From positions 1 through 34,882 of IMG/VR virus record IMGVR_UViG_3300017783_000095: a DNA stretch of 34,882 nucleotides; one strand, 5' to 3'. The DNA is from a virus. Under the pieces are notes generated by a model that was not told the origin of the DNA, did not search any database, and saw only the letters and a program-made list of their open reading frames with translations. Each line of letters starts with the position of its first letter. Within the stretch, counting starts at the first letter, position 1. A program made the position numbers and the translations under genes. Below are positions 1 through 34,882 of this stretch, one piece after another.

Positions 1-123
1 AAAGACATTGAAGATAACAACGATGCTTTGTTCCAAGCAGTAATGAAACTAACATTTGACCAAGACCGTAGTTTTGGCTTGGAGTACTGGTTTGGTGGTA
101 ATGACAGTGCTAATGAAGAAAGA
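1..123. repeat. Terminal direct repeat, left copy
   Basis: The first 123 bases are identical to the last 123 (34760-34882). The reading frame of the large internal virion protein passes through both copies in phase. This is what a circular genome looks like when an assembler leaves an overlap, and it gives a unit length of 34,759 bp. A true short terminal repeat of the virion DNA is less likely, because it would lie in the middle of a coding gene and far from the terminase genes. Confidence 0.95.
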
Positions 124-1107
124 TTTAATCAGTGGCTTTCTTCTCAGAAAGATGCCAATGCTGCTGTCACATTAGCCAGTAATGCTTTTAGCGCATCTCC
201 AAACCTTAGATATCAAATACTTTCTTTGTTTAGGCATGAAGTTGTTACTGCCGCTTCAAGTGGTATGTTTGATGCTAATGCGCTAAATGGCGCTGTCCAA
301 AGAACTTGGAACAGGCTAAATGATTCGGTAAAGATTGAATTTGAAAAAGTTGGCACAGCCTTACTTACTCCTCAAATAACAAATCAAAGCCTAACAGGTA
401 TGGCATTAGATGTTGCGGCTGTAATTCCTAAAGCGTTAAACATGATGGATGATGCTGTTTACGCTCCAAGAATTGTTATAAATCCTGCGGAAAACCAACT
501 TGTAGGCACAGGACTTCCTACTGACTTGCATCCAGATAGGAGAGAAGTACTCAACAACATGGTTCTTAGAGGACTTGCAGAAGTGCCTGATTCTTATCTG
601 GACAATCTTGGGATAAGAAGAAGTAATGTAGAGGAAGCTATTCAAAACGGATATGTTTATTTCAGAAGAACAAGTCCATTAGGAAACCCAAATGGTCTAG
701 ATTCTTATGAGGTTGTTGTAAAAACAGGCATAGGCGATGGGCTTTTTGATTTTGTTGATTCTTCATTTACAACTACTTTGTTTAGCGACTTTGTTCCAAA
801 CTATCGTGCTGATACTGTTCTTAATGAAGCCTACAATAAAGCTTTGGCAAATGGGGTGGATGTAAAGTTTTTAGGCCAAGTAGACTCATACAGTAAAATT
901 TTTGGCTCTTACGCTGTTAGAGAAGCTGTAAAAAATGAAATCAATAAGCCAAGTTTAACTGGTGGAGCTACAGCTCCTTCTGCAATTACCATTGCGGCAC
1001 TAAATACTTTAGCGGATTTGCGTGGTTTGCCTCGTATTGAAAACATAACATCAGAGCAAGCTGATGCAGCAGCAGATTACTTTAACTTCTTCACAGTGGC
1101 ACAATAA
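1..1107 (+). CDS. Large internal virion (ejection) protein, C-terminal part
   Basis: This is the 3' end of the gene that begins at 32177. Codons are open from base 1 (frame 1, reading K-D-I-E-D-N-N-D) to the stop at 1105-1107, and joined across the circle the protein has 1,229 residues. It is soluble-looking, largely helical, with no clear signal or membrane segment. By position (after the tail nozzle and a small gp14-like protein, before another giant protein) it is the equivalent of a T7-type internal core protein that is ejected with the DNA. The specific enzymatic role, if any, is not visible. The stop overlaps the ATG of the next gene (ATAATG), which suggests translational coupling. Function is inferred from synteny; the reading frame is certain. 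Confidence 0.85.
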   Translation, partial: KDIEDNNDALFQAVMKLTFDQDRSFGLEYWFGGNDSANEERFNQWLSSQKDANAAVTLASNAFSASPNLRYQILSLFRHEVVTAASSGMFDANALNGAVQRTWNRLNDSVKIEFEKVGTALLTPQITNQSLTGMALDVAAVIPKALNMMDDAVYAPRIVINPAENQLVGTGLPTDLHPDRREVLNNMVLRGLAEVPDSYLDNLGIRRSNVEEAIQNGYVYFRRTSPLGNPNGLDSYEVVVKTGIGDGLFDFVDSSFTTTLFSDFVPNYRADTVLNEAYNKALANGVDVKFLGQVDSYSKIFGSYAVREAVKNEINKPSLTGGATAPSAITIAALNTLADLRGLPRIENITSEQADAAADYFNFFTVAQ

Positions 1108-4100
1108 TGGCTGAAAGCAGATTTGCATCAAACATCGAGGAACTTCCTGATTTTATAAAGGAAGATGGCGATAAGTTTTATGATTCTCAGACTCCTCCTC
1201 CTGGGTTTACTGATTATGTTGGAGCAAGGCTTTATGAAAGCTTCCCTGCTGTTGCTTATAGATGGTGGGATAAAGAAGAATATGAAAACGATCCTGACTT
1301 TGAACCTTTAGCAGAACAAGAGTTTCAGCCTGGGGGAAGGCTAGAATCTAATAAAAGAATATTTGGCGGTGCTGGCAGTCGCAAAGAGCTAGACGGCATG
1401 ATTAGGTCTTATGACGAATCGATGGAAGCCAAAAAGACTATTATGGATTTTGAGCAAAAGAAGCCAGGGGGCGCACTAATGAGGGGTGCGGCATACACAA
1501 CTTCTTTTGGTGCAGACGTATTAGGCGACCCTTTGACTTATGTTCCTGTTCTTGGGTGGTGGGCTAAAGGCGCAAAGGCCAGTCATAGATTCATGGCGGC
1601 TGGGTCTGTTGGTTTTGCGGCTACTGTTCCTTATGAGTACATACGCAGACAAGAAAGCATGACCAGAACAAATGCTGAGTCACTCATAGTTATGGGGGCT
1701 ATGTTTGGCTTAAACGGCACAGTTGGTGCTGCATTTGGTAAATCAACCTTTAGACCAGCATCATCGAACTTAGGTGGTAAGGTTAGCCCAGATGATTATG
1801 AGCCAGTAAACTTTGGTTCGACTATTAATGACCAGCCATATGTTTCAGATCCAAGGCGTGTAGAGCCTGAGAATGTTGCCAGAGACGAATCTGGTGAGCC
1901 AGTAACTTGGCGTCAAAAAGCAGAGAACTTAAATGGTGTTGAAACAGGCAAACCTTTTACTGCTACATTATGGAGAGCGCAAACGGAGACTCCAACTATG
2001 GGGCCGATGTCAGGTTCTATGGGTGATGATGCTCAGTATTGGGCTGTCAGTAAAGGTCAGGCTTCCGGTTACGGAGATGATGTTATCGAAGCCGAGGTAA
2101 CATTGCAAAACCCACTTGTTATTAGAGACGCAAGTGACATACAGGAGTTCTTTGCTAGAACAGGCAAAGATATGAGTCCTGAAGAAGCAGAGGCAATGCT
2201 TGCTTTGTCTGGCATGAGGGCTGTTACCGATGGTTCTATTGGTAAAATGGCAAAAGATTTAGGGCATGATGGCATCATTGTTAATGTATGGGATAATGGT
2301 CAGCTAGTTAATCGTCCGGGCAAAACACCTGGGAACGCTAACTTTGACCAAAACGAAGTTGTTGTGTTTGCTAAGGACAGATTCAATGCAGATGAAACCA
2401 TTGGTTTTGAAGCAACACCTAAGTCAGCTGGTGCAGCTGCCGCTAATGTAAGTATCCGTGATTTAGAACGTCAAGAGTCACTGAGGGCTACCAGACTTGG
2501 TATTGAAAACGCACCACTAAACCCTCTGCTTAGAATGTTGCAGGGTGGTGCAGAGTCATCAAGGTTGGTTCAAGACTTGGTTGAGCCAGCTGGAATGATT
2601 CTAAACAAGGTAGACGACCAGATACCTATGAATAATAACTCTGTGTCTACTATGTTTAAGACGACATATCTTACGCCTCTTTTTAACGCTATCACCAAAG
2701 CAGAGGAAGCGTTCTTAAACTACAGAGGTAAATATAATAACAGGTCTGGAGTTACTGCAAACGCATTTAGAATGTTGCGTGAAAAGGTTTCTACAAGAGC
2801 AGAAGGTCACGGCAGAAATACAGACTTATACAGAATGTTCAATGAACGTGTTGGTTTGGCTTTGATGCGTGGCGGTGACGACATGGCAGATGAAATGACG
2901 CCATTTGTTAATGAGGCTGCAACTGCATATCGTGAGGTTTTAGACTTAGTTCGCAGAGAAGGTACTAATGTTAATCTATGGGTTAAGGAGATTGACAAGA
3001 AACTGGCGAAGTTACAAGAGCGCCTAGAGACTGCAAACCCCACAACTGCTGCTAAGATATCAAATCAAATGGATAACCTTGCGGCAAAGAGGGACGTTAT
3101 TACTCAAGCTGGTGTGCAAGCTACCATACGCTCACAAGGTTATTTTCCTAGAGTCTATGATATTGAATATCTGCTTACTGATGCTGGTAAAGCAGAATGG
3201 ATGCGTGTTGTTGGTGGTCAGATTGGTAGAGAGCCAGCACAACAAGCTTGGACTAAAATAACCAACTCTTATGATGATACCTTAGAAGGGTTTGATTCGT
3301 TTATAGACGATGTTGCGGCTGGTGGCGCACAAGCCCGTATGCTCGATGTAGACGATGAGATTCTTGTTCCCTTCTTGGACTTTAATACAGAAGCAGTAAT
3401 CCGTGACCATGTACGCAGAATGGGTATGGATATTGAGCTTACTCGTAAGTTTGGTTCTGTTGATATGGCAGATGATATTGCGGCATTGCCTAATGCCGCT
3501 GCTAAGAGAGATGCTACAGCGATAAGAGACTTGCTTCGTGGTGTTTATGGCAGACCATCAGATCCGTACTCTATGTTAAACAGAGGCGTATCTTTGCTAA
3601 AGAACTACAGCCCATTGGTTTATATGGGTGGAGCAGCTGTATCATCACTACCTGATATAGCAAGGCCAATTATGACAGAAGGTCTAAACGCTTTCTTTGG
3701 CACAGGTTTGAAGGCTTTGTTAAGCGCACAAAGAAAAGAAATACTTCAACTTAACAGACAGCAGATTCGTGAAGTTGGTGAAGCATTGGACATGACTCTC
3801 TCTATGAGAGCATTTGCTATGGCTGACACTGGCTCTACATTTGGCAGAATGAGTCCTCTTGAAAGAAGTGTAAAGAATATACAAGTTCCATTCTTCTTAC
3901 TTAATGGTTTGAATATATGGACTACTGTAATGAAAGAGTTTAGTGGTCTTATAATTAGTAACCGTATGCTTAAAGCTGTAGGAAAAGACTGGCAAACACT
4001 ACCCATTGCAGATAGAGATCGTTTGTTAGCCAACGGCATTGATGGGCCGATGGCATCAAGAATTAATTCTATGATGCAAGTAGATGGTTTCTTTAATCAA

Positions 4101-4748
4101 GTAGGCTCTTTTAAGTTTCCTGTTCTTGGTGCATGGACTGATACTGGTGCGGCAGATGCTTTCAAAAGAGCATTAAACCAACAGATAAACAGAACCATTG
4201 TTACTCCGAACACAGGTGAAAAAGCACTGTGGACTGAGGGTCATGTAGGTGGGATGATTGCTCAGTTCAAAAGCTTTGGTCAATCATCTACACAGCGTAT
4301 GCTTATATCTGGCTTGCAAGAAAGAAATGCTAACTTTTACATAGGCGCTGCGGCAATGGCGTCTCTTGGTATGCTTGTTAATGAAATCAAAGAGATACAG
4401 TATGGATATGATAAAAAGCGTACTTGGGGTCAGGTGTTAGCTGATGGTGCAGACAGGGCTGGTTTGTTTGCAATTCTCTCTGACTTCAACCATGCGTTAG
4501 AAGTAATGACATCTAATAATATGGGTTTAGATGCCCTTGCTGGTGGAGAGCCAAAAAAGCCATCTGTAAGAAAAACAATATCCACATTTGCTGGCCCAGG
4601 TGGTGCTACTGTTTATGACTTTACTAGAATGGCAACTGAAGCATTATCAGGTAGAGCTTTTGAGCAAGAGTTTATGAATAGTATGTTAAGGGCTACCCCC
4701 TATCAATCACACCCACTGTTCCCAAGGGGGTTTTATGCAGTTGACTAA
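1107..4748 (+). CDS. Giant internal virion protein with ADP-ribosyltransferase-like domain
   Basis: A protein of 1,213 residues in the place of T7 gp16, the last and largest ejection protein. Residues about 280-425 look like an ADP-ribosyltransferase fold of the polyvalent-protein type: an early strand with LWRAQ (R290), an aromatic-serine strand followed by a glycine-tyrosine helix (QYWAVSKGQASGYG, S315), a strand ending NPLVIRD, a G-H-D-G-I-I-V turn near 390, and NEVVVF carrying a candidate catalytic E417. The rest is long and helical, with some hydrophobic stretches around residues 140-175, 830-880 and 1070-1090 that could help form a channel. I see no lytic transglycosylase motif of the T7 gp16 type. 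One of the three sites complementary to the candidate small RNA lies in it (3038-3056). The ejection role comes from gene order; the transferase call is motif-based. Confidence 0.7.
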   Translation: MAESRFASNIEELPDFIKEDGDKFYDSQTPPPGFTDYVGARLYESFPAVAYRWWDKEEYENDPDFEPLAEQEFQPGGRLESNKRIFGGAGSRKELDGMIRSYDESMEAKKTIMDFEQKKPGGALMRGAAYTTSFGADVLGDPLTYVPVLGWWAKGAKASHRFMAAGSVGFAATVPYEYIRRQESMTRTNAESLIVMGAMFGLNGTVGAAFGKSTFRPASSNLGGKVSPDDYEPVNFGSTINDQPYVSDPRRVEPENVARDESGEPVTWRQKAENLNGVETGKPFTATLWRAQTETPTMGPMSGSMGDDAQYWAVSKGQASGYGDDVIEAEVTLQNPLVIRDASDIQEFFARTGKDMSPEEAEAMLALSGMRAVTDGSIGKMAKDLGHDGIIVNVWDNGQLVNRPGKTPGNANFDQNEVVVFAKDRFNADETIGFEATPKSAGAAAANVSIRDLERQESLRATRLGIENAPLNPLLRMLQGGAESSRLVQDLVEPAGMILNKVDDQIPMNNNSVSTMFKTTYLTPLFNAITKAEEAFLNYRGKYNNRSGVTANAFRMLREKVSTRAEGHGRNTDLYRMFNERVGLALMRGGDDMADEMTPFVNEAATAYREVLDLVRREGTNVNLWVKEIDKKLAKLQERLETANPTTAAKISNQMDNLAAKRDVITQAGVQATIRSQGYFPRVYDIEYLLTDAGKAEWMRVVGGQIGREPAQQAWTKITNSYDDTLEGFDSFIDDVAAGGAQARMLDVDDEILVPFLDFNTEAVIRDHVRRMGMDIELTRKFGSVDMADDIAALPNAAAKRDATAIRDLLRGVYGRPSDPYSMLNRGVSLLKNYSPLVYMGGAAVSSLPDIARPIMTEGLNAFFGTGLKALLSAQRKEILQLNRQQIREVGEALDMTLSMRAFAMADTGSTFGRMSPLERSVKNIQVPFFLLNGLNIWTTVMKEFSGLIISNRMLKAVGKDWQTLPIADRDRLLANGIDGPMASRINSMMQVDGFFNQVGSFKFPVLGAWTDTGAADAFKRALNQQINRTIVTPNTGEKALWTEGHVGGMIAQFKSFGQSSTQRMLISGLQERNANFYIGAAAMASLGMLVNEIKEIQYGYDKKRTWGQVLADGADRAGLFAILSDFNHALEVMTSNNMGLDALAGGEPKKPSVRKTISTFAGPGGATVYDFTRMATEALSGRAFEQEFMNSMLRATPYQSHPLFPRGFYAVD
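3038..3056 (+). repeat. Small-RNA-complementary site 1 (late gene)
   Basis: The sequence CCCCACAACTGCTGCTAAG differs at one base from the reverse complement of 10461-10479. As RNA it would pair with that segment over all 19 positions, with a single G-U wobble. It lies in frame within the giant internal virion gene (codons for P-T-T-A-A-K). Sister sites are at 22228 and 29650. Confidence 0.6.
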
Positions 4749-4788
4749 TGTGAATTGCTTAACAACAGCTATAAGGCGATAAAACAGT

Positions 4789-5727
4789 ATGGCTACTATA
4801 GAAATTGCAGATAATGATGCCAGAGTACAGTATAGCGGCAATACCATTGTTGCTAACACTACTACTTTAGCTATCGACTTTCCATTCTTTGCAGAGAGTG
4901 ACGTTAACGTTATCGTAACTGACTCCTCTGGCGTGGATACTGTTTTGTCTAGAGGGACAGGCACAGGTACATTTGCTGTATCTGGCAATGCTGTTGATGA
5001 TGGCTTTTCTGGTGGTAATGTTACCTTTGGTGATGCTTATACTACCACTGATACTATTACTATATTTCGTGACATAGCAATTGAAAGAACAACAGATTTT
5101 CCTACATCTGGGCCGTTCTCTATTACATCTTTGAATACAGATTTTGATAGGATATTTGCTATTGCACAGCAGAATGAAACTGCCGCTGCAAGAGCCGTAT
5201 CACTAAAAAACTCAGATACAACTACATCTATTGAGTTACCTATTTCTACTGTTCGTGCCAGCAATGTTTTGGCTTTTGATGCAAATGGTGACATCGATGT
5301 AAGTATATCTGCTTCACAGATTAACAGTCTTGCTAGTGCAAGCACACAGGCTCAAACAAATGCTGCTGCTGCTTTAAGTTCTGCTAATGCTGCCGCTACA
5401 TCTGCTACATCTGCAAGCGCTAGTGCTACTGCTGCTGCGGCATCACAGGCGGCTCTTAATATACCAGCGCCTACATCATCTAATATAGGCAACTTTATTA
5501 AAGTAAATGCGGGTGCAACTGGGTTTCAGTTTGCCCCACCAGCTACGGATACTGCTGTTTTCTATGGATTGCGTGTAGATAGTAACAGTGACCTTATACT
5601 TGATTTTTCTGAGGCTGGTGTGTCAGCAAGCTTTGGGATAGATAGTTATGATAATTATATGATTGGATCGTCAGGTATGACTTTTTCCATCAACTCAAGC
5701 GGTGAGCTTGAAATAGGCCTGCCATAA
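4789..5727 (+). CDS. Tail fibre protein with T7-type N-terminal domain
   Basis: A 312-residue protein. The first ~140 residues match the virion-attachment domain of T7-like fibres (gp17 N-terminal type): repeated beta strands with YSGNTIVANT, DFPFF near residue 30, TITIFRDI near 85 and ERTTDFP just after, then a D-F-D-R segment. Residues about 175-225 are an alanine/serine/threonine-rich heptad region expected to form a trimeric coiled coil. The C-terminal ~80 residues are a short beta-rich tip. It is half the length of the T7 fibre, so it is probably an adaptor that holds the next gene product, the propeller protein, on the tail. A 40-base gap separates it from the previous gene. Confidence 0.8.
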   Translation: MATIEIADNDARVQYSGNTIVANTTTLAIDFPFFAESDVNVIVTDSSGVDTVLSRGTGTGTFAVSGNAVDDGFSGGNVTFGDAYTTTDTITIFRDIAIERTTDFPTSGPFSITSLNTDFDRIFAIAQQNETAAARAVSLKNSDTTTSIELPISTVRASNVLAFDANGDIDVSISASQINSLASASTQAQTNAAAALSSANAAATSATSASASATAAAASQAALNIPAPTSSNIGNFIKVNAGATGFQFAPPATDTAVFYGLRVDSNSDLILDFSEAGVSASFGIDSYDNYMIGSSGMTFSINSSGELEIGLP

Positions 5728-5739
5728 GGAGTGTGAAAA

Positions 5740-7863
5740 ATGGCTACTTTGAACCTTGGTAAAATACGTTTCAACTGGAGATCCACATTTAGCGCTAGTA
5801 CGGTGTACAGCAAAAATGATGCTGTCTCCTATAACGGCAGCACTTGGATTGCTATCATTGACCAGTCTGCACCAGCATATGATGCTACTGTACAGTATTC
5901 CCTTAATGACCTTGTAACGGATGGCGGTAATGTCTTTAGGTATATCAATGCTACAGCAAGCATCGGCACAGCGACTACCACAACAACACATTGGGAAGCC
6001 AACAACCCTACAACTTCTAACACGACGTTTTGGGATTTGGTGGCGCAAGGAACGAACATTCTCACTACTCAAGGAGATATCCTTACTCACGATGGTACTA
6101 ACGCAACACGCCTTGCTCGGGGTAGTTCTGGCGACATACTAACAGTATCAGGTAATGATTTAACATTTTCACCTTTAGATGCTTTGTCAGGTAGAAAATA
6201 TCTTAAGCCAAACTATGACCAAGTTGTTCATCACAATGCGGCAACCACTTATGGAGCATCTGGCTCTAGGGCTTGGCTTGCTGACTATGCAAACAACTGG
6301 ATACCCGAAAGCGGTATACCTAATCCAAAGATGAGTCCTCTTATGTTTCAAGATAAGTTGACAGGATACGGTGGTGGATATCGTGGCTTTGCGTATCTAA
6401 ATCAAAACCATGAAGTCATTCTATCTGGCACAGATGGTTATCGCGTAATGGGTAACTCTGGTGGCAACACTCATCGCAGAGGCATTACAACTAATATATC
6501 TCCTGAGTTTGGTGGATTAGAAGATGGCGAATACTTTGTTCGCATCTGGTATCAGTATTACAATCTTTATGTAATGACTAACAAAGGCGGATTGTTTGCG
6601 GCTGGTTATAATGGTCATGGACAGCTTGGCGTTGGTGATACACTAGACCGCCATAATCTTGTTCGTGTTCCTGCGTTTGGTCAGGGAAGAACCCACAGTG
6701 GCACTGGCACTCGTTTGTGTGGATTTTGGACAAGTGGTGGTGGCGAAGGTTCTGGTCAAGAACATTCTTGCTACGGTATTGATGAACAAGGCAGACTGTT
6801 TGTTTGGGGTCACAACAGGCAGGGTATGTTGGGTAATGGTAACGCAACAAACCAAAACCGCCCTCAATTAATTACAACAATGAGTAACGTAACTCACATC
6901 GAAATTGGATATCATTCAGCTATGGCTGTTGATGCAAATAAAGATGTTTTTGCTACAGGTTACAATACCAACGGTCATCTTGCTGGTATTACCAGTACGA
7001 GTACAGCTACTAATACTTGGACGCAAATATCTGGAGCAACAGATGCTTATCAGATTATTAACAACCAGTATCAACACTATGCTGGTGGCTGGACTTATTA
7101 TGGGACAAGTTATTATCTAAATGAAAGCGGTGAGCTTTATTCATCTGGGTATGGCGGCAATAATGCTTTAGGAACTGGCTCAACGGCTAATGCAAATGCT
7201 TACGCAAGGGTTGGTGGCTCTGCAACATACTCAAGAATTTATGCCCATGGTCAAAGCCGAGACTTTACTGGCGTAGTCATTGGTGGAACACCATCAGCAC
7301 CTAATGGAGAGATATATCAATGGGGTGATAATGGTAACGGACAGTTAGCTGATGGTAGTACGACTAATTCATCTAGTCCGATTCAACCAGCTTCTAGTAT
7401 GCTTTATACAAATACTACAGTGTCCACTGCTGCTGACAGTGCGCCAACCAGTACAGCTCTTACATTTCCGAGAACTGACATTGTAAAAGTCTGGCCTCAG
7501 TCTGGCATACTTGGTCAAACAACAAGCCACATTTATTGTGAAGATAGTGTTGGTAATTTGTATGTAAATGGTTACAGCCAAGGGTTTACATATTATCAAA
7601 ACAATCATGGCAATACTAACATCTTGAACTTTAGACAAGATGTTGGCCCGATGAGTACACCAGAAACAACGACCACTAACTTCTGGGTTGGGGAAACTCA
7701 GAGAAGTGTCGAGGCTATTATAACAATGGGCTACTCATATAACTCAGAGGGAACTTCACTCTGCTTTATGAGTGATGGCACTATCTTGGTTCGTGGTTAC
7801 AATGCTCAAGGACAGATTGAGTCTGGCGACCAGTACATCGAATCTTGGATGCAACTTAATTAG
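5740..7863 (+). CDS. Receptor-binding tail protein with RCC1-like beta-propeller
   Basis: A 707-residue protein starting 12 bases after the fibre gene, behind a strong ribosome site (AAGGAG). Residues ~15-105 contain two carbohydrate-binding-like modules (YSKNDAVSYNGSTWIAI and a second Y-S-L-N-D-L-V-T-D-G-G copy). From about residue 190 to the end it is built of RCC1-type blades: repeated patterns of hydrophobic-x-x-x-G-x-N-x-x-G-Q-L-G, for example LFAAGYNGHGQLGVG, LFVWGHNRQGMLGNG, IYQWGDNGNGQLADG and ILVRGYNAQGQIESG, roughly 50-80 residues apart. RCC1/alpha-tubulin-suppressor propellers are used as recognition surfaces in various phage tail proteins. Binding of a host surface sugar is inferred from position and fold, not shown. 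Confidence 0.8.
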   Translation: MATLNLGKIRFNWRSTFSASTVYSKNDAVSYNGSTWIAIIDQSAPAYDATVQYSLNDLVTDGGNVFRYINATASIGTATTTTTHWEANNPTTSNTTFWDLVAQGTNILTTQGDILTHDGTNATRLARGSSGDILTVSGNDLTFSPLDALSGRKYLKPNYDQVVHHNAATTYGASGSRAWLADYANNWIPESGIPNPKMSPLMFQDKLTGYGGGYRGFAYLNQNHEVILSGTDGYRVMGNSGGNTHRRGITTNISPEFGGLEDGEYFVRIWYQYYNLYVMTNKGGLFAAGYNGHGQLGVGDTLDRHNLVRVPAFGQGRTHSGTGTRLCGFWTSGGGEGSGQEHSCYGIDEQGRLFVWGHNRQGMLGNGNATNQNRPQLITTMSNVTHIEIGYHSAMAVDANKDVFATGYNTNGHLAGITSTSTATNTWTQISGATDAYQIINNQYQHYAGGWTYYGTSYYLNESGELYSSGYGGNNALGTGSTANANAYARVGGSATYSRIYAHGQSRDFTGVVIGGTPSAPNGEIYQWGDNGNGQLADGSTTNSSSPIQPASSMLYTNTTVSTAADSAPTSTALTFPRTDIVKVWPQSGILGQTTSHIYCEDSVGNLYVNGYSQGFTYYQNNHGNTNILNFRQDVGPMSTPETTTTNFWVGETQRSVEAIITMGYSYNSEGTSLCFMSDGTILVRGYNAQGQIESGDQYIESWMQLN

Positions 7864-7874
7864 GGGTAAGTAAT

Positions 7875-8255
7875 ATGGCTCAAAAATTATACAAATGGAC
7901 AGGTGATATCACTGAACCTGATGGTTACGACAGTGAGTTGGAAGCCCCACAATGGTATGGGTATGATGAGGATGGCAATGGTTATGCTTTGTTAGAAGCA
8001 GATTATGCATCTTCATGTTCTTCATCTAATGATGATCTTGCCGCCACTACAGCTACGGCAGATAAAAATTGGGTTAAGACTAACAGCCCTCAAGCAAAAA
8101 TTTTGAACCAAGAATGTGTTGAGGAAATAAGGCAGAGCTACTCTATTGATGATGAGCTTCAAGCGTTACGAACTGATGACGCTACAGTTAAAGATGCTAT
8201 TGCCGCTATCGTAGCTTCTTGTGTCACAAAGAAGAACGCATTGGTAGGTGATTAA
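7875..8255 (+). CDS. Hypothetical protein, possible receptor-protein chaperone
   Basis: A 126-residue acidic protein, start ATG 7875 with GGGGTAAGT upstream, 11 bases after the receptor-binding gene. The N-terminal half is rich in tryptophan and tyrosine (LYKWTGDI, PQWYGYDEDGNGYALLEADY), and the C-terminal half is helical (QSYSIDDELQALRTDDA). A small gene directly behind a tail-tip gene is often its assembly chaperone, but I recognise no domain. The stop overlaps the next start (TTAATG). Confidence 0.6.
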   Translation: MAQKLYKWTGDITEPDGYDSELEAPQWYGYDEDGNGYALLEADYASSCSSSNDDLAATTATADKNWVKTNSPQAKILNQECVEEIRQSYSIDDELQALRTDDATVKDAIAAIVASCVTKKNALVGD

Positions 8256-8425
8256 TGACTAAGCCAACAACGCAATCAGTAAAGTCACAGATAGATACCC
8301 ATGAAGCAGTTTGTGCTGAACGTTGGGATGAAACTATATCTAGGATTAAAAGGTTAGAGAATATAATGATAGGCTCTGCTGGTACAACTATCGTGTTGTT
8401 ATTAAGCATGGTGTGGCGTGGTTAA
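8255..8425 (+). CDS. Small membrane protein of the lysis cassette (56 aa)
   Basis: The ATG overlaps the stop of the previous gene by one base. The product (MTKPTTQSVKSQIDTHEAVC at its start) has a hydrophilic, probably helical first part (residues 1-37) and one transmembrane helix at residues 38-54, ending WRG. The layout of short coil plus C-terminal membrane anchor, ahead of the holin and lysozyme, resembles XhlA-type lysis accessory proteins. That role is an inference from topology and position. Confidence 0.7.
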   Translation: MTKPTTQSVKSQIDTHEAVCAERWDETISRIKRLENIMIGSAGTTIVLLLSMVWRG

Positions 8426-8427
8426 TT

Positions 8428-8871
8428 ATGCTTGCAGAGATAGCCGCTGCTAATGCTGCTTTTGCTGTAATCAAAACAGCACTGATGAACGGCAAAAGTA
8501 TTGCTGATGTTGGGTCTAAAGTTTCTGATTATGTAAACGCCACTGAAGATTTAAGAAAGAAGGGCGAGAAAAGAAAGAGAAGTGTCTTATCTTCTGGCGG
8601 TGAGTTAGAAGAATTTATGCATTTAGAGAAGCTCAAACAGCAAGAAGAAGATCTAAAGCAATTAATGATATACACAGGCAGACCTGGGCTTTGGGGAGAC
8701 TGGGTAAGGTTTCAAGCTGAAGCTAGAAAAGCTAGAATAAAGGCTGCTCAAGAAAGAAAAAGAAAAATCCAGCATTGGATTGAAATAACTTTAATTAGTA
8801 TTCTTTGTTTAGCTTTAGTTTCTACTGTAATTGGCTTCTTTTATTGGCTGGCTTATGTAAATGATAGATAA
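8428..8871 (+). CDS. Lysis-cassette protein with C-terminal membrane anchor
   Basis: Read from ATG 8428, two bases after the previous stop, the protein has 147 residues; an in-frame GTG at 8413 would add five and overlap the upstream gene. It is strongly charged and helical over residues 25-115 (lysine/glutamate rich, with GRPGLWGDWVRFQAEARKAR) and ends in one transmembrane segment (about 118-140). I recall similar proteins (LAEIAAANAAFAVIKTAL start, MIYTGRPGLW core) in many marine podoviruses, always next to lysis genes. No enzymatic motif is seen. Spanin-like or holin-accessory function is a guess from context. Confidence 0.7.
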   Translation: MLAEIAAANAAFAVIKTALMNGKSIADVGSKVSDYVNATEDLRKKGEKRKRSVLSSGGELEEFMHLEKLKQQEEDLKQLMIYTGRPGLWGDWVRFQAEARKARIKAAQERKRKIQHWIEITLISILCLALVSTVIGFFYWLAYVNDR

Positions 8872-9070
8872 AATATTAGACTACTCACGCAGAGCTGCCC
8901 TTCTTCCAAGGGGCATGATGCTTGTTATGACTATGATGAGTTGGCGTTGCGCTGAATGGTTTATGGATTTAGATGCGCCTACTGCTAGCCAATCAGCTTT
9001 TGTAAGCGTGGTTATGGGTGCTATGACAGGTGCGTTTGGCATTTGGATGGGGCATGAGAACAAGAAATGA
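8861..9070 (+). CDS. Two-helix membrane protein, holin-like
   Basis: 69 residues, overlapping the previous gene by 11 bases and the next by 4 (ATGA). It has two hydrophobic segments (about 15-34, LPRGMMLVMTMMSWRCAEWF, and 45-63, AFVSVVMGAMTGAFGIWM) and ends in a charged tail (HENKK). Size, topology and place fit a small holin or antiholin. The better holin candidate is the 3-TM protein two genes on, so this one may be its partner. Confidence 0.65.
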   Translation: MIDKILDYSRRAALLPRGMMLVMTMMSWRCAEWFMDLDAPTASQSAFVSVVMGAMTGAFGIWMGHENKK

Positions 9071-9360
9071 AAAGCGCAGCCACAAGATTAAACGAAGCTA
9101 GTGAAGTGACTATTCCTTTACGCAATCTAATAAGCATGATTGCTTTTACTGGCGTGTCTGTCTGGGTTTACTTTGGGTTAGTAGAACGCATTGCTTTTCT
9201 TGAACATAACCTTGAATTAACCATGCAAGAAGTAGAGGAAAATGATAGCTGGATAGATGATTTCCAGCCGCCTCAGTCTGTGCAAAATACTGTCATAAGA
9301 GTTCAACAGCTTGAAATTGAATTAGCTAAATTAAAATTAGCAATGGAGTTAAGCAAATGA
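9067..9360 (+). CDS. Membrane-anchored coiled-coil protein of the lysis cassette
   Basis: 97 residues: a cytoplasmic-type N-terminal segment, one transmembrane helix at about 20-40 (ISMIAFTGVSVWVYFGLV), then a leucine/glutamate-rich coil (residues 45-62) and a second coil (75-97). It overlaps both neighbours by 4 bases (ATGA), so the four lysis genes are translationally coupled. An inner-membrane anchor with a periplasmic coil is the plan of an inner-membrane spanin (Rz-like), but I found no separate Rz1-type lipoprotein reading frame, so the call remains open. Confidence 0.6.
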   Translation: MKSAATRLNEASEVTIPLRNLISMIAFTGVSVWVYFGLVERIAFLEHNLELTMQEVEENDSWIDDFQPPQSVQNTVIRVQQLEIELAKLKLAMELSK

Positions 9361-9701
9361 TTCAACTGTTAGGTGTTGTTGGTAGTTTAGCCCAGACCTT
9401 CCTTGAAGGTAAGGTTGAGAAGGAAAAAGCCAAGTCAGAAATTATGAAAACTGCGGCACAGCATGATAGCAAGTGGGAGCTTATCATGGCTGAGTCTACA
9501 AAAGGCTCTTGGAAAGACGAGATAATTACAATAGCTGTATTAGCCCCGTGTGTAATGAGCTTTATCCCTGGTGCAGAAGGCTTAGTTAAAGAAGGCTTTG
9601 CAAGACTCAATGAGTTGCCCGATTGGTATCAAAACATATTGTACGTTACGATACTGGCTGGTCTGGGGCTGAAAGGTTTAGATAAGTTTAGGAGGAAATA
9701 A
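9357..9701 (+). CDS. Holin, 3-TM gene-transfer-agent type
   Basis: 114 residues resembling the GTA_holin_3TM family (PF11351). An amphipathic N-terminal helix is followed by a charged stretch containing KAKSEIMKTAAQHDSKWEL, then S-W-K-D-E, which typically precedes the membrane part of the family. Hydrophobic segments lie at about 55-72 (IITIAVLAPCVMSFIPG) and 88-104, ending GLDKFRRK. It would make the inner-membrane hole that releases the lysozyme encoded immediately downstream, whose start overlaps this stop by one base. The family is common in alphaproteobacterial phages and gene transfer agents. Confidence 0.75.
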   Translation: MIQLLGVVGSLAQTFLEGKVEKEKAKSEIMKTAAQHDSKWELIMAESTKGSWKDEIITIAVLAPCVMSFIPGAEGLVKEGFARLNELPDWYQNILYVTILAGLGLKGLDKFRRK

Positions 9702-10153
9702 TGGATCTGGAACGATTGCGTAAAGACTTGGAGTTTGATGAAGGCATAAAACACGAAGTCTATCTAGACCATTTAGGATACAAAACGATGGGTGTGGGTC
9801 ATCTTATTAAACAAGGTGAGCCTGAATACGAGCTAGAGGTTGGTGAAGCTGTATCAGAAGAACGTGTTGCTCAGTGTTTTGACCAAGACATCAAGATTGT
9901 TATAGACGATTGTGAAAAGCTGTACTCAAACTTCTTTGGCTTCCAAGAAGAAGTACAGTTAATTATAGCAAACATGATGTTTAACCTTGGTTATCCACGG
10001 CTATCTAAGTTTAAGAAGATGAAAGAAGCAGTGGATAATGAAGATTGGGAAGAAGCTGCTGCCCAGATGCGAGATTCCAAGTGGCATACTCAGGTTCGCA
10101 ATAGAGCAGAACGTTTGTGTATCAGGATGGAGCTTCTCGCTGTGCCTTTCTAG
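9701..10153 (+). CDS. Endolysin, T4-lysozyme type (GH24)
   Basis: A 150-residue muramidase of glycoside hydrolase family 24. The catalytic triad of T4 lysozyme (E11, D20, T26) has clear equivalents E14 (FDEGIKHEVY), D23 (YLDHLGYKT) and T29, followed by the conserved MGVGHLI. Later family segments are also present: NMMFNLGYPRLSKFKKM near 90 and the W-x-T-Q-V-R-N-R-A-E-R-L near 130. There is no signal peptide, so export depends on the holin. It is the last rightward late gene, starting after AGGAGG. Its last 32 bases overlap the convergent gene at 10122. Confidence 0.93.
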   Translation: MDLERLRKDLEFDEGIKHEVYLDHLGYKTMGVGHLIKQGEPEYELEVGEAVSEERVAQCFDQDIKIVIDDCEKLYSNFFGFQEEVQLIIANMMFNLGYPRLSKFKKMKEAVDNEDWEEAAAQMRDSKWHTQVRNRAERLCIRMELLAVPF

Positions 10154-10319
10154 CACGAAACTGCTCTGCCTCTGACAAGCCTAAACTAAAATCACCTCTC
10201 TTGTACGGTATTGCATCATAGTTATCGCATGAATAGAATACATGTGATGTCTGTCTGCTAGGAGCTTTGCCCCAATTATCATAATTATCTGCTTGGGGAT
10301 CATCTACAAAGCCATCCAT
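10122..10319 (-). CDS. Small hypothetical protein at the end of the early block
   Basis: 65 residues on the minus strand, ATG at 10317-10319, with GAGAGGG about 7 bases upstream. It is acidic at its N-terminus (MDGFVDDPQADNYDNWGKAP) and basic at its C-terminus (FRARKAQREAPS), with no known domain. It would be the last gene of the leftward transcript and overlaps the 3' end of the lysozyme gene by 32 bases. Confidence is limited because it is short and separated by 220 bases of hairpin-rich DNA from the next early gene. Confidence 0.5.
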   Translation of the reverse strand: MDGFVDDPQADNYDNWGKAPSRQTSHVFYSCDNYDAIPYKRGDFSLGLSEAEQFRARKAQREAPS

Positions 10320-10361
10320 GTGAATACCCTCTCTTTCTTTAGTTGTTTATTGTATAGACTC

Positions 10362-10406
10362 ACCACCAGAGAGAGGTGGTTTAATTTCCTCCCTGCCACC
10401 TCTCTC
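10362..10406. other. Two competing hairpins in the convergence region
   Basis: A perfect 11-bp inverted repeat (10369-10379, GAGAGAGGTGG, with 10396-10406) overlaps a second hairpin (ACCACC 10362-10367 with GGTGGT 10375-10380, followed by TTTAATTT). The second could be a weak rightward terminator behind the lysozyme gene, and the first would block it. An attenuator-like switch is possible. The sequence alone cannot tell this from a plain bidirectional terminator. Confidence 0.45.
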
Positions 10407-10418
10407 ACTTTAAGTAGC

Positions 10419-10450
10419 TTGACATAATATGTTTGATTATGGAATATGAT
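10419..10450 (+). promoter_or_regulatory. Promoter-like element ahead of a candidate small RNA
   Basis: A consensus -35 box TTGACA (10419-10424) lies in AT-rich DNA, with TATGAT (5 of 6 to the -10 consensus) at 10445-10450. The 20-base spacer is longer than ideal, so strength is doubtful. No rightward gene follows. The first thing downstream is a hairpin plus T-run terminator at 10482-10518, which would give a transcript of about 60 bases. Confidence 0.4.
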
Positions 10451-10456
10451 TGTAAC

Positions 10457-10518
10457 AGCCCTTAGCGGCAGTTGTGGGGAAAGGGGGCGCTCAGGTATAA
10501 ACTGGCGTCCTCTTTTTT
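10457..10518 (+). ncRNA. Candidate intergenic small RNA with late-gene complementarity
   Basis: A likely transcript between the promoter-like box (10419-10450) and the intrinsic terminator (10482-10518). Its 5' half contains CTTAGCGGCAGTTGTGGGG (10461-10479), which would stay single stranded in the terminated RNA. That segment can pair with 3038-3056 (19 pairs, one G-U), 22228-22246 (19 pairs, three G-U) and 29650-29666 (17 pairs, two G-U), all in sense strands of late genes. It also pairs with 10527-10545 just beyond the terminator (19 pairs, three G-U), which a read-through transcript would use. A 62-nt RNA with a free antisense segment and a terminator stem is the usual plan of a trans-acting small RNA. 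Expression and function are inferred; the complementarities are read directly. Confidence 0.5.
10482..10518 (+). terminator. Rightward intrinsic terminator
   Basis: Nine base pairs AGGGGGCGC (10482-10490) with GCGTCCTCT (10505-10513), two of them G-U, and a 14-base loop that can close further (CAG/CTG). A run of six T (10513-10518) follows at once. The G-U pairs work only in the plus-strand RNA, so it terminates rightward transcription. It also protects the early block from late read-through. Confidence 0.75.
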
Positions 10519-10526
10519 ATGCAAAA

Positions 10527-10545
10527 CCCCACAACTGTTGTTAAG
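10527..10545 (+). repeat. Complement of the small-RNA segment, beyond the terminator
   Basis: CCCCACAACTGTTGTTAAG pairs with 10461-10479 over 19 positions (three G-U), enclosing the terminator in a long hairpin. It differs at few positions from the late-gene sites at 3038, 22228 and 29650. Its last five bases overlap the stop of the leftward DUF2958 gene. Confidence 0.55.
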
Positions 10546-10864
10546 CTGCTATATAGCCTGCTTGTCTGGCTTCTTCGTAGTATTTAATAAGGCTTTTGTC
10601 TGGGCTGAAGTAAAGATCACGCTCAACTCCTAAGCCAAATGGTGGGAACTTGAGTGATTTTAGTTCTGACAGGCTTACACATCCTATCTCTGGTGTACCC
10701 TGACCAATATCACAAAGACCATATAGAGTATCTCCATCTGGATACATTTGCGATATTAGCCAAGTGAACGCCCCACCCCCGAATAGCTTTACTATAGGTT
10801 TTCCTGAGTCTTTGCCATAGGCGGCTTTTAGTTTTTTTTCGTGTTCTTTAGTTATAAGTAACAT
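10541..10864 (-). CDS. DUF2958 family protein
   Basis: 107 residues with the features of DUF2958: the start MLLITKEHEKKLKAAYG, a central WLISQMYPDGDTLYGLCDIG, then SLSELKSL and the hallmark VERDLYF near the C-terminus. The family occurs in plasmids, conjugative elements and phages; its function is not known. ATG at 10862-10864 sits behind a strong ribosome site (AGGAGGGGCAA). It is a late member of the leftward early operon. Confidence 0.75.
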   Translation of the reverse strand: MLLITKEHEKKLKAAYGKDSGKPIVKLFGGGAFTWLISQMYPDGDTLYGLCDIGQGTPEIGCVSLSELKSLKFPPFGLGVERDLYFSPDKSLIKYYEEARQAGYIAA

Positions 10865-10873
10865 TTGCCCCTC

Positions 10874-11206
10874 CTATTGGTGCGTAGTATGCGTGCGTAT
10901 GCCCTGTCCTGATTTAAGCTGGTCAATTATTAGCTTAGATAAAAGAGCAAGTTGTCCAAGAGATAGTGAGTTGTAATAGTCCCACGTTATTTGTGAATAC
11001 AACGTGTCGCCATCATCTTTCATTACAACTGAAAGTGTAAAAGATTCATCTCTGGTTTTAGAAAGCTGAACGACTACAGCCCTGTCAATGCCATCGTTCG
11101 TTATTCCGTCAACCCAGATTTCTGTATCTGTTGAATGAGCTTTTGAGCCTCTTAGATCAGATTCTTTGCATACAAAATTTATGTATTGTTGGTCTGAGAA
11201 GTACAT
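10874..11206 (-). CDS. Hypothetical early protein
   Basis: 110 residues, ATG at 11204-11206 with AAGG seven bases upstream, overlapping the preceding zinc-binding gene by 28 bases. The middle is beta-rich (EIWVDGI, RAVVVQLSKT, FTLSVVMKDDG) and the C-terminal part is helical (SLGQLALLSKLIIDQL). No domain is recognised. Tight packing between clearly phage-type early genes supports it as a real gene. Confidence 0.65.
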   Translation of the reverse strand: MYFSDQQYINFVCKESDLRGSKAHSTDTEIWVDGITNDGIDRAVVVQLSKTRDESFTLSVVMKDDGDTLYSQITWDYYNSLSLGQLALLSKLIIDQLKSGQGIRTHTTHQ

Positions 11207-11394
11207 GATTTTGCCTTGCGTTTGTAATATTCATCCTCATGACAAGTGATGCATATTGTACGGTGGGCGACTGGTTCTATAGAAACGAGGATGCAGGTAA
11301 ACCATTGTACGGTTTTCCCACATACCTCGCACTCTGCTGGTTTCCCAACATTATCTACTTTATGCCGCTTTTTCCGCTTCTGATACCAAGGCAA
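11179..11394 (-). CDS. Small zinc-ribbon protein
   Basis: About 71 residues if the TTG at 11392-11394 is used; there is no ATG or GTG in a better place. Two knuckles, C22-x2-C25 (CEVCGKT) and C48-x2-C51 followed by HED (CITCHED), about 22 residues apart, should bind one zinc ion. The N-terminus is very basic (KRKKRHK), which fits nucleic-acid binding. The first 35 bases overlap the end of the annealing-protein gene. HNH-like or regulator-like roles are possible, but no nuclease motif is complete. Confidence 0.6.
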   Translation of the reverse strand: MPWYQKRKKRHKVDNVGKPAECEVCGKTVQWFTCILVSIEPVAHRTICITCHEDEYYKRKAKSCTSQTNNT

Positions 11395-11968
11395 CTTTCT
11401 TAGCTTTCCATGCTGTCATTACCTTATCTTTATCAGACTTAGGCAATTTGTCATAGACTGTTTTGTTTTTGCGCCAAGCTTCATCAATATCGTTGATTGA
11501 TTTGCACTGCTCGAACTCTTTACTCATCTTGTCGATGTTGAGCTGTGCTTCTTGTTTGACTGTCTCAGTATCCATAACTGGCAGATCTTCTCCTGCGTAT
11601 ATGTTAAGTCCAAGGCCAAAGAAAGCCAATGTCTTAACCAAGCAACGCTGGAGTGCGGTGTTAACCGCAAAACTGTCAGGAAAAGACATAGCCTTGTTCT
11701 TGAAATCAAGCACAGGATAAATCTCTGCATAAGATTCGCCTTCGATAGTAACAATTGTCTTAACATAGGTGTTCCCTTTAGTGTCTCGCATGAAGGGAAG
11801 CGGGTTGTTTTGGTTGTCATGAAATACAACTTTCTCAAATGTTGCACTTGGATAGTGAGATTTAACAAGTGACCAAGCCCATGTCCAAGACAGATAGGTA
11901 AAGTTACCTTTCTTGTCGGTGTGCTGTGAACAGTCAACTGCTGCTAGGGTTTTGAATACATCAGACAT
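11360..11968 (-). CDS. Single-strand annealing protein, Sak/DUF1071 type
   Basis: 202 residues matching the DUF1071 / Sak group of Rad52-like annealing proteins. Visible hallmarks are YLSWTWAWSLVKSHYP near residue 25, the strand pair VKTIVTIEGESYAEIYPVLD, and the signature NTALQRCLVKTLAFFGLGLN followed by IYAGEDLP near 105-130. It anneals complementary single strands made by the exonuclease whose gene overlaps upstream by 8 bases, giving a Red-like recombination pair. ATG at 11966-11968 follows AAGGAGGAACTACCG. The C-terminal ~60 residues are a charged helical tail that may contact SSB. Confidence 0.85.
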   Translation of the reverse strand: MSDVFKTLAAVDCSQHTDKKGNFTYLSWTWAWSLVKSHYPSATFEKVVFHDNQNNPLPFMRDTKGNTYVKTIVTIEGESYAEIYPVLDFKNKAMSFPDSFAVNTALQRCLVKTLAFFGLGLNIYAGEDLPVMDTETVKQEAQLNIDKMSKEFEQCKSINDIDEAWRKNKTVYDKLPKSDKDKVMTAWKAKKVALVSEAEKAA

Positions 11969-12836
11969 TCGGTAGTTCCTCCTTGGGGGTATTTACTCTG
12001 ATTGAAATTGTGCCAGACTTAGCACGGGTAGCTACTAGCTTAGAGCCAGCTGGGTGGTTTCCAGTTAGGTCAAGCGTCATGCGTTTGCAATTGCTAGGCA
12101 TGTAATGACGTATCTCCAACTTGGATGTATCAGCATTTTCTACAGCCTTTTTGGCTTCTGTAATTAACTGTGCATTTAGATTCATTTCAGATTGGAAACG
12201 TTGGTCATAAAACTCAAACCCACTCATATCTAATGTAATCATATCATCATACATAATAGGTGGCAGAGGGTTGTATTCTAGTGGTGGAATATCTGTTTGA
12301 TACCATTCCCAGAATTTCTTGGCATTGTCGATGTAGGCATTTATCCAGTTGTCATCACGCTTGATAAGACGAACCTCCATACGGCAATGTACAGCAAAGA
12401 ACGCAACTAAAAAGCATTGTTTACGTCCACTAGCAACCATGTGGTGCTGACATTGAGGAGCATACATCTCTGATAGCTCATCCATGTCACGAAAGCCAAA
12501 GTGTGCTTTTGCTTCCACAGGGTCATAGTATTTAGTCAGACCGTCAAGTGTAGATCTAATAGGCGCACCAATGTCTGTGTCTGCATGTTTTCCAATGTCT
12601 CTGGATAACAGAGGTATTTCAAAGTCGTTCTCGAACCAATCAAGTATGAATGATTCTAGGTGAGAACCAGCCGCCATGCGTAGCAATGTTCCTTTGTCGA
12701 ACTTGCGTACTTTGTCACCTTTCTTCTCATCAATTAAGTCTTGCCAAGCATCTAGGTCGCCATTGGCAATTGTTGAAGCTTCCGAAGAACCAATGAAGTT
12801 CTTTCTGTCGTTAAGCTGCTGCTGAGTCAGTGCCAT
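11961..12836 (-). CDS. YqaJ/lambda-exonuclease-type recombination nuclease
   Basis: Read from ATG 12834-12836 behind AGGAGGAAAA the protein has 291 residues; the frame is open further upstream but without a ribosome site. It shows the PD-(D/E)XK order of YqaJ nucleases: GSSEAS (16-21), G57-x3-E61, D98 in TLDG, E108-A-K110 and Q128/Q130 in the following helix. It should chew one strand of double-stranded DNA ends to feed the annealing protein encoded next. With no phage polymerase visible, this pair is probably central to making concatemers for packaging. The C-terminal ~60 residues form an extra basic domain (THR/LYS rich) of unknown role. Confidence 0.85.
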   Translation of the reverse strand: MALTQQQLNDRKNFIGSSEASTIANGDLDAWQDLIDEKKGDKVRKFDKGTLLRMAAGSHLESFILDWFENDFEIPLLSRDIGKHADTDIGAPIRSTLDGLTKYYDPVEAKAHFGFRDMDELSEMYAPQCQHHMVASGRKQCFLVAFFAVHCRMEVRLIKRDDNWINAYIDNAKKFWEWYQTDIPPLEYNPLPPIMYDDMITLDMSGFEFYDQRFQSEMNLNAQLITEAKKAVENADTSKLEIRHYMPSNCKRMTLDLTGNHPAGSKLVATRAKSGTISIRVNTPKEELPNV

Positions 12837-13077
12837 CTTTTTCCTCCAATGTGGGAATGTGGTCGTCAATTTTGTAATGTTCTGGTGATAATGAGTAATC
12901 GTGCTGGTTAGCTTGTATCTCATCGTAACAACGTTGTATGAAACGCTGTCGTTGAAATCTTGAGTTGTTTGCAAACTGAGCTACTGTGTCAGTAAAGAAC
13001 GGTACGTCCTGAGAACGTATGTATGGTGCAACCTTAGTCGCTAGCCACACGAAGTGTTGTTGTGTCATTTTGGGCAT
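12811..13077 (-). CDS. Hypothetical early protein
   Basis: 88 residues, ATG at 13075-13077 after GGAGGAATTG. An N-terminal part with TQQHFVWLATKVAPYI and a helical middle (FANNSRFQRQRFIQRCYDEI) lead to an acidic tail. No domain is recognised. It overlaps the exonuclease start by 26 bases and the LexA-like gene by 44, so it sits within the compact leftward operon and could be an exonuclease partner. Confidence 0.65.
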   Translation of the reverse strand: MPKMTQQHFVWLATKVAPYIRSQDVPFFTDTVAQFANNSRFQRQRFIQRCYDEIQANQHDYSLSPEHYKIDDHIPTLEEKDGTDSAAA

Positions 13078-13327
13078 CAATTCCTCCTTTGATTACACCT
13101 ATAACATCCACAAGACAGACATCTATCTTGCGATACATGGGGCTGTTACTATTAGGGTAACAATAGCCCTTGCGGTACTCGTAGAGAGCCATTCTGGACG
13201 GTTCTTTAACAAGTATCACATCATCATCTTTTGGCTTCTGGTCGAGCTGCACCACCACATTACAGCCTTTTGGGAATCCAGATTTGTCCATGGATGATTC
13301 ATGAATTTTTATTTTTACTAAGTTCAT
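13034..13327 (-). CDS. LexA/S24-core-like protein lacking a DNA-binding domain
   Basis: Read from ATG 13325-13327 it has 97 residues. The order of segments follows the S24 (LexA/UmuD/CI) peptidase core: ESSMDKSGFPKGCNVVVQ (Ser12-Met13 at the catalytic serine position), KPKDDDVILVKEP (the P-x-D-G-D-I-V-x-V strand), MALYEYRKG (where the catalytic lysine is expected but Tyr/Glu is found), NSNSPMYRKIDV (the N-P-x-Y-P-x-I segment) and DVIGVIKG. There is no N-terminal helix-turn-helix. The lysine loss suggests a non-cleaving dimerisation or sensing module. It is transcribed divergently from the XRE gene. No good ribosome site is visible, so the start is uncertain. The family call is mine by eye. 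Confidence 0.55.
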   Translation of the reverse strand: MNLVKIKIHESSMDKSGFPKGCNVVVQLDQKPKDDDVILVKEPSRMALYEYRKGYCYPNSNSPMYRKIDVCLVDVIGVIKGGIDAQNDTTTLRVASD

Positions 13328-13412
13328 ATAAATATGGTAACTGAAATTTAATAAAAAATGAATTGTCAATACACATCATATTCATTTATCTTTCACATGA
13401 GGGGTTGATTTG
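13328..13412. promoter_or_regulatory. AT-rich divergent control region
   Basis: About 85 bases, very AT-rich, between the leftward LexA-like gene and the rightward XRE gene. TTGTCA at 13363-13368 with TATCTT 18 bases on (13387-13392) could serve the XRE/RuvC island. On the minus strand TTGACA starts at 13369, but no convincing -10 follows at normal spacing. A regulator gene beside its own divergent promoter usually binds there; I do not see a clean palindrome. Confidence 0.4.
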
Positions 13413-13640
13413 ATGACAGATACTTTCAGCTGCGTGCTGATTTCACAACTGACTAAAAGACGTCACAAACTTGGATTCCCGCAAACACTTGTGGACGATA
13501 AGATTGGAGTTGCACAAGGCCTTGTCGCAAAGTGGGAGACAGGGAATCGTAAGCCAACAGCTTTTAACTTGCATTGTTGGGCTGAAAGCCTTGGATGTAA
13601 GATAAAGTTGGAGGTTGTCGAGGATGATTTGCGGTATTGA
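13413..13640 (+). CDS. XRE-family helix-turn-helix regulator
   Basis: 75 residues from ATG 13413, with GAGGGG about 8 bases upstream. The Cro/CI-type fold is visible: TKRRHKLGFPQTLVDDKIGV then the recognition part QGLVAKWETGNRKP, followed by TAFNLHCWAESLG. It is a minimal DNA-binding domain with no ligand or peptidase domain. It stands opposite to the surrounding early genes, next to the LexA-core-like gene, and overlaps the resolvase gene by 17 bases, so the two are one rightward unit. It probably controls the early/late switch or its own island. Confidence 0.8.
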   Translation: MTDTFSCVLISQLTKRRHKLGFPQTLVDDKIGVAQGLVAKWETGNRKPTAFNLHCWAESLGCKIKLEVVEDDLRY

Positions 13641-14106
13641 TCCAGGTCTAAGTGGCGGTATAGCGTTTATAGAACAGGGTGTAATACATTCTGTAGAACG
13701 TGCGCCTGTCTATAAAATTAAAGAAGGCAAAACTGTGAAGCGATATTTAGATTGTTTCACAATTTTGTGTATGCTTCACAAATATTCACCAAATCATGTG
13801 TATATTGAAAAGCAACAATCAATGCCAGGTCAGGGTGTAAGCTCTACATTTAGAACTGGTTTTGGTTATGGTATATATATTGGGATGCTTGTAGCTACTG
13901 AAATTGATTATACAATTGTAAATCCAAGACAGTGGAAAAAGCATTACGGTTTGTCATCTAATAAAGATGAAAGCAGACAGAAGGCATCCGACATATTTCC
14001 AGATGCCTCCCATCTGTGGCAACAGAAAAACCAAGATGGTTTAGCTGAAGCCGCATTGATAGCTTACTTTGGAGCAAACGGATCCCATGGGTTAGATGAA
14101 ACGTAG
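13624..14106 (+). CDS. RuvC-like Holliday-junction resolvase
   Basis: 160 residues from ATG 13624 behind GGAGGTTGTCGAGG. RNase H-like active-site acidic residues are in order: D6 in CGIDPGLSGG, E62 in HVYIEKQQ, and D138 with E142 in NQDGLAEAALIAYFG. The SMPGQGVSSTFRTGFGYG segment is the usual RuvC-like substrate-binding loop, and PRQWKKHYG is also typical of the phage branch. It should resolve branched replication and recombination products before packaging. It is transcribed opposite to the other recombination genes. Its last 43 bases overlap the 3' end of the convergent ParB-like gene. Confidence 0.85.
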   Translation: MICGIDPGLSGGIAFIEQGVIHSVERAPVYKIKEGKTVKRYLDCFTILCMLHKYSPNHVYIEKQQSMPGQGVSSTFRTGFGYGIYIGMLVATEIDYTIVNPRQWKKHYGLSSNKDESRQKASDIFPDASHLWQQKNQDGLAEAALIAYFGANGSHGLDET

Positions 14107-15659
14107 TCAGCTATTGCTTTAGCTAACGCTTTCTTACCCTCGATGGATTCTGTTTGTCCAAGGTCATTGTGCCAAATGTCTGCTAGTTGTTCTGCTTTGT
14201 ATTTGTTGAGCCACTTGACGTCTGGCTTGAACCAACCAGAGTCAGGCGTGTACCCGATTGCCGTTTGGATTTCCTTGTCGTTGAGAACATAGTGTGGAAT
14301 AGATTTAGCAATGACTGGCGCAATCTGTTCAACGAGGAGATCAATAGAGTTGCCAATGAAGTAATCGACAGTATGCTTGTCAACATCAGTGTAACTTTCA
14401 GCAATAGAGTCTCTAAGATCTTGATAACCGCTAAAACGCTCATGCTCTGAGTACCCTTCTGGTTCATAACTAGAATCAAATTCATTAGCCGTGTCATAAG
14501 CAATGTTTGTGGGTCTAGTCTTTTTAGTTCTTGTGTAAGAGTGATAAGCTGAAGCAACAGACATTGCAAAAAGCACATCATCCTTTTTGTTTGATAATAG
14601 CCAATCCCTTACATGTTTGGCTTTCATGCGTTCATAGGCTGCTTTCTGTGGGTTACTCATATCTTGAGGCGTTAAGTCTGGTTCTTCGCCAGCTTCAATA
14701 GCATCAATCTCTGCTTGAGACTTATCTTTAGGGTCTGTGTATAATTCTACACGCATGTTGTGACGGAAAGTATCATAAGAGAAAGCGACTATTGTTCTGT
14801 CTTTCTCTGCTTTGATTTTATCGTCATCGTTCCAAATCTTATCTAGGTAACGAAAACGAGTATCCTCAAAGGTCATTGAGTCAATAAGAACATGCACTTC
14901 TTTGTAGCCCATGTCACGATACTCTTGAGCTTTGTCGTTTACATGTTGTATTTGCAAGTCTTTGAACAACGCAACGTTTGTAATGAACTGTTCTGAGCCA
15001 AACAAGTCTCCTTCGATATCAAGCTCTGGGTGCTTTGATATATCAAACAACGCTCTGTCTATGCCAATCTTGTCAACAGTCATAGCAATTCTTGCCTGGG
15101 ACATATTGATTTTATCGTCACCAGTAAACTTTTCTAAGAACGAGTTTTGCTGTTCATGTGTGCCAAGAGTAAGTGCTGATGCAACGCCAATGTTGAAGTC
15201 ACAGTTACGGAAACGTTTCTTTGCTACGTTAGATAACTCTGCCAATGCTAGGCGTTGCTCAACCCATTTCTTTGTTTGACCAAACTGTTTAGATATAGAA
15301 TCTAAATCATGTGAGCCTTCAGCACACAAGGCGCTAATAACGTCACATTGATCTAATGGGTGCATATCTTCACGCATCATGTTAGCATGTAGTCCGGCTA
15401 GCTGGTCATCGCTACTAATTTCTACACAGTTTACTTCATGAGTTGATGTTTTTCCGTGTATCTTTTGCAATGCGGCTAGCCGACGATTACCATCGATGAC
15501 TTCATAACCAGTACCGTTCTTCATAACAACGAGGTTGTGCAGTAGCCCCTGCGATTCGATAGAGGCTACTAGCTGTTTCATTTGTGCTGAGTCTGGCTTT
15601 ACTGTACGCACATTATTTTTTGCTGGCTTTAGTTCAGCCAGTGCTAGATTGATCATCAT
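14064..15659 (-). CDS. ParB-like CTPase/DNA-binding protein
   Basis: 531 residues from ATG 15657-15659; GAGGAG lies just upstream, overlapping an in-frame ATG at 15677 that would consume it. The N-terminal ParB domain is clear: residues ~1-12 LALAELKPAKNNVR, QLVASIESQGLLHNLVV, and the nucleotide-binding EVIDGNRRLAAL near 65. A KorB/ParB-type helix-turn-helix follows (SISKQFGQTKKWVEQRLALAEL). The C-terminal ~300 residues are unassigned, helical, ending WDPFAPK. No ParA partner is seen in this genome. Large ParB proteins of this kind occur in alphaproteobacterial plasmids and phages, where they may act in regulation or DNA organisation rather than partition. A plasmid-like state cannot be excluded. 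Confidence 0.8.
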   Translation of the reverse strand: MMINLALAELKPAKNNVRTVKPDSAQMKQLVASIESQGLLHNLVVMKNGTGYEVIDGNRRLAALQKIHGKTSTHEVNCVEISSDDQLAGLHANMMREDMHPLDQCDVISALCAEGSHDLDSISKQFGQTKKWVEQRLALAELSNVAKKRFRNCDFNIGVASALTLGTHEQQNSFLEKFTGDDKINMSQARIAMTVDKIGIDRALFDISKHPELDIEGDLFGSEQFITNVALFKDLQIQHVNDKAQEYRDMGYKEVHVLIDSMTFEDTRFRYLDKIWNDDDKIKAEKDRTIVAFSYDTFRHNMRVELYTDPKDKSQAEIDAIEAGEEPDLTPQDMSNPQKAAYERMKAKHVRDWLLSNKKDDVLFAMSVASAYHSYTRTKKTRPTNIAYDTANEFDSSYEPEGYSEHERFSGYQDLRDSIAESYTDVDKHTVDYFIGNSIDLLVEQIAPVIAKSIPHYVLNDKEIQTAIGYTPDSGWFKPDVKWLNKYKAEQLADIWHNDLGQTESIEGKKALAKAIADYVSSNPWDPFAPK

Positions 15660-15942
15660 TTTCTTTGTACTCCTCATTTAATTTCTTTATCTCTGGCGAC
15701 CAAGAACGAATCTCATGAGTCGGCATAAGAGATAGCTCGACAGGATGAAGCTCGTCTTGGGGATGATTGTAATTGTAATCATCACGGTCTTTGAAAGCAC
15801 CGTCAGCAGGGAACTCTGTTTTAATGTATTCTAACTTTACAGTACCGTCCATGAGCATACGTCCAAACTCAGAGTTTTTAGTGTAGTCATGAACACGGCA
15901 GACTACATCATTGTAGCCCCATCTCATTTTTATAAAGTACAT
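15634..15942 (-). CDS. Hypothetical early protein
   Basis: 102 residues, ATG at 15940-15942 after GGAGGACTAA, starting one base after the previous stop and overlapping the ParB-like start by 26 bases. The N-terminus is beta-like (MYFIKMRWGYNDVVCRVHDY), the rest acidic and charged. No domain is recognised. Its coupling to the ParB-like gene hints at a shared role. Confidence 0.7.
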   Translation of the reverse strand: MYFIKMRWGYNDVVCRVHDYTKNSEFGRMLMDGTVKLEYIKTEFPADGAFKDRDDYNYNHPQDELHPVELSLMPTHEIRSWSPEIKKLNEEYKENDDQSSTG

Positions 15943-16161
15943 TTAGTCCTCCATGATTTTGTCTGTAAGATACTTGGACGAAAAGGCAACGCCAATCCAA
16001 AGTGGCGCACCTATTACCGACACAAGTAAGGTGGGGTTGATGCCTATGCCGATAAGCATAAGCATTATTGTGAATGACAAGGTGAGATGTACAGTGACAA
16101 ACCAGCCAAGCCATCGGGTCTTTCTTGTAATAAAGTTGATTGAACGAAGTCTGTTAAGCAT
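15943..16161 (-). CDS. Small two-TM membrane protein
   Basis: 72 residues with a basic N-terminus (NRLRSINFITRKTRW) and two hydrophobic helices (about 18-38 and 42-59), ending in a charged tail (KYLTDKIMED). GGAAGG lies about 9 bases before ATG 16159-16161. A small early membrane protein of a phage might affect superinfection or host membrane physiology, but nothing specific can be read. Confidence 0.65.
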   Translation of the reverse strand: MLNRLRSINFITRKTRWLGWFVTVHLTLSFTIMLMLIGIGINPTLLVSVIGAPLWIGVAFSSKYLTDKIMED

Positions 16162-16498
16162 CGATAAGTCCTTCCCTTATCATGTCTTGGCAACGCCTCC
16201 CGAACCATCCTTGTAGTTGGTAGGCTAAACCGTTGTTATGTATATGTTGCCAAGCCGCTATAAATTCGTTTTGGCTTACAGGTTGCTCTGCTCCCTCGCA
16301 AATTAGAACAGCTATGCCGTTCTCCATTTTTTCTAGGAAGTAATCTATCTCTTGTTCAGAGTCGGCTGTGAGGTAGTCGCCTCCACAGTTCGTGCAAAAT
16401 CCACCAGTATCAGAGCCATCTGGCATTTGATAAAACTTCAAGCGGTTGTAATCATCGTGGTAATGTCCACAGTCGTTGCATGTATATCCGTCTTGCAT
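16154..16498 (-). CDS. Zinc-ribbon early protein
   Basis: 114 residues behind a perfect AAGGAGG site. CNDCGHYHDDY (C7, C10) and CTNCGGDYL (C35, C38) make a rubredoxin-like zinc knuckle pair. The remainder is helical with an aromatic-rich end (AAWQHIHNNGLAYQLQGWFG). Zinc ribbons of this size bind nucleic acid or act as adaptors to host polymerase or nucleases. It follows SSB in the leftward operon and overlaps the next gene by 8 bases. Confidence 0.7.
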   Translation of the reverse strand: MQDGYTCNDCGHYHDDYNRLKFYQMPDGSDTGGFCTNCGGDYLTADSEQEIDYFLEKMENGIAVLICEGAEQPVSQNEFIAAWQHIHNNGLAYQLQGWFGRRCQDMIREGLIDA

Positions 16499-16650
16499 AT
16501 CTGCCTCCTTAAAGAATAGTCATGGATACCTCAAGTGTACGTTACCATGGCCGTACACCATCACCTTCCTTTCACCCTTACGATTGGCTTTGCTACCGAC
16601 ACACTCGGCATCCAACCCTCTCCGTAACTATTGTTGTGTGCTTGCAATGC

Positions 16651-16679
16651 AAAAGGGCAGAAGCTATTGCCCCTGCCCT
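16651..16679 (-). terminator. Leftward terminator behind SSB
   Basis: On the minus strand GGGCAG (16678-16673) pairs with CTGCCC (16660-16655), with an extra A-T pair outside, a 12-base loop and a run of four T. It lies 28 bases after the SSB stop. The short T-run suggests partial termination, which would let SSB be made in excess over the downstream genes. The remaining gap up to 16498 holds only very short frames. Confidence 0.5.
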
Positions 16680-16706
16680 CTCGTTCTAATTCTTGGTAAA
16701 CCAAGT

Positions 16707-17126
16707 CTAGAATGGAATATCGGTATCGTCTACCTGAGACTTGTTGGTGTCAGGTGTTGAGTTATCTCCACCTTTCTTGCCTCCAACAAGACGGAAGGTT
16801 GAACCAGCGCCAGCAAGCTTGAGCTTGAACGCTGTCATCTTCTGTCCGTCTTTCTCGTATGACTCAACGATTGGTGTACCTTGACAGTAGACTGTTACAC
16901 CAGCATCGACATACTTTTCGATTACTGCTGTTACCAGACCCTTGCCTTGGCCTGAGTCCCAGGCTTCGACACGATACCAGCGTGTGTTCTCTACCTTCTC
17001 ACCAGCTTTGTTGGTATAGCCTTCGTTGACGGCTATTGAGAAGTTAGCGACTTTAGTGCCGTTAACGTCACGGATTTCTGGGGCTGCGCCTACGTTACCA
17101 CCTACGGTCATTTGTGCGATATTCAT
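16707..17126 (-). CDS. ssb: Single-stranded DNA-binding protein
   Basis: 139 residues from ATG 17124-17126 behind GAGGAGAAATCACATC. An OB fold of bacterial SSB type is plain: MNIAQMTVGGNVGAAPEIRD, KVANFSIAVNEGY, ENTRWYRVEAWDS, LVTAVIEKYVDAGVTVYCQG and TAFKLKLAGAG. The acidic tail ends DDTDIPF, the standard docking tip for host SSB partners, so host replication and repair proteins can be recruited. It is the best-conserved replication gene in the window. Its own promoter seems to lie just upstream. Confidence 0.93.
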   Translation of the reverse strand: MNIAQMTVGGNVGAAPEIRDVNGTKVANFSIAVNEGYTNKAGEKVENTRWYRVEAWDSGQGKGLVTAVIEKYVDAGVTVYCQGTPIVESYEKDGQKMTAFKLKLAGAGSTFRLVGGKKGGDNSTPDTNKSQVDDTDIPF

Positions 17127-17399
17127 GATGTGATTTCTCCTCACGTTTAGAATGATACAGTCATTAGTGACTGCACTAAAATACCCCATTGGCTTATAAA
17201 AACCAACAGGGTAAATGGTGAGGGTATCACGTTACCTGACCCTCTGTGTTACTACTGACGACCTTGCTGCAGCTGACGGTGAGTAACTCAATTTGTTTAA
17301 TCTTAACCAAACATTCTATTGGCTTTGTGGCGAAGCCACATCTCTCTTAGCCATATGATGATACGGCTAAGAATAGATTGATGTGTTACATTTTTGAAT
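17127..17399 (-). promoter_or_regulatory. SSB leader with operator-like palindrome and several hairpins
   Basis: No convincing gene is present in these 273 bases. A minus-strand -10 box TATCAT (17157-17152) is preceded directly by a perfect inverted repeat, CAGTCA-TTAG-TGACTG (17158-17173), an operator-like position. Further out are stem-loops at 17220-17244 (GAGGGT/ACCCTC), 17321-17339 (TGGCTT/AAGCCA enclosing GTGGC-GAA-GCCAC) and 17345-17370 (CTTAGCC/GGCTAAG). None has a T-run. I read it as the control region of ssb plus structured leader or spacer RNA. Confidence 0.4.
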
Positions 17400-17699
17400 T
17401 TAACGTCTGTGCTGATGTTTGACATGTGTGTCCTCCCATGAGTACCAGAAGCGATTCCAAGTTGGTTTACGATAGCCGATGGTGCGCTTCAATATCCAGA
17501 GCGTTACAGATATGAGCGCACCACCGATGACTGCCGCCATCATTCCAGCAAAGCTTCCAAAGAAAACTGCAATGAGGAATAATGACGAGCCTAAGTCGAT
17601 TGCGATATCAAAGTATAGAACTTTTTTGATATCAAATTTTAGCAGAAGAAAAATGATGGCTAACGCCGAGAAAATTCCTGCGAAGATGTGGAAATCCAT
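17400..17699 (-). CDS. Three-TM membrane protein, unknown role
   Basis: 99 residues from ATG 17697-17699 (MDFHIFAGIFSALAIIFLLL). Three hydrophobic helices lie at about 4-20, 30-48 and 50-70, with KFDIKKVLYFDIAIDLG between the first two and a basic, tryptophan-rich C-terminus. I recall similar proteins in marine phages without known function. It overlaps the end of the next gene upstream by 40 bases. The ribosome site is weak (GGTTAGG), so expression may be coupled to the upstream gene. Confidence 0.6.
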   Translation of the reverse strand: MDFHIFAGIFSALAIIFLLLKFDIKKVLYFDIAIDLGSSLFLIAVFFGSFAGMMAAVIGGALISVTLWILKRTIGYRKPTWNRFWYSWEDTHVKHQHRR

Positions 17700-17881
17700 T
17701 TGCCTAACCCCACCAGTTGTTGCGATAAAACTGTGAACAAGTGTAGGTGTCCACGGAACACCAGACTCCACAGGCTGGCGGAGATGAAGATTGCTGCGGC
17801 TGCCTCCAGACCTACGAGCAATGATATACTACAGTAGAATAAAGCTAATCCTACGAGCGAGAAAGAACGTCTGCGTGACAT
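17660..17881 (-). CDS. Small two-TM membrane protein
   Basis: 73 residues from ATG 17879-17881 behind a perfect AAGGAGG; the frame extends upstream but without initiation signals. A basic start (MSRRRSFSL), two hydrophobic helices (about 8-24 and 26-43) and a short amphipathic tail are seen. It is coupled to the following three-TM gene by overlap. No family is recognised; the pair might act on the host envelope early in infection. Confidence 0.65.
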   Translation of the reverse strand: MSRRRSFSLVGLALFYCSISLLVGLEAAAAIFISASLWSLVFRGHLHLFTVLSQQLVGLGKWISTSSQEFSRR

Positions 17882-17969
17882 AGTGTACCTCCTTATGGGT
17901 TTTGCCTCTGACTGATAGCATTGCAAGGCTCGATGCCGTAGCAATGTTACCTGGGCGTATGAGTCACAG

Positions 17970-18007
17970 AAAAAAAAGTGTGAGAGAGAACCGAAGCTCT
18001 CTCCCAC
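17970..18007 (-). terminator. Strong leftward intrinsic terminator or attenuator
   Basis: On the minus strand GTGGGAGAGAGC (18007-17996) pairs over 12 positions, two of them G-U, with the arm ending at 17980, closed by a C-UUCG-G tetraloop. A run of eight T (17977-17970) follows two bases later. It lies 13 bases after the stop of the 226-residue gene, so the first two early genes form a short transcript, and the genes downstream need read-through or their own promoters. Confidence 0.85.
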
Positions 18008-18020
18008 ATGGAGCGATGAG

Positions 18021-18701
18021 TTAGGATATTTGAACGAAGTGCGTCCGTAATGCTAGACGTTTGGTAGTGTCATCCATCTTATCCCATTCCTGTTGAGTAA
18101 TTGGCTTTTTCTTTGGGCGATACTGAGCTGTCTTACGATCATGCTCCATATCTTTTGCAGATTTGTATGTACCGATGGTGAATCCTGCACGACGTTCGAT
18201 CTCTGGACGAACTTCATGTAGCAGGACTGACCTACGGTTTTGGTAGTTAGCGTATTTGGTGCGTAGTTTAGTACGTTTGTCTTTGAGTGATTGTAGTTGC
18301 ATCTCTGAAATCTCCTCTGTGACAACACAGCGGTTGATTTCGTCTGTGAGATTTGTGCCGTATTTTTTGAGTCCTGCCATCAGACCCTCTATGGATCTGA
18401 TACGACCATCGCATATTTGAATCCATTCGGTTGCATCATCGTCTGACGGCGTGATGATGGCTGCAAGCTCTACTTGTTTGGTGTGGGCAGCCCATTGTTG
18501 GTAGTAGTCTTTGGGTGAGTCCTCAGAGAATGTATCCGACTGTAGACGCTTGGCTAGGTCGTCTAGATACTCTGTGGTTAGGTTGTCTAGCTCGTCTTGT
18601 TGAGATACCCTTGCCTCTTGACGAGTCTTGCATATCTCTTTTGCCTGAGCAATGAGTTGGTCTTGTTGTTCTGTTGTTAGTGTTTCTTGAATGGTAGTCA
18701 T
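18021..18701 (-). CDS. Hypothetical early coiled-coil protein
   Basis: 226 residues, almost entirely helical and highly charged (IQETLTTEQQDQLIAQAKEI at the N-terminus, then RSIEGLMAGLKKYG and MQLQSLKDKRTKLRTKYANY). The C-terminal part is basic with KTAQYRPKKKPITQQEWDKM, suggesting nucleic-acid or protein contact. ATG at 18699-18701 follows AAGGAGCGTTAAC. As the second gene of the early transcript, followed by a strong terminator, it is probably made first and in quantity, as host-takeover proteins are. No domain is recognised. Confidence 0.7.
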   Translation of the reverse strand: MTTIQETLTTEQQDQLIAQAKEICKTRQEARVSQQDELDNLTTEYLDDLAKRLQSDTFSEDSPKDYYQQWAAHTKQVELAAIITPSDDDATEWIQICDGRIRSIEGLMAGLKKYGTNLTDEINRCVVTEEISEMQLQSLKDKRTKLRTKYANYQNRRSVLLHEVRPEIERRAGFTIGTYKSAKDMEHDRKTAQYRPKKKPITQQEWDKMDDTTKRLALRTHFVQIS

Positions 18702-18757
18702 GTTAACGCTCCTTAGAATTGGGTGAGCCTGTTAGACCCACCCTAGTTGTGTTGGCT

Positions 18758-18934
18758 TTAGTTAGTGTATGATAGTTTGATTTGAACGAGTTCTTTGAAA
18801 CGTTCTGTGTCTGTGTCACCAAGCTCGATAAGCTGGTCTATCTCATCCGTGATAATGTCTAGAGTATCGATTGGATGGTGGTGAAGTGTTACTGCATCAG
18901 CTAGTACTTCGTTCTCGTCTTTAATGTACGGCAT
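18758..18934 (-). CDS. First early gene, small acidic protein (58 aa)
   Basis: ATG at 18932-18934 behind AAGGAGAACACGAC. The product begins MPYIKDENEVLADAV and is strongly acidic (DTLDIITDEIDQLIELGDTD), with a helical pattern. It is the gene nearest the large gene-free control region, so it should be the first early product. Small acidic early phage proteins often inhibit host enzymes or mimic DNA; nothing more can be read. Confidence 0.65.
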   Translation of the reverse strand: MPYIKDENEVLADAVTLHHHPIDTLDIITDEIDQLIELGDTDTERFKELVQIKLSYTN

Positions 18935-18963
18935 GTCGTGTTCTCCTTACGTTTATGTGTTGA

Positions 18964-19202
18964 GTTACAGCAGGTGTTATTCACACCTACGATGTTTCAG
19001 TTACACGCTTGGAAAGGGGCTGAAAGATAAATTCAGAAGAAGGGCTTGGATTTGCCCACAAGGCAAATGCTTTTTAGCCCGCCTCTGAAGAATGAGATAA
19101 GCGTGCAAGGAAGAAGTGGCAGTACGAGGTCGAGCTTATCGAACCCCTTGGAGAGTGTGATATGCCACTGCAAAGCGTGGGTGTGAATAATGCCTGTGTG
19201 GC
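18964..19202 (+). ncRNA. Candidate large structured RNA: three-way junction
   Basis: A closing helix P1 pairs 18971-18991 with 19176-19196 over 21 uninterrupted positions, three of them G-U that work only in plus-strand RNA; with one bulge it extends to 18964/19202. Inside, P2 (19004-19010 with 19099-19105) carries a long arm: 19032-19037/19084-19089, 19042-19046/19076-19080 and hairpin 19050-19056/19062-19068. P3 (19115-19121 with 19163-19169) encloses a bulged hairpin (19128-19145). The single-stranded joins are only 6-12 bases. No plus-strand reading frame exists here. It does not match a class I can name. The P1 arms could instead be two inverted protein sites, since the left arm alone is an AGGTGT-N5-ACACCT palindrome. 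Confidence 0.55.
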
Positions 19203-19465
19203 CCGAGCGGCCTGAGCGGTGTTAGGCGTAGTAATGGAAGTGAGCGAAGCACAGGACGCAATTCAATACTTGCAAATCAAGTATTGCGTCCGTAGTCAGT
19301 GTGTCGTTAGTGATGTGTATGTTAATAGGAATAGATGATGGGTACGACATACTTACTACACAGAATCCACGATTCTGTTTGCTTGAGTCGAAGTGATGCA
19401 ACGGCGATACGTTGCCCTGAGTGGAACGGAAATGATAAGTAATACAGATGGTTGGATAGTGTGAA
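19203..19465 (+). other. Gene-free hairpin-rich DNA upstream of terS
   Basis: No credible gene. Stable plus-strand hairpins follow one another: 19254-19291 (GGACGC/GCGTCC and AATACTTG/CAAGTATT with a 5-base bulge), 19317-19352 (GTATGT/ACATAC), 19360-19378 (ACAGAATC-CAC-GATTCTGT) and 19398-19415 (GCAACG/CGTTGC). A GCGAAGC mini-hairpin is at 19244-19250. A loose repeat beginning TGAG(C/T) occurs at 19213, 19241 and 19384, and beyond this segment's end motif-like copies continue through 19478. It may be the 3' half of the large RNA candidate, a packaging start, an origin, or a mixture. Confidence 0.45.
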
Positions 19466-19495
19466 TTGACAGGGTTTTGAGTGGAGTGCTATATC
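19466..19495 (+). promoter_or_regulatory. Probable late promoter ahead of terS
   Basis: Consensus -35 TTGACA (19466-19471), spacer of 18, and TATATC (19490-19495) as -10, about 29 bases before the terS start. It points into the whole late block. A short stem (19494-19499 with 19522-19527) can cover the terS start codon and might limit its translation. With no phage RNA polymerase, a host sigma70-type late promoter is expected. Confidence 0.5.
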
Positions 19496-19523
19496 ATTCA
19501 GTAGGATGTTGTGAGGATGCGGA

Positions 19524-19955
19524 ATGAAGGCTGATAAGACTAAGCAAGATGTGTACAAGGGAGCGATAGTGCCTGTTGATGATATAGATAAGGGTGCTAA
19601 TGAGTTACGTGTGATGCATGTGAAGGTGACTGATGCTCAGTCGGAATTGGTAGAGATGATGTTGCATGATGGTTGCAACCCTACTGAGGCTGCTAAGAGG
19701 ATGGGTAGGAATAAGAGTTGGGCGTATAATACGTTGAATAAACAGCATGTTATAGAGTATAGACAGAGTTTAGCTATGACAGTGTTGGGATGGGATGCGA
19801 CACAGGCGATGGCGACTATGAGAGAGTTGTTGGGTGATAAGAGTAGTTATGTGAGGTTAGAGGCGGCAAAGGATCTGTTGGATAGGGCGGGGATGAGTGT
19901 AGATGGTGGTGGTAAGGTGCCGGGGACTGCTGTGCAGGTGAATTTCAATCTGTGA
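19524..19955 (+). CDS. terS: Terminase small subunit
   Basis: 143 residues, start ATG with GAGGATGCGGA upstream. A helix-turn-helix region is visible (DAQSELVEMMLHDGCN, EAAKRMGRNKSWAYNTLNKQ), followed by a helical oligomerisation part and the typical DKSSYVRLEAAKDLLDRAGM near the C-terminus, as in many small terminase subunits. It recognises the packaging start on viral DNA and hands it to TerL, encoded one gene away. The hairpin-rich DNA just upstream is the natural place for its binding site. The 163 bases that follow it hold only a duplicated GGCATAGAG and an AT-rich leader. Confidence 0.75.
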   Translation: MKADKTKQDVYKGAIVPVDDIDKGANELRVMHVKVTDAQSELVEMMLHDGCNPTEAAKRMGRNKSWAYNTLNKQHVIEYRQSLAMTVLGWDATQAMATMRELLGDKSSYVRLEAAKDLLDRAGMSVDGGGKVPGTAVQVNFNL

Positions 19956-20118
19956 TAGTGGGCATAGAGACCCAAGGATGTCGGCATAGAGTGAGGGTGG
20001 CTTAGAAAAGCAGCTATATTAACATACACGTATTTCACATGCACGATAGCTTTGTGAAAAGCATCTTCTCCAAAAAAAATTTATACCTATAAGGGTCAAT
20101 CATAATCAGGAGTTATTT

Positions 20119-20769
20119 ATGGGCAGCGAAAATGATGCTGGTAAGTCCAGCAACGAAACAAAGAAAGTAGCCTCTAATTATAAGAAAACCACTAATGGCA
20201 CTTATAATATGAACCAAGCCCCACATCCGGGCATCCAACCAGCAGACAAGAACTATGCAAGGAATGTAGACTTAGCAAAGGGTTTGGAAGCCAAAGCAAA
20301 AGGATATGACCCATTTAATACAAAGGGTGGTTTCCCATCTTTAGTCACTGGTGCGCTTACGGCTGTTGGCAAGTTTAGTCTTAACAACCAAGCAGCCAAG
20401 TTGAAAGCTGGTGGTATGCCTGTCTTTGACAAGAACAACAAGATTCGTGGTGTTGTGTCTCAGAACATGTTTGGTGCATTAGTTTATTCTGGTCAGTCTG
20501 CTTATAGTCCTATTGGAAGAAAGAACACTGGCTTTAATAACGCAACTGATTCTTATACTGTAGATGCTAAGATGCAACAGGACGATGACAGCCCATCAGT
20601 TTCAAATGTTGCTAATAGCGCACCAAAAGAAAAGGCCGCTGGTGCTATTTCTACTGCTACTAGCGGAACTCAGCTTGCTCAAAAGAACCAAGCTTTGGAA
20701 GCTACGGTTGGTGGTGTTGACCGTAGAAACTTCCTTTCAAGAGGTAGACGAGGTGGTTTAGGGGGATAA
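20119..20769 (+). CDS. Hypothetical protein between terminase subunits
   Basis: 216 residues, ATG behind AGGAGTTATTT. It is polar and low in complexity at its start (asparagine, lysine, serine rich), with a mid-region PFNTKGGFPSLVTGALTAVG and a C-terminus FLSRGRRGGLGG. Glycine-arginine tails of this kind also end small virion-associated proteins in other podoviruses, so a minor structural or packaging role is possible. I recognise no domain. Confidence 0.6.
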   Translation: MGSENDAGKSSNETKKVASNYKKTTNGTYNMNQAPHPGIQPADKNYARNVDLAKGLEAKAKGYDPFNTKGGFPSLVTGALTAVGKFSLNNQAAKLKAGGMPVFDKNNKIRGVVSQNMFGALVYSGQSAYSPIGRKNTGFNNATDSYTVDAKMQQDDDSPSVSNVANSAPKEKAAGAISTATSGTQLAQKNQALEATVGGVDRRNFLSRGRRGGLGG

Positions 20770-20770
20770 T

Positions 20771-22312
20771 ATGAATCTAGATTATGTGCCTCCTGGCCCT
20801 GTAGCCAAGGCATTTATGAAAGATTCTTCATTTGTGCGTGGTCTGCGTGGGCCGGTAGGTTCTGGTAAATCTGTAGCTTGTTGTATGGAAATCATGCGAA
20901 GGGCTACAATGCAAGAGCCTAACGCATCAGGTGTAAGAAAGAGTCGATGGGCTGTTATTCGTAATACGAATCCACAGCTTAAAACGACAACTATCAAGAC
21001 TTGGCGTGATTGGTTTGATGACGAGTTAGGCAGATTTGTGTGGTCGCCTCCTTATACCCACAATATCTGCTTTTCTCTTGGTGATAAAACCGTAGTTGAG
21101 CTTGAAGTTATCTTTTTGGCTTTAGATAAAAGCGAAGATGTTAAGAAGTTGCTGTCCTTAGAGCTTTCTGGCGTATGGATAAACGAAGCAAGAGAGATCC
21201 CAAAGTCAATTGTTGACGCTTGCACCATGCGTGTTGGTCGATTCCCATCGATGAGAGAGGGCGGCCCAAGCTGGTTTGGTGTTATAATGGACACCAACAG
21301 CCCAGATGAGTCTCATTGGTGGGGAATTATGTCTGGTGAAGTAGCTGTGCCAGAATATCTTACCCAAGAAGAAAAATTATTGATGGTTAAGCCTGATGAT
21401 TGGACGTTTTATACCCAACCTGGGGCTATGAAGTCTAAATTGGACTTAGAGGGTAACTTGCAGGGCTACGAAATTAACGATAAAGCCGAAAACATACCCA
21501 ATATCCAGAAAACATACTATGAAAAGATAATTCTTGGTAAAGCGCCAGCTTGGATTAAGGTTTATGTCCTTAATGAGTACCAAACCTTGCTAGACGGTAA
21601 GTCTGTTTACCCAACATTTAAGAAAGATGTGCATGTCGGCAAAGAAGTTATGCAGCCGAACGAAGGTTCTGACATTATTGTTGGCATAGACTTTGGCAGA
21701 ACGCCTTCCGCTGTTTTTATACAGCATTTGTATGGTGGAAGGTGGGTTGTTTTGCACGAATTAATTGGTCAGGACATGGGTGCGGCTAGATTTGCTGAAA
21801 TGCTCAAGCGTGATATTAGCCGACAAGGATGGGATAAACATACGTTTAAGTTTATTGGCGACCCTGCTGGCAATCAGATGGCTCAAACCAACGAGACAAC
21901 TCCCTTTATGATACTCCGTGCTGCTGGTGTAAATGCATACCCATGTAATACGAATGATATCTCATTGCGAATTGAGTCTGTTGAAGGTGTTCTGAATAGA
22001 ATGTCAGAGGGTATGCCAAGTATGCTTATAAATCCAACTTGCGTTACTTTGATAAATGGGTTTGAGGGTGGCTATCAGTACAAACGTACTTACTATATGG
22101 GTAATGAAAAGTACGATGAGAAACCTAATAAGAATCGTTTTAGTCACGTTCATGATGCCCTTCAATACGCTATGATTGGCGGTGGTGAAGGAAGGCGAGT
22201 ATTTACTGGCAATAGCAAACCTTCTCGCCCCACAACTGTTGCTAGGGCTAGCAGTCCACTAGAGCGTATGAGTGCTAGGAGAAAACCCAAGGGTAGATTC
22301 GCTTCGTTATGA
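20771..22312 (+). CDS. terL: Terminase large subunit
   Basis: 513 residues. ATPase: Walker A GPVGSGKS (27-34) and a Walker B-like strand LSGVWINEARE near 135. Nuclease: RNase H-like D307 in IIVGIDFGRTP, D364 in FIGDPAGN, and H461-D462 in HDALQYAM, the standard three-acid order. It translocates DNA into the prohead through the portal and cuts it. It starts one base after the upstream gene behind GGGGGATAAT and its stop overlaps the next gene. A site complementary to the candidate small RNA lies near its 3' end (22228-22246). Confidence 0.95.
   Translation: MNLDYVPPGPVAKAFMKDSSFVRGLRGPVGSGKSVACCMEIMRRATMQEPNASGVRKSRWAVIRNTNPQLKTTTIKTWRDWFDDELGRFVWSPPYTHNICFSLGDKTVVELEVIFLALDKSEDVKKLLSLELSGVWINEAREIPKSIVDACTMRVGRFPSMREGGPSWFGVIMDTNSPDESHWWGIMSGEVAVPEYLTQEEKLLMVKPDDWTFYTQPGAMKSKLDLEGNLQGYEINDKAENIPNIQKTYYEKIILGKAPAWIKVYVLNEYQTLLDGKSVYPTFKKDVHVGKEVMQPNEGSDIIVGIDFGRTPSAVFIQHLYGGRWVVLHELIGQDMGAARFAEMLKRDISRQGWDKHTFKFIGDPAGNQMAQTNETTPFMILRAAGVNAYPCNTNDISLRIESVEGVLNRMSEGMPSMLINPTCVTLINGFEGGYQYKRTYYMGNEKYDEKPNKNRFSHVHDALQYAMIGGGEGRRVFTGNSKPSRPTTVARASSPLERMSARRKPKGRFASL
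22228..22246 (+). repeat. Small-RNA-complementary site 2 (in terL)
   Basis: CCCCACAACTGTTGCTAGG, in frame as P-T-T-V-A-R. As RNA it pairs with 10461-10479 at all 19 positions, three of them G-U. Sixteen bases of it recur exactly at 29650-29665. Confidence 0.6.
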
Positions 22313-22743
22313 GTATAGAGTCAGATAAGGTTATTGTTGCTTTTAGTAAGACAGACCAGAAAGGATTCTGGAAATGGGCTATAGGAAAGCATATTAACTT
22401 CTCTCATTGCTGGGTAGTTTTTTATCAGGGTAACACAGATACATGGAATTGGCTTGAGTACAACAATTGCGGCTTAAAATTTATATCAAGGCGGGGAGAT
22501 GAGGCTACAGATATGATAGCTATACTTGTGGGAAACTGCACATGCATCGAGGTAACTCCCAAGAGAAGATACAGCAAGGTTCCCCAATACTTATGGCCTT
22601 GGCTTTATTGCGTTTCATTTTGTAAACATGCTATTGGTGTTTCAAAGCTCTCTGCTATAACGCCTTACCAATTGTATTGTGAATTGCTAAAGCGTGGTGG
22701 AAAAGAGATATTTACCGAATATAAGGAGAATTGTGATGGGTAG
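22309..22743 (+). CDS. Permuted papain-like (NlpC/P60-LRAT/YiiX type) hydrolase
   Basis: 144 residues, start overlapping the terL stop by 4 bases (ATGA). The order histidine first (FSHCWVVF, H33), polar residue next, cysteine last (CVSFCKHAIG, C101) matches circularly permuted NlpC/P60-type enzymes such as LRAT and YiiX, as does the closing ITPYQLYCELLKRGG. Such enzymes act on amide or ester bonds in cell wall or lipids. I recall similar genes beside terminase genes in other podoviruses. There is no signal peptide. The cysteine-histidine pairing is inferred from sequence order only. Confidence 0.6.
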   Translation: MSIESDKVIVAFSKTDQKGFWKWAIGKHINFSHCWVVFYQGNTDTWNWLEYNNCGLKFISRRGDEATDMIAILVGNCTCIEVTPKRRYSKVPQYLWPWLYCVSFCKHAIGVSKLSAITPYQLYCELLKRGGKEIFTEYKENCDG

Positions 22744-22993
22744 CATTTTTAAGACACCTAAGTACCGTCCTGATCCAGAGATGGAAAAGCAAAAGAAAGA
22801 GCTTGCAGATAAACTGGCTAAAGAAAAAGCTGATGCTGCAAGACGTAAAGCTGACAAAAATAATAGAATGAGGCTTAACCAAATAGGTTCTAATGCCCTC
22901 AAAGATGAAGATATGGAAAGCGGTATGGGCTTTAAGCCAAATAAATTAATGGGTGGCAAGTCAGGTTACGCAAATCCCCTTAATGGGAAGTAG
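22736..22993 (+). CDS. Small charged protein, probable minor virion component
   Basis: 85 residues from ATG 22736, chosen because AAGGAGAATTGTG precedes it; the frame is open 42 bases further up. The start MGSIFKTPKYRPDPEMEKQ is typical of short conserved podovirus proteins encoded next to the portal. A lysine/alanine/glutamate-rich helix (residues 15-45) is followed by a glycine-rich tail (GKSGYANPLNGK). It overlaps the end of the papain-like gene by 8 bases. Confidence 0.65.
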   Translation: MGSIFKTPKYRPDPEMEKQKKELADKLAKEKADAARRKADKNNRMRLNQIGSNALKDEDMESGMGFKPNKLMGGKSGYANPLNGK

Positions 22994-23001
22994 AGGTAAG
23001 T

Positions 23002-24582
23002 ATGTCCTACAACGATTCAGATGGGCAACCAGAACCTACGTCAGTAAAAGGCAGTGATGCTGAATACAAGTCTGTAATGGACAGGTATAAAAAGGCTAAG
23101 GGTCGCTGGCAAAGCTGGCAAGACGTATGGGAAGAAATATATGATTACGTTCTTCCTCATCGGGAAAGCTTTTTTCAAGAGTTCAGTGGGCAAAGGCGTA
23201 CTGAAAATATTTACGATGAAACTGCTGTTGTGGGTTTGCCTAAGTTTGCTAGTAGGCTACAACTTGGCTTCTTTCCTCCGAATGGTCGAGCCTTCAGACT
23301 CGCCCCTGGCCCTGAGTTTCCAAAAGAAGCAATTACAAAAGACGTTTTAGCTGAATTAGATTCAGTTACAGAAATGATTCATGAAGGTCTGAGAAACTCA
23401 AACTTTAATTCAGAGTTTCACGAAGGGCTTCAGGACTTAGGCATAGGAACAATGAATCTTCTTGTAAAGCCTGGAAGGTTTAATGGAGATTTAGAATTTA
23501 CTTCTGTTCCTATGACTCACCTTGCACTAAACGCTGGCGGCACTGATGCTGTTAGTGATTGGTTTAGGTGGATGCCTGAGTGTGATTTGACTGAGGTGAA
23601 GCATAGATTTCCTCAATCTAAATTTACTAAAGAAATGACAGACGCTCATAAGCGTGACCCAAAGCGTAAAACTAAAATTATTGAGGCTACTGTTTACGAC
23701 CAGAAAAATAAGTTTAAGGATGAGTGGACTTATTATATTATTTCAGAGACAGACAAAGCTATCTTGTTTAGTTCAGTTCTTAAGTCTAGGGCTGAGTTAC
23801 CTTGGATTACTACACGCTGGTCTAAATCTGGTTTTGAAGTTTGGGGTCGTGGCCCTGTTCTACAAGCTATGCCAGCAATTAAAACCCTTAACCTTACAGT
23901 CCAGCTTATTCTTGAAAACGCTGAAATGGCTATTGCTGGTAGCTATGTTTATGATGATGATGGAGTTTTTAATCCTGACAACATTACTATTCAGCCCGGC
24001 ACTTTCATACCAAGAAGCCCCGGTTCTCAGATAACTACATTGGGTTCTGCTGGCCGTTTTGATGTGGCTCAACTTGTTCTTGATGATATGCGTAGAAATG
24101 TACGCAAAGCTATGTTTATTGATGAGCTTGATACTAGACAAGCAAAGACACCGTTATCTGCTACAGAGGTATCTGAGCGTTTAGCTGATGTAGCTAGAGA
24201 TATGGGTGCTGTTGCTGGTCGTATGCAGAAGGAGTTTTTAACTCCTCTTGTTGAAAGAATAATTGGGATCTATACAGCCCAAGGTATTATTGAAATGCCA
24301 AAGGTTGATGGTAGGCAAATTCGTGTTGTGCCAGTATCTCCGCTTTTAAGAGCGCAAGATCAACAAGACGTTGCTGACTTTGTAAGATTTCAACAGACCG
24401 CTGCACAAACATTTGGCGCAGAGTTTACTCCGACTTTATATAATCAAGACGAGGTTATTAAGTTTTTGGCTTCAAAGTTTGGGATACCAGAGGAATTGCT
24501 AGCTGACCCAGCTGAGAAGAAAGAGAACATAAACCAGTTAGCTCAATTAGCACAACAACAAGGGATGATGGGTGGTGGTTAA
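23002..24582 (+). CDS. Portal (head-tail connector) protein
   Basis: 526 residues, T7 gp8-like in size and segments: WQDVWEEIYDYVLPHRESFF near residue 40, YDETAVVGLPKFASRLQLGF then FPPNGRAFRL near 85, HEGLQDLGIGTMNLLVKPG, WGRGPVLQAMPAIKTLNLTV and the late TPLSATEVSERLADVARDMG. Twelve copies are expected at one vertex, binding TerL during packaging and the adaptor afterwards. A weak GAGG lies upstream of ATG 23002. The C-terminus is glutamine- and glycine-rich (QLAQLAQQQGMMGGG), as in many portals. Confidence 0.93.
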   Translation: MSYNDSDGQPEPTSVKGSDAEYKSVMDRYKKAKGRWQSWQDVWEEIYDYVLPHRESFFQEFSGQRRTENIYDETAVVGLPKFASRLQLGFFPPNGRAFRLAPGPEFPKEAITKDVLAELDSVTEMIHEGLRNSNFNSEFHEGLQDLGIGTMNLLVKPGRFNGDLEFTSVPMTHLALNAGGTDAVSDWFRWMPECDLTEVKHRFPQSKFTKEMTDAHKRDPKRKTKIIEATVYDQKNKFKDEWTYYIISETDKAILFSSVLKSRAELPWITTRWSKSGFEVWGRGPVLQAMPAIKTLNLTVQLILENAEMAIAGSYVYDDDGVFNPDNITIQPGTFIPRSPGSQITTLGSAGRFDVAQLVLDDMRRNVRKAMFIDELDTRQAKTPLSATEVSERLADVARDMGAVAGRMQKEFLTPLVERIIGIYTAQGIIEMPKVDGRQIRVVPVSPLLRAQDQQDVADFVRFQQTAAQTFGAEFTPTLYNQDEVIKFLASKFGIPEELLADPAEKKENINQLAQLAQQQGMMGGG

Positions 24583-24843
24583 ATGGATAGAAAAACTAGG
24601 GGAGAAATCTCTGTTGATGGCAGGGGATATACTCGTGACATTGAAGCTGACCTTAATTCTAAGGCCTATGCTTTATTTGGTTCAGGTGTTGGAAAAACTT
24701 TCCTACAGTACCTTGAGGGCATTACAACGAACAGTATCCACCCTGCAGGAACAAATATCGAAACACTAGCCCATGCTGAGGGGTCTAGATGGGTTGTTGG
24801 TATAATAAAGGCTAGGTGCGAGAAAGGACGTAAAAGTGGCTAA
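24583..24843 (+). CDS. Small Bbp19-like protein next to portal
   Basis: 86 residues beginning directly after the portal stop. The pattern of a short acidic start, ALFGSGVGKTFLQYLEGITT, a small loop, and HAEGSRWVVGIIKARCEKG resembles the Bbp19-type proteins encoded beside portals in BPP-1-like podoviruses, where an aspartate/glutamate precedes G-R-R-x-V-V-x-x-I. Its function is unknown; a packaging or portal-assembly role is inferred from synteny. Confidence 0.6.
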   Translation: MDRKTRGEISVDGRGYTRDIEADLNSKAYALFGSGVGKTFLQYLEGITTNSIHPAGTNIETLAHAEGSRWVVGIIKARCEKGRKSG

Positions 24844-24973
24844 ACCAGTAAACAAAGCTCTTTACGCAAGGGTAAAGGCAATGGTTAAGAAGCGTGTAAA
24901 AAAGTGGCCTAGTGCATATGCAAGTGGTCAGGTTGTACAAGAATATAAGCGTAGGGGTGGTAAGTACACATGA
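24836..24973 (+). CDS. Very small basic protein (45 aa)
   Basis: A GTG start with AAGGACGTAAAA upstream, overlapping the previous stop by 8 bases and the next start by 4. The product (MAKPVNKALYARVKAMVKKR, then KKWPSAYASGQVVQEYKRRG) has 13 lysines or arginines. The phrase W-P-S-A-Y-A-S-G-x-V-V is conserved, as I recall, in tiny phage proteins encoded near virion genes. It may neutralise DNA charge in the capsid or bind the scaffold; that is conjecture. Confidence 0.7.
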   Translation: MAKPVNKALYARVKAMVKKRVKKWPSAYASGQVVQEYKRRGGKYT

Positions 24974-25203
24974 GCCTGACTAAATGGTTCAATGAAGATT
25001 GGCGTGATATATCCAGTAAGGACTCTAGCGGTAAACATCCTAAGTGTGGACGCAAAATGGGTGATGGTCGAGGATACCCAAAATGTGTACCAGCTAGCAA
25101 AGCTAATAGTATGAGCAAGAAAGATAAAGCAAAGGCAGTAGCACGAAAGAGAGCTACTAATCCTAGTGGTGGGGGGAAGAAGCCGACTTATGCAAGAACA
25201 TGA
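24970..25203 (+). CDS. DUF5872-type small basic protein
   Basis: 77 residues, start overlapping the previous stop (ATGA). MSLTKWFNEDWRDIS at the start, GKHPKCGRKMGDGRGYPKCV in the middle, and SMSKKDKAKAVARKRA match the DUF5872 pattern from memory. Two cysteines (26 and 39) flank the glycine-rich turn, perhaps a half zinc site. Function is unknown, and the gene sits with other tiny basic genes between portal and scaffold. Confidence 0.7.
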   Translation: MSLTKWFNEDWRDISSKDSSGKHPKCGRKMGDGRGYPKCVPASKANSMSKKDKAKAVARKRATNPSGGGKKPTYART

Positions 25204-25750
25204 TGAACTTGATGTATTTGCCACATGGTATAATGAAAATTGCGATTTGCTACACTATGTTCCGCTTGAGAACGCAGTTACATGCAAGTCTGGGGCTTGG
25301 AGTGTGAGAATGTTTCTTCACGATAAGTTTCAAGTCCAGATGTGGGTAATACCGCCAAACTTTATTATACCAGAGCATACCCACCCAGATGTAGACAGCT
25401 ACGAGGTTTATGTTGGTGGTCAGATAATGTTTAGCCACAGTGGTAAGTGGGTGGTAGAAGAAAAAGACGTTAAACAGCCTGTTAATGGCGATTTAAGCCC
25501 GCTTAGAGGCAGTATGATTAGGGTTAAGCCCAATGATAAGCATGGGGGTTGTTTCGGGCCTTCTGGTGGTGTTTTCTTATCAATCCAACATTGGCTTAAT
25601 AATGTTGACCCAAGCTGTGTTTCCAACAACTACGATGGAGTAGGATTGGATAAAGACCATAAAGCTGAAGCTGGGAAAATAACTTACAAAGAATTAACGT
25701 GGAAAGATGCGGCTACTTTGGAGGATGTAGCCCCTTTTTGGGAGAATTAA
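25190..25750 (+). CDS. Cupin-fold protein in the head gene cluster
   Basis: 186 residues from ATG 25190; an upstream in-frame GTG (25166) is less likely because it lies deep in the preceding gene. The metal site of cupins is visible: FIIPEHTHPDVDSYEVYVGG with H63, H65 and E72, then PNDKHGGCFG with H118. Aromatic residues surround both. It could be a small-molecule enzyme or a structural jelly-roll that kept its metal ligands. All four ligands are intact, which favours activity or a real metal role. It lies in a late morphogenesis operon, overlapping the DUF5872-type gene by 14 bases. Confidence 0.65.
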   Translation: MQEHDELDVFATWYNENCDLLHYVPLENAVTCKSGAWSVRMFLHDKFQVQMWVIPPNFIIPEHTHPDVDSYEVYVGGQIMFSHSGKWVVEEKDVKQPVNGDLSPLRGSMIRVKPNDKHGGCFGPSGGVFLSIQHWLNNVDPSCVSNNYDGVGLDKDHKAEAGKITYKELTWKDAATLEDVAPFWEN

Positions 25751-26023
25751 ATGGCAAAGACACCAGCTTGGCAACGTAAAGAAGGCCAGAATAAAGAAGG
25801 CGGTCTAAACGCTAAAGGTAGAGCAAGCTACAACCGCAAAACTGGTGGGAAATTAAAACCGCCTGTTTCAGCTAAACAGGCAAAAAAGAGCAAGAAGTCT
25901 GCCGCAAGGCGAAAGAGCTTCTGTGCCAGAATGAAGGGCATGAAGAAAAAATTAACTTCTGCCAAAACACGCAACGACCCGAATAGCCGTATTAATAAGG
26001 CACTTCGGAAATGGGATTGTTAG
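25751..26023 (+). CDS. DUF6321-type small basic protein
   Basis: 90 residues beginning right after the cupin stop. The segments KTPAWQRKEGQNKEGGLNAK, RASYNRKTGGKLKPPVS, RRKSFCARMKGMKKKLTSAK and the end NKALRKWDC follow the DUF6321 pattern almost throughout. It is extremely basic (about one residue in three is lysine or arginine), so it may bind DNA inside the head. Function is not known. Confidence 0.75.
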   Translation: MAKTPAWQRKEGQNKEGGLNAKGRASYNRKTGGKLKPPVSAKQAKKSKKSAARRKSFCARMKGMKKKLTSAKTRNDPNSRINKALRKWDC

Positions 26024-26032
26024 GAGGATATA

Positions 26033-26815
26033 ATGTCTCAAGAAGCATTGGCTGAAAACCAAGAAGTAGAATCACCAGAAGCGCAGACTACAGATAGTTT
26101 TGTAGATTCTGGTCAGGAAGCTATGGAAAGCCAAAATGGTGAAATGGAACGTCCAGATTGGCTTCCACAGAAATTTGAAACGCCTGAGCAAATGGCTCAT
26201 TCTTATGGTGAGCTTGAGCGTTCTTTTCATTCAAGGCGTGATGAAATCAAAAATGAAGTAATGAATGAGCTTTCTTCAGAGCATGATGCGGAAGTTCCAG
26301 ATAATCCTGGCGATTATGAAATGACTATATCGGCTGAAGGTGAGCAGATAGAGCTTCCCGAAACGCCTATGACTAACTGGTTTCGTGAAAAGGCTCATCA
26401 GTTTGGCATGGGTCAAGACCAATTCAATGAGATTGTATCTGAATACATGAACGTTGAAGCTATGAGCGGGCCTTCGTGGGAAGATGAATCTGCAATTCTT
26501 GGGGAATACGCAGACATGCGATTAGACCGTGTTGCCTCTTGGGCTAAGTCAAGTTTGAGCGACCAAGCATATAATGTGTTTTCTTCTATTCCCGCCTCTG
26601 CTGCAATGGTTCAGACTTTTGAAGAACTCATGGAACTTAATGGTCAGCCTCAGTTTAACATGATGGATAGTGGTGGTTTCCAAGAAGAAATATCAGCAGA
26701 CGATTTGCGTAATATGCAAAACGATCCTCGTTATTGGAAAGAAAAAGACCCAGCATTTATCCAAAAGGTTCGTGCTGGTTTTAATAATCTTGCTCAGAAA
26801 AAGCATGGCAGATAG
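26033..26815 (+). CDS. Capsid scaffolding protein
   Basis: 260 residues behind a strong GGAGG, directly upstream of the capsid gene, the usual place for a scaffold. Acidic N-terminus (QEALAENQEVESPEAQTTDS), the T7 gp9-like RPDWLPQKFETPEQMAHSYG near residue 45, helices in the middle, and a basic C-terminus (FIQKVRAGFNNLAQKKHGR), which would contact coat subunits. It is expected to guide prohead assembly and then leave. Confidence 0.85.
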   Translation: MSQEALAENQEVESPEAQTTDSFVDSGQEAMESQNGEMERPDWLPQKFETPEQMAHSYGELERSFHSRRDEIKNEVMNELSSEHDAEVPDNPGDYEMTISAEGEQIELPETPMTNWFREKAHQFGMGQDQFNEIVSEYMNVEAMSGPSWEDESAILGEYADMRLDRVASWAKSSLSDQAYNVFSSIPASAAMVQTFEELMELNGQPQFNMMDSGGFQEEISADDLRNMQNDPRYWKEKDPAFIQKVRAGFNNLAQKKHGR

Positions 26816-26961
26816 TAATGTGAATATCATTATCTGTTAGTTTTGATGTAGTTTGATAATGCAGGACGGCCTGATGTGTAGAGGATAACTTTTTACGAAG
26901 CCCTTGAAACTGATGATAACCAGAGAGCGTTAAATGTAAACTTTGTTTAGGAGACTTAAAG
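26816..26961 (+). promoter_or_regulatory. Leader of the major capsid gene
   Basis: The 146 bases between scaffold and capsid are the longest gap inside the rightward block from 20119 on. They are AT-rich with GATAAT (26855-26860) and end in a good ribosome site (TAGGAGACTTAAAG). No strong -35 is visible at normal spacing. The gap probably provides extra capsid mRNA or a stabilising leader. Confidence 0.3.
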
Positions 26962-27801
26962 ATGGCAGTACCATCAATTAGCACCTCCTTTATCGAGGAG
27001 TTTGAATCTGGCGTTCACATGGCGTATCAGCGCATGGGTTCTAAGCTCCGTAACACGATTCGTAATCGTTCTGGCGTAAAGAATAAAACTACGTTCCAGA
27101 AAATCGGTAAAGGATTTGCAACTACAAAAGCCCGTCACGGGGCAGTTGCGCCTATGAACCTTGATCACACAAATGTAAATGTAACCCTTGAGGATTACTT
27201 TGCAGGCGAGTGGATTGATGATCTAGACCAGTTACGCATTAACCATGATGAGATGTTGGTTGCTCAACAATCTGGTGCTTACGCACTAGGTCGTAAGACC
27301 GATGATCTTATTCTTGGTGCGATGACAACGACTACATCAGCACATGATGAAACAACCAATGGCATTACATTGGCTTGGTCATTAGAGTTGATGGAAAAAT
27401 TCGGTAACAATAATGTTCCTGATGATGGTCGTCGTTTTGTTGCTGTTGGCTGGGAACAGTGGTCACAGTTAATGGGCATTGACCAGTTTAGCCGTGCTGA
27501 GTATGTGGGCGAAGAAAACCTTCCCTTCACTACTGGCATGACTGCAAAACAATGGCTTGGCTTTATGTGGTTTCCGCATAGTGGTTTGACAGAAACAGAT
27601 GGTTCGGGCGCTGCTGGCACAACCCACCGTGAATGTTTTGCTTACCATGCTGATGCAATTGCACATGCTATTGGTCAAGATGTTTCATCAAACATGCAGT
27701 ACCATAACGATAAAGACAGCTACTTTGTGCTGAATAAGATGCAGATGAACTCTGTTCTTATTGACGCAGAAGGTGTCTTTGAACTTGAGCTAAAGAAATA
27801 A
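26962..27801 (+). CDS. Major capsid protein
   Basis: 279 residues, short for an HK97-fold coat but normal for this podovirus group (Phage_capsid_2-like). Order of segments: FIEEFESGVHMAYQRMGSKL at the N-terminus, HGAVAPMNLDHTNVNVTLED (the E-loop to P-domain strand), then YALGRKTDDLILGAM, a long helix LAWSLELMEKFG, VAVGWEQWSQLMG and the late AIAHAIGQDV. No N-terminal cleavage region is evident. It follows the scaffold gene, and codon choice and ribosome site suggest high expression. Confidence 0.88.
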   Translation: MAVPSISTSFIEEFESGVHMAYQRMGSKLRNTIRNRSGVKNKTTFQKIGKGFATTKARHGAVAPMNLDHTNVNVTLEDYFAGEWIDDLDQLRINHDEMLVAQQSGAYALGRKTDDLILGAMTTTTSAHDETTNGITLAWSLELMEKFGNNNVPDDGRRFVAVGWEQWSQLMGIDQFSRAEYVGEENLPFTTGMTAKQWLGFMWFPHSGLTETDGSGAAGTTHRECFAYHADAIAHAIGQDVSSNMQYHNDKDSYFVLNKMQMNSVLIDAEGVFELELKK

Positions 27802-27811
27802 GGAGAAAGAT

Positions 27812-28084
27812 ATGGCTTTTACATCAGCATCATTTTCCTTGGTAGCTTACTCAGGTAACGGCTTCCACTTGTGGCATTACAAGAGTGCCGATACTGCGGC
27901 AGATATTGATACAGCTGGATACTTCAATAACGTATCTAGTGAAGTCAATGTTGGCGACATTATCATGGCTCATGTTGACACAGGCGGTACAGCCGCATTT
28001 GGTATGTTTGTCGTTAATTCTAATGCCTCTGGTGTGGTCGATGTTGCTAACATCACTGCTATTGGCGGCACAGATAGCGACTAA
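27812..28084 (+). CDS. Probable capsid decoration (cement) protein
   Basis: 90 residues behind AAGGAGAAAGAT, 10 bases after the capsid stop. It is almost all beta strand: FTSASFSLVAYSGNGFHLWH, DTAGYFNNVSSEVNVGDIIM, then FGMFVVNSNASGVVDVANIT. Short beta proteins in this position commonly trim the capsid surface. I recall near relatives (…LWHY…TVDTAGYF…NVGD…) throughout marine phages. The role is inferred from position and composition. Confidence 0.65.
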   Translation: MAFTSASFSLVAYSGNGFHLWHYKSADTAADIDTAGYFNNVSSEVNVGDIIMAHVDTGGTAAFGMFVVNSNASGVVDVANITAIGGTDSD

Positions 28085-28200
28085 TGGCTACTAAGCGTAC
28101 AACAAAGAAGGTGGCGGTCAAAAAGGCCGCCCCTTCACCATCCAATACGTTGAAAACAACAAAGTTGGTATGGGTAACAGGAAAGAAAACAAATGGCTGA
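28084..28200 (+). CDS. Very small basic protein (38 aa)
   Basis: ATG overlaps the previous stop by one base (CTAATG). Product MATKRTTKKVAVKKAAPSPS followed by NTLKTTKLVWVTGKKTNG; ten lysines and one arginine in 38 residues. A histone-tail-like composition suggests DNA binding. Coupled overlap on both sides supports translation, but nothing identifies the function. Confidence 0.6.
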   Translation: MATKRTTKKVAVKKAAPSPSNTLKTTKLVWVTGKKTNG

Positions 28201-28312
28201 TTTTAAGACTTGCCCTGGTTGTCCTTCTCCTAAAGCTTGTAAAGGTGCAAAAAAATGCCTTAACAGAAACAAGGGTGGAAAGACAAAAGGCATGGGGGGT
28301 AAATACAAGTAA
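28193..28312 (+). CDS. Very small cysteine-rich basic protein (39 aa)
   Basis: Starts inside the previous gene (8-base overlap) and its stop overlaps the next start. MADFKTCPGCPSPKACKGAK carries four cysteines in all (C7, C10, C16, C22) in a C-x2-C-x5-C-x5-C pattern, a possible zinc knuckle, followed by a glycine-lysine tail (NKGGKTKGMGGKYK). Similar mini-proteins recur next to capsid genes in marine phages as far as I recall. Confidence 0.65.
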   Translation: MADFKTCPGCPSPKACKGAKKCLNRNKGGKTKGMGGKYK

Positions 28313-28632
28313 TGCCTACTACTAAAGACGGCAAACAATTTCCTTATACAGCAGACGGTATTCTTGCGGCTAAACGCCATGAAGAATATTTGCGTAAATC
28401 TAACGACCAAAGGACTATGGATAATAGTACTAATGGCGAAAAGACAGATAAGGATAAGTTGCCGCCTTATGTAAAGCCAAGGCATCTCGACCCCAACCAT
28501 CCAATGAATCAGGAAGGGCCTCCTAAAGAACAGGAGACTCAACCAGAAGAACAGCAACCTCCGCAACAATACGCTTCGGCAGAGAAAAAGAAACCCGCTA
28601 AGAAAAAGCCAAACCCTAGCATGTATGGGTAG
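28312..28632 (+). CDS. Hypothetical proline/lysine-rich protein
   Basis: 106 residues; the first 35 look folded (QFPYTADGILAAKRHEEYLR), the rest is disordered, with proline, glutamine and glutamate stretches and a KKKPAKKKPNPSMYG end. It lies between the capsid and adaptor genes and could be a head-completion accessory. No domain recognised. Confidence 0.6.
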   Translation: MPTTKDGKQFPYTADGILAAKRHEEYLRKSNDQRTMDNSTNGEKTDKDKLPPYVKPRHLDPNHPMNQEGPPKEQETQPEEQQPPQQYASAEKKKPAKKKPNPSMYG

Positions 28633-28636
28633 TTAA

Positions 28637-29257
28637 ATGCCAAATACCGCAAGTACAGATATTGAAATTGCACAAAGGGCTATGGTTCTAATAGGGCTAG
28701 AGCCTTTAACTTCATTTACAGACCAAACTGATGAAGCGCTAGTTGCTAACACAGTCTTTGAGGATGTTGTTGAAGATTGTTTTGCACAACATAACTGGAA
28801 CTTTGCCACAGGTCAGCAAAAGCTTGCTCGTCTTGCAAGTACTCCTGTTGATATTTGGGATGCTGCCTATGCTATGCCTACAAATCCCAAAGTACTCCAA
28901 GTTAATACTGTTACTATCGATGATTCTCCTCAGCAGTATGATATTTATGAACGTTATATTTATATAAATGCTGGCACTAACGATGATGTGGTTCTTAACT
29001 ACATCTTTCGTGTTGATACTCAGTACTGGCCTCCAGCATTTGCATTATGGGTTATCTATCGCATGGCCTCTGTTTTGGCTTTGTCTGTCACAAGAAAAGC
29101 GGATGTTGCTAATTCTTATGTAACTTTGTCTGAACAGCAATTTCGTAGAGCTAAAGCTAGAGATTCTCAGCAAGTAACAACACAGTCATTGCGTTTATCT
29201 AGATACCATAGAGCTAGACTTGGAAATGGCATCTACCAAAGAATTGAAGGTACATAA
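28637..29257 (+). CDS. Tail tube adaptor protein (T7 gp11-like)
   Basis: 206 residues with the typical start of this family, IEIAQRAMVLIGLEPLTSF, then VFEDVVEDCFAQHNWNFAT (the C-x-x-x-W-x-F-A core), WPPAFALWVIYRMASVLALS in the middle and a basic C-terminus. It forms the ring between portal and nozzle. It starts 4 bases after the previous stop and its own stop overlaps the next start by one base. Confidence 0.85.
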   Translation: MPNTASTDIEIAQRAMVLIGLEPLTSFTDQTDEALVANTVFEDVVEDCFAQHNWNFATGQQKLARLASTPVDIWDAAYAMPTNPKVLQVNTVTIDDSPQQYDIYERYIYINAGTNDDVVLNYIFRVDTQYWPPAFALWVIYRMASVLALSVTRKADVANSYVTLSEQQFRRAKARDSQQVTTQSLRLSRYHRARLGNGIYQRIEGT

Positions 29258-29727
29258 TGGATAAATATGAAAAAACTGCTGGCGTAGCTATCATGGGTAT
29301 AACTGCTGGAACTGGTGCTGGAATTGTTGGCGCAGAAGCAGTTAGGCAACACGTTAAAGATAAACCAATGCGTGAACGTGCAAAGCGACAAGCTGCTAAA
29401 CAAAAGCAAGCCGCAACAAAAAGCCAAGCACAAGCTAGGCAAATGGCTCAAGAAGAAAGAGCAAGACTTAGGAATATCCCTAATCAGCATTTAACTAAAC
29501 CAGAGCAGCAATTAAAAGCTGATAAGATATCAGAGCAGAATAGAGTTATTAAAGATAATAGCCCATCTAGAGTAAAAAGCATGGCTTCTAAAGGTTTGAA
29601 GGTTGGTAGGGTATTAAGCCCTTTTGGTGTAATTGCTTCTATTCTTACACCCACAACTGTTGCTAATGCTGAGTTAACACAGGCAGACCGTATGGCAGAA
29701 GAAGCAAAACGGCAAAGACGAGACTAA
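29257..29727 (+). CDS. Membrane-segment, lysine/alanine-rich virion protein
   Basis: 156 residues. A glycine-alanine hydrophobic segment at about 8-28 (VAIMGITAGTGAGIVGAEAV) is followed by a long lysine/arginine/glutamine/alanine-rich helix (35-75), and a second mildly hydrophobic part near 115-135 (GRVLSPFGVIASILTPTTVA). Placed between adaptor and nozzle genes it may be a small ejection or tail component. A site complementary to the small-RNA candidate lies near its 3' end (29650-29666). Confidence 0.6.
   Translation: MDKYEKTAGVAIMGITAGTGAGIVGAEAVRQHVKDKPMRERAKRQAAKQKQAATKSQAQARQMAQEERARLRNIPNQHLTKPEQQLKADKISEQNRVIKDNSPSRVKSMASKGLKVGRVLSPFGVIASILTPTTVANAELTQADRMAEEAKRQRRD
29650..29666 (+). 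repeat. Small-RNA-complementary site 3
   Basis: CCCACAACTGTTGCTAA, in frame as P-T-T-V-A-N. As RNA it pairs with 10462-10478 at 17 consecutive positions, two of them G-U. Its first 16 bases are identical to 22229-22244 in terL. Confidence 0.6.
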
Positions 29728-29730
29728 TGT

Positions 29731-31668
29731 ATGGCACTCTTACGTCAGTATTATACCAATTTTACAGCTGGGGAGCTAACGCCTCTACTTAGCTCACGCA
29801 TCGATGCTGACGCATATAAAAATGCTGTTAAAACACTTCGTAATGCTCGTATAAGAGCGCAGGGTGGCATTACTCGTAGACCTGGCATGGTTTACCACCA
29901 GACTATTAACAACGAACCATATCAGCTTGAAAGCTACATCTTTGACGAAAATGAATCTTACATTCTTTTGTTTCGCAATGGTGCTTTGGATATTGTTGAT
30001 ACAACTTCTCCAAATACAATACTGCAAACAATATCAACAAGTCGTTGTGAGTGGGATGCCACAAACATAGGACAGTTAGTTGTGTCTCAGTCTGGGGATA
30101 CAATGGTTATTGTTCACCCAGATTTTCTTATGAAGAAGCTCACAAGAACAAGCGCAACTAACTTCGATCTTGATGACTTTGAGTTCTATGAAAACGACAA
30201 TATTAAATTTACTGCTTATCATAAGTTTTCCCCAAATAGTGTAACAGTAACTCCGGGTGCTACTTCGGGTACTAACATTACTTTAACTGCTTCTGCCGCT
30301 ACTTGGTCGAGCAATATGACTGGTACATTTATCAAGCTTATTGATAGCACTGGTGCGGCTAGGTTTTTTGAAATCAAAACCTATACATCTGATACTGTAG
30401 TTCGTGGTGATTTAAGTGCTGCACTTGCAAACACGACAGCTATTACAGACTGGAAAGAAGAAGTTTTCTCAGAAAAGCGTGGTTTTGCTAGAACAGTTAT
30501 TTTCCATGACCAAAGACTGATATTTGGTGGTAGTAGAGATTTACCTAATACAATTATGATGTCTAAGACAGCAGAGTTTTTTGATTTTGAAGTTGGCACT
30601 GGATTAGATGATGAAGGTATTCAGTTAGAGATTTCTGAAAACCAAGTATCGGAAATCAAAGCCCTGACCTCATTGCGTCACTTGACTGTGTTTACATCTG
30701 AGCAAGAACTTTATATTCCTACTACTGAGAATAAACCTCTGACCCCCTCTACAATTACTATTAAGAAGCAGACTTCTTTTGGAAGCTCTGACACACAGCC
30801 ATTAGAATTTGATGGTGCTGTTGTTTACCTTACAAAGACAAAAGGAGCTATTAGAGAGTTTGTGTTCTCTGATTTAAGCCAAGCCTATAACTCTGATGCT
30901 CTTACTATATTGTCTCAAGATTTAATTACTGAGCCAGTTGATATGGCTGCTCAAAGAGAAGCTTTCGACCAAGTTGAAGGTTATCTTTATATTGTAAACG
31001 ATGATGGAACTTTGCCTATCTTTATGTCTATTCGTAAAGAAAAGCTACAAGGATGGGCAAGATACGAAACAGAGGGTTTATTTAAGAACATAGTAAACGT
31101 GAACAGAACTATGTACTTGGTTGTTGAAAGAACAATTGATGGCTCTACTGTTACTCATCTTGAGCAATTCTCTAATAATTATTTCTTAGATGCTTCTGTT
31201 CAGCTTACAAACGCTACTGCTAAAACCAATTGGACTGTAGCTCACTTACCTAATACTGATGTGTATGTTAGGAATGGTAATTACTCTCTTGGTCAATACA
31301 CAACAGATGCAAATGGAGATATAAACCTTACAAGTGCTGTTACTGATGTGGAGATTGGTGTTAACTATGTACCTACACTTGTTACCTTGCCTCCTGAGTT
31401 TCAGTTACAAGATGGAGTTTCTGTAGGTCAAAAGCGTAGGATTGTTAGGGCTGTTCTTGATGTTTACAGCACCTTAAATATTAAAGCAAAAGGCAATAAG
31501 ATACTTATAAGAGCTGTTAATTCTAATTTTGCTAATGCTCCTGATCCGATAACAGAAAGAAAAGAAATTTATTTGTTGGGATGGTCAAAAGATGGAACTG
31601 TTACAATTACAAGTGATGAGCCTCTTTTGTTAAGCTTGAATGGCATTTTGCTAGAGGTAGAAATCTAA
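29731..31668 (+). CDS. Tail nozzle protein (T7 gp12-like)
   Basis: 645 residues with the conserved opening YYTNFTAGELTPLLSSRIDA and TLRNARIRAQGGITRRPGM, then YILLFRNGALDIVDT. Later segments fit the family: RTVIFHDQRLIFGGSRDLPN, ALTSLRHLTVFTSEQELYIP and the repeated beta blades that follow. Six copies make the nozzle below the adaptor ring and hold the fibres. The length is in the range for these proteins. Its stop overlaps the next start. Confidence 0.88.
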   Translation: MALLRQYYTNFTAGELTPLLSSRIDADAYKNAVKTLRNARIRAQGGITRRPGMVYHQTINNEPYQLESYIFDENESYILLFRNGALDIVDTTSPNTILQTISTSRCEWDATNIGQLVVSQSGDTMVIVHPDFLMKKLTRTSATNFDLDDFEFYENDNIKFTAYHKFSPNSVTVTPGATSGTNITLTASAATWSSNMTGTFIKLIDSTGAARFFEIKTYTSDTVVRGDLSAALANTTAITDWKEEVFSEKRGFARTVIFHDQRLIFGGSRDLPNTIMMSKTAEFFDFEVGTGLDDEGIQLEISENQVSEIKALTSLRHLTVFTSEQELYIPTTENKPLTPSTITIKKQTSFGSSDTQPLEFDGAVVYLTKTKGAIREFVFSDLSQAYNSDALTILSQDLITEPVDMAAQREAFDQVEGYLYIVNDDGTLPIFMSIRKEKLQGWARYETEGLFKNIVNVNRTMYLVVERTIDGSTVTHLEQFSNNYFLDASVQLTNATAKTNWTVAHLPNTDVYVRNGNYSLGQYTTDANGDINLTSAVTDVEIGVNYVPTLVTLPPEFQLQDGVSVGQKRRIVRAVLDVYSTLNIKAKGNKILIRAVNSNFANAPDPITERKEIYLLGWSKDGTVTITSDEPLLLSLNGILLEVEI

Positions 31669-32177
31669 TGGGTCAAACAATGGCAATAGTGAGTGCTGGA
31701 CTCACATTAGTAGCGGCTAAAAAGCAGATGGACATAGCCAACATGCAAGCAGATGCCTATCGTAGTGAGGCAGAGCTTGAAAGGCTTAAAACAGAGTCAA
31801 ACGCAATTGACCGTGAAAAGACTTTGTTTGCCAAGCTTGCAGCTCTCAACGCAAGCCAAGCTGGTCGTGGGGGCAGTGTTGGTTCAGGCACTACCCAGAC
31901 TTTGGCTTTGAATGAAAAGAATATGTCTGCAATGGACATTACTAAGATTAAGCTTATGGGTGCAAGTAGTGTTAATAAGCTTAATGTAAGTGCGTCTATT
32001 GCTAAGGCTCAAGGCAAAGCGGCTATGATTAGCGGTGTAGCTGGTGCGGCTGGAACTGTTGGCGGCTCTATGGTTAATGCTCCTGGGGTAGATGCGGGAG
32101 TCAGCCCAACTGGTTCTGCGATTCCTTCTGGTTCATGGGACGCATATAAATACCAACTTAAACAAGAGTGGTCATAA
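31668..32177 (+). CDS. Small internal virion protein (T7 gp14-like)
   Basis: 169 residues: a hydrophobic N-terminal helix (MGQTMAIVSAGLTLVAAKKQ), a long charged helix (residues 20-60), then ASQAGRGGSVGSGTTQTLAL, the signature stretch of this family, and glycine/alanine-rich membrane-active helices near 115-140 (AAMISGVAGAAGTVGGSMVN). In T7 the equivalent makes the outer-membrane pore during ejection. It is overlapped on both sides by one base, heading a three-gene ejection set. Confidence 0.78.
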   Translation: MGQTMAIVSAGLTLVAAKKQMDIANMQADAYRSEAELERLKTESNAIDREKTLFAKLAALNASQAGRGGSVGSGTTQTLALNEKNMSAMDITKIKLMGASSVNKLNVSASIAKAQGKAAMISGVAGAAGTVGGSMVNAPGVDAGVSPTGSAIPSGSWDAYKYQLKQEWS

Positions 32178-34882
32178 TGACATTTAAGCCTACAAGACAA
32201 AGCCAAGTAAACTTTAGCAGTGGTGGGGGTATTCCTAACTTCAGTGGCCTAAGACCTACTGGAGTAGAGACAGCTGCTAAAGAACTTAGAAGTTTGTCTG
32301 GCACATATATTAAACAAGCCTATGATTCTGCCGCTAAGAAAAGTGTTCAAGCAGCTGCACTTGCTGGCATCGATGTTATTGACCCAGCAACAGGGACTAT
32401 CCGTCAGGATATGGTTGGTAAAGCCGCTGATTATTGGAATGATGAAGCGCAGCAAAAATATGATGCAACAAGAGACGAATCTATTGCCGCAAGAATGAAT
32501 GTTAAGATAGAGGCTCTTGGCAATAAGATTCTTGCTACAGATAAGTTTGGTGATGACGGAACTCAGGAATGGAAAGATTCAAACGCTCTTATCCAGCAAG
32601 AGATTACTGCTCTACAAAAGCAAGTTGAACAGTATCCTGTGGCATCTGCCAACTTCGATATGTCATTAGAGAAAATGAACTCTCAAGTTGCCGCTACTCA
32701 GCTAAAGAACAGATATGAGAAACAGCAAGCAGACGAAATAAATGATTTATACACAACTGCTAATTCTGCTGTTGCTAATATTGGGGGTTTGGCAGCTAAG
32801 GTTGGAAACCTAGATGGGGGCAAAGATCTAATTAAAGTTGCTGTTGAAACCTTTGAAACAATTATTGCGGATATATCAGACCATCCTGGGGCAGATACAA
32901 ATGCAGGAGGCAAAACAAGAGCGCTTATTGCTGGCTTTCAATATCAGTTAGCAGAAGGCGTTATTAAAGGTATCTTGGTAGATAACTTTGAGAAAATGAA
33001 AGACAAGGATTCTTATGATGTAAATTCTATATCTTCTGAAGCCTTGGTTATGGCTACCAATTTAGAAAAGAATCCCCTTTTGCTTGCTGAACTTGTTGGG
33101 AGCAGCTCAGAGATAGGAATAGACCTTAACCTTGTTGATATGGACAAATTATCTCAAGAGGTAAGGTCTTTTGGCGGTGAGCTAAAAGAACAAGCAAACG
33201 CTTCAAAGCAGATTCTTGTTGCTGAAAACAAAGCTTCTATTGACCAGTGGATTGTAACAAACGTCAATTCTATTGATAAAGTTAAAACTCTTGAAGAAAT
33301 GACCTTTGATCAAATGAAGTCACAGGCATTTCGTTTAGACCCAAACAGCCTTACTCAGTGGTCAACTTTGGGAACTATAATGAAGGCTATTGATGTTAGA
33401 ATTAACAGCCTTAAAGAAGATGAGATAAAGTCAAATAAGATTGCTGAAAGAGAAGTAGGTGATAAGTTTGCTGCAAAAATTGCCTATGTAAAAAACGGAA
33501 GTACTTCAAACGAAACTCTTAGGACACAAGGTCTAAAGAGTGTATCTCAAGAACTTGCAGACCAATTAGACGCTCATATTTCTGGCTCTGTAACTTTACC
33601 ATCAGCTGTATTAAAAGACATCAGAACAGCCTTGGCTTCTAATTTTAATAGGGATGTTGATTTAGATACCTTAGAAATCTTAGGCTATATGGCGATTATA
33701 AAGTCTAAGCCCGGTTCTTCTGAGGCTATGAATCTTATTAAAGACGGAAATATTTCCCTTGCTAAAATGGAAGAAAAGTATCCAAATGCAAATCTAAAAA
33801 TTAAAGCAAAGTGGATGGAGTTTACTGGTGGTTTAGAGCAAGTTCAGTATCTTCAAGCAATATCAACAGCACTTGAAAAGTATAAGCAAGGCAAGCCTAT
33901 TGATGACAGTGAGTCATCTATACCTTTAGGCAACATGGAAACCATTGTTGAAATAAACACCAGATACAACCTCGGTCTTGGTGATGACATTGAAAGAGCA
34001 AGAAAGGCAAGAGCTAATCTAGACTTTCAAAGGGACACACAGGATCAAGTTACTGCTTTTATAGCTGAGACTCCTACTGGTGGCATAGTAACATTAAGTA
34101 GAACGCCTACAGTTGTTAAAGAGGAGCTTCAGGAGTTAGGTGTAAAGCTTCTAGAAACGGCAAAAACTGAAGAAGATAAGATTCGTGCTAAACAACAAAT
34201 AGCCGAAATGACAGACAGGGCTGGCAAGTACGAAACTAAATGGAATGAAGCCAAAGTAATTGATGATAAGCTAGGCGCTTATAGAGATGCTTGGAAATCA
34301 GGAATACCTGTAAAGGGGATTGCTGACAGAGCATTTATAGAAAAACATGCACCTCCTCCTAGTTTTGATTTGTCTGATTCTGCGACGTATCCGCTTACTA
34401 TGCAGTATGTGTCTGATTACGGCTTGTTGCCTACCCCTATGATAGAAACCTTAAAAGCCTCTTTGTTAGAAGATGAGGAGTCTTTTAAGGCGACTATGAA
34501 TGTGTTTAACAATGCTGTTGGACAAATGGTTTTGGCTACTGGACAACCCAAACATATTGTACAGCAAAAAGTTCTAGCTCAGATTAACGGCACAGACGGA
34601 ACAAGAAATAATGATGTAAGAACAAACAGCATGTTCCAAGTGGCTCTTACTGGAGCTTTTAGCTTTGATGAAATCAAAGACATGGCTACTAAAGGAACAT
34701 ACGGTTCTTTTAATTCTATAGCTAAAGGTGATGTTTTTGCGGCAGCTGGTATAGATTATAAAGACATTGAAGATAACAACGATGCTTTGTTCCAAGCAGT
34801 AATGAAACTAACATTTGACCAAGACCGTAGTTTTGGCTTGGAGTACTGGTTTGGTGGTAATGACAGTGCTAATGAAGAAAGA
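32177..34882 (+). CDS. Large internal virion (ejection) protein, N-terminal part
   Basis: ATG 32177 overlaps the previous stop (CATAATG). The frame stays open to the end of the window and continues in phase from base 1 to 1107 on the circle, giving 1,229 residues. The N-terminus (KPTRQSQVNFSSGGGIPNFS) is flexible, followed by long helices (e.g. QQEITALQKQVEQ). No catalytic motif was recognised. It corresponds by order to a T7-type core protein ejected into the periplasm. At 32740-32760 it holds a partial match to the repeated late-gene motif (ACACAACTG then CTGTTGCTAA). Confidence 0.88.
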   Translation, partial: MTFKPTRQSQVNFSSGGGIPNFSGLRPTGVETAAKELRSLSGTYIKQAYDSAAKKSVQAAALAGIDVIDPATGTIRQDMVGKAADYWNDEAQQKYDATRDESIAARMNVKIEALGNKILATDKFGDDGTQEWKDSNALIQQEITALQKQVEQYPVASANFDMSLEKMNSQVAATQLKNRYEKQQADEINDLYTTANSAVANIGGLAAKVGNLDGGKDLIKVAVETFETIIADISDHPGADTNAGGKTRALIAGFQYQLAEGVIKGILVDNFEKMKDKDSYDVNSISSEALVMATNLEKNPLLLAELVGSSSEIGIDLNLVDMDKLSQEVRSFGGELKEQANASKQILVAENKASIDQWIVTNVNSIDKVKTLEEMTFDQMKSQAFRLDPNSLTQWSTLGTIMKAIDVRINSLKEDEIKSNKIAEREVGDKFAAKIAYVKNGSTSNETLRTQGLKSVSQELADQLDAHISGSVTLPSAVLKDIRTALASNFNRDVDLDTLEILGYMAIIKSKPGSSEAMNLIKDGNISLAKMEEKYPNANLKIKAKWMEFTGGLEQVQYLQAISTALEKYKQGKPIDDSESSIPLGNMETIVEINTRYNLGLGDDIERARKARANLDFQRDTQDQVTAFIAETPTGGIVTLSRTPTVVKEELQELGVKLLETAKTEEDKIRAKQQIAEMTDRAGKYETKWNEAKVIDDKLGAYRDAWKSGIPVKGIADRAFIEKHAPPPSFDLSDSATYPLTMQYVSDYGLLPTPMIETLKASLLEDEESFKATMNVFNNAVGQMVLATGQPKHIVQQKVLAQINGTDGTRNNDVRTNSMFQVALTGAFSFDEIKDMATKGTYGSFNSIAKGDVFAAAGIDYKDIEDNNDALFQAVMKLTFDQDRSFGLEYWFGGNDSANEER
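34760..34882. repeat. Terminal direct repeat, right copy
   Basis: Exact copy of bases 1-123, inside the coding sequence of the large internal virion protein. It closes the genome into a circle. Confidence 0.95.

Follow-up and report, generated by a model that had tools for sequence, protein, structure and literature searches.

What does a phage gain from an intergenic segment of 19 bases whose complement recurs within the coding sequences of its own late genes? This question is raised by IMG/VR record IMGVR_UViG_3300017783_000095, which was analyzed over its whole stretch of 34,882 nucleotides (hereafter, the window). The original prediction was that the segment belongs to a trans-acting small RNA that tunes the terminase and virion mRNAs, and the comparative analysis described here supports this core reading. 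A family of marine viruses of bacteria carries an RNA gene of roughly 65 bases whose pairing stretch changes in step with a matching stretch in the DNA-packaging gene, terL, which strongly suggests that the RNA binds and controls that gene's message, although the evidence comes entirely from sequence and both the transcription of the element and the sign of the regulation are inferred.

The window is a marine podovirus, and because it is bounded by an exact direct terminal repeat of 123 bp it is probably a complete genome of about 34.8 kb, with a late operon that wraps around the ends of the contig. The late genes (terL, connector, capsid, tail, internal virion proteins and endolysin) run rightward around the end of the sequence to 10153, whereas the early genes (single-strand DNA binding, ParB-like, RecE-like and Sak-like) run leftward to 10541 and, through a conserved 65-aa gene, to 10122. 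The element lies where the two meet. Nearly all of its relatives, which we denote here by handles beginning with L or G, are uncultured contigs of the viral collection, and the related isolates point to a marine origin. The closest isolate by terL, Pelagibacter phage Hodr (56%), lacks both the element and the terL site, no isolate phage record matches the element convincingly, and a search of GTDB genomes gave only distant terL relatives and no host. The features of the window that bear on the element, together with others noted along the way, are listed in Table 1.

Table 1. Features of the 34,882-nt window (coordinates are those of the window).
Position	Strand	Feature	Remarks
10419..10424	+	-35 box TTGACA of the predicted sRNA promoter	In the window and in L069/L070, coincides with the reverse complement of the start codon of a minus-strand gene
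10445..10450	+	Candidate -10 box TATGAT	TATGTT in L069/L070
10455..10518	+	Predicted small RNA, about 64 nt	Fold z = -3.4; 5' end inferred from the -35 position
10458..10469	+	5' mini-hairpin GCC-CTTAGC-GGC	Hardly varies and carries little covariation
10461..10479	+	Antisense seed CTTAGCGGCAGTTGTGGGG	Conserved core 10467-10479
10480..10518	+	Intrinsic terminator hairpin with U6	z = -6.3
10527..10545	-	Second seed-like copy (sense on the minus strand)	Directly after the 107-aa early gene
22228..22246	+	Primary predicted target, terL codons P-T-T-V-A-R near the 3' end	-40.5 kcal/mol; 63-81 nt before the next start codon
3038..3056	+	Second predicted target, in the internal virion protein gene	19 pairs with 1 G-U
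29649..29667	+	Third, weaker complement	-32.5 kcal/mol; probably chance or recent
20771..22312	+	terL, terminase large subunit	PHROG phrog_2, E=6e-25
1107..4748	+	Internal virion protein gene	PHROG phrog_342, E=5e-47
11360..11968	-	Sak-like single-strand annealing protein gene, genomic marker of the element	PHROG phrog_659, E=2e-50
10541..10864	-	107-aa early gene that ends next to the element	75-76% identical in L069/L070
10122..10319	-	Conserved 65-aa early gene beyond the element	Intact homologue in L070
1-123 and 34760-34882		Exact 123-bp direct terminal repeat	
10340-10430	-	Remnant of a 71-aa gene that is intact in L069/L070	A deletion of about 128 bp leaves its start codon and an out-of-frame 3' part
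10369-10406		11-bp hairpin GAGAGAGGTGG/CCACCTCTCTC, possible additional late-operon 3' structure	Two double compensatory changes plus one G-U in L069/L070, although it lies in the 3' end of the 71-aa gene
18926-19520		Long non-coding stretch between the divergent early and late operons, possible origin or another structured RNA	Strong GC skew and hairpins; 87% identical to L002 at 18926-19224, more than neighbouring coding DNA
5740-7863		707-aa protein matching RCC1-repeat (regulator of chromosome condensation) phage families, perhaps a receptor-binding beta-propeller	Next to a tail-fibre-like gene

The first matter to settle was whether the recurrence exceeds what chance and codon usage would provide. 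The 19-mer CCCCACAACTGYYGYTAAG occurs five times in the window at <=3 mismatches (3038+, 10461-, 10527+, 22228+ and 29649+), as compared to 0.03 in 100 dinucleotide shuffles. CCCCACAACTG is the only 11-mer with four copies, but 11% of codon-shuffled genomes contain some 11-mer that is as frequent, so DNA repetition alone is weak evidence once look-elsewhere is allowed for. The case is stronger when the segment is considered as pairing RNA. The seed has three sense coding sites, all in the same codon phase (Pro-Thr-Thr), whereas 200 codon shuffles that kept every protein gave 0, 1 or 2 sites (118, 76 and 6 shuffles, respectively) and never three. Simple counts of pairs were swamped by G/U-rich 19-mers, and an energy ranking was used instead; by this measure the seed is the only 19-mer of the genome (sampled every 3 nt) with >=3 coding sites at <= -32.5 kcal/mol, and three codon-shuffled genomes have none. 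It might be argued that the element is only the terminator of the late operon, since it sits at the late/early convergence with a plus-strand terminator, and that its complementarity to coding sequence is a coincidence arising from Pro-Thr-Thr codons, particularly as two other genes carry the motif by codon use and one of these sites (at 29650) is unconserved. The codon shuffles speak against this view, several relatives have a separate terminator-like hairpin with a T run just upstream of the element, and the comparisons described below make such a coincidence very improbable.

The nearest strains (L065/L071, 99.9% identical) were uninformative, but somewhat more distant relatives show which parts of the original prediction hold and which do not. 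L069 and L070 (about 75% DNA identity) keep TTGACA, the GGCAGTTGTGGGG core, the hairpin and the plus-strand U tract, but change the six bases before the core (CTTAGC to CGAAAC). The internal-virion site keeps its 14-nt core in L070, the one relative covering it, and terL keeps the core in L002, L003 and L062. In contrast, the 29650 site, which had been counted as a third matching site, is not conserved and reads CCTACTCCAGTG in the only relative that covers it. The original prediction also proposed that the copy at 10527 would fold back on the seed in read-through RNA and may shut it off. This copy is kept in L069/L070, but 550 bp and two genes away; the window has lost those genes and most of a third. 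Equivalents exist in G003, G016, G032, G055, G057 and G058, and in relatives generally the copy lies about 70-730 nt away, between genes of the opposite strand and usually just before a start codon. Because the distance is not conserved, the fold-back switch was rejected, and the copy reads instead as a second seed-like element of the early operon that a deletion brought close. The stretch bounded by the seed and this opposite-strand copy (e.g., L070 3950-4560) is a variable cassette whose genes differ between lineages, like a hot spot of gene exchange. In one relative (L154 4100-4700, G016) an integrase and a tRNA 3'-end remnant (likely attP) directly follow the sRNA terminator, so part of this phage family is temperate and integrates next to the element.

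The decisive evidence for pairing came from relatives with 71-75% terL identity, in which the terL site differs and the element differs with it. Examples of terL site and seed, respectively, are CCCCACTACTGTTGAG with CTCGGCAGTAGTGGGG (G016), CTTCCCATACAACCGT with GGCGGTTGTATGGGAAG (G014, G030), CCCTACAACCGTTG with CGGCGGTTGTAGGG (G037), CCCCACCACTGTTGAG with CTCGGCAGTGGTGGGG (G057) and CCCCTACCATAGTCC with GGGCTGTGGTAGGGG (G004). The Thr codon changes synonymously (ACA/ACT/ACC) together with the seed (T/A/G). The idea was suggested by the first relatives, and G030-G038 and then G057/G058 were found afterwards and agreed with it. Over 10 clades the energies of own seed-site pairs sum to -307.6 kcal/mol, as compared to -216.8 (sd 16.6) for swapped pairs, with none of 20,000 permutations as good; with G057 included, the values are -324.7 and -223.2 (sd 18.4), again 0 of 20,000. 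Three further bases beyond the core, in the loop of hairpin 1, also match the codon after the conserved valine (23 of 30 paired against 15.0, sd 2.3; 2 of 20,000). The clades are related to one another, and the permutation counts therefore overstate their independence; the seed core is invariant between the window and its nearest relatives, so that only the more distant clades give covariation, and the terL and element of the L069 clade come from separate contigs of one metagenome. Still, six seed classes each match their own terL. In 14 of 15 genomes the element is the best complement of the terL site anywhere on that strand, and in G032 it is third, behind two other copies of the same motif. 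Genomes G028 and G033, in which the region is present but the element absent, have no terL complement; G013, G015 and G017-G023 lack the region, and the G025 contig ends before the element.

Concerted change of all copies is also what would be expected of DNA sites for a phage protein (a repressor operator or stoperator, or a packaging or recombination protein) whose specificity drifts between clades. There are two to six copies of the motif per genome, on both strands, and some lie in places with no obvious RNA role; seed-like copies bound the variable cassette, and the extra copies include seed-sense copies in coding DNA of G032/G057/G058 and before early genes, which a pure sRNA-target model does not need. 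However, the site is not palindromic, the matching extends to clade-specific bases outside the motif, the site changes in terL follow codon and amino-acid changes, and one copy is always a unit of predicted promoter, hairpin, seed and terminator. The copies occur in both orientations and several are in coding sequence, unlike the many intergenic sites of consistent orientation to transcription that characterize repressor operators and stoperators. Moreover, the non-Watson-Crick pairs are 19 seed-G:target-U, 2 seed-U:target-G and 1 mismatch, with no A-C, which is the bias predicted for RNA pairing, although most of the 19 are the same two positions by descent and so count as few events. A DNA-site model cannot be fully excluded, but we consider it unlikely.

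The element itself belongs to an RNA family that Rfam does not hold: no Rfam family reached the gathering threshold over the window, and the best weak hits were to unrelated miRNA models. Sixteen distinct elements share a TTG-type -35 box 39-42 nt upstream of GC[C/T]-N5-6-GGC (L199 also has TTGATG at 41), followed by the seed, a purine run and a terminator whose hairpin is kept in relatives with different stem sequence. The -35 box coincides with quite different local features (reverse complement of a start codon, loop of an upstream terminator-like hairpin, AT-rich DNA), which argues that its position is selected. The TATGAT box of the original prediction fares less well: it is not at a fixed place in other clades, and in the window it is separated from TTGACA by 20 nt, outside the sigma-70 norm, and a promoter scan does not report the pair. 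An outward extension of the hairpin 1 stem (5' arm against seed) was not supported either, as its covariation was not above permutation (75 against 73.6, sd 2.1). A covariance model built without the window's clade finds the window (10452-10518) at E=1.7e-11 and L070 at 2.6e-11. It also finds elements in 40 of 80 loci fetched by the Sak-like protein, always downstream of and convergent to that gene, although 14 sequences of this set trained the model and only part of these are independent.

Are there partners other than terL? The internal virion gene carries sense complements at non-homologous places in the window and L070, in G055 and in G057/G058, which we regard as suggestive, since chance would give some. 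In G032, G057 and G058 and in G037/G038, the seed complement lies directly upstream of or over the Shine-Dalgarno sequence of a conserved 59-63-aa early gene of unknown function, at -29 to -37 kcal/mol, which is the textbook arrangement for repression; this leader (in terL orientation, G032 11540, G057 34850, G058 114 and 35174, and G037 12580) is preceded by a strong hairpin. No leader of a window gene shows a comparably strong complement. Seed-sense copies lie between early genes, mostly just before a start codon, in the window, L069/L070, G003, G016, G032, G055, G057 and G058. These observations, and the location of the terL pairing a short distance before the next start codon, leave room for the possibility that the pairing is real RNA pairing but differs in sign or partner, i.e., that it protects or processes the terL mRNA between cistrons, or that its main partners are the early-operon leaders, with late messages forming an RNA-RNA switch. 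We think this doubtful, since only the sRNA-terL pair is present in every clade tested with both loci, whereas the early-leader copies are clade-specific. A further proposal is that seed-type RNAs (the sRNA and early-operon leaders) and complement-type stretches inside late mRNAs (terL, internal virion protein) and early leaders silence one another, coupling early and late expression or blocking related superinfecting phages, without a phage RNA polymerase or repressor protein; this too appears improbable, but would be of considerable interest.

Taken together, it appears likely that the element is a gene for a phage-encoded, trans-acting, base-pairing small RNA, read rightward from its own predicted promoter between the converging early and late operons and ended by its own terminator. 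Its purine-rich seed (GGCAGUUGUGGGGAAA) begins in a small 5' hairpin and ends single-stranded, and is predicted to pair with the coding sequence near the 3' end of the terL mRNA and, in this phage, with the internal virion protein mRNA. Most likely it lowers their expression, by recruiting an endonuclease or blocking the message, as a brake on packaging and virion genes while a host-type promoter drives early transcription. The negative sign is inferred by analogy with relatives in which the same seed covers a ribosome-binding site, and the timing is likewise inferred: no phage RNA polymerase was seen among the annotated proteins, so a host-type promoter could make the RNA early and hold back packaging genes. 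The terL site lies in coding sequence, not at a ribosome-binding site, and pairing near the end of terL fits mRNA cleavage better than ribosome occlusion.

Few phage sRNAs with phage targets are known, and most of those are cis-antisense. A review lists phage RNAs with phage targets (OOP, sar, aQ, c4, 24B_1) and with host targets (PreS, VpdS) without mention of terminase (PMC12197685), and no phage sRNA against terminase was found among the open-licence papers searched. The present element represents a widespread, structurally defined family in uncultured marine phages whose target can be read from covariation alone, because the RNA and a codon of the packaging motor change together; it suggests that control of late phage genes by trans-acting RNA may be common in environmental phages and missed by protein-only annotation. 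OOP RNA of phage lambda (antisense to cII) and sar RNA of P22 (antisense to ant) are short phage RNAs with their own promoter and terminator that base-pair with a phage mRNA, OOP promoting RNase III decay of cII mRNA and sar blocking initiation of ant (PMC12197685). They are, however, cis-encoded opposite their targets, such that complementarity is automatic, whereas the targets of the present element are 7-19 kb away and on the same strand, with terL at 11.7 kb, and complementarity is maintained by covariation. The c4 RNA of P1/P7, as is predicted for the present RNA, acts on phage genes through a short seed that has several complementary copies in the same genome, but it is an immunity RNA that acts on leader regions near its own locus, while here the conserved target is the coding end of terL. 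STnc6030 of prophage BTP1, which is proposed to act in superinfection exclusion, is complementary to a late virion gene (PMC12197685), but is antisense to the tailspike gene rather than trans-encoded with a short covarying seed. VpdS of phage VP882 and PreS of lambda are, like the predicted RNA, phage-encoded base-pairing sRNAs that act in trans (PMC12197685); they are Hfq-dependent and have host targets (dnaN for PreS; host and phage RNAs for VpdS), and the present family is defined by a conserved phage target and a covarying seed.
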